NCBI RefSeq assembly: GCF_000264455.2
Contig: NC_017957.2
Span: 310,001 to 374,000, forward strand
Length of the DNA stretch: 64,000 bases
Direction: 5' to 3'
Source: Tistrella mobilis KA081020-065
GTDB lineage: Bacteria; Pseudomonadota; Alphaproteobacteria; Tistrellales; Tistrellaceae
Below are positions 1-64,000 of this stretch, in pieces; position 1 is the first letter of the stretch, and each line of letters starts with the position of its first letter. The position numbers and the translations under genes were made by a program. The notes below the pieces were generated by a model, which saw nothing but the letters and a program-made list of their open reading frames with translations, made no database searches and had not been told where the DNA came from.

Positions 1-316
1 AGCGGCCGCCAGACCGCGCGCAGATAGACCCGCATCCGCCAGAGCGGCACGGCCATGGCCGCGGTCGCCGGCAGCAGGGCGGCCGATAGCGGCGTGGTCG
101 CACGGCCGTAATCCCCGATCGGAAGATCGATCGCCGTCAGCACGCCGATGATCAGCACCGCCGCGGTCAGCACCGGGGTCAGAAAGGCCGAGCCCCGCGC
201 CGCCGCCCATAACCGCCGCGCCGCGGCCCAGGCCGCGAAGGTGAGCGCCAGCAGCGCCACCCCCTGCCAGGAGAGCGCCCGCGCCCAGGCCAGAAGCTCG
301 GTGACGGGATCAGTCA
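1..316 (-). CDS. LrgB-family membrane protein, N-terminal part (runs off window)
   Basis: Reverse-strand reading from the ATG at 316 gives MTDPVTELLAWARALSW followed by hydrophobic segments and the LrgB-like stretch LTPVLTAAVLI, then LLPATAAMAVPLWR. LrgB/CidB proteins are multi-pass membrane partners of LrgA/CidA holin-like proteins and are linked to murein hydrolase control, cell lysis or small-molecule export. The start overlaps the end of the upstream lrgA-like gene by 7 nt, so the two are translationally coupled. The C-terminal part lies outside the window. Family call is from pattern memory. Confidence 0.72.
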
Positions 317-717
317 TGGCCGCGCGCCCCGCGCTCCGCCGCCGGGATCGGCGGCTGCCGCCTCAGGCGGGTGAACACCACGACCGTCACCGCCACCGTG
401 ACCGGCAAGGTCAGGGCGATCGCGGCCACCAGCCCCGGCAGCCGCCCGGGATCGTCCACCATCGCCTGCAGGGCCCGGGTGGCGGGCGGGATCAGGAACA
501 GCCCCAGCAGCGGCAGCAGAACATCCCCGGCGGCTTCTATTGGCCGCCGCGCGACGGGCACCCAGGCCAGCACCGCCAGCACGATCGGCACCGCCAGAAT
601 CTGCCCCGGCAGCCCGATCCCGGTTACCGCCGACAGCCAGCTGCCGGCCATGCAGGCCAGAACGAACCCGACCATTCCGACGCAGACCGCGCCGGCCTTC
701 TTCCACCCCGTCGCCAT
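310..717 (-). CDS. CidA/LrgA-family holin-like protein
   Basis: About 135 residues with four hydrophobic segments, including VCVGMVGFVLACMAGSW and LPGQILAVPIVLAVLAW; the GxxLPGxxxG/A region followed by LLPLLGLFLIPP is typical of CidA/LrgA, which has about 120-150 residues. The ATG at 717 has an AAGG motif about 6 nt upstream; an in-frame GTG at 729 is possible. The last codons overlap the LrgB-like start (310-316), the usual lrgAB order. The polar tail RLRRQPPIPAAERGARGHD is probably cytoplasmic. Confidence 0.75.
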   Translation of the reverse strand: MATGWKKAGAVCVGMVGFVLACMAGSWLSAVTGIGLPGQILAVPIVLAVLAWVPVARRPIEAAGDVLLPLLGLFLIPPATRALQAMVDDPGRLPGLVAAIALTLPVTVAVTVVVFTRLRRQPPIPAAERGARGHD

Positions 718-789
718 GGAACCCTTCACGATGCTGTGCGTGGCGGCGGGCAGTATGCATCAGGGGTGGGGGAAGGGGTAATGCGGTTG

Positions 790-2007
790 TCATCTCCCGG
801 CCCTTGCGGCAGAGAGGCTGCGCCCCGTGCCGGGCATGAAGACCGTTCCCGAGAAACAGAGGGTGGCGATGACGACGCAGAACCAGCCGGGCGACAGGTA
901 CGGTGTCATGACGGCATACAGGCCCGAAACCGCAAAGATGCCCAGATTGAGCAGGCTGGCGTGATAGGAATTGATCGTGCTGCGCCACCGTTCGGAGAGA
1001 TGGTTCAGACGTGCGTGATGAAGCGGCCCCGCGGCCCCGTAGCCGAAGGCCCAGGGTGTCCCCGCAACTGCCAGAAGACAGGGTGAGCCCGCGGGCAGGG
1101 CGAAGAGGGCGATGCCGATGGCCGAGGCGGCAGCAAGGGCCGGCAGCGCCCGGCCTGGCCAGCGCCGTTCAAGGGTATGGCCGCAGAGATTGCCGATGAT
1201 GACGACAAACCCGAACCATGCCGCGATGAGACCCGCCCCCGCGGTCGTGATCGGCAGGCTGCGGGCCGCGACATTGGCCACGATGGCGCCGAAGCCGGCG
1301 GCACATCCCAGCCACAGAAAGCTGGTCGCAAGACCGGACCGCACGCCTGGCGTTCGCAGCGCGGCGCCATGCGTGGCGAAGAAGGATGCCGGACGCCCCC
1401 GCTTGCCCGGCGGGCACAGGGCGACCACCCCGATGGCGCAGAGAAACGCCGTCGCGCCAAGGGCATGGTAGGCATGTTGCCAGCCTATGCCGCTCGCCAT
1501 CCAGCCCGCCACGACCGGTGTGATCACGAAAGACGCCATCAGCCCGACAAAGACCCTGGCGAGCCGCCGGCCGATCTCATCGGGCGGTGCCTGGTCGGCG
1601 ACGATGGTCAAGGCGTTCGGCTGGATGATCGCGGCGCTGCACCCCGCCAGTCCCGACAGCCAGACCGCGATGGTGAGGCTGCCGCAATGCGGCAGGACCG
1701 AGAGCGTGACGGCCTGACCGAGAAGGCCGGCCGTCAGCATCCGTTTCCGCCCCAGGCGGTCGGCGAGGGGGCCTGCGGCAAGTGCGACCGCCGCGTAGAC
1801 CAGACCATAGGCGGCGGGAAGAAGCGCGATGCGGCTGGACGGCACGCCGAAATGGGCGCCCATCACGGTCATCATCGGCCCGGCGACGACTTCCGCCGAG
1901 CCGATGATGAACAGGCAGACCCACAGAACCGCGAACCAGGCGCCTGTGCCGCTGCTTCCCTGGCCTCTGCTTCCCTGGCCGCCTTTCAAGGCACTGGTCG
2001 ACGTCAA
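790..2007 (-). CDS. MFS transporter (drug/metabolite efflux type)
   Basis: A 405-residue protein with about 12 hydrophobic segments. The MFS motif A is visible as [13 protein letters not shown] between TM2 and TM3. I place the start at the TTG at 2007: it overlaps the folE stop (TTGA) and is preceded by GGAGGGGG. The track-like extension upstream is folE read out of frame. The N-terminus carries a 15-bp tandem duplication (1951-1980) giving QGSRGQGSS. Coupling to folE suggests export or uptake of a compound linked to pterin metabolism, but the substrate is unknown. The sequence resembles the multidrug Bcr/CflA group. Confidence 0.8.
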
Positions 2008-2630
2008 CAGGCCCCCTCCGGACCGGCACCGGGCCGCATGCCGAGGAGCGAAAAGAGCTCCAGTCTCGCCCCTGGGTCTTTCCGGAAAACGCCGGTCATC
2101 CGGCTGGTGATCATCGCGACGCCCGGCTTGTGCACGCCGCGCGTGGTCATGCACTGGTGTGATGCCTGGACGACGACCGCAACCCCGCGCGGTTCGAGAA
2201 CCGTGGCGATGGCATTGGCGATCTGCGCCGTCATCCTCTCCTGGATGGTGAACCGTTTCGCATAGCCTTCGACGACACGCGCCAGTTTCGAGATGCCCAC
2301 GACCCGGGTCCGGGGCAGATACGCGACATGGGCGGTTCCCACGACCGGCACCATATGATGCTCGCAATGGCTTTCGAACCGGATGTCGCGCAGCGCCACG
2401 ATTTCATCGTAGCCGTCGATCTCTTCGAAGGTGCGCGCGAGAATCTCCTGCGGCTCCATCGCATAACCGGCGAAGAATTCGCCATAGGCGCGCACGACCC
2501 GGTTCGGTGTCCCCAGCAATCCTTCGCGGTCCGGATCATCACCTGCCCAGCGGAGCAGCGTCCGGACGGCTTCTTCTGCCTCGGCAACTGTTGGTCGTGC
2601 GTCGAGCGCGGCCGATACGGCATCAGGCAT
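2004..2630 (-). CDS. folE: GTP cyclohydrolase I (FolE)
   Basis: A 208-residue protein matching type I GTP cyclohydrolase, which converts GTP to 7,8-dihydroneopterin triphosphate. The ATG at 2630 follows GGAGG with 7-nt spacing. Visible motifs are [10 protein letters not shown] (Zn ligand Cys89, catalytic His nearby), GISKLARVV, the second metal Cys160 in SHQCMTTRG, and MITSRM. Length fits the bacterial enzyme. It lies between an ImmA/IrrE-like gene and an MFS gene with which it overlaps by 4 nt. This placement, apart from folate genes, hints at a specialised pterin or deazapurine use. Confidence 0.93.
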
Positions 2631-2654
2631 GGTCAATCCTCCCGTCGCACAATC

Positions 2655-3395
2655 CTAGAAGAAATGGATTTCCAGCTTGATGTCTTCGATGTAATCCCAG
2701 TCGATGCCGTCGATGCGGAAGCTGGCCGCATCGTAGACGCCATCGTCATAGGTGTCATCGGGATCGATCGTCAGACCGGCGCAGACATATTTGCGCAGAT
2801 AATCATTGTCGGTCGGCACGATGGCGTTCTTGCCATAGCCCGAGACGTCGACGATGTAATTGATATCCCCGGCCTCGTAGGTCCGCACGACCGTCTCGCC
2901 CCTGGCAAAGCCGATATGGCGGAGCAGGTCGGTCGCGAAATTATTGGCGCCGACTTCGAACGACACCCGATCCTTGCGCTTCTGATCGGTCATCTCCGGC
3001 GGCGCATCGAGCCCGTTGGCCTGGCCTTCGGTTTCATAGTAGTGAAGCGCAGACTGCACGCCGCGCAGATCATAAATGTACGAATAGCGCTCGATCTTCT
3101 TGTCCTTCGCAGCACAGATGAAGAAATAGTGCCCCAGGCTGTGCAGAAGCATAAACATCCGCGACGACAGGGAAACGCCCTGCGCAAAGGTGATGTCGCG
3201 GCCTTTGATGATGGTCTTGATGTTGAGCGGATGTCCGGCCGCCTCGCGGTATCGCAGCCCGTACATGCGGGCCAGCTGATCGCAGGCGGCCTGATACTCC
3301 TCTGGCGTGACGAGCGCCAGGACGTCGCGGATGTCGTCGTCGGTGGCGGCCTTGGGGGCGGGGGCGGGGCGTAAGTTTTCGGAAACCAGCGACAT
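2655..3395 (-). CDS. ImmA/IrrE-like protein with altered HExxH site
   Basis: A 246-residue protein, start ATG 3395 preceded by AGGAG at 7 nt. Residues 80-92 read MFMLLHSLGHYFF, the position where ImmA/IrrE metallopeptidases have HExxH; here it is H85-S-L-G-H89, so the catalytic Glu is Ser. Downstream, FEVGANNFATDLL (about 146-158, with E147) matches the E-x2-ANxFAxxLL helix that gives the third zinc ligand. The fold is therefore probably kept, with peptidase activity doubtful. The C-terminal 80 residues are acidic and aromatic. The spacing to folE is 24 nt. Exact function unknown; family assignment is moderate. Confidence 0.6.
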   Translation of the reverse strand: MSLVSENLRPAPAPKAATDDDIRDVLALVTPEEYQAACDQLARMYGLRYREAAGHPLNIKTIIKGRDITFAQGVSLSSRMFMLLHSLGHYFFICAAKDKKIERYSYIYDLRGVQSALHYYETEGQANGLDAPPEMTDQKRKDRVSFEVGANNFATDLLRHIGFARGETVVRTYEAGDINYIVDVSGYGKNAIVPTDNDYLRKYVCAGLTIDPDDTYDDGVYDAASFRIDGIDWDYIEDIKLEIHFF

Positions 3396-3737
3396 ACGTC
3401 GTCTCCTTGCACAACGAAGGGGCGGATCTGTTCGGCGGGTCTTCGGACGATGTCGTCTTGGTGGACCGTGAAGCCCGCCTGCAGGCGCACCGGTTTGAAG
3501 GCACCAGGATCCGCGACTGTCAGATGCCGGAGGGCAGTGGTGGCGCACTGCCGATATTAATGGCATAGGACATTATTATATTGTCACAATTCAATCATAA
3601 TGTCATAGATGTTGATGTTCAAGGACAATCAGGGTTGATGATCTGGTCACGGCTGCCACGCGGAGTGATGTCTCAGCTTCCGCGCCGGCGGCCATCAATG
3701 CGTTGTACGTGTGTGCGAGGCTGGCATCTGGTCGATA

Positions 3738-3749
3738 TTGTCCGGACAA
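3738..3749. promoter_or_regulatory. GntR/FCD-type operator 1
   Basis: Perfect 12-bp palindrome TTGTCCGGACAA. It matches the TTGT-N4-ACAA pattern bound by FCD-subfamily GntR proteins. It lies upstream of a plausible -35 (TTGCGC, 3756) and -10 (TACAGT, 3780). A near-identical site follows 51 bp downstream, and a GntR/FCD gene is the fourth gene of the operon, so autoregulation is inferred. Confidence 0.6.
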
Positions 3750-3788
3750 ATCCCCTTGCGCCCACCCCCGCCCTCTGCATACAGTAAC

Positions 3789-3800
3789 TTGTCCAGACAA
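3789..3800. promoter_or_regulatory. GntR/FCD-type operator 2
   Basis: TTGTCCAGACAA, palindromic except at the centre, 51 bp centre-to-centre from operator 1 (close to five helical turns). It sits just downstream of the putative -10, so binding at both sites could occlude or loop the promoter. Start codon of the first operon gene is 52 nt further on. Confidence 0.6.
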
Positions 3801-3852
3801 AATGGCCGCCCCCCAGCCGGCCGGGCACAAGTAACAATCAGGGAGACGGGTC

Positions 3853-4236
3853 GTGGACGACCAGCGCATTATGCAGCGGACCAGCCATCTGCACGTCAAT
3901 TCGGCCGATGTGGTGCCGGAAGTGATCAACCGGGTGGAGGGTGTCGAGGAACAGGGGCATGTCACGGTGAAGAAAATGGCCGTGGGTGAGCATATCCTGT
4001 TTCTGGAAGTCTTCCGTAAGAAAGGGCTGATCGATCCAGTGCATAAGCACATGGATCATGAGACCGTGGCCTATCTGATCAGCGGGAAGATGCGGCTGGT
4101 GATTGGTGGCGAGGAGTTCATTGCCACGGCCGGCAGTTCCTGGGTCCATCCGGTCGGGGTTGAGCATTACAGCGAGGCGCTGGAGGATTGCCTTCAGGTC
4201 GAGGTGAAGTCGCCGCCGCGCAAGACCTGGGAGTGA
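3853..4236 (+). CDS. Cupin-domain protein
   Basis: A 127-residue single-domain cupin. Motif 1 is visible as DPVHKHMDHETVAYLISGKM (about 59-78) and motif 2 as AGSSWVHPVGVEHYSE (about 96-111), giving a normal set of metal-binding His/Glu residues. Start is GTG at 3853 after GGGAGACGGG. It opens the operon downstream of two GntR operators. Small cupins in catabolic operons act as isomerases, dioxygenases or binding proteins; the substrate is not evident. Its stop overlaps a candidate GTG start of the next gene. Confidence 0.75.
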   Translation: MDDQRIMQRTSHLHVNSADVVPEVINRVEGVEEQGHVTVKKMAVGEHILFLEVFRKKGLIDPVHKHMDHETVAYLISGKMRLVIGGEEFIATAGSSWVHPVGVEHYSEALEDCLQVEVKSPPRKTWE

Positions 4237-5081
4237 GGGCCGTGGCGACGCTTGCGACCCATCACCCGGCGCCGCTGTATACAGAGGCCGGCCTCCCCAC
4301 CCGGCCGCGCTGGCGATCGGCCGCCGAAGCGCCGCTGACCGCGGACAGCCTGCGCGCGCTGTTGGATGACGAGATCCCGGCGATCCGCATCCCCGGCTTC
4401 GCGAGCCCTGCCGAATGTGCGGCCTTTGCGCAGGCGGTCTCGGACGCGGATCTCTCCTATTACAGCGTCAAGCGGCGGATCGGTTATATCGGCCTCGCCC
4501 AGTATGAATATCGCTGGGACCGGCCCAAATCCGACTATTTCCGCGATGCCGCCCTGGTCGAGGCGCGGCGCGATGCGGTGCAGGCCCGGGCCTTCGACGC
4601 GGTCGGGCGGCTGATCGACCGGCTGGCGGCGGTGAGCCCCGCCGGTGTCGGCATCGCCGAAGAGGCGGGCGGGCGCTATTATGCCGGCATCATCCGGCAT
4701 GCCTCGGAAGGCGTGGATCTGCATGCCGACTGGGCGCCGGTCAATTCGCCTGCCTATGACATCGCGGCGATCGATGCGCAGCTCGGCTGGAATTTCTATG
4801 CCCAGGAGCTGGTGGAGGGGGGCGAGACCACCATCCATCACGCGCCCTGGACGCCTGCGCACGCGCCGGGCGAGATCCCGCAAAGCTACGGCCTGCCTCC
4901 TGAGACCGTGGCCGGCGCCGAGCGCTTCACCTTCCGCGCGGTCGCGGGCGACGTGGTCATCTTCAACACCCGCAACCCGCACGAGATCGCAGGCGGCCGC
5001 GCCGCCCCGGGCCATGACCGCATCTCCATCGGCTCCTTCATCGGCCGCCTCCCCACGGGCCGGCTGGTCCTGTGGTCGTGA
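4233..5081 (+). CDS. 2OG-Fe(II) oxygenase-family protein
   Basis: About 282 residues from GTG 4233 (GTGA overlap with the cupin stop); GTG 4242 is an alternative and neither has a strong Shine-Dalgarno sequence. The C-terminal half shows an iron-binding facial triad: H164-x-D166 in DLHADW, distal H250 in TRNPHEI, and R263 (DRISIGSFI) in the usual 2-oxoglutarate position. Such enzymes hydroxylate or dealkylate small molecules using O2 and 2OG. As second gene it may start degradation of the operon's substrate. Substrate unknown. Confidence 0.72.
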   Translation: MRAVATLATHHPAPLYTEAGLPTRPRWRSAAEAPLTADSLRALLDDEIPAIRIPGFASPAECAAFAQAVSDADLSYYSVKRRIGYIGLAQYEYRWDRPKSDYFRDAALVEARRDAVQARAFDAVGRLIDRLAAVSPAGVGIAEEAGGRYYAGIIRHASEGVDLHADWAPVNSPAYDIAAIDAQLGWNFYAQELVEGGETTIHHAPWTPAHAPGEIPQSYGLPPETVAGAERFTFRAVAGDVVIFNTRNPHEIAGGRAAPGHDRISIGSFIGRLPTGRLVLWS

Positions 5082-5092
5082 TGGATGACAAT

Positions 5093-5136
5093 CACCAACC
5101 TCAACCAATCCTGGCACCAACCTCAACCAATCCTGG
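5093..5136 (+). repeat. 22-bp tandem duplication
   Basis: Two exact copies (5093-5114 and 5115-5136), each beginning CACCAACCTC and ending CCAATCCTGG, in the gap between the oxygenase and the racemase-like gene. It has no coding role that I can see. Confidence 0.9.
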
Positions 5137-5207
5137 CTCCCAGCCGCCATTGAGGCGGCGGCCAAGGGTGCGGCAGCACCCGCTTGGGCCGAGGGGCTAA
5201 CATAACT

Positions 5208-5966
5208 ATGAAAGAGACTCCCATGGGCGACAGTCTCGGGTGGCGTGCCAAGTTCGGCGTGCTGGTCCCCAGCACCAATACCAGTGTCCAGCCTGAATTC
5301 GACCGGATGGCGCCCCATGGCGTCACCAGCCATATTGCCCGGATTGCGATCCCCAATATTGCGATCCACAATGACGACGACTTCAACGAGCTGATCCGGC
5401 TGATCGCCGAGGCGCAGATGGCCGCGGTGGACAGTGTGATGTCATGCGAGCCCGACCGTCTGGTGCTCGGCATCTCGGCCGAAACCTTCTGGGACGGGCT
5501 TGCCGCCAGCCGGAAGCTGAAGGCGGAGCTGGAGGCCCATACCGGGCTGCAGGTCTCGATGGGCTCCGATGCCTGTCAGGCGGCGTTGGGCATCTATGGC
5601 GCGAAGCGCATCGCGGTGATCACGCCCTATCAGCCGGTCGGCGACCGCAATGTCGTGCGCTTCTTCGAGGAATGCGGCTACGAGGTGCCCCGGATCAAGG
5701 GGCTGAAATGCGCAAGCCCGGTAAAGATCGCCCATGTCCAGGAGGCGGAACTTGCCGCCGCGATCCGCGAGGTCGACGGGCCCGATGTCGACGCCGTGGT
5801 TCAGGTGGGCACCAACCTCGCCATGGCCCGGCTGGCCGGTTTCGCCGAAACCTGGCTGGGCAAGCCGGTGATCGCGATCAACACCGCCATCTTCTGGCAT
5901 GCCCTGCGTGCCCAGGGGATCGACGACCGGATCGATGGCTGGGGATCGCTGCTGCTGAAGCACTGA
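5208..5966 (+). CDS. Asp/Glu racemase superfamily; maleate isomerase/arylmalonate decarboxylase-like
   Basis: About 252 residues. FGVLVPSTNTSVQPEFDRM at the N-terminus and MGSDACQAALGIYGAKRIAVITPYQPVGD in the centre (quoted here as a landmark; key residue the Cys of SDACQ) are typical of maleate isomerase and arylmalonate decarboxylase relatives. Confidence 0.7.
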   Translation: MKETPMGDSLGWRAKFGVLVPSTNTSVQPEFDRMAPHGVTSHIARIAIPNIAIHNDDDFNELIRLIAEAQMAAVDSVMSCEPDRLVLGISAETFWDGLAASRKLKAELEAHTGLQVSMGSDACQAALGIYGAKRIAVITPYQPVGDRNVVRFFEECGYEVPRIKGLKCASPVKIAHVQEAELAAAIREVDGPDVDAVVQVGTNLAMARLAGFAETWLGKPVIAINTAIFWHALRAQGIDDRIDGWGSLLLKH

Positions 5967-5980
5967 AGAAGGCTGCCATC

Positions 5981-6685
5981 GTGACGCCCCCCACCGATAT
6001 CGAGACCGCCCCACCCGAAACAGCCCTGGCGCGTGCCTATGCCACCATCCGCACCGGCATTCTGGAGGGCCGTTTCGCCCCCGGGGACCGGTTGCGGGAA
6101 GAGCATCTGGCCGAGATTTCGGGCGTCAGTCGCACACCCGTTCGTGAAGCGCTCCGCCGGCTCGCCACCGAAGGGCTGGTGGAGCTGACCCCCGGTCTCG
6201 GCGCCTTCGTGTCGAGCTGGAGCGTGACCGATCTGGAAAACATCTTTGCCGTCCGTGCGTTGGTGGAGGCGGCTGTGGCGGAGCAGGCCGCCCGGCATCT
6301 GACGGCCACCGATATCGACGCGCTGGAGGCGCTGGCGGCCGGGATGGAGGATCTGGCGGCCCGCCGGCCGGCCGGCTTCCTCGACCGGATCACCGGTCTC
6401 AACCATGACTTCCACACCCGCATCGCCGCCGCCTGCGGCAATGACCGCCTGGCCGGGCTGCTGACCCAGACCGTCGATCTGATCCTGGTTCACCGCACCT
6501 TCCGGCGCTATCACGACCGCCAGCTTGTCCGCAGCATGGCCCATCACCGCGAGCTGGTGGACGCCTTCCGCGCGCGGGACGCCGACTGGGCGGGCGCCGT
6601 GATGCGCGCCCATGTCCATGCCGCCCGCCATGCGCTGGTGGCCGATCTTTCCCTCTCCCCTCCGGCCGAACCGAAAGCCCCCTGA
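5981..6685 (+). CDS. GntR-family regulator, FCD domain
   Basis: A 234-residue protein from GTG 5981, with GAAGAAGG upstream. The winged-helix domain holds REEHLAEISGVSRTPVREAL (about 39-58) followed by LVELTPGLGAFVS. The C-terminal all-helical FCD domain shows the His/Asp metal-site pattern (NHDFHTRIAA, MAHHRELVDAF, HVHAARH). FCD regulators normally repress catabolic operons until an organic-acid effector binds. It lies inside the operon whose promoter carries two matching palindromes (3738, 3789), so it is very probably the operon's own repressor. Confidence 0.87.
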   Translation: MTPPTDIETAPPETALARAYATIRTGILEGRFAPGDRLREEHLAEISGVSRTPVREALRRLATEGLVELTPGLGAFVSSWSVTDLENIFAVRALVEAAVAEQAARHLTATDIDALEALAAGMEDLAARRPAGFLDRITGLNHDFHTRIAAACGNDRLAGLLTQTVDLILVHRTFRRYHDRQLVRSMAHHRELVDAFRARDADWAGAVMRAHVHAARHALVADLSLSPPAEPKAP

Positions 6686-7882
6686 ATGCGACCGCTCGAC
6701 AATGTCATCATCCTCGACTTCACCCATATGCTCTCGGGGCCCTATGGCACGATGCTGCTGGCCGATCTGGGCGCGCGCACCATCAAGATCGAGCCGGTGA
6801 AGACCGGCGAGGGCACCCGCAAGCTGCTGGCCAAGGATCCCGATCATTCGATCGAGGGCATGGGCGCCTATTTCCTGACGCTCGCCCGCAACAAGCAGTC
6901 GGTCGCCGTCGACCTGAAGACCGAAGAGGGCCGCGCGCTGGTTTATGATCTGGTGCGCAAGGCCGATATCGTGGTCGACAATTACAGCCGCGGCGTCACC
7001 GGCCGGCTGGGCATCGACCATGCGACGCTGGCGGCGATCAATCCGCGGATCATCACCTGTTCGGTGACCGGCTTCGGCGAGACCGGCCCCAATCCCGATC
7101 GCCCGGCCTTCGATCTGGTCGCCCAGGGCATCGGCGGCGGCATGTCGCTGACGGGTGAGGCCGGCGGCACGCCCCTGCGGGCCGGCATTCCGATCGGCGA
7201 TCTGGGCGGCGGGCTGTTCGCCGCCATCGGCATTCTGGCGGCGCTCAACCAGCGCAACCTTACCGGCCAGGGCCAGCATATCGACATCTCGATGCTCGAC
7301 TGCCAGCTGTCGATGCTGAATTACATGGCGACCATGCAGTCGCTGTCGGGCCGCGAGCCCGGCCGGTCGGGCAACGGCCATTTCGTCCATGTGCCCTACA
7401 ACACCTATCGCACCAAAACCCGCCACGTGATCCTGGCGGTGATCACCGATCAGTTCTGGCAGCGGCTGGTCGACATCCTGGATGCGCCGGACCTGCGCCG
7501 CGACGCCTATCTCACCCAGCCCGGCCGCTGGGCCGATCGCGATGTCATCAATGCCCGGCTTCAGGAGATTCTGGAGACCGAGAGCTGCGAGCACTGGCTG
7601 GCGCGCTTCGGCAACCAGATCCCCTGTGCGCCGGTCAACGACATCGCCCATGCCATGGCCGACGAGCAGATCCGCGGCCGGGGCATGGTGGTGGAGGTGG
7701 CCCATCCCTCGGGCCGGCGGGTCGAGATGCCGGGCAATCCGGTCAAGATGTCGGGCATGACCGACGAGGTCTATACCCCGCCGCCGCTGCTCGGCAGTCA
7801 TACCGACGAGGTGCTGGAAGAGCTGCTGGGGCTGGGCGCCGAGGCCCGCGGCGCGCTGCGCGCCCGCGGCATCATCGGCTGA
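6686..7882 (+). CDS. Class III CoA-transferase (CaiB/BaiF family)
   Basis: A 398-residue protein starting immediately after the GntR stop (TGAATG). Family landmarks are LDFTHMLSGPYGTMLLADLG, VKIEP-like IKIEPVKTGEGTR, VDLKTEEGR, DIVVDNYSRGVTGRLG and RPAFDLVAQGIGG, where D143 is the expected catalytic aspartate that forms the acyl anhydride. The length is normal. It transfers CoA to a carboxylic acid, probably producing the acyl-CoA that the next gene's lyase cleaves. A second member is encoded at 21055. Confidence 0.88.
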   Translation: MRPLDNVIILDFTHMLSGPYGTMLLADLGARTIKIEPVKTGEGTRKLLAKDPDHSIEGMGAYFLTLARNKQSVAVDLKTEEGRALVYDLVRKADIVVDNYSRGVTGRLGIDHATLAAINPRIITCSVTGFGETGPNPDRPAFDLVAQGIGGGMSLTGEAGGTPLRAGIPIGDLGGGLFAAIGILAALNQRNLTGQGQHIDISMLDCQLSMLNYMATMQSLSGREPGRSGNGHFVHVPYNTYRTKTRHVILAVITDQFWQRLVDILDAPDLRRDAYLTQPGRWADRDVINARLQEILETESCEHWLARFGNQIPCAPVNDIAHAMADEQIRGRGMVVEVAHPSGRRVEMPGNPVKMSGMTDEVYTPPPLLGSHTDEVLEELLGLGAEARGALRARGIIG

Positions 7883-7893
7883 GGGAGGACAGC

Positions 7894-8838
7894 ATGAGCG
7901 ATCGCGTCACCATCACCGAGGTCGGCCTGCGCGACGGGCTGCAGAACCAGCCGGTGCCTGTCGCCACCGCCGACAAGCTGCGTCTGGCCGGGTTGCTGCT
8001 CGATGCCGGCCTCACCTCGCTGGAGGTCACCAGCTTCGTGAGCCCGAAGGCGGTGCCCCAGCTGGCCGATGCCGAGGCCCTGCTCGCCGGCCTGCCAGCG
8101 CGGGCGGGGGTGGACTATATGGCGCTGGTGCCGAACATGCGCGGCTATGAACGCGGCACCGCCGCCGGCGCCCGGGCGGTGGCCCTGGTGCTCTCGGCCA
8201 CCGAGACGCTGAACCGGCGCAACATCAACATGTCGCTGGATCAGGCCCGCGCCGTCTGCCGCGAGGTGATCGGGCGGGCCAAGGCCGAGGGCGTGTTCGT
8301 GCGCGCCTATGTCGCCGCCGCCTGCGCCTGCCCTTACGAGGGGCAAACCCCGCTCGCCCGGGTGGTGGCGCTGACCGAAGAGATGGTCGCGGCCGGCGCC
8401 GATCAGGTCGCGATCGCCGACACCATCGGCGCCGGCAACCCGGCGCAGATCCGCGACATCGTCACCGCCCTCGCCGGCGGTGTCGGCACCGACCGGCTGG
8501 CGCTGCATCTGCACGACACCCGCGGCCTGGCGCTGGCCATGGCCTGGGCGGGGCTGGAGGCGGGCATCCGCCGCTTCGACGCCGCGTTCGGCGGCCTGGG
8601 CGGCTGCCCCTTCGCGCCCGGTGCCGCCGGCAATCTCGCCACCGAGGATCTGGTCTTTATGCTGAGCGAGGCGGGCATCGAGACCGGTATCGACTGGCGC
8701 CGGCTGTTCGATGCGGTCGCCCTGGCCGAAACCCTGCTCGACCGGCCATTGGGCGGGCGCATGGCGGCCTGGTGGCGCCAGGCGCAGGCAAAGGAGGCGC
8801 AGGCGAAGGAAGCTGCCCGCCAGGAGATGCCGGCATGA
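7894..8838 (+). CDS. Hydroxymethylglutaryl-CoA lyase-like enzyme
   Basis: A 314-residue TIM-barrel lyase, RBS GAGGGAGG 6 nt before ATG 7894. It has TEVGLRDGLQNQP (R13, D14), metal ligands H205/H207 in LHLHDTRG, and the active-site loop GLGGCPFAPGAAGN (C238). The family retro-aldol cleaves HMG-CoA or similar 3-hydroxyacyl-CoAs to acetyl-CoA plus a keto acid. With the CoA-transferase it forms a route from a branched hydroxy-acid to central metabolism, such as itaconate/citramalate-type substrates; this is inferred. The C-terminus carries a 15-bp tandem duplication (8782-8811, AQAKE twice). Confidence 0.87.
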   Translation: MSDRVTITEVGLRDGLQNQPVPVATADKLRLAGLLLDAGLTSLEVTSFVSPKAVPQLADAEALLAGLPARAGVDYMALVPNMRGYERGTAAGARAVALVLSATETLNRRNINMSLDQARAVCREVIGRAKAEGVFVRAYVAAACACPYEGQTPLARVVALTEEMVAAGADQVAIADTIGAGNPAQIRDIVTALAGGVGTDRLALHLHDTRGLALAMAWAGLEAGIRRFDAAFGGLGGCPFAPGAAGNLATEDLVFMLSEAGIETGIDWRRLFDAVALAETLLDRPLGGRMAAWWRQAQAKEAQAKEAARQEMPA

Positions 8839-9149
8839 TCGTCGAGGAACGCTGCTACACCATCGCCCCCGCCCATCTGCGCGAGTTCCTGACCGTGTTC
8901 GAGCGCGAGGGGCTGGGCATCATCCGGCCGATCCTGGGCAATCTGATCGGCTATTTCACCACCGAGGTGGGCATGATCAACGGCGTGGTCCATCTCTGGG
9001 GCTATGAGAGCATGGCCGATCGCGAGACCCGGCGCGCCGCACTCGCCGCCTCGGAAGACTGGCGCGCCTTCCTGCCCAGGGTGACGCCGTTCATCCAGGC
9101 GATGGAAAACCGCATCCTGGTGCCCACCGCCTTCTCGCCGCTGCGCTGA
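8835..9149 (+). CDS. NIPSNAP-family protein
   Basis: A 104-residue protein whose ATG overlaps the lyase stop (ATGA). The sequence MIVEERCYTIAPAHLREFL, GYFTTEVGMINGVVHLWGYE and SEDWRAFLP is characteristic of the small alpha-beta NIPSNAP/dimeric barrel proteins, often found in bacterial catabolic operons without a proved reaction. Length is that of a single domain. Confidence 0.82.
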   Translation: MIVEERCYTIAPAHLREFLTVFEREGLGIIRPILGNLIGYFTTEVGMINGVVHLWGYESMADRETRRAALAASEDWRAFLPRVTPFIQAMENRILVPTAFSPLR

Positions 9150-9181
9150 TCGTTTCATTCGTCTCCATCGAGGATCCGCCC

Positions 9182-9835
9182 ATGAGCGCCGACACCGATC
9201 TCACCACGGACTATCAGGGCGCCGGCTTCATGGGCGCGCTCGGCTTCGGCCGGCGCCCGGCGCTGGTGATCGTCGACGTGGTCCAGGCCTATTTCGACCC
9301 CGGCTCGCCGCTCTATGCCGGGGTGGAGGACATGCTGGCGGCCATCCACCGCCTGCTGGCCGCGGCCCGTGCCGCCGGAATTCCGGTGATCTTCACCAAT
9401 GTCGAATACCAGGCGGGCGGCGCCGATGGCGGGCTGTTCTATCGCAAGGTTGCAGCGCTCAAGGTCTTCGACCGCGGCTCGCCGCTCGGCCACTTCGCCC
9501 GCGGGCTGGAGCCCGCGCCCGGCGAAATCGTGGTGACCAAACAATATGCCAGCGCCTTCTTCGGCACCTCGCTCGCCTCGACGCTGACGGCACTGGGCGT
9601 CGACACGACCATCATCACCGGCGTCAGTACCAGCGGCTGCATCCGCGCCACCGCCCTCGACGCCCTCCAGCACGGCTTCATCCCCATCGTGGTCCGCGAG
9701 GCCGTGGGCGACCGGGCGCCGGGGCCGCATGAGGCCAATCTGTTCGACCTGCAGGCGAAATATGCCGATGTGGTGGAGGTGGAGGAGGTGATGGGGAGGT
9801 TGGCCGCCACCGGCCGGGATCCCGCCGGTTCATGA
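9182..9835 (+). CDS. Isochorismatase-family cysteine hydrolase (amidase type)
   Basis: A 217-residue protein with the family triad: D32 (LVIVDVVQAYF), K120 (IVVTKQYAS) and C153 (VSTSGCIRATALDAL). The extended ITGVSTSGCIRAT motif is typical of N-carbamoylsarcosine amidase and maleamate amidohydrolase relatives rather than isochorismatases. Together with the maleate-isomerase-like gene in this operon it recalls the end of N-heterocycle (nicotinate-type) degradation, but the CoA-dependent genes point elsewhere. It probably deaminates an amide intermediate. It is the last gene of the operon. Confidence 0.82.
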   Translation: MSADTDLTTDYQGAGFMGALGFGRRPALVIVDVVQAYFDPGSPLYAGVEDMLAAIHRLLAAARAAGIPVIFTNVEYQAGGADGGLFYRKVAALKVFDRGSPLGHFARGLEPAPGEIVVTKQYASAFFGTSLASTLTALGVDTTIITGVSTSGCIRATALDALQHGFIPIVVREAVGDRAPGPHEANLFDLQAKYADVVEVEEVMGRLAATGRDPAGS

Positions 9836-9928
9836 ACCGGCCCGAAGCCTGTTGCCGCTCTCCCGGAAAACGGGGATCCTGATCAGAGAAAGGCCGGCAG
9901 AAATGCACAACCCGGATGGACGGGCCGG

Positions 9929-10825
9929 ATGGACTGGAACGATCTCAGAGTCTTCCTCGCGGTGGCCCGCACCGGCAGTCTGACCCGGACGTCGGCCGAG
10001 CTGAGGGTGAGCCAGTCCACCGTCAGCCGCCGCATCGCCCAGCTTGAGGCGAGCATCGGCATGACGCTCTTTCAGCGCCATCAGACCGGCTATTTCCTCT
10101 CGGACGAGGGGCGTGAACTGCTGCGGCATGCCGAGCTGGTTGAAGACAGCGTCATGGCGCTGGAGCGGGGGGTGGCGGGGCTGGACAAGGCGCCGGCCGG
10201 CAGCGTGCGGCTTGCGACCTCGGAAAATCTGGCGACCGATCTGATCATTCCGGCGCTGCCGGCCTTTCGGGAGCGCTATCCGGGTATCTGTCTGGAGATC
10301 ATCACCAGCACCGCCACCGCCGAGCTTGGCCGGCGCGAGGCGGATATCGCGCTCAGGGTGGTCCGGCCGGAACGGGGCAATCTGACGGTCAGGCGCGTCG
10401 GCCACATGACCTATTCGGTCTATGGCAGCCGGGATTATGTTGCGCGCCACCCGCCCATCGACGGCGAGCCGCTTGGCGGACGGCATGCCATCGTCTGGGA
10501 TGACGGCCATGGCTTCATGCCGGCGGCGGTCTGGCTGGCGCGGGAACATCCCGGCTGCCGCATCGCCCTGGTCACCAGCAGCCTGCCGGCCCAGATCGCC
10601 GCCGTGCGCGCCGGGCTGGGGCTTGCCGTCATCCCGGATTTTCTGGCCGCGCCCGAGGATTTCGTGCCGGTCATCCCGTCGGACCGGCTGTTCAGCAACG
10701 ATGTCTGGCTGGTGACCCATGCCGATCTCGTGGCCTCGGCCCGGGTCCGGGCGGTCGGGGATTTTCTGGCCGATCAGGTGATGCGCACCAACCCTGCGCT
10801 GTCGGGGCGCGGGCCGGGCGCCTGA
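9929..10825 (+). CDS. LysR-family transcriptional regulator
   Basis: A 298-residue regulator: N-terminal HTH MDWNDLRVFLAVARTGSLTR ... LRVSQSTVSRRIAQLE, then a periplasmic-binding-like effector domain. The AKR and SnoaL-like genes beyond it run in the opposite direction, and a possible LysR-type binding region lies at 12556-12606, so those genes are plausible targets. The stop codon lies inside a 15-bp tandem repeat that reiterates TGA in frame (10821-10865). Confidence 0.88.
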   Translation: MDWNDLRVFLAVARTGSLTRTSAELRVSQSTVSRRIAQLEASIGMTLFQRHQTGYFLSDEGRELLRHAELVEDSVMALERGVAGLDKAPAGSVRLATSENLATDLIIPALPAFRERYPGICLEIITSTATAELGRREADIALRVVRPERGNLTVRRVGHMTYSVYGSRDYVARHPPIDGEPLGGRHAIVWDDGHGFMPAAVWLAREHPGCRIALVTSSLPAQIAAVRAGLGLAVIPDFLAAPEDFVPVIPSDRLFSNDVWLVTHADLVASARVRAVGDFLADQVMRTNPALSGRGPGA

Positions 10826-10865
10826 CCTGCCGGCACCTGACCTGCCGGCACCTGACCTGCCGGAG
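10821..10865 (+). repeat. Three-copy 15-bp tandem repeat over the lysR stop codon
   Basis: Units at 10821, 10836 and 10851 read CCTGACCTGCCGGCA (last copy ends GAG). Each unit repeats an in-frame TGA, so the LysR stop codon is followed by two more in-frame stops at 15-nt intervals. Confidence 0.9.
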
Positions 10866-10898
10866 CCCGGCCCCCCCGGCCCCTGGCCTGCGCGTCGG

Positions 10899-11960
10899 TT
10901 ACGAGGTGCGGGTGGTGCGGCCGGCCCAGAGGTCGACCGGCCCCAGGCGGTCGGCGCCCTGGGTGGCGAGCATCCAGCCGGGATATTCCGGCGGCAGCTC
11001 GCTGACGGCGTCGAGCCGTGCGATCTCGTCGTCACCAAGCACGATGTCGACGGCGGCGATGTTGTCCTCCAGCTGGCTGAGCCGTTTCGCGCCGACGATG
11101 ACCGAAGTCACGACCGGCTTCGACAGCAGCCAGGCCAGCGCGATCCGGGCCGGGCTGCAGCCATGGGCCTCGGCGATCGGTTTCAGCACGTCGATCACGT
11201 TCCAGGCGCGGTCCTTGTCGACCACGGGGAAGTCGAAAGACGAGCGGCGTGCGCCTTCCGGCGACTGGTTGTCGCGGCTGAACCTGCCCGACAGCAGCCC
11301 GCCGGCCAGCGGGCTCCAGACCAGCAGGCCCATCTTCTCGGCGTCGAGCAGGGGCTTCAGTTCCCGTTCCAGATCCCGCCCGGCGATCGAGTAATAGGCC
11401 TGCAGCGTGTTGAACCGCTCCAGATTGAGTCGGGCCGAGATGCCGAGCGCGGTCGCGATCCGCCAGGCCTGCCAGTTCGACACGCCCAGATAGCGGACCT
11501 TGCCCTGCCGGACCAGATCGTCGAGGGCCCGCAACGTCTCCTCGACCGGCGTCACCATGTCGGTGGCATGGATCTGGTAGAGGTCGATATGGTCGGTCTG
11601 AAGGCGCCGCAGGCTGGCCTCGACCGCGTCCATGATATGGCCGCGCGACGCGCCGACATCGTTCCGGCCGGGGCCCATCCGGCTGTAGACCTTCGTCGCC
11701 AGCACGACCTCGTTGCGGGGGATCCCCAGATTCCTGAACGACTGGCCGAGCGTTTGCTCGCTCGCCCCGGCGGAATAGACATCCGCCGTGTCGAAGAAGT
11801 TGATGCCGGCATCGATGCCGGCCTTGACCAGCGCATCGGCGCCCGCCTGGTCGACGTCACCGATATGCTCGTAAACACCGGTGCCGTCGCTGAAGGTCAT
11901 GGTGCCCAGGCAAAGCTGCGAGACCAGAAGCCCGGTATTGCCCAATGTCCTGTACTTCAT
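10899..11960 (-). CDS. Aldo/keto reductase
   Basis: A 353-residue protein; ATG 11960 has AGGAG about 9 nt upstream. Visible: MKYRTLGNTGLLVSQLCLGT, the catalytic Asp/Tyr region INFFDTADVYSAGASEQTLG, YQIHATD, LGVSNWQAWRI and the NADPH-binding IVGAKRLSQLEDN. These identify the AKR superfamily, YajO/PdxI-like or Tas-like group. It reduces aldehydes or ketones with NADPH; substrate unknown. It is preceded on the same strand by a SnoaL-like gene. Confidence 0.88.
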   Translation of the reverse strand: MKYRTLGNTGLLVSQLCLGTMTFSDGTGVYEHIGDVDQAGADALVKAGIDAGINFFDTADVYSAGASEQTLGQSFRNLGIPRNEVVLATKVYSRMGPGRNDVGASRGHIMDAVEASLRRLQTDHIDLYQIHATDMVTPVEETLRALDDLVRQGKVRYLGVSNWQAWRIATALGISARLNLERFNTLQAYYSIAGRDLERELKPLLDAEKMGLLVWSPLAGGLLSGRFSRDNQSPEGARRSSFDFPVVDKDRAWNVIDVLKPIAEAHGCSPARIALAWLLSKPVVTSVIVGAKRLSQLEDNIAAVDIVLGDDEIARLDAVSELPPEYPGWMLATQGADRLGPVDLWAGRTTRTS

Positions 11961-12087
11961 CCTGCATCTCCTGAAGACGAGGCCGCCCGTTCGGGCCGGA
12001 TATCCTCCGGCGCCGTGCCCTCGGGCTGTGGCGAGTGATCTGATTGTGGTGACGGGTGATCGGGTCCGCGGCGGCCGCGGCACGATC

Positions 12088-12495
12088 TCAGGCGGCGGTG
12101 TCCGGCGCGCCGAAGATCTCGTTGATGTGCAGCGAGTCGGTGAACTCCTGGCCGCGCGCGATCCGGCCGTCACGGAAATGAAGAAGGAAATGATAGGTGT
12201 TGCGATAGTGCCGGCCGTCCGTCATCGGCAGGTCGCCCCGCGCGACGATTGCCAGCCGGTCCGCCTCTCCGGTGATCTCGCCATAGTCGAGCGCCAGATG
12301 GCCGGCGGCATTCTCGAACAGCGTCGAAATGGCCGCGAGATAGGGGCCCTTGGCATGGGTGCCCGAAAATTTGTTCCCGGGCATGATCCACCATGTCAGA
12401 TCCTCGGTGCTGAGCCGGGACATGGTGTCGGTATCGCCCCGCCCCAGCGCCTCCAGAAAGGCTTTGGCGGTCTGTTCATGCTGCTCTCGGTTCAC
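12088..12495 (-). CDS. SnoaL/NTF2-like fold protein (ketosteroid isomerase-related)
   Basis: A 135-residue protein. GTG 12495 is chosen because AAAGGAG lies 7 nt upstream; an in-frame ATG at 12528 would lack a clear RBS. Features are an N-terminal helix AFLEALGRGDTDTMSRLSTE, DLTWWIMPG, YRNTYHFLLHFRDGRIARGQEF and the C-terminal segment. This is the cone-shaped NTF2-like fold of SnoaL and related proteins, which act as isomerases, cyclases or binding domains. Function here is unknown; probably co-transcribed with the aldo/keto reductase. Confidence 0.75.
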   Translation of the reverse strand: MNREQHEQTAKAFLEALGRGDTDTMSRLSTEDLTWWIMPGNKFSGTHAKGPYLAAISTLFENAAGHLALDYGEITGEADRLAIVARGDLPMTDGRHYRNTYHFLLHFRDGRIARGQEFTDSLHINEIFGAPDTAA

Positions 12496-12555
12496 GGCGC
12501 GTCTCCTTTCGGGCCGTTCTTGCGTCACGTCACGACCTCAGACTGCCGTCTCCGT

Positions 12556-12606
12556 CTTCGGAAAAATATGGCGAAGATCGGGTGATCGTTTTCCGAATTT
12601 GGAAAA
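12556..12606. promoter_or_regulatory. Paired palindromes upstream of the SnoaL/AKR genes
   Basis: Two inverted repeats sit side by side: CTTCG...CGAAG (12556-12576, enclosing GAAAAATATGG) and TTTTCCGAATTTGGAAAA (12589-12606). Both contain TTTTCCGAA on one strand. The second is a strong dyad. They lie 60-110 bp upstream of the leftward gene start, a normal position for regulator binding; the nearby LysR protein is the obvious candidate. Confidence 0.45.
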
Positions 12607-12612
12607 TGAAAA

Positions 12613-12657
12613 GCGCCAGCGCCGACCCGTGGGATGGATCCGGCGCTGGCTCTGTTT
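12613..12657. terminator. Bidirectional intrinsic terminator
   Basis: Stem GCCAGCGCCG / CGGCGCTGGC with a loop of about 16 nt. The plus-strand side is followed by TCTGTTTTTG and the minus-strand side by GCTTTTC. It probably ends the leftward transcript of the beta-propeller gene at 12676. Confidence 0.7.
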
Positions 12658-12675
12658 TTGGGGTGCGAAGCGGCT

Positions 12676-13353
12676 TCAGATGCTCTTACGCACCGACCTG
12701 ATCTTGCCGCTGCGGCCGCCGCCGCAATAGAAGGTGCCGTTGCCGTCGCTTTCCAGCCCCGAGACCGCGAGCCCTGCCGGCATCGCGATCACGGCAATTA
12801 CGCCGCCGGTCTCGGGATCGATGCGGCGGAGATCGGCCGTCTGCTGCTCGCCGTCCCAGGTGCCGTGCCAGAGTTCGTCGCCCGCCCAGGTGACGCCCGT
12901 GACCATGCGGTCCGAGGTGATCTGGCGGAGCACGGCGCCGGTTTCGGGGTCGATCTGCAGGATGCGGCGGTCGTCGAACTGGCCGACCCAGAGCGTGCCT
13001 TCGCCCCAGGCGAGGCCCGAGGCGCAGCCATTGCCCGGGCAGGGGATGGTGCCCTGCTCCGCGCCGGTTTCAGGGTCGAGCCGGCGGATCACCGGCCCTG
13101 CGATCTGATAGAGAAACCGGCCGTCGAAGGCGGTGCCGGCCTCTCCCGGCACCGGCAGCGAGCGGACCACCCGGCCATCCGAGGGGTCGAGCACATTCAC
13201 CGCCGGGCCGACGGCGAACCAGACATGGCTGCCGTCGAAACTGACCCCGTGCACGGTATCGACCCCGGGCCAGGGGCCGTAGTCGCGCAGGATCTCGGCA
13301 TCGGCCGTGGCGGGCGTGGCGGTGGCGGTGGGGGATGTGAGGGTCTTGGTCAT
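12676..13353 (-). CDS. Beta-propeller (YVTN/glutamine-cyclotransferase-like) protein
   Basis: A 225-residue protein; ATG 13353 has GGGAGG 6 nt upstream. It contains four to five repeats of the type VWFAVGPAVNVLDPSDGRVV, LRRIDPETGGVIAVI and ILQIDPETGAVLRQI, each ending in D-P-x-T-G, the signature of beta-propeller blades. No signal peptide is visible, so it is probably cytoplasmic. It resembles SMP-30/glutamine cyclotransferase-like proteins; catalytic residues were not identified. The adjacent upstream gene on the same strand is a TPR/HTH regulator. Confidence 0.7.
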   Translation of the reverse strand: MTKTLTSPTATATPATADAEILRDYGPWPGVDTVHGVSFDGSHVWFAVGPAVNVLDPSDGRVVRSLPVPGEAGTAFDGRFLYQIAGPVIRRLDPETGAEQGTIPCPGNGCASGLAWGEGTLWVGQFDDRRILQIDPETGAVLRQITSDRMVTGVTWAGDELWHGTWDGEQQTADLRRIDPETGGVIAVIAMPAGLAVSGLESDGNGTFYCGGGRSGKIRSVRKSI

Positions 13354-13471
13354 GGGAACCTCCCTTGGGATCTGCGGTGGGATCATGTCCGAGCCTCAGC
13401 CTGGATCGGGGAGGGGTGGGGGTGAGAGTAACAATGCTGTCGGGAAGGCGCGGCTGGCTCGCCGCATCAGC

Positions 13472-14680
13472 CTATACCCCCGGCAGCAGCATGATCGTCG
13501 GAAAACCGCCGAGGGCGGGGACCGTCCAGCGGCGGGTGCGGCCGCGGCCGGTGGGGCGGACGCGGCCCGTGGCTGCCAGGCGTTCCATGAGGCGCTGTAT
13601 GGTGCGCGGGCTGGTGCCGAGGGCGACGGCGAGTGCCGTGGTCGACCAGGCCTCGCCATCGGCGAGCAGGGCGAGGATGCGGCCGCAGCCGGCCTCGATC
13701 GGCGGGTCGAGCAGGGCGACCGGGCCGGGGCGGGCGGGGTGCAGAACGAAGCCGGCCGGGGTGGCATGGATCCGGGCGAGCGGGTGGAGCAGGCGGCGCA
13801 GGCGGCCGATCTCGACCCGGAGCCGGGCGCGGTGGCTCTCGTCGGCGGTGCGGCCGCCGAAACCTTCGCGGATCAGCACCGCGCGCGGCACATCGGCCGG
13901 ATGGGCCAGCGCCAGCCGGCGGGCCAGCGCGAACAGCACCGGGCGGGTGGCGAGCTGACGGGTTTCCTTGGCGTCGCGGATGATCAGCCGGCAGGCATCG
14001 ACGACCAGGGCCGCTTCTGCCGGCAGGGCCTCTATCTCGGCCAGCGTGACCATGCGGTCGGTGCCGGCCCGGACCAGCCGCGCCGCCGGAGCGTCGAGCT
14101 GGCGGCGGGCGGTGGCCACCTCGGCTACGAGTTCGGCGATGCCGCTGGCCGCGGCCGCCGCCGCGGCGGCATCGAGGTCACGGGCGGCTTCGGCCGCCGC
14201 GATCCGGCGGGCGGCGATGCCGGCCCGGGTCAGGTGCAGCCCGGCCGCAAGGGCCGTCGGGATCCGGCCGGGATCGAGCCCGGCGATCGCGTCGCCGGCG
14301 GCGCCCGGCTGGCCGATCAGCAGCAGGCGGCGGGCCTCGATGATCCGGGCATGGGCGGCATTGGCATGGTCGCCGGCCGCTTCCAGCACCGCGCGGGTGC
14401 GGTCCAGAAGGCCCGGCGGCCAGGCGATGTCGCGCAGCACCAGGGCGATTTCGGCCTCGGCCAGGTTGCAGCGCGCCCGCGCCGCCGGATTGCCGCGGCC
14501 GAAGCCCCGTCCGGCCCGGGCGAGCAGATCCCGCGCCCGGCCGAATTCGCCGAGCCTTGCCATGACGATGCCGCGCAGCGCCAGCGCCGGCGGGTCGTCG
14601 CGGAGCGACACGCGATTGAGGGCGCCCAAAAGGTCGCCCGCCGCCAGGGCGCGGGCGGCGGCGGTGATCAGCGCATCCAT
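13472..14680 (-). CDS. Helix-turn-helix regulator with N-terminal helical repeats
   Basis: A 402-residue protein. The first 200 residues are Ala-rich helices in TPR-like register (ARALAAGDLLGALNRVSL, AHARIIEARRLLLIGQ). The middle VVDACRLIIRDAKETRQLATRPVLFALA and HRARLRVEIGRLRRLL resemble OmpR-like DNA-binding regions of response-type regulators. The C-terminus holds a clear HTH, TTALAVALGTSPRTIQRLMERLAATGRV. It probably controls the neighbouring beta-propeller gene. No enzyme motif seen. Confidence 0.65.
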   Translation of the reverse strand: MDALITAAARALAAGDLLGALNRVSLRDDPPALALRGIVMARLGEFGRARDLLARAGRGFGRGNPAARARCNLAEAEIALVLRDIAWPPGLLDRTRAVLEAAGDHANAAHARIIEARRLLLIGQPGAAGDAIAGLDPGRIPTALAAGLHLTRAGIAARRIAAAEAARDLDAAAAAAAASGIAELVAEVATARRQLDAPAARLVRAGTDRMVTLAEIEALPAEAALVVDACRLIIRDAKETRQLATRPVLFALARRLALAHPADVPRAVLIREGFGGRTADESHRARLRVEIGRLRRLLHPLARIHATPAGFVLHPARPGPVALLDPPIEAGCGRILALLADGEAWSTTALAVALGTSPRTIQRLMERLAATGRVRPTGRGRTRRWTVPALGGFPTIMLLPGV

Positions 14681-15401
14681 GGCTCTCTGCCGATCGTCGC
14701 TCAGGCACGCAGGATAGCACGAGGACCGGCAGCTGCCGTCATGGCGTTTTTTACTTCACGAGACCAAGGGGCGCGACGCACCGTTCGCCATGCCCGACGG
14801 ACAGTCCCATGGATGGCGATGCGATCCATGTGGTCCAGATCAAAGGCCGGTATCGCGAGATGTCGCTGCCATGCTGCGAAGTATTGGACGGATATATGTT
14901 TCGCTATGCGAACGATCGTGCGTGAAATCGCCATCCCGGGCAAGAGGAGGCTGGTTCCGGCAAGACGATAGCCTGACGGAAGAGGGTGCAAGTGGTGGTC
15001 GGGTGGCGGATCCGGCATCACCCGCCGCGTGAATAGACCATGCCGGTGATGCTGGGCCGGTTTAACGACCCCCTCTTGTCGAATCCGGTCTGATCAGGCC
15101 CGTGATGGACGATGGGGCTGCGGATATGTCCTGCGGTCAGATTCCATGGATATGAAAACGAAATACGCATGGGCGAAAATCTGGACTTGATCCGGGCCAT
15201 CCTCATACTGAAGCCCAAGAGGGCAACGGGTCCGACGTGGTGACCTGCGCAATACCCGGACAGATCCTCTTCAATGCAAAACGAGTCATGGGCGTTCCGG
15301 ATACCCCATCCGGGATGAGGGTGAGGTTTCGTGCCGATACCTTCTCATGAACTCGCAAATAAAGACCGCCGCAAGGCCAGGTCTTCAGGGAGGTTAAGGA
15401 C
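14681..15401. other. Intergenic region, 721 bp
   Basis: No supportable gene; short ORFs here have no recognisable sequence. It carries the promoter region of the ABC transporter operon. A dyad CCGGAT-ACCCC-ATCCGG at 15297-15313, about 90 nt before the SBP start, could be a leader hairpin or operator. Confidence 0.5.
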
Positions 15402-16541
15402 ATGCGACGTCGCATTCTCGCGACTGCGGTCACCATGACCGCGGCGATGGTTCTGGCCGGCGCAGCGCTGGCGGCGGATCCCGTCCGGATCGGTGTGGCG
15501 GCCCCGTTCACGGGTGCGGCGGCGGGCTATGGGCGCGATGCGAAGATGGGCGCCGAGATGGCTGCGGCCGAGATCAACGCCGCCGGCGGCATCCTGGGCG
15601 GGCGGCAGATCGAACTGGTCTACGAGGACGACAAGGGCACGCCGCAGGGCGGTGTCGCGGCGGTGCAGAAGCTGATGTCCGAGCACCGGGTGCAGGCGAT
15701 CACCGGTGGCACCAACAGCTCGGTCGTGCTGGCCGAGACCTCGGTCACCAAGAACCGCATCCTGCAGGTGAATGCGGCCGCCCAGGCCGATGCGATCACC
15801 GAGCAGGGATCGAAATGGCTGTTCCAGATCAACAACACCGCCTCGGCCAATTCCGAGGCCTTCAACGGCTACATCACCGGCACGCTGAAGCCGAAGACGG
15901 TCGCCTATATGGGTGAGAATTCGGAGTTCAGCAAGGCGCTGCTCGCCGGTCTGCGCAAGTCGCTGGATGCCGCCGGCATCCCGCTGGTCAATGTTGCGAC
16001 CTATGATGCCAACATCACCGATTTCACCTCGATCATCAGCAAGGTGAAGGCGTCGGAACCCGAACTGCTCTATGTCGCCGACGCCTATCCCGCGCGCTCG
16101 GCCCAGCTCTGGAAGCAGATCCGCCAGCAGGGCGGCTTCCCGGTCGAGACCCAGGCGCCGGGCGTGGTGCAGGCCTCCATGCTGACCCCGGCCGAGGGCG
16201 CCATGGACGGCGTGATCACCGGTGACATCTTCATCGCCGAAGGCAATACCGGCCCGATGGCCGATTTCGTCGAAGCCTTCCGCAAGTCGCATCAGGCCGA
16301 GCCGAACAAGGTCCATCTGGTGACCTACGAGGCGGTGCAGGTGATCGCCCGGGCAATGGACAAGGCCGGCAGCGCCGATGATTACGATCTGATCGCGAAG
16401 ACCATCCGCACCAATCCCTGGCCGTCACCGCGTGGTGAACTCACCTTCGACGATCGCGGCCGGGCCCGGGCGCCGCAGTTCTACATCCACGAGGTGAAGG
16501 ACGGCCGGCTGACGCTCCGCGAGACCATCGAGAACCGTTGA
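15402..16541 (+). CDS. Branched-chain amino acid-type ABC transporter, substrate-binding protein
   Basis: A 379-residue periplasmic protein with Sec signal MRRRILATAVTMTAAMVLAG and AxA cleavage (ALAA). DPVRIGVAAPFTGAAAGYGR, MAAAEINAAGGILGGRQIEL and VYEDDKGTPQGGVAAVQKL are typical of the LivK/Leu-Ile-Val-binding type I fold. This family also binds aromatic acids, amides and urea. The location ahead of a CoA-dependent catabolic set suggests import of an organic acid or amide. Confidence 0.92.
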   Translation: MRRRILATAVTMTAAMVLAGAALAADPVRIGVAAPFTGAAAGYGRDAKMGAEMAAAEINAAGGILGGRQIELVYEDDKGTPQGGVAAVQKLMSEHRVQAITGGTNSSVVLAETSVTKNRILQVNAAAQADAITEQGSKWLFQINNTASANSEAFNGYITGTLKPKTVAYMGENSEFSKALLAGLRKSLDAAGIPLVNVATYDANITDFTSIISKVKASEPELLYVADAYPARSAQLWKQIRQQGGFPVETQAPGVVQASMLTPAEGAMDGVITGDIFIAEGNTGPMADFVEAFRKSHQAEPNKVHLVTYEAVQVIARAMDKAGSADDYDLIAKTIRTNPWPSPRGELTFDDRGRARAPQFYIHEVKDGRLTLRETIENR

Positions 16542-16557
16542 GGATCCGCGGAGAGCG

Positions 16558-16577
16558 CATGCATGGATATGCATGCA
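16558..16577. promoter_or_regulatory. Intergenic palindrome between SBP and permease genes
   Basis: GCATGCAT-GGAT-ATGCATGC forms an 8-bp perfect stem, 17 nt after the SBP stop. Hairpins at this point in ABC operons commonly stabilise the abundant SBP mRNA and reduce permease expression. Confidence 0.5.
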
Positions 16578-16604
16578 TGCGCGCCGCGACAGGGGACGGG
16601 ACGG

Positions 16605-17480
16605 ATGGACCTCTTTTTCCAGACGCTTCTGAACGGGTTGATGCTGGGTGCCGGCTATGCGCTGGTCGCCGTGGGTCTGACCCTGGTCTTCGGCACGCTG
16701 CACGTCGTGAACTTCGCCCATGGCGCCTTCTTCGCGCTGGGCGGCTATGGCGTGCTGATGCTCCAGCAGGCGGGCCTGCCCTATCTGGCCGCCCTGCCGC
16801 TGGCGGTGCTGCTGGTGGCGGCGGTGGGTTTCGCCGCGGAGATCGCGATCGTCCGCCGGGCGATCTATGACCGTGGCGAACATGGCTCGATCATCGTGAC
16901 CTTCGCCGCCGGCCAGGCGATCGTGGCCGCGATCATCCTGGTGGCCGGCCCCGATCCGATGCCGGTGGCCTCGCCCTTCGGACAGGCGACCACCACCGTC
17001 TTCGGCCTGTTTCTGTCGGGGCAGCGGCTGTTCATCGCGGTCATGTCGCTGGCGGTGCTGATCGGCTTCGCCCTCTGGCTGACACGCAGCGTGCGGGGCC
17101 AGCAATTGCTGGCGGTCGCTCAGAACGCGCGCGGCGCGCTCTATTCCGGCATCGACGTGCCGACCATCCGGGCGCTCGCCTTCGTGCTCGGCGTCTCGGC
17201 GGCGGGCCTCTCGGGCGCGCTGCTCGCCTCGATCATCAGCGCTTTTCCGACAATGGGCGATGCCAACATGATCACCGCTTTCACGGTCGTGATCCTGGGC
17301 GGGCTCGGCAGCATTCCGGGCGCCCTGCTCGGGGCCATGGCCATCGGCCTCGGCAATGCCTTCTTCGAGACCTACGTCTCGGTGTCGTGGACGCCCGCCC
17401 TCGGCTGGGTGCTGGTGATCGTGGTCCTGCTCCTCTGGCCCCAGGGTCTGATGGGGCGTGCGCAGCTGCACAGGCATTGA
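16605..17480 (+). CDS. Branched-chain-type ABC transporter permease (LivH-like)
   Basis: A 291-residue membrane protein from ATG 16605 (AGGGGACGGG upstream; an in-frame ATG at 16563 is less likely). FQTLLNGLMLGAGYALVAVG, LVFGTLHVVNFAHGAFFALG and the LGGLGSIPGALLGAMAIGL loop are LivH landmarks. About eight TM helices. Pairs with the LivM-like subunit. Confidence 0.92.
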   Translation: MDLFFQTLLNGLMLGAGYALVAVGLTLVFGTLHVVNFAHGAFFALGGYGVLMLQQAGLPYLAALPLAVLLVAAVGFAAEIAIVRRAIYDRGEHGSIIVTFAAGQAIVAAIILVAGPDPMPVASPFGQATTTVFGLFLSGQRLFIAVMSLAVLIGFALWLTRSVRGQQLLAVAQNARGALYSGIDVPTIRALAFVLGVSAAGLSGALLASIISAFPTMGDANMITAFTVVILGGLGSIPGALLGAMAIGLGNAFFETYVSVSWTPALGWVLVIVVLLLWPQGLMGRAQLHRH

Positions 17481-17495
17481 GGGCGAGGCACGGAC

Positions 17496-18494
17496 ATGAC
17501 GGATACCTCTTCCACGTCCCCCCTGGCGGGCCCGGCCTCAGGCTGGCCGACAGGCGGAATCGTGCTCACGCTCGCGGCCATCCTGCTGGTCCTGGCGGTC
17601 GGCTTCGGGGTCCGGAGCACCTTCATTCTCAGCCTTGCCGGCTATACCTGCGCCTTCGCGCTGTTCGCGCTCAGCATCAATCTGATGCTGGGCGGGCTCG
17701 GCGAAGTGCCGCTCGGCCAGTGCATCTTCTTCGGTGTCGGCGCCTATGGCACGGCGATGCTGACCATCGAGGCCGGCCTGCCCTTCGTGGCGGCGGTGCC
17801 GGTGGCGATGGCGGCCTCGGCGGTGCTGGCGGTCGGCATCGGCTGGCTGACGCTGCGCCTGACCGGTGCCTATTTCTCCATCGTCTCGTGGGGGCTGGCC
17901 GGTGTGATGATGGTGGCGGCGATGAACCTGGAGGTGACGGGCGGGCCGCTCGGCCTGTTCGGCTTCCCGAGCCTCGCCGTCGGCCCGGTCGACCTCACCG
18001 ATCCGCAGAGCTATTTCTTCTTCACCGCGGCGGTGCTGCTGGTGGTGCTGGCCTTCCTCGCCCGGGTGCGCAGTTCCCGATTCGGCCATGCGATCGAAAG
18101 CATCCGCCAGAGCCGCCATCTGGCGCAGTCGGTGGGCATCAACGTGTTCCGCGAGCGGCTGAAGATGCTGGTGCTGAGCGCACCGGTGGCGGCACTGGCC
18201 GGCGCGCTCTGCCTGCCCTACACCCAGATCGTGACGCCCGAGGTCTTCTCGGTGGTGCTGACGGTCGACGCCCTGCTCGCCGTGCTGATCGGCGGTACCG
18301 GCCTGCTGTTCGGCCCGGTGATCGGCACCGCGATCTTCACCATCCTGCCGCAGTTCCTGAAGCTCGACCCCAACGTCAAGGTGCTGGTCTTCTCGCTGGC
18401 GATCATCCTGGTGATGATGCTGGCGCCGGGCGGACTGCATCAGATCGGCCGGTCGATGCTGGCCCGGCTGAAGCGCGGGGAGGGCGGGCGATGA
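17496..18494 (+). CDS. Branched-chain-type ABC transporter permease (LivM-like)
   Basis: A 332-residue membrane protein. ALFALSINLMLGGLGEVPLG, GAYGTAMLTIEAGLPF, LRLTGAYFSIVSWGLAGVM and VLIGGTGLLFGPVIGTAIF are LivM landmarks. Its stop overlaps the LivG-like start (ATGA). Confidence 0.92.
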   Translation: MTDTSSTSPLAGPASGWPTGGIVLTLAAILLVLAVGFGVRSTFILSLAGYTCAFALFALSINLMLGGLGEVPLGQCIFFGVGAYGTAMLTIEAGLPFVAAVPVAMAASAVLAVGIGWLTLRLTGAYFSIVSWGLAGVMMVAAMNLEVTGGPLGLFGFPSLAVGPVDLTDPQSYFFFTAAVLLVVLAFLARVRSSRFGHAIESIRQSRHLAQSVGINVFRERLKMLVLSAPVAALAGALCLPYTQIVTPEVFSVVLTVDALLAVLIGGTGLLFGPVIGTAIFTILPQFLKLDPNVKVLVFSLAIILVMMLAPGGLHQIGRSMLARLKRGEGGR

Positions 18495-19318
18495 CGGCTG
18501 ACATGAGCTGTGCCGACGACATGAGTTGTGCCGACGATATGAGTTGTGGCGACCGGCCCCTGGCCGTCCGGGCCCGGGGCATCGAGAAGCGCTATGGCGG
18601 TGTCGCGGCGCTGAAAGGGGTCGATGTGTCGATCCCGGAGGGCGCCATCTACGGGATCATCGGACCCAACGGCGCCGGCAAGTCGACCCTGTTCGACATC
18701 CTTTGCGGCATCACCAGACCCAGTGGCGGCACGGTCGACGTGCTGGGCATGGATGTGGCGGCAATGCGCCATCACGAGGTCGCGCGCCGCGGCGTCGGCC
18801 GCACCTTCCAGCGCACGGCCGTGTTCGGCGAGGCGACGGTGCGCGAGAACCTGCTCTATGGCCGCTATTCGGCCATGGGCCATTCGGTGATCGAACGGAT
18901 CCTGCATGGCCGGCGCTGGCGCGACGAGATGGCGGCTTTCGAAGACAAGGCTGCGGGCGTGCTGGCGCTCTGCGGGCTCGACCGCATCGCCGACCAGCCG
19001 GCGGCTTCGCTCGCCTACGGCATTCAGCGCCGGCTGGCGGTGGCGATCATGCTGATGACCGACCCCCGGATCATCTTCCTGGACGAGCCGGTGGCCGGCA
19101 TGAACGACGCCGAGACCGCGGAATTCGTCGCCCTGGTGCGCAAGGTCGCGGTCGGCCGGACCATCGTGCTGGTCGAGCACGACATGGCCGCGATCGGCGA
19201 GCTGTGCGAGGCGGCGCTGGTGGTGGTCGACGGCCGGCCGGTGGTGGCCGATACGCCGGCCGCGGTGTTCCGCCATCCGGAGGTGATCTCCGCCTATCTG
19301 GGGGCCGAGGATGACTGA
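18491..19318 (+). CDS. Branched-chain-type ABC transporter ATPase (LivG-like)
   Basis: A 275-residue ATPase. Walker A is GPNGAGKST (58-66), Walker B IIFLDEP, switch His VEHDM. The signature is LAYGIQRRL where LivG proteins usually have LPYGQQRRL, so one Gln is Ile. The N-terminus has an extra 21 residues made of three tandem D-M-S-C-A-D units (residues 4-21; DNA 18500-18553), unlike usual LivG starts. It ends with an 8-nt overlap into the LivF-like gene. Confidence 0.92.
   Translation: MTADMSCADDMSCADDMSCGDRPLAVRARGIEKRYGGVAALKGVDVSIPEGAIYGIIGPNGAGKSTLFDILCGITRPSGGTVDVLGMDVAAMRHHEVARRGVGRTFQRTAVFGEATVRENLLYGRYSAMGHSVIERILHGRRWRDEMAAFEDKAAGVLALCGLDRIADQPAASLAYGIQRRLAVAIMLMTDPRIIFLDEPVAGMNDAETAEFVALVRKVAVGRTIVLVEHDMAAIGELCEAALVVVDGRPVVADTPAAVFRHPEVISAYLGAEDD
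18500..18553 (+). repeat. Three-copy 18-bp in-frame tandem repeat at livG 5' end
   Basis: Units at 18500, 18518 and 18536 (first: GACATGAGCTGTGCCGAC), two exact but for one base and the third with two further changes. Each contains ATGAG, so several in-frame ATG codons are available as starts; the true start could be internal. Confidence 0.9.
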
Positions 19319-20018
19319 TGCATTGCTGACCGTGGACGGGCTGTCCGCCGCTTATGGCCGGGTGACGGCGCTGCGCGAGGTGTCGCTTGCGGTCCGCCCG
19401 GGCGAGATCGTCGCGATGCTGGGCGCCAACGGCGCCGGCAAGACCACGCTGCTCAACGCCATTTCGGGAGTGCTGCCGCTGTCCGGCGGCTCGGTCACCT
19501 TCGATGGCCGGCGGATCAACGGGCTGAAGCCCTGGCAGACCGCGCGCCTTGGCCTCGCCCACGTGCCCGAGGGGCGCGAGATCTTCCCGGGGATGACGGT
19601 GGAGGCCAATCTCCGCGTCGTCGACGTCAATGGCGGCGGGCCCGAATTCGGCGTCGACCGGGTGCTGGACCTGTTCCCGCGGCTGAAGGAGCGGTTCGAT
19701 CAGCTGGCCGGCGGGTTGAGTGGTGGCGAGCAGCAGATGCTCGCGATCGGCCGCGGGCTGATGGCCCGACCGCGGCTGCTGCTGTTCGACGAGCCGTCGA
19801 TGGGGCTGTCGCCGCTTCTGGCCCGCACCGTGCTGGGGGCGATCGCCGAATTGCGCCAGAGCGGCATCGCCTCGCTGCTGGTCGAGCAGAACATGCGCGC
19901 GGCGCTGAAGGTTGCCGACCGCGCCTATGTGCTGCGCGTCGGCCGGGTCACCCGCGAAGGATCGGCGGCGGCACTCCGCGATGCCGACGACATCAAACAG
20001 GCCTATCTGGGCCTCTGA
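19311..20018 (+). CDS. Branched-chain-type ABC transporter ATPase (LivF-like)
   Basis: A 235-residue ATPase: Walker A GANGAGKTT (about 36-44), signature LSGGEQQMLAIGRGLM, Walker B LLLFDEPSMGLSP, and switch His replaced by VEQNM as usual in LivF. Completes the SBP-permease-permease-ATPase-ATPase set. Confidence 0.92.
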   Translation: MTDALLTVDGLSAAYGRVTALREVSLAVRPGEIVAMLGANGAGKTTLLNAISGVLPLSGGSVTFDGRRINGLKPWQTARLGLAHVPEGREIFPGMTVEANLRVVDVNGGGPEFGVDRVLDLFPRLKERFDQLAGGLSGGEQQMLAIGRGLMARPRLLLFDEPSMGLSPLLARTVLGAIAELRQSGIASLLVEQNMRAALKVADRAYVLRVGRVTREGSAAALRDADDIKQAYLGL

Positions 20019-20036
20019 CAGTCCGAAGGATATCCG

Positions 20037-20909
20037 ATGACCACCGCCTCCCAGCCTCTCCCCGAAGGCCTGCGCCTCCCCGACGGCAGCGCCGACTGCC
20101 ATGTGCATCTCTATGGTCCCTATGACCGCTTCCCCCATGGCGACGAGGGTCGCTTCACGCCCCGCTTCCCGCGCACGGTGGAAGACCTCTTCGCCCATTG
20201 GGATGCGATCGGGGTCTCGCGCGGGGTGATCGTCCATGCGGTGGGCTCCGGCGCCGACAATGCGGTGACGCTGGATGCGCTGCGCCGCTATCCGGACAAG
20301 CTGCGCGCGACCGCGATCCTGAAGGGCGACGTCTCGGACAGGGTGCTGGACGAGTTGACCGATGCCGGCTTCAAGGCGGTGCGGATCACCATGCTGCGCC
20401 AGGACGGCAAGCCGGTCTCGACGCTCGGCACCAGCTATGAGGAACTGGTGGCGCTGGCACCCAGGATCGCCGAGCGCGGCTGGCATGCCCAGCTCTGGAT
20501 CAACAGTTCCGACCTGATGGAGGCGGCGCCCGACCTCGAAAAGCTGCCGCTCGACTATGTCATCGACCACATGTCGCGGACCATGGCCGACATTCCGCCG
20601 GACAGCCCCGGCTTCCGCGGCTTCTGCGACAAGCTGAAGACCGGCCGCTACTGGACCAAGCTGTCGGGCGCCGACCGCAATACCCGGATCGGTGCGCCCT
20701 ATGCCGATACCGCCGGTCATATGAAGGCGATCGTCGCCGCCAATCCCGACCGGCTGGTCTGGGGATCGGACTGGCCGCATGTCGGCCACAGCGACGAGAC
20801 CATGCCGAAGATGGGCGATCTGATCCGCCTTCTTTTCGATTGCGTGCCGGACGAGACGGTGCGCCGCAAAATCCTGGTCGACAACCCGGCGGTCCTTTAC
20901 GGCTTCTGA
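20037..20909 (+). CDS. Amidohydrolase family 2 (2-pyrone-4,6-dicarboxylate lactonase-like)
   Basis: A 290-residue TIM-barrel hydrolase. GSADCHVHLYGPYDRFP at the N-terminus gives the HxH metal site; VIDHMSR, YWTKLSGADR and RLVWGSDWPHVGHS give the remaining metal and catalytic residues. This is the LigI/PDC hydrolase branch, which opens lactones or hydrolyses related dicarboxylic compounds. It follows the ABC transporter by 18 nt, so it probably processes the imported compound. Confidence 0.85.
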   Translation: MTTASQPLPEGLRLPDGSADCHVHLYGPYDRFPHGDEGRFTPRFPRTVEDLFAHWDAIGVSRGVIVHAVGSGADNAVTLDALRRYPDKLRATAILKGDVSDRVLDELTDAGFKAVRITMLRQDGKPVSTLGTSYEELVALAPRIAERGWHAQLWINSSDLMEAAPDLEKLPLDYVIDHMSRTMADIPPDSPGFRGFCDKLKTGRYWTKLSGADRNTRIGAPYADTAGHMKAIVAANPDRLVWGSDWPHVGHSDETMPKMGDLIRLLFDCVPDETVRRKILVDNPAVLYGF

Positions 20910-20938
20910 GCCGCCGCCGGCCTCCCTGGCCAGGACGT

Positions 20939-20978
20939 GTCGAAGCAGGTGCCTCTCCCCCCTGGCACCTGCTTCGAC
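20939..20978 (+). terminator. Strong intergenic hairpin
   Basis: Perfect 15-bp stem (GTCGAAGCAGGTGCC / GGCACCTGCTTCGAC) with a 10-nt loop, followed by CTCTTTCTTC. It can end or attenuate transcription after the amidohydrolase gene before the CoA-transferase group. Confidence 0.7.
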
Positions 20979-21054
20979 CTCTTTCTTCGTCCCCGAGGAG
21001 GGGAGCCCGTCCGGTCCCGGTGCGCGTGCCCGGCCGGTGCCGAGAGATCGAGTG

Positions 21055-22284
21055 ATGACGCAAACCAGTTCGACTGCGGCCGCCGAGCTGCCGCTCGCCG
21101 GGATCACGGTCCTGGATCTCGGCCAGGTCTATCAGGGCCCCTATGCCGGCTTCCTGCTCGCCCAGGCCGGGGCCGACGTGATCAAGATCGAGCCGCCGGC
21201 GGGCGAGCCGATCCGCCACCGCGCCCGGGTCAGCCCGGGGGCAGCGGTCCCCTTCGCCATGCTGAACGCCAACAAGCGGGCGATCGCGCTGGATCTGAAG
21301 GCGCCGGAAGGCGTGCAGATCCTCAAGGATCTGGCCGCCCGGGCCGATGTGCTGCTGGAAAACTACGCCCCTGGCGTGATGGACCGGCTGGGCGTGGGCT
21401 GGGAGGAGCTGCGCCGGATCAACCCGCGGCTGGTCTATGCCTCGGGCACCGGTTTCGGCCTGTCGGGTCCCGATCGCGACAATCTGGCGATGGACATCAC
21501 CGTCCAGGCGGCGTCCGGCATGATGAGCGTCACCGGCTTTCCCGACGGGCCGCCGGTCAAGGCCGGGCCGGCGGTGGTCGATTTCCTGAGCGGCGTGCAT
21601 CTCTATGCCGGCATCGTGACCGCGCTCTGCCAGCGCGCCCGCACCGGCGAAGGCCGGCTGGTCGAGGTGGCGATGCTGGAGACGGTCTATCCGAGCCTGG
21701 CCTCGAACCTGGCTTTCGTCTTCGACACCGGCCGCGCGCCGCCGCGTACCGGCAATCGCCACGGTGCCATGGCCGAGGCCCCCTACAACGTCTATCCGGC
21801 CGCTGACGGCCATGTCGCGATCATCGGCGTCAACGAGCATCACTGGACGGCGCTGCTGAAGGCGATGGGGCGCGAGGATCTGATCGGCGATCCGCGCTTC
21901 GACACGGCCGCCGACCGGGTGCGCAACATGGAAGAGACCGACCGGCTGGTCGGCGACTGGACCGCAGCCCACACCAAGGCGGAACTGGCGGGCATTCTGC
22001 GCCGGCACAAGGTGCCGGCCGCCCCGGTGCGCGACCTGGTGGAGGTGGTCAACGATCCGCATATGCATGAACGCGGCATGCTGGAACATGTCGATCATCC
22101 CGAATTCGGCCGGGTGGTGCTGCCGTCGAGCCCGCTGCGCTTCCACGGCGCCGAACCGGTGGTGCGGCAGCCATCGCCCCGGCTCAGTGAACATGATGCC
22201 GAGATCCTCGCCGATCTGCCGGGCTATGGGCCGGATCGGATCGAGGCGCTGCGCGCGCGCCGCGTGATCGGCGGCCGGGGGTGA
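21055..22284 (+). CDS. Class III CoA-transferase (CaiB/BaiF family), second copy
   Basis: A 409-residue protein from ATG 21055 (GTG 21052 also possible). LDLGQVYQGPYAGFLLAQAG, VIKIEPPAGEPIRH, LLENYAPGVMDRLG and MDITVQAASGMM (D147 the expected catalytic Asp) are family landmarks. It is clearly paralogous, not identical, to the 6686 protein. Its stop overlaps the next start (GTGA). Probably activates a carboxylic acid for the following dehydrogenase-like protein. Confidence 0.88.
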   Translation: MTQTSSTAAAELPLAGITVLDLGQVYQGPYAGFLLAQAGADVIKIEPPAGEPIRHRARVSPGAAVPFAMLNANKRAIALDLKAPEGVQILKDLAARADVLLENYAPGVMDRLGVGWEELRRINPRLVYASGTGFGLSGPDRDNLAMDITVQAASGMMSVTGFPDGPPVKAGPAVVDFLSGVHLYAGIVTALCQRARTGEGRLVEVAMLETVYPSLASNLAFVFDTGRAPPRTGNRHGAMAEAPYNVYPAADGHVAIIGVNEHHWTALLKAMGREDLIGDPRFDTAADRVRNMEETDRLVGDWTAAHTKAELAGILRRHKVPAAPVRDLVEVVNDPHMHERGMLEHVDHPEFGRVVLPSSPLRFHGAEPVVRQPSPRLSEHDAEILADLPGYGPDRIEALRARRVIGGRG

Positions 22285-23126
22285 GCCTGCGGCCGCCGGA
22301 AGGCCGGCGCTTCCGTCGGAATGGCCGGGGCGACCCCCGTCATGCCGACGCGCTGCTCCTGACCATGGCCGGACGGCTGTTCGACGATCTGGCCGGGGCG
22401 CCCGAGGATGCCCTCTGGGCGGGCCTTGAGGAGGCGGGGCTGACGGCCGCCCTGGCGCCCGAAGCGCTGGGTGGGGCCGGGCTCGGCCTTGATGACGGCC
22501 TGGGCGTGATGCGGGTGGCGGCGGTGGCCGGCCTGGCGGCACCACTGGCGGAGACCATGCTCGCCGGCTGGCTGCTGGCCCGGGGCGGGCTGCGCCTGCC
22601 GGCGGGGCCGGTCGCGATCGCCCCCGCCGCGGTCGAAGACCGGTTCCGGATCGATGTGGCGGGGCTGGCGCACGGCCGGGCAGGGCGGGTGGCCCGGGCC
22701 GGGACCGCCGGGCATCTGGCGGTGCTGGCTGACGGACCAGACGGCCGGGCGGTGGTGGCCCTGGTCGCAGGGGCTGCCTGCACCGTGCTTCGCCGCGAGG
22801 ACGGCCCTGCCGGCATGGTGATCATCGAGCAGGTGAAACCACTGGCCCTGGGTGCCGTACCGGTCTGGCTGGATCGCGGCCGCTGGCTGCTGATGCTTGC
22901 CATCGCAGAGGCGCAGCGCGCCGCCGGTGCGGGGCCGGCAGAAATGGTCTCTGCGGCCATTGCCGCCACGGAGGTGCTGGACAGGGCGGTCTCTGCCGGG
23001 GACGGCCCGGACGGACCGGCCCTGTGGCGGCAGGCCGGGGCGGCGCTCTGCCGCTGCACACGGGCTGCCATCGATATCCCGGCCGATCCGGTGCCGGGCA
23101 ATAGCCGAGGGAGGAAAGAAACGTGA
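22281..23126 (+). CDS. Short acyl-CoA dehydrogenase-like protein
   Basis: A 281-residue Ala/Gly-rich protein with ACAD-like N-terminal helices (MAGRLFDDLAGAPEDALWAG, LEEAGLTAALAPEALGGAGLG, APLAETMLAGWLLARGG) and a weak C-terminal helical region. Normal ACADs have about 380 residues; here the flavin-binding and catalytic Glu region of the C-terminal domain is not recognisable. It could be a non-catalytic subunit of a hetero-oligomer, as in some steroid-degradation ACADs, but no partner gene is adjacent. Both ends are coupled by 4-nt overlaps, so it is not an obvious pseudogene. Confidence 0.6.
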   Translation: MSLRPPEGRRFRRNGRGDPRHADALLLTMAGRLFDDLAGAPEDALWAGLEEAGLTAALAPEALGGAGLGLDDGLGVMRVAAVAGLAAPLAETMLAGWLLARGGLRLPAGPVAIAPAAVEDRFRIDVAGLAHGRAGRVARAGTAGHLAVLADGPDGRAVVALVAGAACTVLRREDGPAGMVIIEQVKPLALGAVPVWLDRGRWLLMLAIAEAQRAAGAGPAEMVSAAIAATEVLDRAVSAGDGPDGPALWRQAGAALCRCTRAAIDIPADPVPGNSRGRKET

Positions 23127-24307
23127 CGCGACAGGATGTCAGGCTGTTCAGCCCCGCGACCTTCCGCGGGGTGGAACTGAAGAACCGGATCGTGGTCTCG
23201 CCGATGGGCATGTATTCGGCGGAGAACGGCTATGTGAAGCCGTTTCATCTGATCCATTACGGCAAGTTCGCGATGGGGGGTGCAGGGCTGGTCTTCGTGG
23301 AGCAGACCTCGGTCACCCGCGCGGGGCGGATCACCAATGGCGATCCCGGGCTGTGGGAGGATGGCCAGATCGCCGGCATGCGCGAGATCGCCGGCCAGAT
23401 CCGGGTACATGGTGCGAAGGCCGCCATCCAGATCAATCATGGCGGCCGCAAATCCAGCCAGCAGCGGGCGTTCCGCGGCAACGGCCCGCTGACCGAACGC
23501 GACATCGCCGCCGGCGAGGAGCTGTGGCAGCCCGCCGGCCCGTCCTCTCTGCCGCTGGCCGATGGCTGGCTGATGCCGCGGGAGATGAGCCGCGACGAGA
23601 TCGCCGGGGTATGTGATGCCTTCGTCGCCACTGCGCGGCGCGCGGTGCTGGCGGGCTTCGACGTGATCGAGCTGCACATGGCCCATGGCTATCTGCTGCA
23701 GAGCTTCCTGTCGCCGCTGGCCAATCAGCGTGACGATGACTATGGCGGCAGCCTGGAGAACCGGATGCGCTTTCCGCTGGAGGTGACCCGGGCGGTGCGT
23801 GCCGCCCTGCCACCGGCGACGCCGCTGTTCGTGCGCATCTCGGCCACCGACTGGATCGAGGGCGGCTGGACGCTGGAGGAAAGTGTGATCTTCGCCCGCG
23901 AGCTGAAGGTGGCGGGGGTCGACCTGGTCGACTGTTCGACCGGCGGCAATCTGCGGGCCGGATCGACCAATGCCAATCTGAAGCGCGGCCCGGGCTATCA
24001 GGTGCCCTTCGCCGATCGCATCCGCCGCGAGGCAGGCATCGCCACGGGCGCGGTCGGCATGATCCGTACGGCGGAACTGGCCGAGCGAATCCTGCGCGAG
24101 GACCGCGCCGATCTGATCTTCCTGGGCCGCCAGATGCTGGTCGATCCGTTCTGGGCCCACCATGCCGCCGAAGCCCTGGGCCTGACCGGCGATTTCGAGG
24201 GCTGGCCCGAGCAGTATGGCTGGTGGCTGGCGAAATGGGGCCAGGCGCTGCGCGACAATGGCGAGAGCCTGATGTGGCCGGATGGTGGGGCGATGGCGGC
24301 CGGGTGA
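23123..24307 (+). CDS. Old-yellow-enzyme-family NADH:flavin oxidoreductase
   Basis: A 394-residue FMN TIM-barrel protein; GTG 23123 follows GGAGG with 8-nt spacing. Landmarks are LKNRIVVSPMGMYSAENG, INHGGRKS, the substrate-binding HMAHGYLLQSFLSP (H-x2-H), NQRDDDYGGSLENRMRFPLE and the FMN phosphate loop GAVGMI. YqjM-type OYEs have SPMCMYS; here the redox-tuning Cys is Gly29. It probably reduces an activated C=C bond in the pathway substrate. Confidence 0.9.
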   Translation: MTRQDVRLFSPATFRGVELKNRIVVSPMGMYSAENGYVKPFHLIHYGKFAMGGAGLVFVEQTSVTRAGRITNGDPGLWEDGQIAGMREIAGQIRVHGAKAAIQINHGGRKSSQQRAFRGNGPLTERDIAAGEELWQPAGPSSLPLADGWLMPREMSRDEIAGVCDAFVATARRAVLAGFDVIELHMAHGYLLQSFLSPLANQRDDDYGGSLENRMRFPLEVTRAVRAALPPATPLFVRISATDWIEGGWTLEESVIFARELKVAGVDLVDCSTGGNLRAGSTNANLKRGPGYQVPFADRIRREAGIATGAVGMIRTAELAERILREDRADLIFLGRQMLVDPFWAHHAAEALGLTGDFEGWPEQYGWWLAKWGQALRDNGESLMWPDGGAMAAG

Positions 24308-24317
24308 CCCGGCCGCC
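24295..24317. terminator. GC palindrome between convergent genes
   Basis: Perfect inverted repeat GGCGGCCGGGT-G-ACCCGGCCGCC over the end of the OYE gene and the 13-bp gap before the MscS stop. No T-run, so terminator function in both directions is only inferred. Confidence 0.45.
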
Positions 24318-24320
24318 GGA

Positions 24321-25475
24321 TCATTGCCGCACGCCCATCCGGTCCAGCGCCTCAGGGGTCAGCGGTTCCTGGCCGTCGGCAGCGGAGGGGGCATGCACCG
24401 CCGCGGTCACGTCGTTGCGCAGCCGCGGCAGTCCCTCCGGGCATTCCTCCTGCATCCAGACCAGCATCTTCTCGCGGATCTCGCAGCGCAGATCCCAGGC
24501 GGTGGGGGAGTTGTGGGCGCTCATCAGCGCGCGGATGGTGACCGTGCGCTCGGTGGTGTCGATCACCTGCAGCACGCCGACCTTGCCGTCCCAGAGTTTG
24601 CTCTGCTTCAGAAACTCGTCGAGCTTTTCGCGCATGCGGGCGAAGGACATGGCGTAGTCCACCTGCCAGATCACCGTGCCGATGATGCCGGCAGTCTCGC
24701 GGGTCCAGTTCTGAAAGGGTTTTTCGATGAAATACGAAATCGGCAGCACCAGCCGCCGCCAGTCCCACAGCCGGATCACGACATAGGTGGCGGCGATTTC
24801 CTCCACCCAGCCCCATTCGTTTTCCACCACCACCGCATCCTCGATGCGGATCGGCTGGGTGAGGGCGATCTGGATGCCGGCGATCAGATTGGCCAGGATC
24901 GACTGGGCGGCGAAGCCGATCACGATGCCGGCGACGCCGGCCGAGGCGAACAGGCTGACGCCATACTGGCGCACCGACGGGAAGGTCATCAGCATGGCCG
25001 CCACCGTCACCACCACCACCAGGCCGATGCCGACCCGTTGCAGCAGCATCAGCTGGGTACGGTGCTTGCGCGCCACCAGATTGTCGTCGACATCGATCCG
25101 ATAGCGGCGGCGGCTGACATCGGCCAGCGCCCGCAGCACCGAGACGGCGATCCAGCCGATCAGCGCGATCACCCCCAGCTGCAGCACCCGGCCGATGATG
25201 GCGCCTGCGTCGTCGTCGACGGCGAGTTCGGGGGCGATCGCCCGCAGCGCGATCAGGATGAAGGCCAGCCGCACGGGGCCGCGCACCCGGCGAAAGACTT
25301 CCGTGCGGAAGCCCTTGCCGGTGCGCGGCACCACGATGGTGAGCAGGCGGAAGAACAGGCGGTGGGCGATCAGCGCCACGCCCACCGCCACGATCAGCAG
25401 CAGCAGATAACCGGTCCCGGCCGGCATGGCGGCGGCAAGCTCCGCCAGCCAGCGCGGGGTTCTGAGGATGTCCAT
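24321..25475 (-). CDS. MscS-family mechanosensitive ion channel
   Basis: A 384-residue inner-membrane protein with about four N-terminal TM helices and the conserved pore helix plus beta domain: GVSLFASAGVAGIVIGFAAQ, LANLIAGIQIALTQPIRI, DAVVVENEWGWVEEI and VLPISYFIEKPFQNW. It releases solutes on hypo-osmotic shock. The length is somewhat above E. coli MscS owing to additional N-terminal TM segments. It is transcribed alone, leftward. Confidence 0.9.
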   Translation of the reverse strand: MDILRTPRWLAELAAAMPAGTGYLLLLIVAVGVALIAHRLFFRLLTIVVPRTGKGFRTEVFRRVRGPVRLAFILIALRAIAPELAVDDDAGAIIGRVLQLGVIALIGWIAVSVLRALADVSRRRYRIDVDDNLVARKHRTQLMLLQRVGIGLVVVVTVAAMLMTFPSVRQYGVSLFASAGVAGIVIGFAAQSILANLIAGIQIALTQPIRIEDAVVVENEWGWVEEIAATYVVIRLWDWRRLVLPISYFIEKPFQNWTRETAGIIGTVIWQVDYAMSFARMREKLDEFLKQSKLWDGKVGVLQVIDTTERTVTIRALMSAHNSPTAWDLRCEIREKMLVWMQEECPEGLPRLRNDVTAAVHAPSAADGQEPLTPEALDRMGVRQ

Positions 25476-25519
25476 GGCGTCCTGGTCTCGTGCGTCTTAA
25501 TGCGCGCCGGCCGATCGCG

Positions 25520-27817
25520 TCATGCGGGGATCACATCCGGGGAGGCCGGCAGGAACAGCCGGTCGATGCGGATCGGCAGGCGCCGGAAGCGGCGGCCGGT
25601 GGCGTGGTGGATGGCATTGGCGATGGCGGCGGACATGCCGACATTGCCAAGCTCCCCCAGCCCCTTGATGCCCGAGGGGTTGCCGGTGCGGTCGTCTTCG
25701 TCGAGCAGGATGACATCCACCTGCCCGATATCGGCATTCACCGGCATCAGATAGTTTTCAAGATCGTGGTTCAGCACGCGCGCCGCCCGGCGGTCCAGCT
25801 CGGTCTCTTCCATCAGCGCGGTGGACAGCCCCCAGATCATGCCGCCGATCAGCTGGCTGCGCGCGGTGAGCGGGTTCATGATCCGGCCGGCGGCGAAGGC
25901 GCCGGTCATGCGGGGTACCTCGATTTCGAGCGTGCGGCGGTTGATCCGGATTTCGGCGAATTCGGCGCCCATGGCATAGCGCAGCAGGTCGCCCGATCCG
26001 CCGCCGCGCATGGGGGTGCGACCGGCGCGGAGCTTCTCCACCGCATCGGGCTTCAGCCCGTCGGGGATGAAGTCGGCCGTCTGGCTGATCGTCTCCAGTC
26101 CGGCTGCCTCCAATGCGGCGTCGAGCGCCATATAGGGGCCGCCGGCCTCGATCCGGCCGTCGCGGAGGCGGAGCGTGGCGGGGTCGAGCCCGTAGAAGGG
26201 GGCGGCCTCGGACGCCGTCAGGCGGGTGAAGAGATCGGCCTTCACCGCCTCTGCCGCCCGCGCCACCGCCGAACAGACGCTGGCGGTGGAGTTGGATCCG
26301 CCCGAGACGGGGGCCGGCGGCAGGTCGCTGTCCCCGGTTCTGACCGTCACCCGCTCGGGCGCCATGTCCAGCACTTCGGCGGCCATGCGCGCCACCACCG
26401 TGCGGATGCCGGTGCCCAGCTCGTGGCTGGCGGTCTCTACCGTCACCCGGCCGTCGGCGGCAAGCCGCACCCGGGCGGTGGCGGCGGCGATGTTGGCGGG
26501 GTAGACGGTGGCGGCGCAGCCCATGCCGATCACCCAGTCGCCGTCGCGCATCGACCCCGGCACCGGGTCGCGCCGGTCCCAGCCGAAGGCCTTTGCGGCG
26601 GCATCGAAACAGGGCATCAGCATCCGGCTGCTGTAGCGCTTGCCCGACAGCGGGTCGGTCGCGGTATCGTTCCGCCGCCGGAAGTCGATCGGATCCATGT
26701 CGAGCGCCGCCGCCATCTCGTCCATCGCCTGTTCCAGCGCGTAGACATAGGGCACTTCGGGCGGCGAGCGCATATAGCCGGGAGTGGGCCGGTCGGCATG
26801 GACCAGCGACAGCTTCGTCTGAACCGCGCCATAGCCGTAGAGCCGGGCGGTGACCGAATTGCCGCCGACCAGATAGGGATCGGCGCGCGAGGTGACCTCG
26901 GCGCCGTCGTGCACGAAGGCGGTGATCCGGCCGTCGCGCGTGGCGCCCATGCGGATCCGCTGGCGGGTCTCCGCCCGGTGGGTACCGGCGGTGAAGCCCT
27001 GGGCGCGGCTGACCACGCAGCGCAGCGGCCGGCCGAAATGCCGGGCGGCGAAGGCGATCAGCGCCGTGCGCGCGGTGATCGGCCCTTTGCCGCCGAAGGC
27101 GCCGCCGACGAATTCCGCCACCACCCGCACCCGGGCGGGATCAATGCCCAGCTGGCGGGCCAGTTCATGGCGCCAGCCGTTCACGTTCTGCGAGGGTTCG
27201 TACACCGTCAGCCGCGCCTGGTCGCCCTCGCCGTCCCAGACCGCGGTGGTGGAATAGAGTTCGAGCGCGTTGTGATGCTGCACCGGCGTTTCGTAATCGG
27301 CCTCGATACACACCTCGGCGACGGCGAAACCGGCCTCGATATCGCCCTGGCCGGGATCCTTGCGCCCGGCGGCGTCTGCGGCGGCGACGGTTTCGGCGCC
27401 GGCATCGTCGAAGCCGGTGGCGGGGGCCTCGGCCTCGATCCGGAAGCTCACCCGGGCGGCAGCCTCTGTCGCGATCTCGGCGGTCTCTGCCGCCACCACC
27501 GCCAGGATCTCGCCGTCATGGCGGATCAGCCGGTCCTGGAGCGGCGCGATCGACGAGGCGGCGACGCCGAAGCGGGGCAGGCCGATGCGGCCGGTGACGT
27601 CGTCGACGGTCAGCACCCCCAGCACGCCGGGCAGGGCGGCGGCCTTTGCGGTGTCGATCGCCGCCAGCCGGCCGCGGGCCACGGGCGAGACGACCAGGGC
27701 CGCATGGGCGAGGCCGGTTATCGCGGTGTCGGCGGGATAGACGGCCCGGCCGGTAACCTTGGCGCGCCCGTCGATGCGGGGGGTGTCGGTTGGCAGAGAG
27801 GTGGGGGGCAGGCTCAT
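25520..27817 (-). CDS. Molybdenum hydroxylase, molybdopterin-binding large subunit (PaoC/XdhB type)
   Basis: A 765-residue subunit from ATG 27817, which overlaps the FAD-subunit stop by 4 nt. Landmarks are the N-terminal RIDGRAKVTGRAVYPADT, EFVGGAFGGKGPITARTALI, GTGIRTVVARMAAEVL, SGGSNSTASVC and GIKGLGELGNVG with the catalytic Glu. With the two following genes it forms a periplasmic- or cytoplasmic-type aldehyde/N-heterocycle hydroxylase of the PaoABC or isoquinoline-oxidoreductase group. No Tat signal is seen on this subunit. Confidence 0.9.
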   Translation of the reverse strand: MSLPPTSLPTDTPRIDGRAKVTGRAVYPADTAITGLAHAALVVSPVARGRLAAIDTAKAAALPGVLGVLTVDDVTGRIGLPRFGVAASSIAPLQDRLIRHDGEILAVVAAETAEIATEAAARVSFRIEAEAPATGFDDAGAETVAAADAAGRKDPGQGDIEAGFAVAEVCIEADYETPVQHHNALELYSTTAVWDGEGDQARLTVYEPSQNVNGWRHELARQLGIDPARVRVVAEFVGGAFGGKGPITARTALIAFAARHFGRPLRCVVSRAQGFTAGTHRAETRQRIRMGATRDGRITAFVHDGAEVTSRADPYLVGGNSVTARLYGYGAVQTKLSLVHADRPTPGYMRSPPEVPYVYALEQAMDEMAAALDMDPIDFRRRNDTATDPLSGKRYSSRMLMPCFDAAAKAFGWDRRDPVPGSMRDGDWVIGMGCAATVYPANIAAATARVRLAADGRVTVETASHELGTGIRTVVARMAAEVLDMAPERVTVRTGDSDLPPAPVSGGSNSTASVCSAVARAAEAVKADLFTRLTASEAAPFYGLDPATLRLRDGRIEAGGPYMALDAALEAAGLETISQTADFIPDGLKPDAVEKLRAGRTPMRGGGSGDLLRYAMGAEFAEIRINRRTLEIEVPRMTGAFAAGRIMNPLTARSQLIGGMIWGLSTALMEETELDRRAARVLNHDLENYLMPVNADIGQVDVILLDEDDRTGNPSGIKGLGELGNVGMSAAIANAIHHATGRRFRRLPIRIDRLFLPASPDVIPA

Positions 27818-28830
27818 CGGCGGGTCTCCGTGACCGGGAGATCGCGGGCGGCAGGCAGGGCGCGGGCGGCAAGCAGGGCGCGGGCGATCAATGCGGCCCC
27901 CAGATCGCGCTTGAAGGCGTTGTCGGGCCGGACCACGGCATCGGCGAAGGCGGCGACCCCGGCGGCATGGGCACATTCCTCGGTCAGGCGTTCGCCGGCC
28001 AGCAGCTGTTCGGCCGGAAAGGCCCGCCAGGGGATGGTGGCGACGCCGCCCAGCGCGAGGCGCACCTCACGCACCCGGTCGCCGTCCAGGTCCAGCGCGC
28101 AGGCGGCCGAGACCAGGGCGAAGGAATAGGAGGTCCGTTCCCGGCGCTTCAGGAACAGCGAGCGCCGCGCCCAGCCCGGGGCGGGCAGGTGGATGGCGGT
28201 GATGGTCTCGTCGGCATCCAGCGCGGTTTCGACATCGGGCGTCGCCCCCGGCAGGCGGTGCAGCCGGGCCAGTTTCATGCGCCGGACCCCGCCCTGGCCG
28301 GTGATTTCGATCTGGGCATCCAGCGCCAGTGCGGCCTGGGCGAAATCGCCGGGATAGGCGGCGATGCAGCTGTCGCTGGTGCCGAGGATCGCATGGTGGC
28401 GGGTGATGCCCTCCATCGCGCCGCAGCCGCTGCCGCGCTCGCGCTTGTTGCAGGGCCAGCTGACGTCGCGGAAATAGGGGCAGCGGGTGCGCTGCAGCAG
28501 GTTGCCGCCCAGGCTCGCCATATTGCGGATCTGCGGGCTCGCCGCCAGCTCCAGGCTTTGCACCACCATCGGCAGGTCGCGGCGCAGCTCTGTGTCGGCG
28601 GCGGCCTCGGCCATGCGGGTCAGCGCGCCGATCCGGAAGGTGCCGTCGGGCAGGCGGGTGATGCCGCGCAGCGCCGGCGCCGACACCCGGTCCAGATCGA
28701 CCAGGGCCGTGGGGCGTTCCACCCCCAGCCGCATCAGATCGACCAGATTGGTGCCGCCCGCGATCTGCCGGGCGCCGTGCGGCGCCGGACCATGGGCGGG
28801 TGTTGTCGGGTCGAGCCGAAAGGGCTGCAT
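27814..28830 (-). CDS. Molybdenum hydroxylase, FAD-binding middle subunit
   Basis: A 338-residue subunit from ATG 28830 (ATGA overlap with the Fe-S subunit stop). FAD-binding landmarks are ARQIAGGTNLVDLMRLG and ASLGGNLLQRTRCPYFRD; the latter together with CNKRERGSGC indicates the PaoB-like form that carries an additional [4Fe-4S] cluster. The C-terminus has an 18-bp tandem duplication (27844-27879) giving repeated A-R-A-L residues. Confidence 0.9.
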   Translation of the reverse strand: MQPFRLDPTTPAHGPAPHGARQIAGGTNLVDLMRLGVERPTALVDLDRVSAPALRGITRLPDGTFRIGALTRMAEAAADTELRRDLPMVVQSLELAASPQIRNMASLGGNLLQRTRCPYFRDVSWPCNKRERGSGCGAMEGITRHHAILGTSDSCIAAYPGDFAQAALALDAQIEITGQGGVRRMKLARLHRLPGATPDVETALDADETITAIHLPAPGWARRSLFLKRRERTSYSFALVSAACALDLDGDRVREVRLALGGVATIPWRAFPAEQLLAGERLTEECAHAAGVAAFADAVVRPDNAFKRDLGAALIARALLAARALPAARDLPVTETRR

Positions 28831-29351
28831 CACGCGCCTCCCATCCGGTCGGCGGCGGCGTGCACCGCCGCCACGATGTTGGGATAGGCGGCGCAGCGGC
28901 AGAGATTGCCCGACATGTGCTCGCGGATCCGCGCGTCGTCGGGGTGTGGTTCCGCCGCGATCAGCGCCACGGCCGACAGGATCTGGCCGGGGGTGCAATA
29001 GCCGCACTGGAAGGCATCATGATCGATGAAGGCCTGCTGCATGGGGTGCAGCGCGCCCCCGTCTTCCGCATCCGGCGCCAGCCCCTCGATGCTGGTCACC
29101 CGGGCGCCGTCCAGCCGGGCGGCAAGCGTCAGGCAGCCGAGCACGGCCCGGCCGTCGACCAGCAGGGTGCAGGCGCCGCACTGGCCATGGTCGCAGCCCT
29201 TCTTGGCGCCGGTCAGCCCCAGCCGGTCGCGCAGCAGATCCAGCAGGCTGAGCCGGGGGTCGATGGTCACGCGGCAGGGGCGGCCGTTGACCTCCAGGCC
29301 GACCATCAGGCCTTCGGCCAGGCGGTCCCCAGGCGGGCGGTTACCCGGCAT
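28830..29351 (-). CDS. Molybdenum hydroxylase, [2Fe-2S] small subunit
   Basis: About 173 residues from ATG 29351; upstream in-frame ATG 29360 and downstream 29306 are alternatives. First cluster motif CDHGQCGACTLLVDG, second CGYCTPGQ plus CRC. It accepts electrons from the molybdenum centre. The first gene of the three-gene operon; its start overlaps the end of the acidic protein gene by 11 nt. Confidence 0.9.
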   Translation of the reverse strand: MPGNRPPGDRLAEGLMVGLEVNGRPCRVTIDPRLSLLDLLRDRLGLTGAKKGCDHGQCGACTLLVDGRAVLGCLTLAARLDGARVTSIEGLAPDAEDGGALHPMQQAFIDHDAFQCGYCTPGQILSAVALIAAEPHPDDARIREHMSGNLCRCAAYPNIVAAVHAAADRMGGA

Positions 29352-29700
29352 CGTCGTCATCCGTGTCGCGGCGGTCGGGGGGCCAGCCTTCGGGGAAGCG
29401 GTCCTCATCCTCGGTCTCCCCATTCTGTTCGTCGTCGAGGGCCTCTTCGTCGTCGAACACGTCCTCGGCGGCGCGGCGGGTTGCCTCTTCGGTCGGGTCC
29501 AGGCCCTCGGCCTCGCCGGTGACGGGGTCGGTGATCACATCATCCGGCCGGGCGGGCGCTTCGTCGCGCGGGACATTGCGGAAGCGCCCGCCATCGGGGC
29601 TGCGCGTGTCGCGGGCATCGGCCTCGCGCCCTTCGGCGCTGCCCAGGATCTCGGCATCGGTGGGGTCCAGAGGCCGGCGGTTCCGGTCGGCTGTCGCCAT
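29341..29700 (-). CDS. Small acidic, probably disordered protein
   Basis: A 119-residue protein rich in Asp, Glu, Arg and Pro (for example EEALDDEQNGETEDEDRFPE near the C-terminus), without hydrophobic core or membrane segment. No family recognised. It is preceded by an EcfG-type promoter (29743-29767), suggesting a general-stress function. It may be co-transcribed with the molybdenum hydroxylase genes. Confidence 0.6.
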   Translation of the reverse strand: MATADRNRRPLDPTDAEILGSAEGREADARDTRSPDGGRFRNVPRDEAPARPDDVITDPVTGEAEGLDPTEEATRRAAEDVFDDEEALDDEQNGETEDEDRFPEGWPPDRRDTDDDDAG

Positions 29701-29742
29701 GGCGGCGGTATCTCCTGCTCAGGCGGGCGGTTACCAGGGCTG

Positions 29743-29767
29743 AACCCCCGACCGCGCGGGAGGTTCC
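29743..29767 (-). promoter_or_regulatory. EcfG-type promoter for the acidic protein gene
   Basis: Reverse strand GGAAC (29767-29763), 16-nt spacer, GGTT (29746-29743), 42 nt before ATG 29700. It fits the general-stress sigma consensus GGAAC-N16/17-CGTT with one change in the -10. Confidence 0.65.
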
Positions 29768-29778
29768 CGGATCAAGGG

Positions 29779-29804
29779 GGAACTCTCCCTCCGTCCGGCC
29801 GGTT
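29779..29804 (+). promoter_or_regulatory. EcfG-type promoter for the DUF2934-like gene
   Basis: GGAAC (29779), 17-nt spacer, GGTT (29801-29804), 29 nt before ATG 29834. It is back-to-back with the 29743 promoter, so both divergent genes share one stress-responsive region. Confidence 0.65.
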
Positions 29805-29833
29805 GACCGCCATCCCCAGGAAGGAGGCCGGCG

Positions 29834-30160
29834 ATGACCAGGCAGAGCCCGGAGCAGAGAACAACCAGCAGGGATGACCGGATCAAAGAACACATGCATC
29901 GGCTGTGGAAGGAAGAGGGCGCCATCCCGGGGCGCGAGGCGGAATACCGCGGCCGTGCCGAGGAGCTGGTGGCGATCGAGGACAACCAGCACCTGACCAC
30001 CTTCCGCCCGGGATCCCCCCGCGACCGCATCCGCAACGACCCCGCCGAACCGCTGGAGGCGGTGGAGAACCAGGGTGAGTTCCCGACCCTGACCGACCAG
30101 GGCGAAGAGCGCACCACCCCCCGGCCGGTGCCGCCCCGGGATGACGATATTTCCGGGTGA
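29834..30160 (+). CDS. DUF2934-like small protein
   Basis: A 108-residue protein with GGAGG before its ATG. RIKEHMHRLWKEEGAIPG followed by EAEYRGRAEELVAIEDN resembles the short helical DUF2934 motif (R-I-x2-x-A-Y-x-L-W-E-x-x-G). The rest is polar. Function unknown. It has its own EcfG-type promoter and ends at a hairpin terminator. Confidence 0.65.
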   Translation: MTRQSPEQRTTSRDDRIKEHMHRLWKEEGAIPGREAEYRGRAEELVAIEDNQHLTTFRPGSPRDRIRNDPAEPLEAVENQGEFPTLTDQGEERTTPRPVPPRDDDISG

Positions 30161-30177
30161 GAGGCCGACGACAACGA

Positions 30178-30216
30178 GAAAACCCCGCACCCTCGGTCAG
30201 AGGATGCGGGGTTTCC
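30178..30216. terminator. Bidirectional intrinsic terminator
   Basis: Stem AAACCCCGCA / TGCGGGGTTT, with T-runs on both sides (GTTTTC on the minus strand). It serves the DUF2934-like gene (rightward) and the cold-shock gene at 30315 (leftward). Confidence 0.8.
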
Positions 30217-30314
30217 GAAAGTGCCTCGGGTATCGTCAGGCGTCACGAATGTCCGTGGTGGTAGCTACGCCTGCGAACGCGCCTCTCGCCTGTGGGTCAG
30301 GTCGAGCCGTCGGC

Positions 30315-30527
30315 TCAGTCGATCAGGGAGAGGTTGGCGGCCGCCAGCTTGCCGCTGCGGCGGTCGGCGATCAGCTCGTAAGAGACCTTCTGGCCCTCAC
30401 GCAGCTCGGTCAGGCCCGAGCGCTGAACGGCGCTGATGTGCACGAAGGCATCGGCTCCGCCCTCGTCGGGCTGAATGAAGCCGAAGCCTTTTGTGGCGTT
30501 GAACCACTTCACGGTTCCCGTCGCCAT
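30315..30527 (-). CDS. Cold-shock protein, CspA family
   Basis: A 70-residue single cold-shock domain. RNP1 KGFGFIQP and RNP2 FVHISAV are intact. Start ATG 30527 after GGGG. It is an RNA chaperone that melts mRNA structure. It is nearly identical to the gene at 30799, so a tandem duplication is likely. Confidence 0.93.
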
Positions 30528-30711
30528 GAGGGGACACCCTTTCGTCATCGTCGTTGTCCAGTGTCGCCCGCAGCCCAGGCGCGGACGGACGGCGGGCACC
30601 CCATCATCCCTGGTGCCCGTCGACGAGAAAAAGGGTGCGGCTTTTCGGGCCGGGTTTCAAGTGCGGCCTTTCGCCTCCCGCCGTTTCGGCACGATCCGCA
30701 GACGCGAAAAA

Positions 30712-30745
30712 CCCCGCCCCGGTCGAAACCAGGGCGGGGTCTTTC
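30712..30745 (-). terminator. Intrinsic terminator of the second cold-shock gene
   Basis: On the minus strand, stem ACCCCGCCC / GGGCGGGGT is followed by TTTTTC. It separates the two cold-shock genes into independent transcripts. Confidence 0.85.
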
Positions 30746-30798
30746 TTGGAGACATCGTCACCGTGGCGCGCCACCCGAGGGGGCGCACCGCAACCGGA

Positions 30799-31008
30799 TC
30801 AGAGAAGCTCCAGATTGGCAGCTGCCAGCTTACCGCTGCGGCGGTCAGCGATCAGCTCGTAGGCGACCTTCTGGCCTTCGACCAGCTCGGTCAGGCCCGA
30901 ACGCTGCACGGCGCTGATGTGCACGAAGGCGTCGTTTCCGCCCTCGTCAGGCTGGATGAAGCCGAAGCCCTTGGTGGTGTTGAACCACTTCACGGTTCCC
31001 GTAGCCAT
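30799..31008 (-). CDS. Cold-shock protein, CspA family, second copy
   Basis: A 69-residue cold-shock domain differing from its neighbour at only about ten positions (for example N-T-T-K versus [15 protein letters not shown] versus [11 protein letters not shown]). RNP1 and RNP2 are intact. The 290-bp upstream region has no gene and may be a structured leader. Confidence 0.93.
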
Positions 31009-31300
31009 GGGAATAACCTTTCGTCGTCGTCATAAGGGCACCCGCATCGCGTGCGGATGGTCGAAATCAGATCTCAAACAAGACAAATTCGAATGGGTAT
31101 ACGAAGTTCATCGGCTAGAGGTCTGGGAACCGGGTAGGCTCGTACTCGACGCTGCCGAAGGTGGGGCCTTTTCGTCCCTCTGGCAAGCCGGTATTTCATT
31201 TTTTTGGGGGGCAGGCCCAAAATAATCCTCTCATGGCGGTGGACGGCGAGGGGAAAACGCGGCCTGCGGTCATTGCAGCCACGCGCATTCCCGCGTGCCC

Positions 31301-33739
31301 CTATTCTGCCACACCCAATGCCCTGAGCGCCGCCGCCGTCAGCCCCTGGCGGGGCGGCACCAGCCCGGCCCAGGGGTCGGTTGCGGGCAGCGGGTCGCCC
31401 AGACGGAAGGCGTCGGCCCGGTCGATCCCGGCCAGCATCTGCCAGTCGACCGGCCGGGCCACCGGGGCGCCGGCCCGGGCGCGGGGCGACCAGGGGCAGA
31501 TGGCGGTGGCGGTGCGGTCGTTGCGGAAATGGTCGATGAAGATCCGGCCCCTGCGCTTTGCCTTGCTCATGGTCGCGACGAAGCGGCCGGGATCGTGGTC
31601 GGCGAAGCGCTGCGCCAGGGCCTTCGCTGCCGCCTTCACCACCGGCCAGTCGTGCCGGCGGGTGATCGGCACCACCACATGCACGCCCTTGCCGCCGGTC
31701 AGCAGCGGCACCGAGGCGAGGTCGAGGGCGGCAAGCGCGTCGCGCATGTCGAAAGCCGCCTGGCGCACGGCTTCGAACCCTACCGCCGGATCCGGGTCCA
31801 GATCGAAGACCAGCCGGTCCGGGCGCTGGGGCCGGTCGATGCGCGATCCCCAGAGATGCAGCTCCAGAACCCCGATCTGTGCCGCACCCACCAGACCTTC
31901 CGGATCGCGGACCAGAACATACTCTTCGGTACTGCCCAGGCTATCGGTCAGTTTACGGCTGGCGAAACCCCGGGGCAGACCGCGGCCGGCATGGCGCTGA
32001 AAGAAACAGGCCTTGCGGCGGCCCTCGGGGCAGCGCACAAGGCTGACCAGCCGGTTCTCCAGATGCGGCATCATCAGCCCGGCCACGGCATCGAACCAGC
32101 GGGCGAGATCGCGCTTGGTGATGCCCTGTTCGGGGAACAGGACCCGGTCGGGATGGGTCAGGCGCACGCCGCGCAGGCTGTCACCGGTCTCGTCCATCGC
32201 TTCTGCCTCCTCGACGGCCATCACCCGGTCCGCCTCAACTTCGGCCGCCGGCTTGTCCTCGCGCGGGCCCAGATAGCGGCCCTGGCGGATCAGCCCCTCG
32301 CCGGTCAGGCCGCCATGGGCGATCTGGACCACGATCCGCGGCTCCACCCAGCGCGCCGCCCGGGCCACGGCGGGCGGCAAGCTGTCGCGGTCGACCGGCG
32401 GGGTCCTGCGGGCCAGCGCCGTCAGCCGCGGTGCCAGCCAGGCGAAATCCCTGTCGCTGAAACCGGCGCCCACCCGGCCGGCATAGCGGCAGGTGCCGCG
32501 ATCCTGAACCGCCAGCAGCAGCGAGGCGAAGGGCCGCCCGGCTTCGGAGGGCGAGGTGCCGACCACGACATACTCCCCCGCCTGACTGCATTTGACCTTG
32601 AGCCAGGCATGGCCGCGGCCCGGGCGATAGGGCGCATCGGTCCGCTTGGCGATCAGCCCCTCATGGCCCGCCGCGCAGACCTGGTCCAGCAGGTCCCCCG
32701 CCGGGCCGGGGCTGTGATCGACAAGGTGGATGCCGTCGCCCGCAGGCGCCCCCAGCAGCGCCCTGAGCCGGGCCCTGCGGGTGGTCCAGGGCAGGTGGCG
32801 CAGGCTTTCCCCGCCCGCCGCCAGCAGGTCGAAGACGCCGTAATGCAGCCCCTCGCCCCCGGCGGAGAGCGCCGCCTGCAGGGCGGAGAAATCGGTGCGG
32901 CCGTCTGCCGTCATCGCCGTCATCTCGCCGTCCAGCAGCACGCCGTCCAGGCCCGGCCGTGCCGCCAGCGCCCGGGCGATGCCGGGGAAGCGGTCGGTCC
33001 AGTCGAGGCCCGATCGGGTGCGGATGACGGCCCGGCCGCCCGACACCGCGGCGAGGGCGCGATAGCCGTCGAGCTTGATTTCGAACACCCAGCCGGGCCC
33101 GCGCGGCGGCCGGTCGGTCAGGGTGGCGAGCATCGGCGCCACGAAGCCGGGCAGGGGGGCGGCCTCGCGCTTCGGCTGAACCGCCACGCTGCCGGGGTGG
33201 CGGCGGGTCACCTCGCCCGTCGGGTCGGCATCGGCGTCGTCGCGCTTGATCAGCAGCCAGTTCTCGGCCTTTTCCGGCGCCCGTCCGGCCTTGGCCGCCG
33301 GTTTCATGCGCACCAGCACGAAACGGCCGCGCAGCCGCTCGCCATGGAGGATGAAGTCCAGCCGGCCGGCGGCGAGCCCGTCCTCGGCATCACCCACCGG
33401 CTCCCAATGGCCGCGATCCCACAGCACCACTTCGCCGGCGCCGTACTGGCCCGCGGGGATCTGCCCTTCGAAACCGGCATAGGCGAGGGGGTGGTCTTCG
33501 GTGCGCACCGCCAGCCGTTTCTGCCTGGGGTCCAGGCTGGGGCCGCGGGTGATCGCCCAGCTTTTCAGCACCCCGGCCCATTCCAGCCGGAGATCGTAAT
33601 GCAGCCGCCGGGCGTCGTGCTTCTGGATGGCATAGGTCAGCCTGCCGCCTTCAGGGGTGCGCCCGCTCCTGGCCTCCGGCTCGGGCGTGCGGTCGAAGCG
33701 ACGCTTGCGGCGATAGCTGTCGAGCGGGTCGGCGGCCAT
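31301..33739 (-). CDS. ligD: Multifunctional ATP-dependent DNA ligase D
   Basis: About 812 residues. Domain order is 3'-phosphoesterase (about 1-150, with HDARRLHYDLRLE), ATP ligase (about 195-500; adenylation Lys222 in EIKLDGYRAL) and primase-polymerase (about 530-812, with HPDRVLFPEQGITKRDL and the metal DxD in VFDLDPDP). It processes and seals double-strand-break ends with Ku. Start ATG 33739 follows a GTGAGG; GTG 33748 overlapping the Ku stop is an alternative. Confidence 0.95.
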   Translation of the reverse strand: MAADPLDSYRRKRRFDRTPEPEARSGRTPEGGRLTYAIQKHDARRLHYDLRLEWAGVLKSWAITRGPSLDPRQKRLAVRTEDHPLAYAGFEGQIPAGQYGAGEVVLWDRGHWEPVGDAEDGLAAGRLDFILHGERLRGRFVLVRMKPAAKAGRAPEKAENWLLIKRDDADADPTGEVTRRHPGSVAVQPKREAAPLPGFVAPMLATLTDRPPRGPGWVFEIKLDGYRALAAVSGGRAVIRTRSGLDWTDRFPGIARALAARPGLDGVLLDGEMTAMTADGRTDFSALQAALSAGGEGLHYGVFDLLAAGGESLRHLPWTTRRARLRALLGAPAGDGIHLVDHSPGPAGDLLDQVCAAGHEGLIAKRTDAPYRPGRGHAWLKVKCSQAGEYVVVGTSPSEAGRPFASLLLAVQDRGTCRYAGRVGAGFSDRDFAWLAPRLTALARRTPPVDRDSLPPAVARAARWVEPRIVVQIAHGGLTGEGLIRQGRYLGPREDKPAAEVEADRVMAVEEAEAMDETGDSLRGVRLTHPDRVLFPEQGITKRDLARWFDAVAGLMMPHLENRLVSLVRCPEGRRKACFFQRHAGRGLPRGFASRKLTDSLGSTEEYVLVRDPEGLVGAAQIGVLELHLWGSRIDRPQRPDRLVFDLDPDPAVGFEAVRQAAFDMRDALAALDLASVPLLTGGKGVHVVVPITRRHDWPVVKAAAKALAQRFADHDPGRFVATMSKAKRRGRIFIDHFRNDRTATAICPWSPRARAGAPVARPVDWQMLAGIDRADAFRLGDPLPATDPWAGLVPPRQGLTAAALRALGVAE

Positions 33740-33744
33740 CGGCC

Positions 33745-34647
33745 TCACCCCGCCTTGCGCCGGCCGCTCCGTGCCGCCCGTGTCTTGCCACTGGCCTTGC
33801 CGCTGTCCTTGACCGAGCGACGCAGCGCCTCGACCAGATCGACGACCTTGCCGCCGCCGCCGGTCTCTTCCGCGGCCTCTTCGCCCAGCTCGACCGATTT
33901 CTCCGCCGCCTTGGCGTCGATCAGCTGGCGCAGGGCCCGGGTGTAATTGTCCTTGAACCGCCCGGGCTCGAAGGCCGAGGTCTTCCGCTCGATCAGCTCG
34001 GCCGCCAGGTCGAGAAGTTCCGGATCGCTCGCCTCTTCGTCGATCGAGGTGAAGAAGGGGGCGGCGCGCTGGACCTCGTCGGCGAAGCGGAGCGTCTCCA
34101 GCATCAGCCCCTGGCCGCAGGGCTTCAGCGCCGCGACATATTCCCGCCCGCGCATCACGAACTGGCCGAGGCCGATCCGTCCGGCGCGTTTCAGTGCATC
34201 GCGGAGCACGGCATAGGCCTCGATCGCCAGCTCGCCGTCGGGGACCACGTAATAGGGCCGCTCGAACCAGATCGGCGCAATCTCGTCGGGGCCCACGAAC
34301 TGCACCAGATCCAGGGTGTGGCGGGCCTCCACCTTCAGCGCATCGATCTCGTCCTGGTCGATCAGCACCCAGCGACCCTGGCCCAGGTCGAAGCCCTTTA
34401 CGATCTCGTCGGTATCGACCGGCCCCACCCCGGGCACGATTTTCTGATAGCGGATGCGCCGGCGCGAGGGCTCGTGGACCTGGTGGAACCGGATCCGCGC
34501 GCCGCTCTTCACCGCGGCATAAAGCTTCACCGGCACCGACACCAGGGCAAGCCGCATATTGCCGGTCCAGACCGGGCGTGCCGCGGGGCGATTGGCCGCC
34601 GCCTCGCCGTCATCCTGTCGTTTCGGTTTCGCCGCCTTGCGCGCCAT
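33745..34647 (-). CDS. ku: NHEJ protein Ku
   Basis: A 300-residue protein with the Ku core: VWTGNMRLALVSVPVKLYAA, RFHQVHEPSRRRIRYQKIVP, ERPYYVVPDG and FVMRGREYVAALKP. A basic Lys/Arg C-terminal tail (from about 270) is typical of the bacterial form that recruits LigD. The gene overlaps or abuts ligD and has an EcfG-type promoter at 34684-34709, consistent with stress or stationary-phase NHEJ. Start ATG 34647. Confidence 0.95.
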   Translation of the reverse strand: MARKAAKPKRQDDGEAAANRPAARPVWTGNMRLALVSVPVKLYAAVKSGARIRFHQVHEPSRRRIRYQKIVPGVGPVDTDEIVKGFDLGQGRWVLIDQDEIDALKVEARHTLDLVQFVGPDEIAPIWFERPYYVVPDGELAIEAYAVLRDALKRAGRIGLGQFVMRGREYVAALKPCGQGLMLETLRFADEVQRAAPFFTSIDEEASDPELLDLAAELIERKTSAFEPGRFKDNYTRALRQLIDAKAAEKSVELGEEAAEETGGGGKVVDLVEALRRSVKDSGKASGKTRAARSGRRKAG

Positions 34648-34683
34648 GGGTCGCCTCTCGTCTTCTCCGGGCCTGATCCCGTC

Positions 34684-34709
34684 AACCCGGCCGCTGCGGC
34701 AGCGGTTCC
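34684..34709 (-). promoter_or_regulatory. EcfG-type promoter for ku-ligD
   Basis: Reverse strand GGAAC (34709-34705), 17-nt spacer, GGTT (34687-34684), 36 nt before the Ku ATG. A divergent partner promoter lies at 34735. A 16-bp duplication (34711 and 34727, GAGACCCCGGA) sits between the two -35 elements. Confidence 0.65.
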
Positions 34710-34734
34710 CGAGACCCCGGACCCCCGAGACCCC

Positions 34735-34760
34735 GGAACCAGGGGGCGGGCTGCCGGGTT
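34735..34760 (+). promoter_or_regulatory. EcfG-type promoter for the 94-aa gene and flavodoxin-like gene
   Basis: GGAAC (34735), 17-nt spacer, GGTT (34757-34760), 42 nt before ATG 34803. Confidence 0.65.
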
Positions 34761-34802
34761 CGCGCTGCAAGGGTAAGACCAGCCGAAGGAGGTATCCGAC
34801 CC

Positions 34803-35087
34803 ATGTCAGATGCGCGCACCACCACCGATCACGACGAAATCCGCCGCTGGGCCGAGGCGCGCGGCGGCCACCCCGCTGCGGTCAAGGCGACCCACAAGGG
34901 CGGTGACGCCGGCATCCTGCGGATCGATTTCGACGACGGCGAGCCCGATCCGGGGCTGGAGCGGATCAGCTGGGAAGATTTCTTCCGCAAATTCGACGAG
35001 ACCGCCATCGCCTTCCTGCACCAGGACAAAACCGCCGACGGCAAGACCAGCCGCTTCTTCAAATTCGTGCGGCGCGAGGAGGGGTGA
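34803..35087 (+). CDS. Conserved small protein (Ku/LigD-associated family)
   Basis: A 94-residue protein, AAGGAGG upstream. TTTDHDEIRRWAEARGGHPA, LRIDFDDGEPDPGLERISW and EDFFRKFDETAIAFLHQD match a small family often misnamed as a glucan-branching protein and found beside Ku/LigD and stress genes. No enzyme motif. The context and divergent EcfG promoter suggest a stress protein. Confidence 0.7.
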   Translation: MSDARTTTDHDEIRRWAEARGGHPAAVKATHKGGDAGILRIDFDDGEPDPGLERISWEDFFRKFDETAIAFLHQDKTADGKTSRFFKFVRREEG

Positions 35088-35090
35088 TCC

Positions 35091-35735
35091 ATGGCGGGGC
35101 CGAAAACGATCCGGGCTTTCGGCATCAACTGCACGCTGAAGGGCGGCGATGCCGAAAGCTCGACTGATCTGCTGCTGTCGCAGTTCCTGGCGCGGCTCGG
35201 CCGTGACGGGGTGGAGACGGCGAGCATCCGCGCGGTCGATCACGACATCAAACCCGGCATCACCGCCGATGAAGGGCCGGGCGATGCCTGGCCGGCGATC
35301 CGCCGCCAGGTGCTGGACGCGCAGATCCTGGTGATCGGCACGCCCATCTGGCTGGGCCAGCCCTCCAGCGTCTGCAAGCGGGTGCTGGAGCGGCTGAACG
35401 CCTTCCTGACCGAAACCGACGAGGCGGGGCGGCTGCGCTCTTACGGCCGTGCGGTGGCGCTGGTGGTGGTGGGCAATGAAGACGGCGCCCATCATGTCGC
35501 GGCCGAGGTCTATCAGGGCCTGGCCGATGTCGGTTTCACCATCCCGCCCAATGCCGTGGTCTATTGGGTGGGAGAGGCGATGGGCAAGACCGATTACAAG
35601 GACCTGCCCGCCATGCCCGACAAGATCGGCACCACCATCGATCTGGCGGCGCGCAACGTGCTGCATCTGGCCCGGCTGCTGGCCGAAAACCAGTATCCGC
35701 CCGATGGCCAGCCGGCGAAGTTTCGCGAGGATTGA
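35091..35735 (+). CDS. Flavodoxin-like / NADPH-dependent FMN reductase family protein
   Basis: A 214-residue protein, 3 nt after the 94-aa gene. FGINCTLKGGDAESSTDLLL (phosphate-binding loop at the flavodoxin position), ILVIGTPIWLGQPSSVCKRVL and ALVVVGNEDGAHH fit the flavin fold. It probably reduces quinones or flavins in stress protection. Confidence 0.8.
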   Translation: MAGPKTIRAFGINCTLKGGDAESSTDLLLSQFLARLGRDGVETASIRAVDHDIKPGITADEGPGDAWPAIRRQVLDAQILVIGTPIWLGQPSSVCKRVLERLNAFLTETDEAGRLRSYGRAVALVVVGNEDGAHHVAAEVYQGLADVGFTIPPNAVVYWVGEAMGKTDYKDLPAMPDKIGTTIDLAARNVLHLARLLAENQYPPDGQPAKFRED

Positions 35736-35753
35736 GCCGGCGGGGGGATTGAG

Positions 35754-35787
35754 TGATGGCGGGCGCACTGCCCGGTGCCCGCCATCA
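35754..35787. terminator. Hairpin between convergent genes
   Basis: Perfect 11-bp stem TGATGGCGGGC / GCCCGCCATCA with a 12-nt loop, located between the flavodoxin-like gene and the SDR stop. No T-run; terminator role inferred from position. Confidence 0.6.
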
Positions 35788-35793
35788 TCTGCG

Positions 35794-36645
35794 TCAGGAC
35801 TGAACGATGGTCCCGCCATTCGGATGCAGCACCTGACCGCTCATGTAAGACGCCTCCTCGCTCGCCAGGAAGACATGGCAGGCCGCCACCTCGTTGGGCT
35901 GGCCGGCGCGGCCCATGGGGGCGCTGCCGCCGTGTTCGGCGACCTTTTCGGGCGGAAAGCTGGCGGGGATCAGCGGGGTCCAGATGGGGCCCGGGGCGAC
36001 CGCGTTGACGCGGATCTTCCGGTCGACCAGCAGCTTGGACATCGATCGGGTGAAGGCCACGATCGCGCCGCGGGTGGCGGCATAATCCACCATGCTGGGA
36101 TAGCCCTGATAGGCGGTGATCGAGGTGGTGTTGACGATGGCCCCGCCGTCGGGCAGATGCTCCAGCGCCGCCTTGGTCATGAAGAAACAGCCGAAGACAT
36201 TGGTGCGGAAGGTCCGCTCCAGCTGTTCGGCGGCCAGATCGGTGAAGTCCTTCACCTCGTGCTGTTCGGCGGCATTGTTCACCAGCACGTCCAGCCGGCC
36301 GAAGGTCTTGACCACTTCGCGGACCATCCGGCGGCAGACCGCCTCGTCGCCGACATCGCCGGCGATGTGCATGGCCTGGCGGCCTTCGGCTTCGACCAGA
36401 CGCACGGTTTCTTCGGCGTCGCGATGCTCGTTCAGATACAGAATGGCGATGTCGGCGCCCTCGCGCGCCATGCCGATCGCCACCGCCCGGCCGATGCCGC
36501 TGTCGCCGCCGGTGATCAGCGCGACCTTATCCTTCAGCCGGCCGGTGCCGGGAAATCGTGGCATGTAATCGGGGGCCGGCGACATTTCATGCTCGCGCCC
36601 CGGCTGCTGATTTTGCCTTTGGGGTGGTTGAAGATGATCCGACAT
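35794..36645 (-). CDS. SDR-family oxidoreductase (YghA/YhdF group)
   Basis: A 283-residue protein. N-terminal NADP-binding GGDSGIGRAVAIGMA (47-61), NNAAEQ, and catalytic S175 and Y188. The residue expected as the catalytic Lys of Y-x3-K is Arg192 (YAATRGAI). The long polar N-terminus (about 35 residues) is typical of YghA-type stress SDRs. It has a perfect EcfG-type promoter. Confidence 0.88.
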   Translation of the reverse strand: MSDHLQPPQRQNQQPGREHEMSPAPDYMPRFPGTGRLKDKVALITGGDSGIGRAVAIGMAREGADIAILYLNEHRDAEETVRLVEAEGRQAMHIAGDVGDEAVCRRMVREVVKTFGRLDVLVNNAAEQHEVKDFTDLAAEQLERTFRTNVFGCFFMTKAALEHLPDGGAIVNTTSITAYQGYPSMVDYAATRGAIVAFTRSMSKLLVDRKIRVNAVAPGPIWTPLIPASFPPEKVAEHGGSAPMGRAGQPNEVAACHVFLASEEASYMSGQVLHPNGGTIVQS

Positions 36646-36968
36646 ATCCGTCCCTTTCCAGGCTCTGTTGCAGACATGTCGCGTGAACGCTTCCAGATAT
36701 ATTTGGTTCCGGCATAGGAGGAACAGTATGCCATCCGTTCAAGTTCCGTCTCCGCGTGCCGCGTGACGTGCGGCCGTCCGATGAATTAAACTGCAACGGA
36801 GGTTGATCCACCCGATGACGAACGACGTAAGAAAGGTCGGGTGCCCCCAATCCGACGTCTGGCTTCCGGAGACGGCCAGGCTGGTGACTGCCGAAACCGA
36901 AGCCTCGACCGGCCGGCGCCCATGCATCATGCATCATGGCCCGAGGCTGCCTTCGGCAGGATGATCCC
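36646..36968. other. Intergenic region, 323 bp, divergent
   Basis: No gene seen. The left end carries the SDR promoter; nothing else recognisable. Confidence 0.5.
36687..36711 (-). promoter_or_regulatory. EcfG-type promoter for the SDR gene
   Basis: Reverse strand GGAAC (36711-36707), 16-nt AT-rich spacer, CGTT (36690-36687), 41 nt before ATG 36645: an exact match to the alphaproteobacterial general-stress consensus. Confidence 0.78.
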
Positions 36969-37313
36969 ATGACGAAGGAACACCCCCAACCCATGGCAAG
37001 CGCACATCCCGGACGTCGCATCGACGGGACCGACCCGAAACGGCAGGCCGAGCACGACGACCGCTCGCTCGACCGGGCCCTCCAGGATCTCTACGCCGCT
37101 TATGGAGACGACACATCGCCGCCCGAAGAGCTGATGGCTCTGGCGCGCGAGGCTGCTGCGGCTCTGGTCGGCAACCCCGTCTATGACGATGCCACGCCGA
37201 AGGATGCATCATCCGAGGCATCTTCCCAGCCGGACGCCCCGCCGGCCGACGCCCTGCCGGCCGATACCGTGCAGGGCGGCGGAAAGCCCCGATCGGACGA
37301 GCACACCTCCTGA
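36969..37313 (+). CDS. Hypothetical small protein
   Basis: A 114-residue polar protein from ATG 36969. One amphipathic helical segment (LDRALQDLYAAYGDDTSPPE, then ELMALAREAAAAL) is followed by an Ala/Asp/Pro-rich tail. The helix weakly recalls NepR anti-sigma factors, but key NepR residues are not clear. No family assigned. Confidence 0.5.
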   Translation: MTKEHPQPMASAHPGRRIDGTDPKRQAEHDDRSLDRALQDLYAAYGDDTSPPEELMALAREAAAALVGNPVYDDATPKDASSEASSQPDAPPADALPADTVQGGGKPRSDEHTS

Positions 37314-37377
37314 TCCGATCCGGCACCCGCAGCGGGGTGCACCGGATGTCGTCGCCGGCCCCCCATGATGCGGGGCG

Positions 37378-38121
37378 TCAGCGGCGGCGGCAGAGATAGA
37401 TCTCGTCCGCCGGACGGGACAGGATCGTGAACCCGGCGCTGCGCAGCATCGCTTCCGTGCAGGCCCGGTTCGGGATCCACCAGTTGCTGGGGTCGCCCGC
37501 ATAGGCGTGCTCCACGAAATGCAGCCGCGGATAGTCGTCGCGATCAAAGATCGCGTGTTCCGAGAAGTCATGATCCGCGGCGAGTGCGCCGGCCGTTCCG
37601 GCGCCCCGCTCCAGCGACTGCACCACCAGCAGATCCGCCGCCGCATGGGCGTGGATCAGGTCCAGCGCCAGCAGCGGGTGGCGCAGGTGGTACAGCACCC
37701 CCATGAACAGCACCAGATCGAAGCGCTCGCCCAGCCGGGGCAGGTCGTAGACCGACATCTCCCGGAACTCGACCGCGACCCCGGCGACCTCTGCCGCCAG
37801 ACGCGCCTGGGCCAGATAGCGGGGGTCGTGATCCACCGCCAGCACCCGGGCGGCACCTTCCTGCTTCAGCCGGATCGAGAAATAGCCGGCATTGCAGCCG
37901 ATATCGAGCACGTTGAGACCGCCGAGATCCGCCGGCAGGGCCGGGCGCAGTCTTTCCCACTGAAAGCCCGGATAGTCGCCGAGGAAATGGTCCGGCGCGG
38001 TCCGGATGCCATCAAGTTCCATGTTGTGGAACCATGGCCCGAGTTCGTCGATGCGGCGCCTGAGATCGTGATTCGGGGTGTGGTCTGGCATGGGTCGGGT
38101 CCGTCTGTCGTCGGGAGTCAT
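37378..38121 (-). CDS. SAM-dependent methyltransferase (TIGR04290-like)
   Basis: About 247 residues from ATG 38121 (ATGA overlap with the topoisomerase stop); ATG 38091 is an alternative. LGPWFHNMELDGIRTAPDH, then the SAM-binding loop LNVLDIGCNAGYFSIRL and LVLFMGVLYHLRHPLLALD are visible. It belongs to a class I methyltransferase group that I recall occurring with B12-radical SAM enzymes and glycosyltransferases in saccharide clusters. It probably methylates a sugar or sugar precursor. Confidence 0.8.
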   Translation of the reverse strand: MTPDDRRTRPMPDHTPNHDLRRRIDELGPWFHNMELDGIRTAPDHFLGDYPGFQWERLRPALPADLGGLNVLDIGCNAGYFSIRLKQEGAARVLAVDHDPRYLAQARLAAEVAGVAVEFREMSVYDLPRLGERFDLVLFMGVLYHLRHPLLALDLIHAHAAADLLVVQSLERGAGTAGALAADHDFSEHAIFDRDDYPRLHFVEHAYAGDPSNWWIPNRACTEAMLRSAGFTILSRPADEIYLCRRR

Positions 38122-39194
38122 GGCCCTGCGAACAGCAGCGCCACCAGCGCTTCGGCGCGGGTGCGGCGGCCGCCGGCACGGGCACGGGCGTAAAGGCCGG
38201 CCAGACGGCCGGTCTCGAAGGTCTCGATCAGCCGCTGATGGACATAGCTGCGCCGGGCGACCGCCGGGGTATTGCCCAGCATCTCGGCCACCGCACGCAT
38301 CACATGCGCGATCTGCCGGCGCCGGCGGGTGACCGATCGGGCGGGATCGGTGGCGGCAAGCGCCGCACCGGCGGCGGCAGTGGCGGCGAGGGTGCGGAAA
38401 TCCTTGGCCGTGACCGGGGTTTCCACCGGGCCGCGGCCGCGGGCGATCTCGGCCAGATAGGCGTTCACATCGGCCGCAGTCACCGTGTGCGGCCGGCCGT
38501 TGCCATCCGGATACTGGAACAGCCGCGTGCCCTTCAGCCCCGTCAGGCGGGTGAGGGCGGCGGCCAGATCGGCATCGTCCAGGGTGCAGGCGATCGCCCG
38601 GCCGCTCTTGCCGCGGAAATCCAGCGCCACCGCGCTTTCCGAGATCGACACCTGGCGCTTCAGCAGGGTCGCGGCGCCGCGGCTGCGGCCGGACTGAACA
38701 TAGTCCTCGCAGCCGATCCGGATATGGGTGAGGTCGATCACCCGCACGATCGCGGCCAGCGCGCCGTCGCGGGTCCGGCCTGCCTGTTCCAGATCGCGCG
38801 CCACCCGGGCGCGGATGCGGCCGATCGCCCCGGCCAGCGTCGCCAGACGGTCGATCTTGTCGCGCTCGCGCACCTGTTCCCAATCCGGATGATAGCGGTA
38901 TTGCAGCCGCCCGGCGCGATCGCGGCCCGTGGCCTGAAGATGGGCGCGCGGGTCGGCCGCGATGCGGACCTCGCGATAATCGGGCGGGATCGCCAGCGCC
39001 TTGATCCGGTCGATTTCGGCCGGGTCGGTGATCCGCCGGCCATCACCGTCCAGATAGACGAAGCCGCGCCCTGCCCGCCTGCGGCGGATCGGCAGGGCAT
39101 CGGCCGCGGCCCGGTGCAGCCCTGCCGCGCGCATCCGCGCCGCCCGCCGGCGCTTGCGCCCGCGGGCGGGCGGCGCGCTACCCTCGCGGCTCAA
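38118..39194 (-). CDS. DNA topoisomerase IB
   Basis: A 358-residue poxvirus-like type IB topoisomerase. RRAGRGFVYLDGDGRRITDP, LQYRYHPDWEQVRERDK, ALDFRGKSG and the catalytic Tyr317 in ARRSYVHQRLIETF are visible. It relaxes supercoils by a 3'-phosphotyrosyl intermediate. It is unexpectedly embedded in a saccharide cluster and coupled by overlaps to genes on both sides. Start ATG 39194 overlaps the end of the epimerase gene by 4 nt. Confidence 0.93.
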   Translation of the reverse strand: MSREGSAPPARGRKRRRAARMRAAGLHRAAADALPIRRRRAGRGFVYLDGDGRRITDPAEIDRIKALAIPPDYREVRIAADPRAHLQATGRDRAGRLQYRYHPDWEQVRERDKIDRLATLAGAIGRIRARVARDLEQAGRTRDGALAAIVRVIDLTHIRIGCEDYVQSGRSRGAATLLKRQVSISESAVALDFRGKSGRAIACTLDDADLAAALTRLTGLKGTRLFQYPDGNGRPHTVTAADVNAYLAEIARGRGPVETPVTAKDFRTLAATAAAGAALAATDPARSVTRRRRQIAHVMRAVAEMLGNTPAVARRSYVHQRLIETFETGRLAGLYARARAGGRRTRAEALVALLFAGP

Positions 39195-40324
39195 TGTTCC
39201 GGCGCCGCCAGGCCCAGAGAGACCGCAGCGCCGCCGGCCGGCTCGCGCCGCCGGGCCGCGGCACCGCGCAGCTCTGCCGCGGGCTTCGCCACCAGCCGGC
39301 CCTCTTCGGCCAGCAGCTCGGCGAACCAGTCGATGGTGGCGGCAAGCCCGGTGCGCAGCGGCACCCGGGGTTCCCAGTCCAGCAGCCGGCGGGCCAGGGC
39401 AATATCGGGGCGCCGGCGGCGCGGATCGTCGGCCGGCAGCGGATCATGGGTGGTGCGGATCCGCCGGCCGGTCAGCCGGCCGATCATCTCGGCCATCTCC
39501 AGGATCGAATATTCTTCCGGATTGCCCAGATTGACCGGGGTCTCGGGCCGCCGCTCGACCTCGATCAGCCGCACCAGCCCCTCGACCAGATCGTCGACAT
39601 AGCAGAACGACCGGGTCTGACGGCCAGAGCCGTAGATGGTGAGCTTCTGCCCGGTCAGCGCCTGGGCCACGAAGTTCGACACGATCCGCCCGTCATCCAG
39701 CCGCATGCGCGGGCCATAGGTGTTGAACACCCGCGCCACCCGGACATCGGTGCCGTACTGGCGGACGAAGTCGTAGCACAGCGCCTCGGCCATGCGCTTG
39801 CCTTCGTCATAGCAGGCGCGGGGCCCGGTGGTGTTGACGCAGCCGCGATAGCTTTCGGGCTGGGGATGCACCTCCGGGTCGCCATAGATTTCCGAGGTCG
39901 AGGTCATGACGAAGCGGGCCTCGGCCTGGGTCGCCAGTTCCAGAAGGTTCAGCGTGCCGACCACGCTGGTGGTGGCGGTGCGGATCGGCTGGTCCTGGTA
40001 ATGCGGCGGCGAGGCCGGGCAGGCCAGATTCCAGACCTGGGCCAGGCCGGCGATCTTGGGCAGCGGCCGGCGGATGTCGTGCTCCATGAACACGAAATCC
40101 GGATGATCGGCCAAGTGGGCCAGATTGCGGGCAAGCCCGGTGTGGAAGTCGTCGACCCCATAGACCCGCCAGCCGTCGTCGATCAGCCGGGTCGCGAGAT
40201 GCGAGCCGAGGAAGCCGGCGGCACCGGCGATCAGGGCCACCGGGCGGTTCGGCCGCGGCCCGCGGCGGTTGGTCTGCGGGGTGGGGCCGTTCATGGGGCG
40301 ATGATCAGGCAGGTGAATGCGCAT
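39191..40324 (-). CDS. NAD-dependent sugar epimerase, UDP-glucuronate decarboxylase (UXS)-like
   Basis: A 377-residue extended SDR. AGAAGFLGSHLATRLIDDGW (NAD loop), ACPASPPHYQ and RACYDEGKRMAEAL are UXS signatures, so it probably makes UDP-xylose or a related pentose. ATG 40324 follows GGAG at 4 nt; ATG 40294 is an alternative. It overlaps the end of the upstream glycosyltransferase. The Arg/Ala-rich C-terminal 30 residues are an extension. Confidence 0.85.
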   Translation of the reverse strand: MRIHLPDHRPMNGPTPQTNRRGPRPNRPVALIAGAAGFLGSHLATRLIDDGWRVYGVDDFHTGLARNLAHLADHPDFVFMEHDIRRPLPKIAGLAQVWNLACPASPPHYQDQPIRTATTSVVGTLNLLELATQAEARFVMTSTSEIYGDPEVHPQPESYRGCVNTTGPRACYDEGKRMAEALCYDFVRQYGTDVRVARVFNTYGPRMRLDDGRIVSNFVAQALTGQKLTIYGSGRQTRSFCYVDDLVEGLVRLIEVERRPETPVNLGNPEEYSILEMAEMIGRLTGRRIRTTHDPLPADDPRRRRPDIALARRLLDWEPRVPLRTGLAATIDWFAELLAEEGRLVAKPAAELRGAAARRREPAGGAAVSLGLAAPEH

Positions 40325-41465
40325 CGTCTCCGGTCCTTTCGCGCTGCCCGGCCATGGTCTGCCCCTCCATGGCCTGGATGACGGGCGGGTGGGCCTCGTG
40401 AGGCCGCACCAGCCCTGCGATCAACTCGTCTGCCCGGTGCCGCCCGGTATGGGCGCCGAGCACCGCCGCACGCGCCGCGGCGGCGATGCGCGCGCGGGCC
40501 CGGGCGTCGATGGTGGTCAGCAGGCGCACCACCTCGTCGGTGGTGTCGGCGATCAGGATTGCGTCGCTCTCGGGGAAGATCGCCTCCAGCCCGGGCTGAC
40601 GGTCGCTGATCACCGGCGTGCCGCAGGCGCCGGCCTCGAACAGCCGCACGCTGGGCGACCATCCGGTCGCCATCATCTCGGCCCGTGTGACCGACAGCGT
40701 GAAGGCCGATGCGGCATAGAAGGCGGGATGGTCGGCCGGCGCGACATGGTCGACCCGCTCGACATTGGCGGGCCAATTGATATCGTCCGGATATTGCGGC
40801 CCGGCCACGATGAAGCGGCGGTCGGGCAGGCGGCGGGCCGGCTCGATCAGCAGCCGCTCCAGCCCCGGCTGACGATCGGGCGAATAGGTCCCCAGATAGC
40901 TGAGATCATAGAGCGGCCGCCCGCCCGCCGGGGCGTAACGGTCGGCATCCACCGCGCAATACAGCGGCAGCGCCCGGCGTGCGCCGTAATCGCGTTCCAG
41001 CCTGTCCAGCAGCGGGCCGCCGGTGAAGCTGAAATAGACGTCGAAAGCCGGGATCAGCATGCGCGACAGCCAGCTGCACTGGTCTTCATCCAGCCGGGCG
41101 AGTGTCACCGGCGTGTCGATGTCGTAAAAGCCGACCGGCCCGCCGGCGATGGTCATCACCCGGCGGATCACCTCGATCCCGTCGGGCACGTAAGACCCGA
41201 TCAGCACCGCATCGGCCCCCGCGATCAGCGCGCGATGCCTGGTCTCCAGCTCGGCCGGGCGGTCGTAGAAGACCAGCCGGCAGAAATCCGGGTCGGCCAG
41301 GTCGCGCTGGCTCGCGTACCAGGGCACGTCGCGCTCCAGAAAGGTGACGCGATGGCCGCGGGCATGGAGGCCGCGGATCAGCGCCCGGAAGGTGGTGGCA
41401 TGGCCGTTGCCCCACGACGAACTGAGCGAGAGGCCGAGAATGGTGATGTCGAGCGGGCGGGTCAT
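40305..41465 (-). CDS. Glycosyltransferase, CgeB-like
   Basis: A 386-residue GT-B protein. ILGLSLSSSWGNGHATTFRA, GHRVTFLERDVPWYASQRD, YDLSYLGTYSPDRQPGL, SPSVRLFEAGACGTPVISD. First of three consecutive related GTs, linked by ATGA overlaps. The donor sugar is unknown. Confidence 0.82.
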   Translation of the reverse strand: MTRPLDITILGLSLSSSWGNGHATTFRALIRGLHARGHRVTFLERDVPWYASQRDLADPDFCRLVFYDRPAELETRHRALIAGADAVLIGSYVPDGIEVIRRVMTIAGGPVGFYDIDTPVTLARLDEDQCSWLSRMLIPAFDVYFSFTGGPLLDRLERDYGARRALPLYCAVDADRYAPAGGRPLYDLSYLGTYSPDRQPGLERLLIEPARRLPDRRFIVAGPQYPDDINWPANVERVDHVAPADHPAFYAASAFTLSVTRAEMMATGWSPSVRLFEAGACGTPVISDRQPGLEAIFPESDAILIADTTDEVVRLLTTIDARARARIAAAARAAVLGAHTGRHRADELIAGLVRPHEAHPPVIQAMEGQTMAGQRERTGDDAHSPA

Positions 41466-42556
41466 GCGGCGCGTTCCCTGGCTTTCCGGTCGCTGAGCCG
41501 GCGGAGGATCTGGTCCACCTCGCGGCCGCGCCGGTCATAGGTGTGGTCCTGAACGATGCGGGCACGGGCCCGGGCGCCGATGTCCGCCGCCCGTTCCGGC
41601 ATCACCTGGCCCAGCATGGCGAGCACGTCCCGGCCGTCCCTGGCCACCAGGATCTCGCGGCCCGGCTCGAAGAAGGTTTCGATGCCGGGCCAGTGATCGG
41701 TGATCAGGCAGGCGCCGGCGGCGGCGGCCTCGAAGATCCGGGTGGGGGGCGAGAAACCGCGTTCGGCCATGCTGTCGCGGTTGACGTTCAGCACCATGCG
41801 CGGGGTCACGTTGAAGGCGTTGTGGTCTGCCGTGCCGACATGGCCGATCGCGCGGACATTCTGCGGCAGCTCGTCCTGCACCCAGCCGGCACCGCCCAGG
41901 ATCATCCGGCAACCAGGTGCCGCGGCCGCAGGTTCCAGGAAGAAGCGCCGCACCCGCGTTTCGCGGTCGGGCAGGCGGTTGCCGAGGAAGGCGAGATCGG
42001 CGGCGAAGCGCGGATCGGGCGCCACCGGATGATGGGTGTCCAGATCGACGGCATTGTAGACCGGCAGGCAGGCGCGGGCGCCGGCCCCGGTATAGTCGGC
42101 CACCACCCCCGGCCCGCCGCCATAGGTGAGCACGGCATCCAGCCCGGGCAGCGCCGCCGCCAGAACCCGTTCGCCGCCGGTCGCCATGGCGTGCAGCGTG
42201 GCGGGGGCGTCGACATCCCAGAACAGCCGCAGGGCATCGGGCCGGGCGGCGGTCATCACCCGGTCGAGCAACTCGTCGTCATGCACGCCGACCCCGCTCG
42301 CCTTGATCACCACATCGGCTTTGGCGGCATGGGCGACCGCCATCTCCAGCCCTTGGGCATCGGGCTGCCAGACCACCACCCGGCACCAGGCCGACGGGTC
42401 GATGTCGCGGCGTTCCTGGCGGCCGAAGGCGTCGGGCTCAAGAAACGTCACCTCGTGGCCAAGGCCCGAGAGCGCGCGGACGATGCCGCGGTAATAGGTG
42501 GCGGCACCGTTCCAGTAGCTGGACAGGATGCTGGAGCCGTAGAAGGCGATCTTCAT
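41462..42556 (-). CDS. Glycosyltransferase, CgeB-like
   Basis: A 364-residue GT-B protein starting MKIAFYGSSILSSYWNGAAT. GHEVTFLEPDAFGRQERRD, LAFLGNRLPDRETRVR and SPPTRIFEAAAAGACLITDH parallel the 40305 protein, so the two are paralogues. ATGA overlaps on both sides. Confidence 0.82.
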   Translation of the reverse strand: MKIAFYGSSILSSYWNGAATYYRGIVRALSGLGHEVTFLEPDAFGRQERRDIDPSAWCRVVVWQPDAQGLEMAVAHAAKADVVIKASGVGVHDDELLDRVMTAARPDALRLFWDVDAPATLHAMATGGERVLAAALPGLDAVLTYGGGPGVVADYTGAGARACLPVYNAVDLDTHHPVAPDPRFAADLAFLGNRLPDRETRVRRFFLEPAAAAPGCRMILGGAGWVQDELPQNVRAIGHVGTADHNAFNVTPRMVLNVNRDSMAERGFSPPTRIFEAAAAGACLITDHWPGIETFFEPGREILVARDGRDVLAMLGQVMPERAADIGARARARIVQDHTYDRRGREVDQILRRLSDRKARERAA

Positions 42557-43707
42557 GAGGAAACGGCCTCCGCTGCCGTGGCATGAGGGTGGACGCCAGG
42601 GGCGTGTGTTGCAGGCCGGTCGGGGGCGATCTGCCGCAGGATCTCGAACAGCTCGTCCACCCGGTGTTCGCAGCCATGGCGGGCAAGGATGGTCTCGCGG
42701 CCGTTCCGCGCCAGCTCCCGCGCCATCGCCGGGTCGTCGAGCACGGCCCGCATGGCGCGGCGCATGGCCGGGCCGTCTTCGACCCGGAGGTAGTCGGTGC
42801 CGGTGCGGAACAGCCCCTCGCTGTCGTCCCAGGGGGCGCTGATCAGCGGGATGCCTGAGGCCAGCGCCTCGAACATGCGGATGGTCGGGATGCCGGGCAG
42901 CTCGCGCGCATAGAACCGGCGGGGCACGTGGATGGTCATCCGGTGGCGGGCGAAGGTTTCGGGCACATCGGCATTGGCGATCCAACCCGGCTGGTCGATG
43001 CCGGCGCGGGCCAGCGCCACCCGCGCCGGTTCGGGATAGCGCACCCCATGGACGGTGGCCGACAGGCCGAGCGCGCGCACCGGCTCGACCAGGAATTCGT
43101 CCAGCTCCGCGCCGCGCTCGCCATCGCCCCAATTGCCGATCCAGACCAGATCGCGGCTGCGCGGGATCTGGGGATGGGGTTTGAACAGGGTCAGATCCGC
43201 CGCCTCGTGCCAGACATGGACCTGATCGGCCCAGCCATGGCGGCGCCAGGTTTCGGCCAGCACGGCGCCGAAGGCGAGCACGCCGTCATAGCCGTCCAGA
43301 TCCAGCGCCGCCATCTCTTCGGGGGCCGAGACCGCCCGGTGGTGGGTGTCGTGGAACAACAGCACGAAGGGCGCGCCCCGGGCCCGCATCCGGCCCAGCC
43401 GGCGGACCAGCGCCGGATCGGTCCATTCATGGACCAGCACCAGCCCGGCGCCGTCCAGCGCCGCCTCGATCTCTTCGAAACCGCGATAGTCGATGCGGTC
43501 GATATCGGGGAAGCGGCGGGCGAAGCCCGGGGCCGGATCTTCGCCGATCGCCTCGGCCAGGTTCGACCGGCTCCACCCGCCCACCGGTTCCAGCGCCACC
43601 GCCTGGTGGCCGCGCGCGGCCAGCGCTCTCAGGATGCCGCGCTGGAAATGGGCATTGCCGTGGTTCCAGCACGAGACCACCGAATGGGTGAACATGACGA
43701 CCTTCAT
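42553..43707 (-). CDS. Glycosyltransferase, CgeB-like
   Basis: A 384-residue GT-B protein starting MKVVMFTHSVVSCWNHGNAH. GHQAVALEPVGGWSRSN, LVLVHEWTDPALVRRL, LVWIGNWGDGERGAEL and GIPTIRMFEALASGIPLIS. Third paralogue of the run. Confidence 0.82.
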   Translation of the reverse strand: MKVVMFTHSVVSCWNHGNAHFQRGILRALAARGHQAVALEPVGGWSRSNLAEAIGEDPAPGFARRFPDIDRIDYRGFEEIEAALDGAGLVLVHEWTDPALVRRLGRMRARGAPFVLLFHDTHHRAVSAPEEMAALDLDGYDGVLAFGAVLAETWRRHGWADQVHVWHEAADLTLFKPHPQIPRSRDLVWIGNWGDGERGAELDEFLVEPVRALGLSATVHGVRYPEPARVALARAGIDQPGWIANADVPETFARHRMTIHVPRRFYARELPGIPTIRMFEALASGIPLISAPWDDSEGLFRTGTDYLRVEDGPAMRRAMRAVLDDPAMARELARNGRETILARHGCEHRVDELFEILRQIAPDRPATHAPGVHPHATAAEAVSS

Positions 43708-44876
43708 GGCACGGCGTCTCCTCTGTCGGCGGTGTGGCGGGCGAGCACCCGGGCATAGACGGCGAGCATTGCGTCGGCCTGGCGGGCGTGGGAGAAGGTG
43801 GCGGCCCGGGTGGTGGCCAGCAGGCCCATGCGGCCCAGGGCCGCCGGGTCGCGGACCAGCCCGTCGAGCGCGTCGCGCACCGCGTGCGGGTCGTGCGGGT
43901 CGACGAAACAGGCGCAGTCGTCCCAAAGCTCGCGATGGGTGGGGATGTCGGACAGCACCAGCGCCGCACCGGCGCCGGCCGCTTCCAGCACCGACAGGCC
44001 GAAGGGTTCATAGAGCGCCAGCGAGACGAAGATCGCGGCCTCGGCCATGCGGGCGCGGAGGGCGCGATTGGGCAGGCTGCCCAGATGGGTGACATGAACC
44101 GGCCGCGGCCCAGCCCCTCCCGACCCGGCCCCTCCCGACCCCGAACTTCCTGGCCCCTCCAGCGGGCCGGCGATCTCCACCGGCCAGAGCGCGCCCTCGG
44201 CGGCGGCATCCAGAACGGTCAGGTTCTTGGCCGGATCCCACCAGCGGGCGGCGGCGAGCGCCACCTGCCGCTTCCGGCCCGCCATCACCGGCACGGCGGC
44301 ATTGGGCACCACCGCCAAGTCGGGAAGCGCGCCATAGATCGCGGTCATGGCGGCGGCGAAAGCGTGGCTGGGGCTGATCACCGCATCGGCCGCCGCCAGG
44401 CCCCGGGCGGTCGCCGCACCATGCCAGGCGAGGTTGAGCGGCGGGGTCTCGCCCCGCACCGCCTGCCACCAGGTCGACAGGCAGGAATGGGCGGCGGCGA
44501 TGCGCGGAAGATGCGGGCTCAGAAACGGCAGCAGCGGCGGGTTGTTGACCTGCACCAGATCGGCGCCCGCGGCGGTGACCGCGGCGGCGAGCGCCCGGCC
44601 GCTTTCGGACAGGGCCTCGGGCCCCTCGACCTGCCAGTCGAGCGGCCGGTCGATCCAGTCCAGCGCGACGCCCGCCTCATAGGCCTCGTCGCGCTGCGCT
44701 TCCGACGGCCGGGGGCCGAGGCCGATCAGCAGGGGCTCCACCACCTGCGGTGCGTCATCGGCCACCGCCAGCGCCCGGCCCTTCAGCGTGCCGGCCAGGT
44801 CGAGCGCATAGCGCCACACACCCCCCACCGCATCGGTCGTGATCACCAGATTGAGCGGCGGGCTCAGCGTCCGCAT
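43704..44876 (-). CDS. Glycosyltransferase family 4-like
   Basis: A 390-residue GT-B protein. NLVITTDAVGGVWRYALDLA, AADAVISPSHAFAAAM, RARMAEAAIFVSLALYEPFG and SVLEAAGAGAALVLSDIP show the GT4 nucleotide-sugar site (E-x7-E). A Gly/Ser linker of about 15 residues (encoded by 15-bp repeats at 44111-44140) interrupts the C-terminal domain. Confidence 0.85.
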   Translation of the reverse strand: MRTLSPPLNLVITTDAVGGVWRYALDLAGTLKGRALAVADDAPQVVEPLLIGLGPRPSEAQRDEAYEAGVALDWIDRPLDWQVEGPEALSESGRALAAAVTAAGADLVQVNNPPLLPFLSPHLPRIAAAHSCLSTWWQAVRGETPPLNLAWHGAATARGLAAADAVISPSHAFAAAMTAIYGALPDLAVVPNAAVPVMAGRKRQVALAAARWWDPAKNLTVLDAAAEGALWPVEIAGPLEGPGSSGSGGAGSGGAGPRPVHVTHLGSLPNRALRARMAEAAIFVSLALYEPFGLSVLEAAGAGAALVLSDIPTHRELWDDCACFVDPHDPHAVRDALDGLVRDPAALGRMGLLATTRAATFSHARQADAMLAVYARVLARHTADRGDAVP

Positions 44877-46162
44877 GCCGCCTCCAGCCGGTCGAGGGGT
44901 ACCGGGCGTTCGTCCTGAATGTCGCTGAACCGGTCGAAGGCCGCCAGATAATGCTCATGCGCCCGTTCCCAGGCCCGGTCGTCCGGGCGGCCCCAGAGCG
45001 CGTGATATTGCGGCGAGGCGGGGTAGGGATAAAGCGGCACGGGATCATTGGCCCAGACGCCATGGGCCTGAACATGGGCGCGCCAGGCGGCGATGTCGTC
45101 CGGGTCGTCTTCGGGCGTGCCGATCAGATTGGCCTGGACGAAGGGCACATGGCGGCGGGCCTCGATCAGCAGCGCGGTCAGCTCGTCGGTGCCGATGCGG
45201 CAGCGCTTGGCCAGGGCATCGCGGCCGGCGACGGTCAGGCTTTCGACGCCCGCCTCGATCGACACGCAGCCCGCCCGGCCCAGCAGCTCCAGCATGCCGG
45301 GTTTCCAGAGGTCGATGCGGGTCTGGATGCCGAAGCGCAGATCGCGCGCGACCAGCGCCTCCAGCAGCGGCTTCTGCGGCAGGAAGATCTCGTCGATGAA
45401 ATAGACGTAAGTGACGCCCTGGTCGATCAGCCGGTCGATCTCTTCCAGCACCAGATCCAGCCGACGGCGGCGATAGCCGTCGCGGAAATCCAGCTTGGCG
45501 CAGAAGCTGCAGGCATAGGGGCAGCCGCGCGAGGCCTCCACCTCGGCCCCGGGGCCGTCGGGGGCGGCGTCGAAGCGGTGGTGGTGATGGTCGTGGCGCT
45601 GCAGCCATTCGGTCGGCCAGTGCAGCGCCGGCAGATCCTTGAAGCCGCCGATATGCGGGCGGCCATTGACCAGGGTGTCGCCGCCGGTCCGCCAGGCGGT
45701 GGCGGGCACGCGGCGCATGGCCTCCAGGCCGGGCGCGGCGGCGAGGCTGGCGATCACCTCTTCGCATTCGCCCATCACCACCGCATCGGCGGTCAGCTTG
45801 CGCAGCGTCGCCCCCGGGGTGGACGAACCATGGGGCCCGACCGCGATCCGGATGCCGCCGCGGCCGCCCAGGCGGTTGAGGAAGGCGGCCGGCACCCGCA
45901 ATTCGGGCGGCGCACAGCGCCAGAACAGATAGCTGGGCGCGGTGGTGACCACGGTCATGGCCGGCGCGAAGGCGGCGACGCGGGCCACCGCCGCGGCCTC
46001 GTCCAGCCCTTCGAGATGGGCGTCGATCAGCAGCACCTCGTGGCCGGCCTCGGTCAGCAGCGCACGGGCATAGCCCAGTTCCAGCGGCAGATGCGGCTCG
46101 CGGCAGCCGAAATAGATGCTGCCGTCGAAGCTCCAGGGCGGGTTGACGAGTGCGATCTTCAT
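44864..46162 (-). CDS. B12-binding radical SAM protein (TIGR04295-like)
   Basis: A 432-residue protein from ATG 46162. The N-terminal cobalamin-binding-like domain (KIALVNPPWSFDGSIYFGC, GHEVLLIDAHLEGLDEAAA) is followed by the radical SAM CxxxCxxC at C214, C218, C221 (RGCPYACSFCAK). Such enzymes often methylate unactivated carbons or rearrange sugars. The gene neighbours (methyltransferase, epimerases, GTs) suggest a modified sugar. A His run precedes the Cys motif (residues 190-195). Confidence 0.88.
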   Translation of the reverse strand: MKIALVNPPWSFDGSIYFGCREPHLPLELGYARALLTEAGHEVLLIDAHLEGLDEAAAVARVAAFAPAMTVVTTAPSYLFWRCAPPELRVPAAFLNRLGGRGGIRIAVGPHGSSTPGATLRKLTADAVVMGECEEVIASLAAAPGLEAMRRVPATAWRTGGDTLVNGRPHIGGFKDLPALHWPTEWLQRHDHHHHRFDAAPDGPGAEVEASRGCPYACSFCAKLDFRDGYRRRRLDLVLEEIDRLIDQGVTYVYFIDEIFLPQKPLLEALVARDLRFGIQTRIDLWKPGMLELLGRAGCVSIEAGVESLTVAGRDALAKRCRIGTDELTALLIEARRHVPFVQANLIGTPEDDPDDIAAWRAHVQAHGVWANDPVPLYPYPASPQYHALWGRPDDRAWERAHEHYLAAFDRFSDIQDERPVPLDRLEAACGR

Positions 46163-48207
46163 GCGGTGAGACTCCAATCCGCCGGTGCGGTGGCATCGGT
46201 GGCGGCGATGCCTTCCGCGACCAGCCAGTCATGCAGGTGTTTCAGCCCCGCCGCCCAGTCGATCCGGCGCTGCCAGCCGGTTTCGGCCTCCAGCCGGCGG
46301 GTATCGGCCACGAACCACAGCTGATCGCCGGTGCGCGGCCGGTCGTGATCGAGGGTGACGGGACGGCCGGTCAGGCGCCGGATCGCGTCCAGCACCGTGG
46401 TCAGGCTGACGGCATTGGCGGGGCCGCCGCCCAGGTTGAAGGCGCGGCCGGCCAGGCGGTCGATATTGCCGCGCACCGCCAGATAGGCGGCCACGGCATC
46501 GTGGACATGCAGCACGTCGCGCACCTGAAAACCGTCGCCGAACAGGGTGATGGCCTCGCCCTTGAGCGCACGGATCAGGAAATGGGCCACCCAGCCCTGA
46601 TCCTCGGTGCCGAACTGGCGCGGGCCGTAGATGCAGCTCATTCTGAGCACCGCGGTCGGCAGGCCGAAGGAGGCGGCATAGTCCAGAACGTACTGATCGG
46701 CCGCTCCCTTGGAACAGCCATAGGGTGTCGCAAGGTCGAGCGGCCGGTCCTCGCCGATGCCGAAGCGGCGGAGCCCGGGATCGGCCGGCAGATGGCCGGC
46801 CGGGGTCAGCTCCGTCGCCACGTCGCCCAGATGGCCATAGACCTTGTTGGTGCTGGCGAAGACCAGCGGCGGCGGCACCGGGCGCGCGCGCAGCGCCTCC
46901 AGCAGATGCAGCGTGCCGCCGGCATTGATGGCGAAATCCTCGACCGGGGCCACCAGGCTTTCGGTCACCGCCACCTGGGCCGCCAGATGAAACACCGAGG
47001 CGGCATCGCCTGCGGCATCCCCCAGGGCATCCAGATCGCGGATATCGGCGGCATGCAGCGTCACCCGGTCGCCATGGCGGGCGCGCAGCCAGTCGACATT
47101 GGAGGCGACGCCCGGCCTCGACAAATTGTCGAAGAGCAGAACTTCCTCGCCTTTCGCGAGTAGGGCATCGGCCAGATTGGCGCCGATGAACCCGGCGCCG
47201 CCGGTGATCAGCACCGGGGCGGCGGCACGCTGCGATACCGCCCCCGCCTCGCGGGTGGTGGCGATCTTGCGGCGCACCGCTTCCACCCCGCCCCGGCGCA
47301 GCAGCCGGGCCAGCAGCTTGTCGCGGCCGCGGGTGTCGAGCACGCCCATATGGTAGTGCCGGATGTCGAAGCCGCGGCCTTCCTGGATGGCGGTCTCGGC
47401 CGGCAGATCTTGCAGCGCATACCAGTAGAGCCGGTCGGCCGGGGCATCCAGCGCATCGAGGAAGCGGCGGGCCTGTTCGCGCTGATCATGGCGCCAGGTC
47501 GAATAGCCGGCCTCGGTGATCCAGATCTGGGCGTCGGGGCGGTAGCGGTCCAGCAGCGTGCGCAGCTGGCCGATATGCGCCTCCCAGCCGCCCCAGACCC
47601 CCGCCTCGCTGTCCCAGGTGCCGGGAAACCCGTGCAGGCCCACGGCCGAGACGGTGCCCAGGATGCCGCGTTCGCCCATCAACTCCAGCCAGGCCATGTC
47701 GAAGGGGCAGGGCCCCCCCAGCACCACCGGCCAGCCGCGCTTTTCCGCCCACCAGGCGGCGGCGCCGATCATCTCGCAGAAGATCGACCAGTCGCGATCC
47801 ACCCGCCAGTCCCAGTCGAGCAGGTTGTTGGGCTCGTTCCAAAGCTCGATCCGCGGGAAATGGCGGCCGTGGCGGGTCAGGACATGGTCGACGAAATCGG
47901 CCAGATCCCGCGGCCGCCGCGGCGGGCCCGAGGCGGTGCCGGTGACCGAGAGCGAGGGCGGGGTATAATGGATGCAGGGCAGCACCTCCACCCGGGCGGC
48001 CAGCGTCGGCAGCAGCCAGTCGTACCAGTCCTGGCCGCCCTCGGCGTGATAATCGGCCCAGGAGAGATGCGTGCGCAGCCACGACACGCCCATCGCCTCC
48101 ATATGGTCCAGGCAGGCATGCACGCGGTCGTGATCGCCGGGCCGGAACCATTCGGTCAGGCCGAAGGCGGGGCCGGATGGATTGTGATCGGGGGGAAGCG
48201 CCGTCAT
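46159..48207 (-). CDS. Glycoside hydrolase - NAD-dependent epimerase fusion
   Basis: A 682-residue fusion. Residues 1 to about 310 are a TIM-barrel glycoside hydrolase of clan A type with acid/base E125 in ELWNEPNNLL and nucleophile E232 in IWITEAGYST. From about 331 a full extended SDR follows: PVLITGGAGFIGANLADALL, TNKVYGHLGD, TPYGCSKGAADQYV and FNLGGGPANAVSLTTV, of CDP-paratose epimerase type. The reading frame is continuous. This is an unusual pairing of a sugar-cleaving and a nucleotide-sugar enzyme. Confidence 0.82.
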   Translation of the reverse strand: MTALPPDHNPSGPAFGLTEWFRPGDHDRVHACLDHMEAMGVSWLRTHLSWADYHAEGGQDWYDWLLPTLAARVEVLPCIHYTPPSLSVTGTASGPPRRPRDLADFVDHVLTRHGRHFPRIELWNEPNNLLDWDWRVDRDWSIFCEMIGAAAWWAEKRGWPVVLGGPCPFDMAWLELMGERGILGTVSAVGLHGFPGTWDSEAGVWGGWEAHIGQLRTLLDRYRPDAQIWITEAGYSTWRHDQREQARRFLDALDAPADRLYWYALQDLPAETAIQEGRGFDIRHYHMGVLDTRGRDKLLARLLRRGGVEAVRRKIATTREAGAVSQRAAAPVLITGGAGFIGANLADALLAKGEEVLLFDNLSRPGVASNVDWLRARHGDRVTLHAADIRDLDALGDAAGDAASVFHLAAQVAVTESLVAPVEDFAINAGGTLHLLEALRARPVPPPLVFASTNKVYGHLGDVATELTPAGHLPADPGLRRFGIGEDRPLDLATPYGCSKGAADQYVLDYAASFGLPTAVLRMSCIYGPRQFGTEDQGWVAHFLIRALKGEAITLFGDGFQVRDVLHVHDAVAAYLAVRGNIDRLAGRAFNLGGGPANAVSLTTVLDAIRRLTGRPVTLDHDRPRTGDQLWFVADTRRLEAETGWQRRIDWAAGLKHLHDWLVAEGIAATDATAPADWSLTA

Positions 48208-49322
48208 ACCACCAGCCCCCGCGTCTCCAGCTCGCGCCGGGCATCGGCGACGCGGTCGGCCGCCTGCTGGGTGGACACCCAGCGCACCAGTTCGAACACC
48301 GTCTCTTCCAGCGGCAATTGCGGCTCGAAGCCGAGACGGGTGCGGGCATGGGTGATGTCGGCGATGCAGTGGCGCACGTCGCCGACCCGCGATTTCTGCA
48401 GGATTTCGGGGACAAGATCGTCGCGATCCATGGCGCGCGCCAGCAGGCGTGCCACGCCTGAGACGGTATAGACCCGGCCGCTTGCGATGTTGAACACCTC
48501 GCCGCCGATGCCGGGGGTTTCCAGCGCCAGGCGGAAGGCGCGGGCGACGTCGCGGACATGGACGAAATCGCGCTGCTGTTCGCCGTCTTCGAAGACCAGC
48601 GGCGGCTGGCCGTTGAGCAGCCGGCCGGCGAAGATCGCCAGCACCCCGGTATAGGGGTTGGACAGCATCTGCCCGGGGCCGAAGGTGTTGAACAACCTGA
48701 GCGCCACGGCATCGATGCCATAGGCGGCGCCCAGCATCAGGGTCAGCCGTTCCTGATCGTATTTGGTGAGGGCATAGACCGAATTGAGGTCGGGGCGCTT
48801 GCTCTCGGGCGTCGGCGCCGGCACGAGCGGCCGGCCGTCGGGTGCCACAGGATCCCAGCGGCCGGCCTTCACCTCGTCCGCCACCCGGCGGACGTCATCC
48901 ACCGCAGCGCCATCCCCGGCCGTGCGGTACAGCCCCTCGCCGTAAATGCTCATCGACGAGGCGACGATCAGGCGGCGGATGCCCGCCTTGACCAGCTGCT
49001 GCATCAGCACCGCGGTGCCGAAGCTGTTGACCGACACATAGCGGTCGATCTCGTACATGCTCTGGCCGACACCGACATCGGCGGCCAGATTGATCACCGC
49101 ATCCACGCCATCCAGCGTGCGGGCGACCAGATCGGCATCACGGATGTCGCCCCGCACGAAGTCGACCGCAGGCGGCAGGCCGCCATCCGGGGACGGATCG
49201 GGGCCATGCGCCTGGTCGATCAGGCTGTCCAGCACGCGGACACGATGCCCGGCGCCGAGCAGTTCGGTGCAGACGTGGCGGCCGATGAAACCGGCGCCAC
49301 CGGTGACGAGGACTGTACTCAT
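48204..49322 (-). CDS. NAD-dependent sugar epimerase/dehydratase
   Basis: A 372-residue extended SDR from ATG 49322. STVLVTGGAGFIGRHVCTEL (NAD loop), VINLAADVGVGQSMYEIDRY, SSMSIYGEG, NSVYALTKYDQERL (Y-x3-K) and RLFNTFGPGQ. Probably a UDP/GDP-hexose epimerase. It is first in the leftward cluster. A weak EcfG-type match lies about 66 nt upstream (49388-49412). Confidence 0.85.
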   Translation of the reverse strand: MSTVLVTGGAGFIGRHVCTELLGAGHRVRVLDSLIDQAHGPDPSPDGGLPPAVDFVRGDIRDADLVARTLDGVDAVINLAADVGVGQSMYEIDRYVSVNSFGTAVLMQQLVKAGIRRLIVASSMSIYGEGLYRTAGDGAAVDDVRRVADEVKAGRWDPVAPDGRPLVPAPTPESKRPDLNSVYALTKYDQERLTLMLGAAYGIDAVALRLFNTFGPGQMLSNPYTGVLAIFAGRLLNGQPPLVFEDGEQQRDFVHVRDVARAFRLALETPGIGGEVFNIASGRVYTVSGVARLLARAMDRDDLVPEILQKSRVGDVRHCIADITHARTRLGFEPQLPLEETVFELVRWVSTQQAADRVADARRELETRGLVV

Positions 49323-49387
49323 GCGGCAACTTCCCGGAGGTCGTCTTCCCTGAAGGGCCGGACCGTCCGGCCCGGTGTCTGACAATC

Positions 49388-49412
49388 AACCGGCCGGGGA
49401 AGAAAAGGTTGC
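49388..49412 (-). promoter_or_regulatory. Weak EcfG-like promoter match upstream of the saccharide cluster
   Basis: Reverse strand GCAAC (49412-49408), 16-nt spacer, GGTT (49391-49388). It differs from the consensus at one -35 base and one -10 base and is 66 nt before the start, so confidence is low. Confidence 0.25.
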
Positions 49413-49480
49413 CTCTGAGCAAGATGCCGTTGAAGACGAAGCCGTCAGGTGGAGAAGAAGAGGAAGATGCCGCGCGCGCC

Positions 49481-49538
49481 CTCAGGCGCCGGACCCTCAG
49501 GCGCCGGACCCTCAGGCGTCGGACCCTCAGGCGTCGGG
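49481..49538 (-). repeat. Four-copy 15-bp tandem repeat over the sigma-factor stop codon
   Basis: Units at 49481, 49496, 49511 and 49526 (plus strand CTCAGGCGCCGGACC or CTCAGGCGTCGGACC). On the coding strand each unit repeats an in-frame GCC TGA, giving four successive in-frame stops at 15-nt spacing. Confidence 0.9.
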
Positions 49539-50114
49539 GCGCGCCGGCCGCCGGTCGGTGTCGTCCGCAGCGATACGGCTGCGACGGCTGCCACCGGTGA
49601 TGTCGTCAAGGAAGTCGTGTTCGTCCTCGCTGTCGAGCAGGCGGAGCAGGGCCGTGCGGGCCCGGCTGACCCGGCTCTTGATCGTGCCGAGGGCGCAGCC
49701 GCAGATTTCCGCGGCCTCTTCGTAACTCATGCCGCCGCCACCCACGAGCATCAGTGCCTCGCGCTGATCGGCGGGAAGCTTGCGGACGGCCTCTTCGACC
49801 ATGCGCAGCTTCATCGACCATTCCTGAGCCGGCTTGACATGCACGCCGGGCAGATCCTCCACCACCAGCACGGGTTCACGCTGCTGCTTGTGATAAAGGG
49901 TGTAGAAGGTGTTGCGCTGGATGGTGAACAGCCAGGCGCGAAGGTTGGTGCCGGCGGTGAACTGGCCGGCATTGGCGATCGCCTTCGTCAGCGTTTCCTG
50001 AACCAGATCATCCGCTTCGCACGGATTCCTGGTCAGCGATCGGGCGAAGGCGCGCAAGGACGGGATCAAGGCAACGATTTCATCCTGAACGACCTGTTGG
50101 TGATGTTCCATCAT
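49527..50114 (-). CDS. ECF sigma factor, EcfG (general stress response) type
   Basis: A 195-residue sigma factor. Region 2: EIVALIPSLRAFARSLTRNP, ADDLVQETLTKAIANAGQF and NLRAWLFTIQRNTFYTLYHK. Region 4: LPADQREALMLVGGGGMSYE ... GCALGTIKSRVSRARTALL. This is the EcfG pattern of alphaproteobacteria, which reads GGAAC-N16/17-CGTT promoters. A C-terminal 20-residue tail is polar. No nepR or phyR is adjacent, unlike most ecfG loci. Start is ATG 50114 or 50111. Confidence 0.88.
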   Translation of the reverse strand: MMEHHQQVVQDEIVALIPSLRAFARSLTRNPCEADDLVQETLTKAIANAGQFTAGTNLRAWLFTIQRNTFYTLYHKQQREPVLVVEDLPGVHVKPAQEWSMKLRMVEEAVRKLPADQREALMLVGGGGMSYEEAAEICGCALGTIKSRVSRARTALLRLLDSEDEHDFLDDITGGSRRSRIAADDTDRRPARPDA

Positions 50115-50759
50115 GCGTGGCCCCTGTCCATTGTCATCGGGTCCGTGGTGGCTATCGGCTTTGGCGTGTCCGGGTGTCGGCGGAACCGGCTGGTGCCTCC
50201 GCTCCAGGGCGGGGCCGCCGGAAGATGTGGCGCGACCGGATGCGGCCTCCCTGCCGCCGGCCTGGAGTGGATCAGTCTGCGCGCCGTGCTGTGGCATCCG
50301 TATGTCCTCCCTGTTTCAACGGGTGGTCGCGGATCGTCGCGTGGTCATGACCCGAATTTGCGTGGCATTTCAGGCAAAAGGAGCCGATCTGCACCGGTTC
50401 CTCCGCCCCTCCCGGTCAGCGGTAGATCCTTCTGCAAAATGCGAGGATATTCACCGCAGCAGCGGGGAGGAATTGACCCACTCAGGAACCTTAATGCGGC
50501 CGCGGTAAGGATTCTTTAATCTAGTTTAACCGTTCCCGTGGTCACATGTGGCGTTTCACGAATTGTTGATGTGGTTGATATCACGGGATTTTCCCGGGCG
50601 ACTCTCCCGGGGGCCCCAAATCGGGCGCGGCGGAGCGGCGGACGAGCGGGGCGCGGTTCGCCCGCAGATTGAGGGTTCGTGCCCGCCTCGGGGTAGGGGG
50701 TTCGGCCAGATGAGACTGACAATTGCAATCGGCCACGATGTGGTTGCCCGAGGTGCGAT
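50115..50759. other. Intergenic region, 645 bp
   Basis: No convincing gene on either strand. It separates the sigma gene from the end of the respiratory operon. I did not find an EcfG promoter for the sigma gene itself. A short AT-rich stretch (50510-50580) may hold its promoter. Confidence 0.45.
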
Positions 50760-51269
50760 TCATCGCACCAACAGTTCCACGGCCACGATCATGCCCATAA
50801 ATATAATCGTTATGACACCAACCAGATAAAGCCCGCGGGGCAACCGCCGCGGTTGGCCACCGGGGGAGGGTTCCAGCCGGTCGCCGTCCAGCCCGGGGGC
50901 CGAAACCGGGTGATGAACCGTCTCTGCCGTCGCCGCGGCCGCGATGTCTGCCCCCTGGGGCGGCGTGCCCGCCGCTTCGTCATCGGTGCCGAGCGGCGCG
51001 GCGGCGGGGTCGACCACCGGCACCTTGTCGCCCGTCTGCCCCCGATCGATCCGGTCGCGCAGCTCCGCACTGGTCGGCGGCGCATCCGGCCGCACCGGCG
51101 GCAGATCCCCTGGTGCCGGCGCGATCGGCGCCGGATGCTCGCCCGAGGGCCGGGTGTCGCGCGGATCACGCGCGCCCGCTTCCATGTCGCGCGGATCACG
51201 CGCGCGCGCTTCCATGTCGCGCGGGTCTTGCGCGCAGTTTCTGGCTTCGGTGTCGCGCGGGTCGGTCAT
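50760..51269 (-). CDS. Single-pass membrane protein with N-terminal repeats
   Basis: A 169-residue protein. The N-terminus has four D-P-R-D-[MT]-E-A type repeats, two encoded by an exact-length 30-bp tandem unit (51156-51215). The middle is Pro/Ala/Asp-rich and disordered. One C-terminal TM segment (LYLVGVITIIFMGMIVAVEL) puts the long N-terminus on one membrane side. No family known. It is the last gene downstream of the tri-heme cytochrome. Confidence 0.6.
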   Translation of the reverse strand: MTDPRDTEARNCAQDPRDMEARARDPRDMEAGARDPRDTRPSGEHPAPIAPAPGDLPPVRPDAPPTSAELRDRIDRGQTGDKVPVVDPAAAPLGTDDEAAGTPPQGADIAAAATAETVHHPVSAPGLDGDRLEPSPGGQPRRLPRGLYLVGVITIIFMGMIVAVELLVR

Positions 51270-51305
51270 GATGTCATATCTCCGCAGACGGGGGCTCTTC
51301 GCCCG

Positions 51306-52430
51306 TCAATCCGCTGCGGGGGCGGCTGTTCCGCCGGGGAGCGTGTCACGATATCCCCGCCCCTTCTCCCCCCGCGCCAGCGCCGCCGCGACGGCCCTTA
51401 TGTCCGCATCCGACAGGCCGCTCGCGGCGCGGGTCATCACCTCGGCGCGGGGGCCGCCGCCGCGGGTGCCGGCGCGCCAGAGGTGGAGCTGGGTGGCGAG
51501 ATAGCCGGCATCCTGGCCGGCGAGGCGAGGGATGCCGGGTTTGGGGTCGGCGCCGCCCGCACCGTGGCAGGCGCTGCAGGCGGGCACGCGGGCTTCAGGC
51601 ATGCCGTCGGAGATGATCGCGGCACCCTGGGCCAGCCGCTCGGGATCGGCGTGGGCGGCGGGGTCCGGTTCCGGTCGTTGGCCGGCATAGTGGCGGGCGA
51701 GGCGGGCGATGGTGTCGTCGTCGAGACCGGCGGTCGCGACCTGCATGATGCCGCCGTCGCGGCGGCCGTCGCGGAAATCGATCAGTGTCGCCGCCAGATA
51801 ATCGGTCCGCTGGCCGCCGATCACCGGCACCGCGCCGCCGTCGGACCCGCCATCCGTGCCGTGGCAGGCCACACATCCGGCCCGGGCGGGCAGGCTGTCG
51901 CCGGCGTCCGCCGTGGCGGCGCGGCCGGAAAGCTGCGCATAATCGGCTGCGTCCATCTGCGGCAGGGCGCGCAGGAAGGCGACCATCGCCCAGACCTCGT
52001 CGTCGCGCGCCGGCGCCGGCCAGGCGGGCATGCCGCTGAATTTGATGCCATGGCCGACGATGCGGAACAGCTCGGCCGGGCTCCAGGCATCGGCGGCGTG
52101 TTCAAGCCCGGGCGGGCGCGGGGTCATGTTGAAGGGCAGTGGCCCGGCCGGGGCGCCCGGCGCGCCATGGCAGAAGCGGCAGGCGGTTTCGAAATGGCCG
52201 GCGGCGCGGCGCACCAGAACCGGGTCGTCGACCTCGGCGGGCGTTTCGACGAACAGCGCATCGGTGCGCACGGAATTCTGCATCACCCAATGCAGGAACC
52301 AGGCGGTGATCCGCCAATGGCCCGAACTGGCGGTGACCGGCATCAGCCCGGCCCAGAGCGCCACCAGCGCCGCAGCGGCCAGCCCGCCCAGGCCGTAGAG
52401 CAGGTGGCGGAGACGGATCCTGCGGTTCAT
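51306..52430 (-). CDS. Membrane-anchored tri-heme cytochrome c
   Basis: A 374-residue protein with an uncleaved N-terminal TM (about 10-30) and three CxxCH sites: CRFCH 84-88, CVACH 186-190 and CSACH 285-289, each followed by a Met-containing domain. It resembles alcohol/aldehyde-dehydrogenase cytochrome subunits. In this operon it could carry electrons from the PQQ dehydrogenase to the oxidase. ATGA overlap with the CtaG-type gene. Confidence 0.87.
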   Translation of the reverse strand: MNRRIRLRHLLYGLGGLAAAALVALWAGLMPVTASSGHWRITAWFLHWVMQNSVRTDALFVETPAEVDDPVLVRRAAGHFETACRFCHGAPGAPAGPLPFNMTPRPPGLEHAADAWSPAELFRIVGHGIKFSGMPAWPAPARDDEVWAMVAFLRALPQMDAADYAQLSGRAATADAGDSLPARAGCVACHGTDGGSDGGAVPVIGGQRTDYLAATLIDFRDGRRDGGIMQVATAGLDDDTIARLARHYAGQRPEPDPAAHADPERLAQGAAIISDGMPEARVPACSACHGAGGADPKPGIPRLAGQDAGYLATQLHLWRAGTRGGGPRAEVMTRAASGLSDADIRAVAAALARGEKGRGYRDTLPGGTAAPAAD

Positions 52431-53092
52431 GGCATGGTCCCCTCACCCTGGCTGTCGCGGAACAGCCGCGCCATCAGCGCCACCCCCCCGATCAGATAGG
52501 CGAGCCCGCCGCCCAGCAGCATGATCACGCCCCCGGCCTGCTGGTCGGCGATCAGCTGCGCCGGATCGACCCCGGTGCCATGCAGCCCGGCAAGGCCGTG
52601 GGTGTAGAGCGGCCGGCCGGCGAAAGCGATCAGCGCGCCCAGCAGGGTCATGTGCATCGAGGTCAGCAGCAGGCCGACGGTGCCGAGGGCGGCACGGCGG
52701 GACCGGCCATCCGTCTCACCGCCTGCCAGGCCGTGGCCGAGACAGGCGGTCCAGACCCAGAGCCCGACGGTCAGGAAGCTCAGCTGTTCGGCGGCATGGG
52801 CGATGGGATCGGTGCGGGCGGCGGCATGCAGGGCCGGCAGGTGCCAGCCCCAGACCGTGACGAATTCCGCCGCCGAGGCGATCAGCGGCCCGAAGAGCAC
52901 CGGGTGGCGCGCCGACGGGTCGAAGCGCGTGCCGGCAATGCCGGCGGCGAGCAGCGGCGCCACCACCGCCACCAGCCCCATATGCACCGCCATATGGGCG
53001 GCGAAATCCTGCTGCGAGGCCCGCATCAGCGGCCCGCCCCAGAGCAGCGCCAGCAGGATGAGCCCGGTTGCCACCAGCACCCGGCGCATCAT
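52427..53092 (-). CDS. caa3-type CtaG cytochrome oxidase assembly-like protein
   Basis: About 221 residues, seven TM. MRASQQDFAAHMAVHMGLVA, FVTVWGWHLPALH, AAEQLSFLTVGLWVWTACLG and LGTVGLLLTSMHMTLLGALI are characteristic of the Caa3_CtaG family (not the Cox11-type CtaG). Start ATG 53092 overlaps the preceding stop. Confidence 0.85.
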   Translation of the reverse strand: MMRRVLVATGLILLALLWGGPLMRASQQDFAAHMAVHMGLVAVVAPLLAAGIAGTRFDPSARHPVLFGPLIASAAEFVTVWGWHLPALHAAARTDPIAHAAEQLSFLTVGLWVWTACLGHGLAGGETDGRSRRAALGTVGLLLTSMHMTLLGALIAFAGRPLYTHGLAGLHGTGVDPAQLIADQQAGGVIMLLGGGLAYLIGGVALMARLFRDSQGEGTMP

Positions 53093-53451
53093 CGGCAATC
53101 CGGGATGAACACGGCCGGCAGGCTGGTGAAGATCACCGCCACGAAGCTCAACGCCGCGACCAGGAAGGTGGCTGCCCCCATCTGGCGCATGCGGGCGCCC
53201 CGGGTCGGGTCGTCATGGGGGGGTGTGTCGGTGGTGAAGCCGGTATGGCGGTGGGCGGCGCGGGCCGCCAGCACGATGAAGACCAGCGCCGCCGCGGTGG
53301 CAGCGGCGATCACCAGCCGCACGGTGCCGAGATCCCACCCCTTGGCGCAGGCGATGGCGGCCAGGATATAGGCGGTCAGGAAATGCAGCGCCCAGACGGT
53401 GGGCGGGGCGAGCAGGGTGACGATGGTGGCGCGGTCGGGGCGGGTCAGCAT
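53089..53451 (-). CDS. Small three-TM membrane protein, oxidase-associated
   Basis: A 120-residue hydrophobic protein: TIVTLLAPPTVWALHFLTAY, VRLVIAAATAAALVFIVLAA and FLVAALSFVAVIFTSLPAVF. The pattern and position resemble the small proteins annotated beside caa3/ba3-type oxidases. Function unknown; possibly oxidase subunit IV-like. Confidence 0.7.
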   Translation of the reverse strand: MLTRPDRATIVTLLAPPTVWALHFLTAYILAAIACAKGWDLGTVRLVIAAATAAALVFIVLAARAAHRHTGFTTDTPPHDDPTRGARMRQMGAATFLVAALSFVAVIFTSLPAVFIPDCR

Positions 53452-53465
53452 GGATGGCTCTCCCC

Positions 53466-55985
53466 TCAGCCGGTCGCCAGCGGGAACAGGCCGATCACCG
53501 CCATGGTGATGGCGAGCGTGGCCGTAGCGAAATGCCAGTAGAGCGCGACGTTCTGGATGTCGATGTCATGGACCGGCGTCATGTGGCCGGCAAGGCTGCG
53601 GGCCAGGCAGTAGAGCTGCATCAGCACGCCCGCCGCCAGATGCAGCGCGGTCCAGATCACCAGCACCCAGACGGTCGCGTCATAGACATGCACCACGGGG
53701 TCGAGCCCGGTGGTCAGGATGGCGGCGGCCCCGGCGGCGATGGAGGCGAGCGCCAGAACTGCGCCTGCCCCCAGCGCCAGCCTTGCCGTCATCACCCGGC
53801 CGGTGCGGTTGGTGTGGCGGGCGGCCAGCACCGCCGCCCAGGCGGCAAGCCCGGTTGCCGCCGCGATGCCCGGCCAGGCGAGCCCCGGGCCGGTCGCCTG
53901 GGGCGGCGGGAATTCGGCATGGATGGTCCAGTAGAAGAAATAGCCGAAGACCAGGCTGATGAAGGCGGTGGCATCGCCGACCATGGTGATGCACATCGCC
54001 CACCAGCCGACTGAACGCGGCCCCGAGGCATAGAGCGGCAGGGTCAGCCCGCGGCCGACATCCATCATGGCCGCCTCGGGCGGGCGGGCGGTGCCGGTCC
54101 AGAGCCAGCCCAGGATCACGCCGATGCCGATGATCCCGCCGGCCGCCGCCAGCCACCACCATTCGAAGGTGGCGGCGATGAAGCAGGTGCCGATGAAGAT
54201 GGCGGCGGCGAGCGGGCGGAAGGAATTGGCCGGCAGGCGCTGCACCTGTTCGGGCGTCGCATCCAGCACGCCGGTGATCAGGGTCTCGCGCTTGCCCGCG
54301 GCGGCGTCGGGCAGATAGCCCTGGCCGCGGTCCATCTCGTCGAGCACGCCCGGCTGATCCCAGAGGGGATAGCGGCTGGAGATCTGCGGCACCGAGCGCA
54401 CGCCCCAGGCCTCGTCGGTGGTCTCGGCCGTCCATTCCAGCGTGCCGGCATTCCAGGGATTGCGCGGCGCGGGTGGGCCGTGGCGCAGGGCGCGGACCAC
54501 GTCCACCACCACTACAAGCACCCCGATTGCCATAATATAGGCACCAAAGGTAGAAATCAGATTCAGCCAGTCCCAGCCATGGCCGGCGGGATAGGTGAAG
54601 ACCCGCCGCGGCATGCCGCGCAGCCCGGTGAAATGCATCGGCAGGAAGGTGATGTTGAAGCCGGTGAAGATCAGCCAGAAGGCCCATCTGCCGAGCCGGT
54701 CGGACAGCATGCGCTTCGTGGCGAAAGGGAAGAAGTAGTAGAGCCCGGCGATCAGCGGCAGCAGCATGCCGCCGATCAGGGTGTAGTGCAGATGGGCGAC
54801 GACAAAATGGGTGTCGTGGGCCTGCCAGTCGAAGGGGGCCAGCGCCACCATCACCCCGGTCAGCCCGCCGAAGACGAAGACTGCGAGCGCGCCGGCCGCG
54901 AACAGCATCGGCACCGAAAAGATCACCCGGCCGGTGGCCATGGTGGCGATGAACACGAAGATCTGCACGCCGGTCGGGATCGCCACCGCTTCGGATGCCG
55001 CCGAGAAGAAGCCCAGCGACAGCGCCGGCAGGCCGGTGGTGTACATGTGATGGGCCCAGAGCCCGAAGCTGAGGAAACCGGTGCCGACGGCGGCCAGCAC
55101 GATCCAGCCATAGCCGGTGATCGGCACCTGGGAGAAGGTCGGCACGATCATCGCCATCAGCGCGATCGAGGGCAGGAAGATGATGTAGACCTCCGGATGG
55201 CCGAAGATCCAGAACAGATGCTGCCACAGCACCGGGTCGCCGCCGCGGTCGGGGTCGAAGAACGGCCAGTCGAACATCCGTTGCAGTTCGAACAGGATGT
55301 CGCCGGCGATCAGCGGCGGGAAGGCGAACAGGATCATCCCGGCCACGATCAGCACATACCAGCAATAGAGCGGCATCAGATGGATGCGCATGCCCGGCGG
55401 CCGGCATTTCAGCACGCCGACGATCAGCTCCACCGCCGCCGCGATCGAGGCGACCTCGATGAAGGACAGGCCGAGCAGCCAGATATCCGCGCCGATCCCG
55501 GCCAGATCCTTGTTGGTGGCGAGCGGCGGATACATGAACCAGCCGCTGGCCGGTGCGGCATCGAAAAAGATCGAGCCGGCGACGAACACCCCGCCGATCA
55601 GGAAGCACCAGAAACCGAAGGCCGAGAGCCTGGGAAAGGGCAGGTCGCGCGCCGCCAGCATCTGCGGCAGCAGCAGAATGGCCACCGCTTCGAAGATCGG
55701 CACGGCGAAGAGGAACATCATCATCGTGCCGTGCAGCGTGAAGGCCTGGTTGTAGAATTCCGGGGTGACCAGGTCGTTCTCGGGCACGGCCAGCTGGGCG
55801 CGGACGATCAGCGCCAGCACGCCGGCGAACAGGAAGAAGCCGAAAGAGGTGACGATGTACCAGATGCCGACCTCGGTATTGTTCACCGCCGACCAGTAGC
55901 GCCAGCCCCGGGGCGTGGCCCAGACACGGCGCAGACGCGCCGCCTGTGCCTCGGCAAGCTGCTCGCGGGAGAGATCGTCACTCAT
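53466..55985 (-). CDS. Cytochrome c oxidase, fused subunits I and III
   Basis: An 839-residue fusion. Subunit I (about 1-590): low-spin heme His in FTLHGTMMMFLF, Cu(B)-Tyr crosslink in FGHPEVYIIFLP, Cu(B) His pair WAHHMYTTG, and heme His HFVVAHLHYTL. Subunit III (about 600-839): seven helices ending TMAVIGLFPLATG. It reduces O2 to water and pumps protons. It overlaps CoxII by 4 nt. Confidence 0.94.
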   Translation of the reverse strand: MSDDLSREQLAEAQAARLRRVWATPRGWRYWSAVNNTEVGIWYIVTSFGFFLFAGVLALIVRAQLAVPENDLVTPEFYNQAFTLHGTMMMFLFAVPIFEAVAILLLPQMLAARDLPFPRLSAFGFWCFLIGGVFVAGSIFFDAAPASGWFMYPPLATNKDLAGIGADIWLLGLSFIEVASIAAAVELIVGVLKCRPPGMRIHLMPLYCWYVLIVAGMILFAFPPLIAGDILFELQRMFDWPFFDPDRGGDPVLWQHLFWIFGHPEVYIIFLPSIALMAMIVPTFSQVPITGYGWIVLAAVGTGFLSFGLWAHHMYTTGLPALSLGFFSAASEAVAIPTGVQIFVFIATMATGRVIFSVPMLFAAGALAVFVFGGLTGVMVALAPFDWQAHDTHFVVAHLHYTLIGGMLLPLIAGLYYFFPFATKRMLSDRLGRWAFWLIFTGFNITFLPMHFTGLRGMPRRVFTYPAGHGWDWLNLISTFGAYIMAIGVLVVVVDVVRALRHGPPAPRNPWNAGTLEWTAETTDEAWGVRSVPQISSRYPLWDQPGVLDEMDRGQGYLPDAAAGKRETLITGVLDATPEQVQRLPANSFRPLAAAIFIGTCFIAATFEWWWLAAAGGIIGIGVILGWLWTGTARPPEAAMMDVGRGLTLPLYASGPRSVGWWAMCITMVGDATAFISLVFGYFFYWTIHAEFPPPQATGPGLAWPGIAAATGLAAWAAVLAARHTNRTGRVMTARLALGAGAVLALASIAAGAAAILTTGLDPVVHVYDATVWVLVIWTALHLAAGVLMQLYCLARSLAGHMTPVHDIDIQNVALYWHFATATLAITMAVIGLFPLATG

Positions 55986-57010
55986 TGCAATCCCTCCAGA
56001 TAGGCGGCAAGGGCCGAGAGGTCGTCATCGCCGATCCCGCCATAGGCCGGCATCAGCACGCCGGGTTTGACCGTGCCGGTGGCCGAAATGAAGTCGGCGA
56101 TATGGTCGGCCGTGTTGGGCAGGATGCCGGCGCCGATGCTGTGCCGGCTGCCCAGATGGGTGAGATCGGGGCCGATCGTGCCCCGGGCGGCCGTGCCGCG
56201 GATGCTGTGGCAGGCGCCGCAGCCCTGCTCGTCGAACACTTCCGCCCCGCGCGTCGCCGCGCTGCCCGGGGCGGGCGGGGCGGCATCCCGGCTTTCGGCG
56301 GCCAGCCAGCGGGCGAAATCTTCCGCCGGCATCACCTCGGCGGTGAAGGCCATCAGCGTGTGGCCGGTGCCGCAGAATTCGGCGCAGGCGCCGCGATAGA
56401 GGCCGGGCTTCACCGGCTTCAGCAGCTGGCGGGTCACGCGCCCCGGGATCATGTCGGTCTTGCCCGCGATCGACGGCAGCCAGAAGGAATGGATGACGTC
56501 GGGGCTGGTCAGCTCCAGCTCGACCACCGCGCCCGCCGGCAGGCGCAACTCGTTGGCCGAAACCACCGGCGGGCCGTCTTCGGGCAGATAGGTCACCCGC
56601 CACCAGAACTGTTCGCCCTGAACCCGGATCTTCAGGTCACCGCCGCCGGCCCGCAATTCCGGCATCAGCCTGAGACCATGGGCGAGCAGCAGGGTCAGCA
56701 CGATGGTGGGGAAGATCGCACCGGCGCCGATGATGAACCATTGCGCCCGGTTCTGGCTGACCGGCGGGCCCTTGCGGCGTGCCGTGGCGATGGCGGTGGC
56801 CATCACGCCGGTCCAGATCACGGCGGCACCGGCCAGCATGATCCAGAACAGCGTTGCCACCCGATCGGCGGCCTCGCCGGCGGGGTCGAGCGTCGATTGC
56901 ATGCCTGAGCAGCCGGCGAGTGCCGCGCCCGTGGCGGCGATGGCCCAGCTCCGCGGGGATGTGCGGGCGGCCGGGCTGCGCCGTCCGGGCGTCACGGCTT
57001 CGAGCGTCAC
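55982..57010 (-). CDS. Cytochrome c oxidase subunit II with cytochrome c domain
   Basis: A 342-residue lipoprotein-like subunit. Lipobox LAGC at C34, two TM helices (about 52-75 and 92-112), Cu(A) ligands H174, C209, C213, H217 and M220 (CAEFCGTGHTLM), and a C-terminal heme-c domain with C264-C267-H268. This is the caa3 type. It is second in the operon. Confidence 0.94.
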   Translation of the reverse strand: MTLEAVTPGRRSPAARTSPRSWAIAATGAALAGCSGMQSTLDPAGEAADRVATLFWIMLAGAAVIWTGVMATAIATARRKGPPVSQNRAQWFIIGAGAIFPTIVLTLLLAHGLRLMPELRAGGGDLKIRVQGEQFWWRVTYLPEDGPPVVSANELRLPAGAVVELELTSPDVIHSFWLPSIAGKTDMIPGRVTRQLLKPVKPGLYRGACAEFCGTGHTLMAFTAEVMPAEDFARWLAAESRDAAPPAPGSAATRGAEVFDEQGCGACHSIRGTAARGTIGPDLTHLGSRHSIGAGILPNTADHIADFISATGTVKPGVLMPAYGGIGDDDLSALAAYLEGLQ

Positions 57011-57015
57011 GGCGA

Positions 57016-59412
57016 TCAGCCTCCCCCGTCATCGGCGGCGGGTGGCAGGGCATAGGCGATGATCGCATCCCCCGCCTTTGTCCCCAGCGAGCCATGGCCG
57101 CCGGCCACCACCAGCAGATATTGCCGGCCGTCGGGGCCCCGATAGGACATCGGCGTCGCCTGGCCGCCGGCCGGCAGCCGGTCTTCCCAGAGCCGCCGGC
57201 CGGTTTCGAGGTCGAAGCCACGGACATAGTAGTCGATAGTGCCGCTCATGAAGGCGACGCCGCCGGCGGTGACCAGCGGCCCGCCCAGATCGGGCACGCC
57301 CATTTCGAAGGGCAGCGGCACCGGGGCGCGGTCGCGGACCGTGCCGTTCAGATGCATCCAGGCTATGTCACCGGTGCGCAGATCCGCCGCGGCGACATAG
57401 CCCCAGGGCGGTGCCTGGCAGGGCAGGCCGAGCACGGGCGACAGCATCGGGCCGATATCGACCGCGAAGGGCGCGCCGAAATTCTCGTTGAGCCCCGGCT
57501 CGCCATCCGAGACATAGGTCCGGTCGTCATCCGTGCGCCGGATCAGCCGGATGACGAAGGCGAGATAAGAGGGCGTGGCCACCACCACCTGCCGTTCCGG
57601 ATCGACCGCGACGCCGCCCCAGTTGAACACGCCGAAATTCCCCGGATAGACCAGCGTGCCCCGTTCCGAAGGCGGGGTATAGGCACCCCGATAGTCCAGG
57701 CTGCGATAGCGGATCCGGCAGGCGAGCTGATCGAACATGGTGGCGCCCCACATATCGGCCTCGGCCAGCGGCGGCGGCCGGAACGACAGGGCGGAGGCGG
57801 GCTGGGTGGGGGCGGCGTAATCACCCTCTGCCGCCCCTTGAGCGGCGGGTTCTTCGGTGACCGGCAGGATCGGTTCGCCGGTGCGACGGTCGAGCACGAA
57901 AATGTCGCCCTGTTTGGTGGGCTGAACCAGCGCCGGAACGGGACCATTGGGCATATCGAGATCCACCAGTGTCGGCTGGGCCGGCACGTCGCGGTCCCAG
58001 AGATCGTGATGCACGGTCTGGAACACCCAGCGCACCCGGCCGCTCGCCAGATCCAGCGCCGTCACCGATGACGAAAACCGCTCGGCAGCCTCGGAGCGCC
58101 GGCCGCCCCACTGGTCGGGCGGCTGGTTGCCGATCGGCAGATAGACCAGCCCCAGCGCTTCATCGACCGAGGCGACCGACCAGACATTGGGGGAATTGGC
58201 GGTATAGCTGGCGCCCTTTGCGAGCGGTTCGGTCGCCTCGGGATTGCCGGTGTCGAAATTCCACACCAGCGCGCCGGTCTCGACGTCATAGGCCCTGACC
58301 ACGCCCGAGGGCTCGGTCACCGAGACATTGTCGTTCACGGCACCGCCCACGATCAGCAGATTGCGGGTCACCACCGGCGGCGAGGTCGAATAATAGAAGC
58401 CCGGCTCGACATTGGGCATGCCGCGCCAGAGGTCGATCTGGCCGTTGTCGCCGAAATCCGTGCAGACCCGGCCGGTGGCGGCATCGAGCGCGATCAGCCG
58501 GGCATCGGCCGTCGGCATGAAGATCCGCCGCGCGCAGGGCGTCGCGGGATCCGCGCCCTCGCGGGCGTGATACGACACGCCCCGGCAGGTGAGGTGCTGG
58601 CGGTTGATGTTGTCGGGAACCTCGGGGTCGAAGCGCCAGCGCTCCCGGCCGGTGCCGGCATCCAGCGCGATGACGTAATTATGCGGCGTGCACAGATAGA
58701 GGGTGTCGTCGATCTTGAGCGGCGTGACCTGATAGGTGGTCTCGACCGGATCGGTCGGCCGGCGCATGTCGCCGGTGTGATAAGTCCACGCGACCTTCAG
58801 CCGGTCGACATTGCGGGGGGTGATGTCGCCGAGCGGGCTGTAGCGCTGCCCCGCCGCGGTGCGGCCATAGGCGTGCCAATCGCCCGCCGGAACGCCCCCG
58901 CCTGCCGGCATCCCGCCCTCGTCGGGCGTCAGCTCCGCCACCCGCTCCATAGACAGCCTGCCCGAAATGCCGTGAGAGGGGGTGGCCATCGCGATCCCGG
59001 CCACCACCACCGCCAGCACCAGCGATGCCGCCAGCGGCAGGCCGCCGGGGGCAAGGCTGCGCGTGCCCAGCCGCCGGGTGATCCAGGGCATCCAGAGCCA
59101 GAGGCCCAGCAGCACGATCACATCGCCGCGCGGCGCCAGCTGCCACCAGTCGAAGCCCACCTCGATCAGCGCCCAGACCAGCGTGCCGGCCACGATCGCC
59201 GCATAGACATGCAGCGCGGCAGCCCGCCGCCGGTGCAGCAGCCAGGCGGTGACCAGGAAACCCAGCCCGGCCAGCAGATAATACCACGACCCGCCCATGG
59301 CCCCGAGCCAGCCGCCGGCGCCGATCAGCCCCAGCGCGATCAGCAGGAACAGGATCGCGGTGGCGGTGATCAGCCAGGACCGCGTGCGTGTTTCAGGCGT
59401 CGGCTCGGCCAT
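57016..59412 (-). CDS. Membrane-bound PQQ-dependent glucose dehydrogenase-like protein
   Basis: A 798-residue protein from ATG 59412 (GGAGG 6 nt upstream). Five TM helices (about 15-140) precede an eight-bladed PQQ domain with GDWHAYGRTAAGQRYSPLGD, RFDPEVPDN, DLWDRDVPAQPTL and GGPLVTAGGVAFM. Length matches membrane GDH. It oxidises sugars or alcohols in the periplasm and feeds quinone. It is the first gene of the oxidase operon and directly follows an EcfG-type promoter. Confidence 0.9.
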   Translation of the reverse strand: MAEPTPETRTRSWLITATAILFLLIALGLIGAGGWLGAMGGSWYYLLAGLGFLVTAWLLHRRRAAALHVYAAIVAGTLVWALIEVGFDWWQLAPRGDVIVLLGLWLWMPWITRRLGTRSLAPGGLPLAASLVLAVVVAGIAMATPSHGISGRLSMERVAELTPDEGGMPAGGGVPAGDWHAYGRTAAGQRYSPLGDITPRNVDRLKVAWTYHTGDMRRPTDPVETTYQVTPLKIDDTLYLCTPHNYVIALDAGTGRERWRFDPEVPDNINRQHLTCRGVSYHAREGADPATPCARRIFMPTADARLIALDAATGRVCTDFGDNGQIDLWRGMPNVEPGFYYSTSPPVVTRNLLIVGGAVNDNVSVTEPSGVVRAYDVETGALVWNFDTGNPEATEPLAKGASYTANSPNVWSVASVDEALGLVYLPIGNQPPDQWGGRRSEAAERFSSSVTALDLASGRVRWVFQTVHHDLWDRDVPAQPTLVDLDMPNGPVPALVQPTKQGDIFVLDRRTGEPILPVTEEPAAQGAAEGDYAAPTQPASALSFRPPPLAEADMWGATMFDQLACRIRYRSLDYRGAYTPPSERGTLVYPGNFGVFNWGGVAVDPERQVVVATPSYLAFVIRLIRRTDDDRTYVSDGEPGLNENFGAPFAVDIGPMLSPVLGLPCQAPPWGYVAAADLRTGDIAWMHLNGTVRDRAPVPLPFEMGVPDLGGPLVTAGGVAFMSGTIDYYVRGFDLETGRRLWEDRLPAGGQATPMSYRGPDGRQYLLVVAGGHGSLGTKAGDAIIAYALPPAADDGGG

Positions 59413-59448
59413 GGGATCCCCTCCGCGTCGAACTGCCGGCGAAGGGTC

Positions 59449-59473
59449 AACGCGGGCAGGGGGCGAAGGTTCC
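59449..59473 (-). promoter_or_regulatory. EcfG-type promoter of the PQQ dehydrogenase/caa3 oxidase operon
   Basis: Reverse strand GGAAC (59473-59469), 16-nt spacer, CGTT (59452-59449), 36 nt before ATG 59412: an exact consensus match. Confidence 0.75.
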
Positions 59474-59682
59474 ATGTCATGGGCCGTCGTGGGGATGCGC
59501 ACATCCCGATCTGCCACCGCCCGATCCCGGTCCAGGCCAGAACCAGCCTGAGCAGTGTTTCTCCGCCCCGGATCTGCCGCGGCCGCTCGTCATGGATCCG
59601 GACGGATGGCAGGGGGCAGGTCAGCGCCTGTGCGTGAAGGCGGCGGGGCAAAAGAAGCGAAGGCTCCCGTTGCTGGGGAGCG

Positions 59683-60686
59683 GTTTCGGGCCGCGCCCGC
59701 AAGGATGCGACTCTTGTCGACGACAGCCTCAATCTGAGACTGCCCGCTTCAATCCACGCACCCGCAAGGGTGCGACTCGCCTACGCCGAGTTGCCGGATC
59801 CCATCGCCGGGTTTCAATCCACGCACCCGCAAGGGTGCGACCTGATCTTCCACCGACACCCCCATCCAGACGTTCGGTTTCAATCCACGCACCCGCAAGG
59901 GTGCGACCCTATATCGGCAGCGATGCCGACAAGGAGGCCAAGTTTCAATCCACGCACCCGCAAGGGTGCGACGCGGGGAGGGGGCTACCTCCACCTGGGG
60001 TCACGCGTTTCAATCCACGCACCCGCAAGGGTGCGACGGCGTAAATCTCTATTCGGCATCTGAAGTCTCTGTTTCAATCCACGCACCCGCAAGGGTGCGA
60101 CTGGAGATAGCCCGGGGACAGCGCCTCTTGCAGGTTGTTTCAATCCACGCACCCGCAAGGGTGCGACCACTCCTCAGCCGAATAGTATCCCCCGCCCGGA
60201 GGGTTTCAATCCACGCCCCCGCAAGGGTGCGACCGTCATGGACGGCTACCGCGATGAGACATTGCGGTTTCAATCCACGCACCCGCAAGGGTGCGACGCC
60301 GATAATCTGGCCGCCCGAACTGCGCGCCTGGTTTCAATCCACGCACCCGCAAGGGTGCGACCTCGCTCATTTCGGCTCCCTTTCGACGGCGTCGGTTTCA
60401 ATCCACGCACCCGCAAGGGTGCGACAATTCGATCTGACCGCGGAGGTGCGCGATCAGATCGTTTCAATCCACGCACCCGCAAGGGTGCGACGGCAGGTCG
60501 CCTTGGCCACCAGACTTGATATCGCTGTTTCAATCCACGCACCCGCAAGGGTGCGACTCTTGTCGACGACGGCCTCGATCTGGGAAGTGCTGTTTCAATC
60601 CACGCACCCGCAAGGGTGCGACTATCACGCCGCCCTGGGGGCGGTACTGGAAACCGTTTCAATCCACGCACCCGCAAGGGTGCGAC
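59683..60686 (-). CRISPR. Type I-C-like CRISPR array, 15 repeats plus one degenerate
   Basis: Fifteen near-identical 31-bp repeats (first base at 59746, 59811, 59877, 59942, 60007, 60071, 60137, 60203, 60267, 60331, 60395, 60461, 60527, 60592, 60656), plus a degenerate 29-bp copy at 59683-59711. Plus-strand repeats start GTTTCAATCC and end GGGTGCGAC; the reverse ends in GGATTGAAAC, the 5' handle expected of type I-C, so transcription is leftward. Spacers are 33-35 bp. The CGCACCC/GGGTGCG stem is broken in the 60203 copy (A to C), and the 59746 copy has T to C. The leader lies right of 60686. No cas gene in the window. Confidence 0.96.
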
Positions 60687-61127
60687 TCACCCCCTCTTAA
60701 TAGCCTGAATCCGCAGCCGGAAAAAGGCGATCTGCGCGAACCTCCGCTGGAGACCATCTAATAGTATGAACATGAATAAAGGGTAAAATTTAAGTCTTTG
60801 AAAAGAGAGAGATATTTTCTCCGCGAACCTCCCGGGATTTTTACGGGAGATTGGGGTTCGCGGGCGAGGCGGGGCGGGTCCTCGGGCGGTATATCGTCGG
60901 TCCGGCGTGAGGGCTGACGGTTGCCTTTCGCGAGGATGACGGTATGCATTCTGGACGGAGATCGGCAGGTATGGAACCCGACATGGGCTTCAGACACCGG
61001 CCTGTGTGTTGCGGGATGGCGGATCCGCCTGCCCCACACCCCTTGCCCCGCGCCGTCCTCTCCCTTAATTTCCAAAGGACGGCTTGGAATAACGCTTTGG
61101 CATGATCCCGAAAGGGCGAGGACGCGG
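60687..61127 (-). other. CRISPR leader region and intergenic DNA
   Basis: The 60690-60840 stretch becomes AT-rich (for example AATAAAGGGTAAAATTTAAG near 60774) in an otherwise GC-rich window, on the side from which I-C arrays are transcribed, so it is probably the leader. The rest up to 61127 contains no gene I can support. Confidence 0.6.
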
Positions 61128-61805
61128 GTGACCGACCCCTTGAGAGACCCTTCCCTGAGACAGGCAACGGGTACGGCCGACCGGCTGCTGACCCTGATCA
61201 AGACCGGGGGACCGGAAACCGCCGCGGTGCTGGGTCGTGCGCTGGGCACCACGGGGGAGAATGCCCGTCAGCAGCTGGTCAAGCTGGCGGCCGAGGGGCT
61301 GGTGGAGGCGCGGGCGGAGATCCGCGGCGTCGGCCGCCCGGCCCAGATCTGGCACCTGACCGATCGCGGCCAGGCTAGGTTTCCCGATGCCCATGCCGAG
61401 CTGACCGTCGCCCTGATCCGCCATGTCCGCGATCTTCTGGGCGAAGAGGCGCTCGACCGGCTGATCACCGCGCGCGAGGCCGAAACCCGTGCCGCCTATG
61501 ACGCGGCGCTGGCCGGCGCGACCGATCCGGAGGCGCGCCTCCAGGCGCTCGCCCGCCAGCGCAGCGCCGAAGGCTATATGGCCGAGGTGCAGCCCGCCCC
61601 CGACGGCGACGGCTGGCTGCTGATCGAAAACCACTGCCCGATCTGCGCCGCCGCCACCGCCTGCCAGGGCTTCTGCCGCGCCGAACTCGCCGTCTTCCGC
61701 GCGGTGCTGGGGCCCGGCTGCACGGTCACGCGCGAAGACCATATCCCGGCCGGCGGGCGGCGGTGCAGTTATCGGGTGCGTGCGGCGACGGGCACCAACC
61801 GGTGA
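61128..61805 (+). CDS. SufR-like winged-helix regulator with Cys cluster
   Basis: A 225-residue protein from GTG 61128 (GGGCGAGG upstream). The N-terminal DeoR/MarR-like HTH (ETAAVLGRALGTTGENARQQ, VKLAAEGLVEARAE) and the C-terminal Cys set C170-x2-C173-x5-C179-x3-C183 (HCPICAAATACQGFCRAEL) plus C213 resemble Fe-S-cluster-sensing regulators. It probably responds to Fe-S or redox status. Targets unknown. Confidence 0.8.
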   Translation: MTDPLRDPSLRQATGTADRLLTLIKTGGPETAAVLGRALGTTGENARQQLVKLAAEGLVEARAEIRGVGRPAQIWHLTDRGQARFPDAHAELTVALIRHVRDLLGEEALDRLITAREAETRAAYDAALAGATDPEARLQALARQRSAEGYMAEVQPAPDGDGWLLIENHCPICAAATACQGFCRAELAVFRAVLGPGCTVTREDHIPAGGRRCSYRVRAATGTNR

Positions 61806-61881
61806 GCTGCCGGAGCGCGAACAACCTGGTGGAAATTCTATCTCTCTGATAATATTCTAGAAAAGATTCTTGGAGGCGGCG

Positions 61882-61901
61882 TTGCATAACCTGTTATGCA
61901 A
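61882..61901. promoter_or_regulatory. Dyad before the solitary repeat
   Basis: TTGCATAAC-CT-GTTATGCAA, a 9-bp perfect dyad. A degenerate version (GCATAACCGTTTATGT) occurs at the same place before the second segment (about 62456-62471). Confidence 0.55.
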
Positions 61902-61967
61902 ATCAGTGGGAGCCGACGGAAATTGCCCCTTTCACAGGCCGCTTGACAATGGGTTGGAAGGAGGGGA

Positions 61968-62004
61968 GTTTGAGGTCATGACCATTTGCTCCGGTCATGG
62001 AAAC
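61968..62004 (+). repeat. Solitary copy of the 37-bp CRISPR-like repeat
   Basis: 37-bp unit starting GTTTGAGG and ending CATGGAAAC, with dyad arms CATGACC/GGTCATG. It is preceded at 19 nt by TTGACA (61943) and followed by the CAACCCGG hairpin. It differs from the 62676 copy at three positions. Confidence 0.75.
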
Positions 62005-62114
62005 CCCGCAACCCGGCCTCCCCGGGTTGTCGGCCGCTTCAGCCCTCCGGCCATCCGCGCGCCGCGCCGTTGATGTCCGGCGCTGTCGCCGCCAGGACCT
62101 CCACACCCTCCCCA

Positions 62115-62274
62115 CCGTCATCCCGGCGAAGGCCGGGATCCAGGTTCGTCCCCCCACAAAGACCACTGAATGCCCTGGTCCGGCGGTGATGGCCGACATG
62201 GTGGTCCGCACGCCCGGTTGCCTGTCCATTCTCGTGGAAGCCTACCTGGATCCCGGCCTTCGCCGGGATGACGG
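62115..62274. repeat. 30-bp perfect inverted-repeat pair (REP/MITE-like)
   Basis: 62115-62144 (beginning CCGTCATCCCGGCGAAGG) and its exact reverse complement at 62245-62274, flanking 100 bp. This element resembles the GTCATCCCGGCGAAGGCCGGGA palindromic intergenic repeats frequent in alphaproteobacteria (core quoted in part only). A degenerate arm is present in the second segment near 62825. Confidence 0.8.
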
Positions 62275-62539
62275 TAGAGGGGGTGTGCGGTGGGTGGCGA
62301 GGTTTGGATCGGACATAGAGGCCAGGCTTTTGGGGGTGGTTTTGCGGGGGCGTCCCGGGTCGCGGGGGTATGTGAGCCGCGGCCGACTGCGAATAACCCA
62401 GTGGAATTATTATGCTGTTGATTTTATTTTGGAAAAAGAAATAGTGGACCGGGACGCATAACCGTTTATGTAAATGGCTTGAACCCGACGGAAACCGTGC
62501 TTTTCGGAGGGCCCTTGACAAAGGCTTGGAAGGAGGGGA

Positions 62540-62712
62540 GTTTGAAGGCATGACCAATCGCTCCGGTCATGGAAACCACGCGGCGGAGGGAGTGCCACCG
62601 CAATAGAGTTTGAAGGCATGACCAATCGCTCCGGTCATGGAAACTGCGCCGGTGTGGGCGCCGGAGGCTGCGTGGGTTTGAAGGCATGACCATTTGCTCC
62701 GGTCACGGAAAC
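62540..62712 (+). CRISPR. Candidate second CRISPR mini-array: three 37-bp repeats, two 31-bp spacers
   Basis: Repeats at 62540-62576, 62608-62644 and 62676-62712. The first two are identical; the last has four changes (CATTT for CAATC, CACGG for CATGG). Repeats start GTTTGAAGG and end GGAAAC with internal dyad CATGACC/GGTCATG. Spacers 62577-62607 and 62645-62675 are both 31 bp and unrelated. The block is led by TTGACA 19 nt before the first repeat. It is not related to the type I-C repeat. No cas genes nearby, so a CRISPR identity remains unproved. Confidence 0.5.
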
Positions 62713-63042
62713 CGCGCAACCCGGTCTCCCGGGTTGCCGGCCAGTTCACCCCTCTGACCATCCGCGCACCGCGCCGTTGATGTCCGGCGCTGCCGCTGCC
62801 AGTCCCGGCACACCCTCCCCACCGTCATCGCGGCGAAAGGCAATTTTCAGCGTCCATGCCGGATGGTGGTGCGCAGCCGGTCGGCCGTCGTGCCAGCCTT
62901 TAAGCATGACGATCCGGATGTTGAAGTGGGGGCATTGCCGGGGAATGGGTGCGCAAGGCGATATGCGACGGGTCATTTCGGCACGATGCCCGGTCGGCCG
63001 CCGACACGGGGTCAGGCCGCCTGTGTCATCGCCGTTCCCATC

Positions 63043-63405
63043 TCATTCCGTCCGCGGAACGCCGGTCAGTCTTCGCTGCTCATGCGCCCGCAGAAGCCGC
63101 TCTCGAAGATGATTGAAGAACCCGGGCGGCAGCACGCCATAATGGAAGCGCGGCGGCGTCTGTCCCGGAACGGGGCGAAGATCCGGTCCCGGCCACAGAA
63201 ACTCGTTGGTCTCTGAGACAAGGACCCATGACCGGGCCTCATCCAGGCCCAGATGTGCCTTCACGGCCAGCGGGATCTCCACCGCGTCGGCGGAATCACG
63301 CGGTGGTGTGTGCGTGACCGGCAGAACGGTCACGACCATGCGCCCCGCGATGATCTGGCGAGCAGCGACAATGGCACAGGGGCGGTTTTTCCGGCCCTCT
63401 TCCAT
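63043..63405 (-). CDS. PemK/growth-inhibitor-like toxin, N-terminus uncertain
   Basis: About 120 residues from ATG 63405. MEEGRKNRPCAIVAARQIIA, TVLPVTHTPPRDSADAVEIP, SWVLVSETNEFLWPGPDLRP and YGVLPPGFFNHLRERL fit a PemK/MazF-like toxin family. Homologues, as I recall them, start earlier with a Y-L-W-x2-E segment; here that segment (YSYLWAEEHAKG) is present in frame but is cut off by the antitoxin TGA and has no start codon. It is 48 nt after the antitoxin. Confidence 0.68.
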   Translation of the reverse strand: MEEGRKNRPCAIVAARQIIAGRMVVTVLPVTHTPPRDSADAVEIPLAVKAHLGLDEARSWVLVSETNEFLWPGPDLRPVPGQTPPRFHYGVLPPGFFNHLRERLLRAHEQRRLTGVPRTE

Positions 63406-63453
63406 ACCCTTGGCATGCTCTTCTGCCCAGAGATAGCTGTAGCCGGGGAAGTG

Positions 63454-63714
63454 TCACGGCTGCCAGCCGTCAAGCAGTCTGTCGAGTTCCGCGTATTCCG
63501 CGGGGACGCTGCTGTCGGCAATGGCCTTCAAGGTGGTGGCGTCCAGATCCTCGACGCCGCGCGCGACGCGGCCTTTCATCATCAGCTCGAAAAAGGCGGC
63601 TGAGACCAGCACGGCCTGTGTGCGGCCGTCTCTGGTAATGGCCACAGGTTCAAGCTGTGCGGCATCCTGATAATGTCCGACATTCTGCTGGAATTCGGTC
63701 GTGGTGATCTTCAT
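63454..63714 (-). CDS. Phd/YefM-family antitoxin
   Basis: An 86-residue protein from ATG 63714 (GAGGAG 7 nt upstream). MKITTTEFQQNVGHYQDAAQ and PVAITRDGRTQAVLVSAAFF are the Phd/YefM DNA-binding domain; the acidic C-terminal tail (VPAEYAELDRLLDGWQP) would wrap the toxin. It is first in the TA operon and probably autorepresses it. Confidence 0.82.
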   Translation of the reverse strand: MKITTTEFQQNVGHYQDAAQLEPVAITRDGRTQAVLVSAAFFELMMKGRVARGVEDLDATTLKAIADSSVPAEYAELDRLLDGWQP

Positions 63715-63801
63715 CGCAACACTCCTCGAACGTCTATCATAGACACATCGGAGGCGCGGGCAAAGCCGTTGGATCATGGGGGTTGACGAGGCCTGCCCCG
63801 C

Positions 63802-64000
63802 TCAGAACACCGTGTTCTCGGCCGTGAACTTGGTCACCAGCCAGCCCTCCATCGCCTCGCTGCCGCCTTCCGAGCCGTGGCCGGACGCCTTGATGCCGCC
63901 GAAGGGGACTTCCGGGAAGCCGAGCGGGGCCTGGTTGATCGAGACCATGCCGCTTTCGAGATCGGCCGAGACCGCCGCGGCCGTGCGGGCGCTGCCGGTC
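63802..64000 (-). CDS. NAD(P)-dependent aldehyde dehydrogenase, C-terminal end (runs off window)
   Basis: The last 66 codons read [40 protein letters not shown] and MEGWLVTKF, ending ENTVF. This is the C-terminus of succinate-semialdehyde-dehydrogenase-like ALDHs (NQ-x-P, PFGG-x-K-x-SG, GxEGG). The catalytic Cys lies outside the window. Confidence 0.85.

What the first reader, a model, noticed from the sequence alone, without database searches (positions are those of the whole stretch)
62540..62712. Second, unrelated CRISPR-like mini-array with a matching 'naive' single-repeat locus next door
Three 37-bp repeats (GTTTG...GGAAAC, internal dyad) are separated by two spacers of exactly 31 bp that are unrelated to each other. 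At 61968 a solitary copy is flanked by the same upstream (dyad, TTGACA 19 nt before the repeat, GGAAGGAGGGGAG) and the same downstream sequence (CAACCCGG hairpin, then a conserved stretch). The downstream repeat 62676 shares its variant core (CATTTGCTCC) with the solitary copy, so it is the ancestral terminal repeat. Leader + one repeat + trailer versus leader + three repeats/two spacers + trailer is what spacer acquisition would produce. Type is not I-C. Alternative: dispersed intergenic repeats that happen to be evenly spaced.
Basis: partly seen in the sequence, partly recalled or inferred. Interest (0 to 1): 0.85.

Follow-up and report, generated by a model that had tools for sequence, protein, structure and literature searches.

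The report
Satellite CRISPR arrays, one still blank
This is a pair of small outlying memory banks of a bacterial immune system (a type III CRISPR with a reverse-transcriptase integrase), one holding two memories and the other none, and the matching banks in two related bacteria hold different memories, as expected if each bank is written to separately.

Summary
The 37-bp repeat at 61968 and 62540-62712 is that of a type III CRISPR-Cas system encoded 31-47 kb downstream, outside the window: Cas10, RAMP proteins, Cas6, a CorA-like protein, an RT-Cas1 fusion and Cas2, with two arrays of near-identical repeats. In the three genomes of the genus held here, 17 leaders at 8 sites share an invariant TTGACAA and a purine-rich block ending at the repeat. 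At site A the window has 1 repeat and no spacer, one relative has 1 spacer and another 2. At site B the window has 2 spacers, a relative 3. No spacer is shared, and both window spacers are absent from the other two genomes. No source of the spacers was found. Whether the lone repeat never had a spacer or lost them is unresolved. Satellite arrays and single-repeat arrays are known kinds. Less usual are the dispersed leader-repeat-trailer cassettes with blank and filled orthologues, and leaderless tandem repeat-trailer units in relatives whose junction lies exactly at the repeat's 5' end.

The parts
61828..61967 (+). leader A: AT-rich start (GGTGGAAATTCTATC..), GCATAACCTGTTATGC dyad (61884-61899), CCGACGGAAA block, TTGACAA (61943-61949), purine-rich GGAAGGAGGGGA up to the repeat
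   Evidence: alignment of 17 leaders from 3 genomes
61968..62004 (+). solitary 37-bp repeat of site A (no spacer)
   Evidence: orthologous site carries 1 spacer in G001 and 2 in G096
62005..62114 (+). trailer A, begins with a CAACCCGG..CCGGGTTG hairpin (62008-62030); kept at 10 of 10 instances of sites A-E
62073..62316 (.). imperfect palindrome (REP/MITE-like) overlapping and following trailer A; dispersed family in the genus, not specific to the arrays
   Evidence: (inverted arms 62073-62145 and 62244-62316)
62396..62539 (+). leader B, same layout as leader A; dyad 62456-62471, TTGACAA 62515-62521
62540..62576 (+). repeat 1 of site B
62577..62607 (+). spacer 1, 31 bp; single copy in G000, absent from G001 and G096 (up to 3 mismatches)
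62608..62644 (+). repeat 2 of site B, identical to repeat 1
62645..62675 (+). spacer 2, 31 bp; single copy in G000, absent from G001 and G096 (up to 3 mismatches)
62676..62712 (+). terminal repeat of site B, core CATTTGCTCC as in the solitary copy
62713..62822 (+). trailer B with hairpin 62716-62737

Best explanation
The two loci are satellite CRISPR arrays served in trans by a type III CRISPR-Cas system with an RT-Cas1 fusion, encoded 31-47 kb away on the same replicon. The leader plus first repeat is the landing site of the RT-Cas1/Cas2 integrase; each acquisition copies the first repeat and inserts a spacer of about 31 bp behind the leader (inferred). Transcripts would be cut by Cas6 at the repeat stem-loop and loaded on the Cas10/RAMP complex (inferred). 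Site B holds two memories; site A is a blank array (one repeat) that can be written, as its orthologues have been. Shown: the shared repeat and leader block, the cas genes, and different spacers at the same leader in related genomes. Inferred: activity today, RNA origin of spacers, processing, and whether blank means never filled or emptied by recombination between repeats.
For: The repeat also lies beside Cas6 and RT-Cas1 in the own genome: 4 full copies at C2:412313-412551 and 8 at C2:416206-416721, each array ending in a further degenerate repeat and holding 4 and 8 spacers. RT-Cas1 matches Pfam Cas1 (2.2e-57) and RVT_1 (1.8e-32), Cas2 3.1e-12, with a FADD motif at residue 219. Cas10 (3.2e-33), Csm4/Csm3-like RAMPs (1.7e-66, 6.7e-58) and Cas6 (4.9e-225) match PADLOC models. 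Spacers at orthologous sites: A = 0/1/2 in G000/G001/G096; B = 2 (G000) and 3 (G096); C = 0 (G001) and 2 (G096); D = 2 and 2, different. TTGACAA in 17 of 17 leaders. Trailer at 10 of 10 instances of sites A-E. Among 34 spacers no non-self match longer than 11 nt. Mean G+C of the 34 spacers 0.561 against 0.687 for random pieces of the window, 0 of 20,000 simulations as low. Repeat RNA folds to one 7-8-bp stem in 3 of 3 variants.
Against: No source found for either window spacer: phages none; plasmids one hit at E 0.5, 30 bases straddling repeat 1 and spacer 1, taken as chance; exact 21-22-nt cores in IMG/VR none. The two window spacers are G+C-rich (0.68, 0.81), so the composition argument does not hold for them; it also uses one G000 window as background for all three genomes. 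Fold z-scores of two of three repeat variants are modest (-1.26, -1.34). No sigma-70 promoter at the leaders. NCBIfam has no hit for Cas10 or Cas6 and Pfam's Cas6 hit is under its cut-off, so these names rest on PADLOC and, for Cas10, on one Pfam palm domain. G096 keeps filled arrays although relatives of Cas6 and Cas10 were not found in it, so filled arrays do not prove present activity. Only three genomes of the genus are held.
Confidence: 0.88

Rival explanations
1. Site A is not a never-filled array but an emptied one: it lost its spacers by recombination between repeats and may be a relic. This changes the history of the locus, not its nature, and so overlaps with the best explanation.
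For: Arrays contract by repeat recombination (established knowledge). The cas locus has decayed in G096, so relic arrays exist in the genus. Leaderless repeat-trailer units in G001 and G096 show that these repeats are rearranged.
Against: The solitary repeat is intact and identical to the distal repeat of site A in G001, leader and trailer are intact, and the own genome keeps the whole cas set. None of this excludes contraction.
Confidence: 0.45
2. A dispersed intergenic repetitive element (REP/MITE family) that happens to be evenly spaced, with no CRISPR function.
For: A REP/MITE-like palindrome follows trailer A and is dispersed through the genus; in G001 the repeat is part of 353-bp tandem units.
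Against: The palindrome family occurs without the repeat elsewhere. The repeat also bounds arrays beside Cas6 and RT-Cas1. Spacers at the same leader differ between genomes.
Confidence: 0.03
3. The solitary leader-repeat-hairpin unit makes a small repeat RNA that occupies Cas6 or the effector, like the solitary-repeat RNA anti-CRISPRs of phages, perhaps as self-regulation.
For: Layout of leader, one repeat, hairpin; G001 has 12 leaderless repeat copies. Repeat-mimicking solitary units are described in phages (PMC10651486, start of abstract seen in the listing; PMC8616872, passages).
Against: The same leader carries spacers in two relatives; no sigma-70 promoter was found by consensus; the tandem copies lack the leader.
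Confidence: 0.06

Closest known systems
Type III CRISPR-Cas with RT-Cas1 (Marinomonas mediterranea, Arthrospira platensis)
   Same: RT-Cas1 and Cas2 beside type III effector genes and arrays; no spacer source found, as for almost all RT-linked spacers of A. platensis (PMC5513706, passages). RTs linked to Csm-type (A-D) effectors are listed in a survey (PMC5541045, passages)
   Different: Cas6 is a separate gene here, unlike the Cas6-RT-Cas1 of M. mediterranea (PMC11014452, passages); the effector is nearest to PADLOC III-D models; a CorA-like protein lies between the two cas-linked arrays; satellite cassettes with their own trailer lie tens of kb away
Satellite (cas-less) CRISPR arrays sharing leader and repeat with cas-linked arrays (recalled)
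   Same: shared repeat and leader block, presumably served in trans
   Different: satellites A-E also share a 110-bp trailer not seen behind the cas-linked arrays, and two of them are blank in one genome each
Single-repeat CRISPR loci allowed for in Escherichia/Salmonella (PMC2886076, passages)
   Same: a CRISPR position that holds one repeat
   Different: type I systems there (recalled); here a type III RT-Cas1 system, with filled orthologues of the blank sites
Solitary repeat units / RNA anti-CRISPRs (PMC10651486, abstract start; PMC8616872, passages)
   Same: one isolated repeat resembling the host's
   Different: full CRISPR leader, and spacers at the same leader in relatives

Membership tests
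CRISPR array | near-identical direct repeats separated by unique spacers of similar length | tested here: met
   site B: 3 repeats, spacers 31 and 31 nt; site A alone has one repeat and does not meet it by itself
CRISPR array | leader next to the first repeat, shared with cas-linked arrays | tested here: met
   17 leaders aligned, TTGACAA in 17 of 17
CRISPR array | same repeat as arrays beside cas genes in the genome | tested here: met
   12 further copies next to Cas6 and RT-Cas1
CRISPR array | spacers vary between strains at the same locus | tested here: met
   sites A, B, C, D and H compared between two or three genomes
CRISPR array | spacers match mobile elements | tested here: inconclusive
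   no match for the 2 window spacers in phages, plasmids or IMG/VR cores; the 8-spacer array has no phage match; the other spacers were not put to these collections except 4 by codon-degenerate pattern
CRISPR array | processed crRNAs | not testable with these tools
   no RNA data
RT-Cas1 type III CRISPR-Cas | RT fused to Cas1, with Cas2 | tested here: met
   FADD motif
RT-Cas1 type III CRISPR-Cas | Cas10 and RAMP effector genes | tested here: met
   PADLOC Cas10 3.2e-33, RAMPs 1.7e-66 and 6.7e-58; TIGR03986 above its cut-off
RT-Cas1 type III CRISPR-Cas | spacer acquisition from RNA | not testable with these tools
   a coding-strand test of 34 spacers was weak: reverse strand better in 19, forward in 9, tied in 6
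Type I-C CRISPR (neighbouring array) | same repeat as the I-C-like array upstream | tested here: not met
   GTTTCAATCCACGC.. against GTTTGAAGGC..: unrelated by eye; the I-C label is recalled
RNA anti-CRISPR (solitary repeat unit) | solitary repeat outside a leader-array context | tested here: not met
   full leader and filled orthologues

The most novel reading that the evidence does not exclude
The genus keeps dispersed leader-repeat-trailer cassettes as blank landing pads, and the integrase itself multiplied some of them: in relatives, leaderless repeat-trailer units are joined head to tail at exactly the 5' end of the repeat, the point where Cas1 joins new DNA, so Cas1-mediated joining of a DNA end to the repeat could build new repeat units and perhaps new arrays.
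Probability: 0.12. Interest if true: 0.75.

Novelty: new member of a known kind. Interest (0 to 1): 0.45.

Why it matters
Array finders usually need at least two repeats (recalled), so blank arrays are rarely catalogued. Here blank sites and their filled orthologues can be compared directly in an RT-Cas1 system, which makes two questions testable in one genus: how much leader and repeat an RT-Cas1 integrase needs, and whether blank satellite arrays are reserve capacity or relics. A trailer kept at the satellite arrays only, and the exact repeat-boundary junctions of the tandem units, are leads on how arrays are born and copied.

Tried and rejected
Rfam: 15 weak matches, none reaching its gathering score, all on the I-C-like array. 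Sigma-70 promoter and terminator scan of 61700-63100: one promoter-like site on the other strand, none at either TTGACA; no terminator-like site. Plasmid collection, 1.2 kb around the loci: no match. Exact repeat pattern in GTDB contigs and IMG/VR: none (the tool says that records near the window may be left out, as it does). Relatives: 94 of 96 genomes have no copy of the repeat; the two that have it are G000 and G001. RT-Cas1 in 385 genomes of the class: 4 have a match at E 1e-60, the three of the genus and G247, the last over residues 1-292 only; G247 has no copy of the repeat. Codon-degenerate patterns for 4 other spacers in IMG/VR: 3 none, 1 hit with 23 of 32 bases, taken as chance. Strand bias of the spacers: weak. 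Empty site of locus F in G000: the gene before it was found, but what follows has diverged, so no clean empty site. Direct repeats in the 18-kb stretch with the second RT-Cas1-like gene of G096: none with the settings used. Papers: RT-Cas1 + type III + Tistrella, 0; Tistrella + CRISPR, 9, none of which seems from title and abstract start to concern these arrays; empty CRISPR array and related terms, 3, none holding 'empty CRISPR array'; trailer + orphan array and others, 0. The name Tistrella is recalled from genome size and replicon number; no call gives it. Cas6 matches a PADLOC profile over its full 325 residues at 4.9e-225, which suggests that this or a nearly identical protein was in the set from which the profile was made, so the cas locus itself is probably already catalogued.

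Full report
What is there. Four copies of a 37-bp repeat lie at 61968, 62540, 62608 and 62676. The last three are separated by two 31-bp spacers. Each of the two loci has a leader of the same layout in front and the same hairpin trailer behind. No other stretch of the window comes nearer than 15 mismatches.

Where it belongs. The window is G000:C2:310001-374000. The own genome has 12 more copies of the repeat within 3 mismatches of the pattern, all at C2:412.3-416.7 kb. They form two arrays (5 and 9 repeats counting degenerate terminal ones; 4 and 8 spacers). Around them are genes for Cas10 (403619-405373), RAMP proteins (to 411208), Cas6 (411205-412182), a 1122-aa protein with a CorA-like part (412664-416032, minus strand), RT-Cas1 (416875-418866) and Cas2 (418867-419184). 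Subtype: one RAMP protein matches a PADLOC III-D model best and another matches TIGR03986 above its cut-off; I call it III-D-like and do not insist. NCBIfam gives nothing for Cas10 or Cas6, and Pfam's Cas6 hit is under its cut-off. From the last window repeat it is 31 kb to Cas10, 44 kb to RT-Cas1 and 46 kb to the end of Cas2.

Comparison between genomes. Of 96 genomes searched as relatives, 2 have the repeat, G000 and G001; a third genome of the genus, G096 (labelled same species by the tool), came in through RT-Cas1 and has it too. Sites were matched by leader and flank. Spacers per site, in the order G000 / G001 / G096: A 0 / 1 / 2; B 2 / leader B not seen / 3; C not found / 0 / 2; D not found / 2 / 2; E not found / not found / 3; F (leader core and repeat only, no trailer) not found / 0 / 0; G (beside Cas6) 4 / 1 (up to a degenerate terminal repeat, read) / not found; H (beside RT-Cas1) 8 / 4 / 1. 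'Not found' rests on the repeat pattern with up to 3 mismatches. So 4 of 17 leader instances have no spacer: A in G000, C and F in G001, F in G096. Of the 34 spacers taken by script (the one at site G in G001 was not among them), no two share more than 11 nt. Both window spacers occur once in G000 and not in G001 or G096 with up to 3 mismatches.

Leader and trailer. In the alignment of 17 leaders TTGACAA and GGAAG are invariant, and a G-rich run follows up to the repeat; CCGACGGAAA or a near form is kept outside site F; the GCATAAC..GTTATGC dyad is seen, with small changes, in sites A-E. The sigma-70 scan found no promoter there, so I read the TTGACA as part of an integrase landing site rather than as a shown promoter (inference). 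The 110-bp trailer is kept at 10 of 10 instances of sites A-E and is not seen, by eye, behind the cas-linked arrays of G000 and G001.

Repeat variants and polarity. In site B repeats 1 and 2 are identical and the terminal one differs, as growth at the leader end gives. But repeats 1 and 2 carry the core AATCGC, not the ATTTGC of the solitary copy, so they are not simple copies of the present terminal repeat; a change or conversion of the leader-proximal repeat must have come first. All three repeats of site A in G096 are of the AATCGC type, so repeats seem to be exchanged between arrays.

Spacer source. Mean G+C of 34 spacers is 0.561 against 0.687 for random pieces of the window (0 of 20,000 simulations as low; one G000 window served as background for all three genomes). 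This suggests foreign origin in general, but the two window spacers, at 0.68 and 0.81, do not show it. No source was found for those put to the collections: the 2 window spacers in phages, plasmids and, by exact cores, IMG/VR, the 8 of site H in phages, and 4 others by codon-degenerate pattern in IMG/VR (one chance hit). Lack of matches is reported for RT-linked spacers of Arthrospira (PMC5513706, passages seen).

Activity. G000 and G001 keep Cas6, Cas10 and RT-Cas1. In G096 the RT-Cas1 and CorA-like genes at site H are remnants, no relative of Cas6 or Cas10 is found at E 0.001, and a second RT-Cas1-like gene of 610 aa matches the Cas1 model well, the RT model weakly, and lacks the FADD motif by eye. 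Its filled arrays may therefore be fossils.

Tandem units. In G001 twelve repeats without leader stand behind the sequence ATAGAG, most of them in 353-bp tandem units of repeat, trailer and palindrome. In G096 there are three such copies, two of them with a degenerate repeat start. In 15 of 15 the repeat, or its degenerate form, begins directly after ATAGAG. In the window (62315-62320), in L084 (as ATAAAG), at L085:4264 and at the end of the G001 tandem the sequence instead runs on as GCCAGG. The repeat's 5' end is where RT-Cas1/Cas2 of Marinomonas ligates spacers (PMC11014452, passages). All copies may descend from one junction, which may be chance or ordinary duplication; palindrome-bearing tandem arrays without the repeat are present elsewhere in G001.

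Verdict. The kind is known, and the Cas6 profile match suggests that the cas locus is already catalogued. Noteworthy are the blank and filled orthologues in an RT-Cas1 system, the satellite-only trailer and the repeat-boundary junctions.

Noticed in passing
L035:2783, 4313-6111, 14633-16078 (G001); L085:5056, 5409, 7077 (G096): Leaderless repeat copies in 353-bp repeat-trailer-palindrome units, joined exactly at the 5' end of the repeat (ATAGAG then the repeat; 15 of 15); two G096 copies have a degenerate repeat start.
   Followed up: partly
L011:4664-8032 (G000:C2:412664-416032, minus strand): 1122-aa protein between the two cas-linked arrays; residues 730-1000 match PADLOC CorA-like models; no Pfam family at E 0.01 and only three NCBIfam hits at E 0.05-0.26, taken as chance.
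   Followed up: no
L010:15619-17373 (G000:C2:403619-405373): The Cas10 palm motif reads GGDE at residue 356 where GGDD is usual (recalled).
   Followed up: no
L089:9146-10978 (G096, minus strand): 610-aa RT-Cas1-like protein with a well-matching Cas1 part and a weakly matching RT part without the FADD motif: an RT-Cas1 that seems to have lost its RT.
   Followed up: partly
L038:1715-1751 (G001) and L090:1400-1436 (G096): Solitary repeat with only the last ~27 bp of the leader, no trailer, no spacer; in G001 it lies beside an I-C-like array.
   Followed up: partly
window, about 59811-60688: I-C-like array (label recalled) just upstream, seen as weak Rfam CRISPR matches; the same repeat lies upstream of the corresponding loci in G001 (L035:335-1084; L038).
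   Followed up: no
L011:13697-14086: A predicted frame whose translation repeats motifs such as SPPVRGN and IPARAGEP, as translated I-E-type repeats do (recalled): perhaps a third kind of CRISPR array.
   Followed up: no
window 62073-62316 and many places in the genus: REP/MITE-like palindrome, dispersed and in places of G001:C1 amplified in tandem with periods of 336, 409 and 363 bp.
   Followed up: partly
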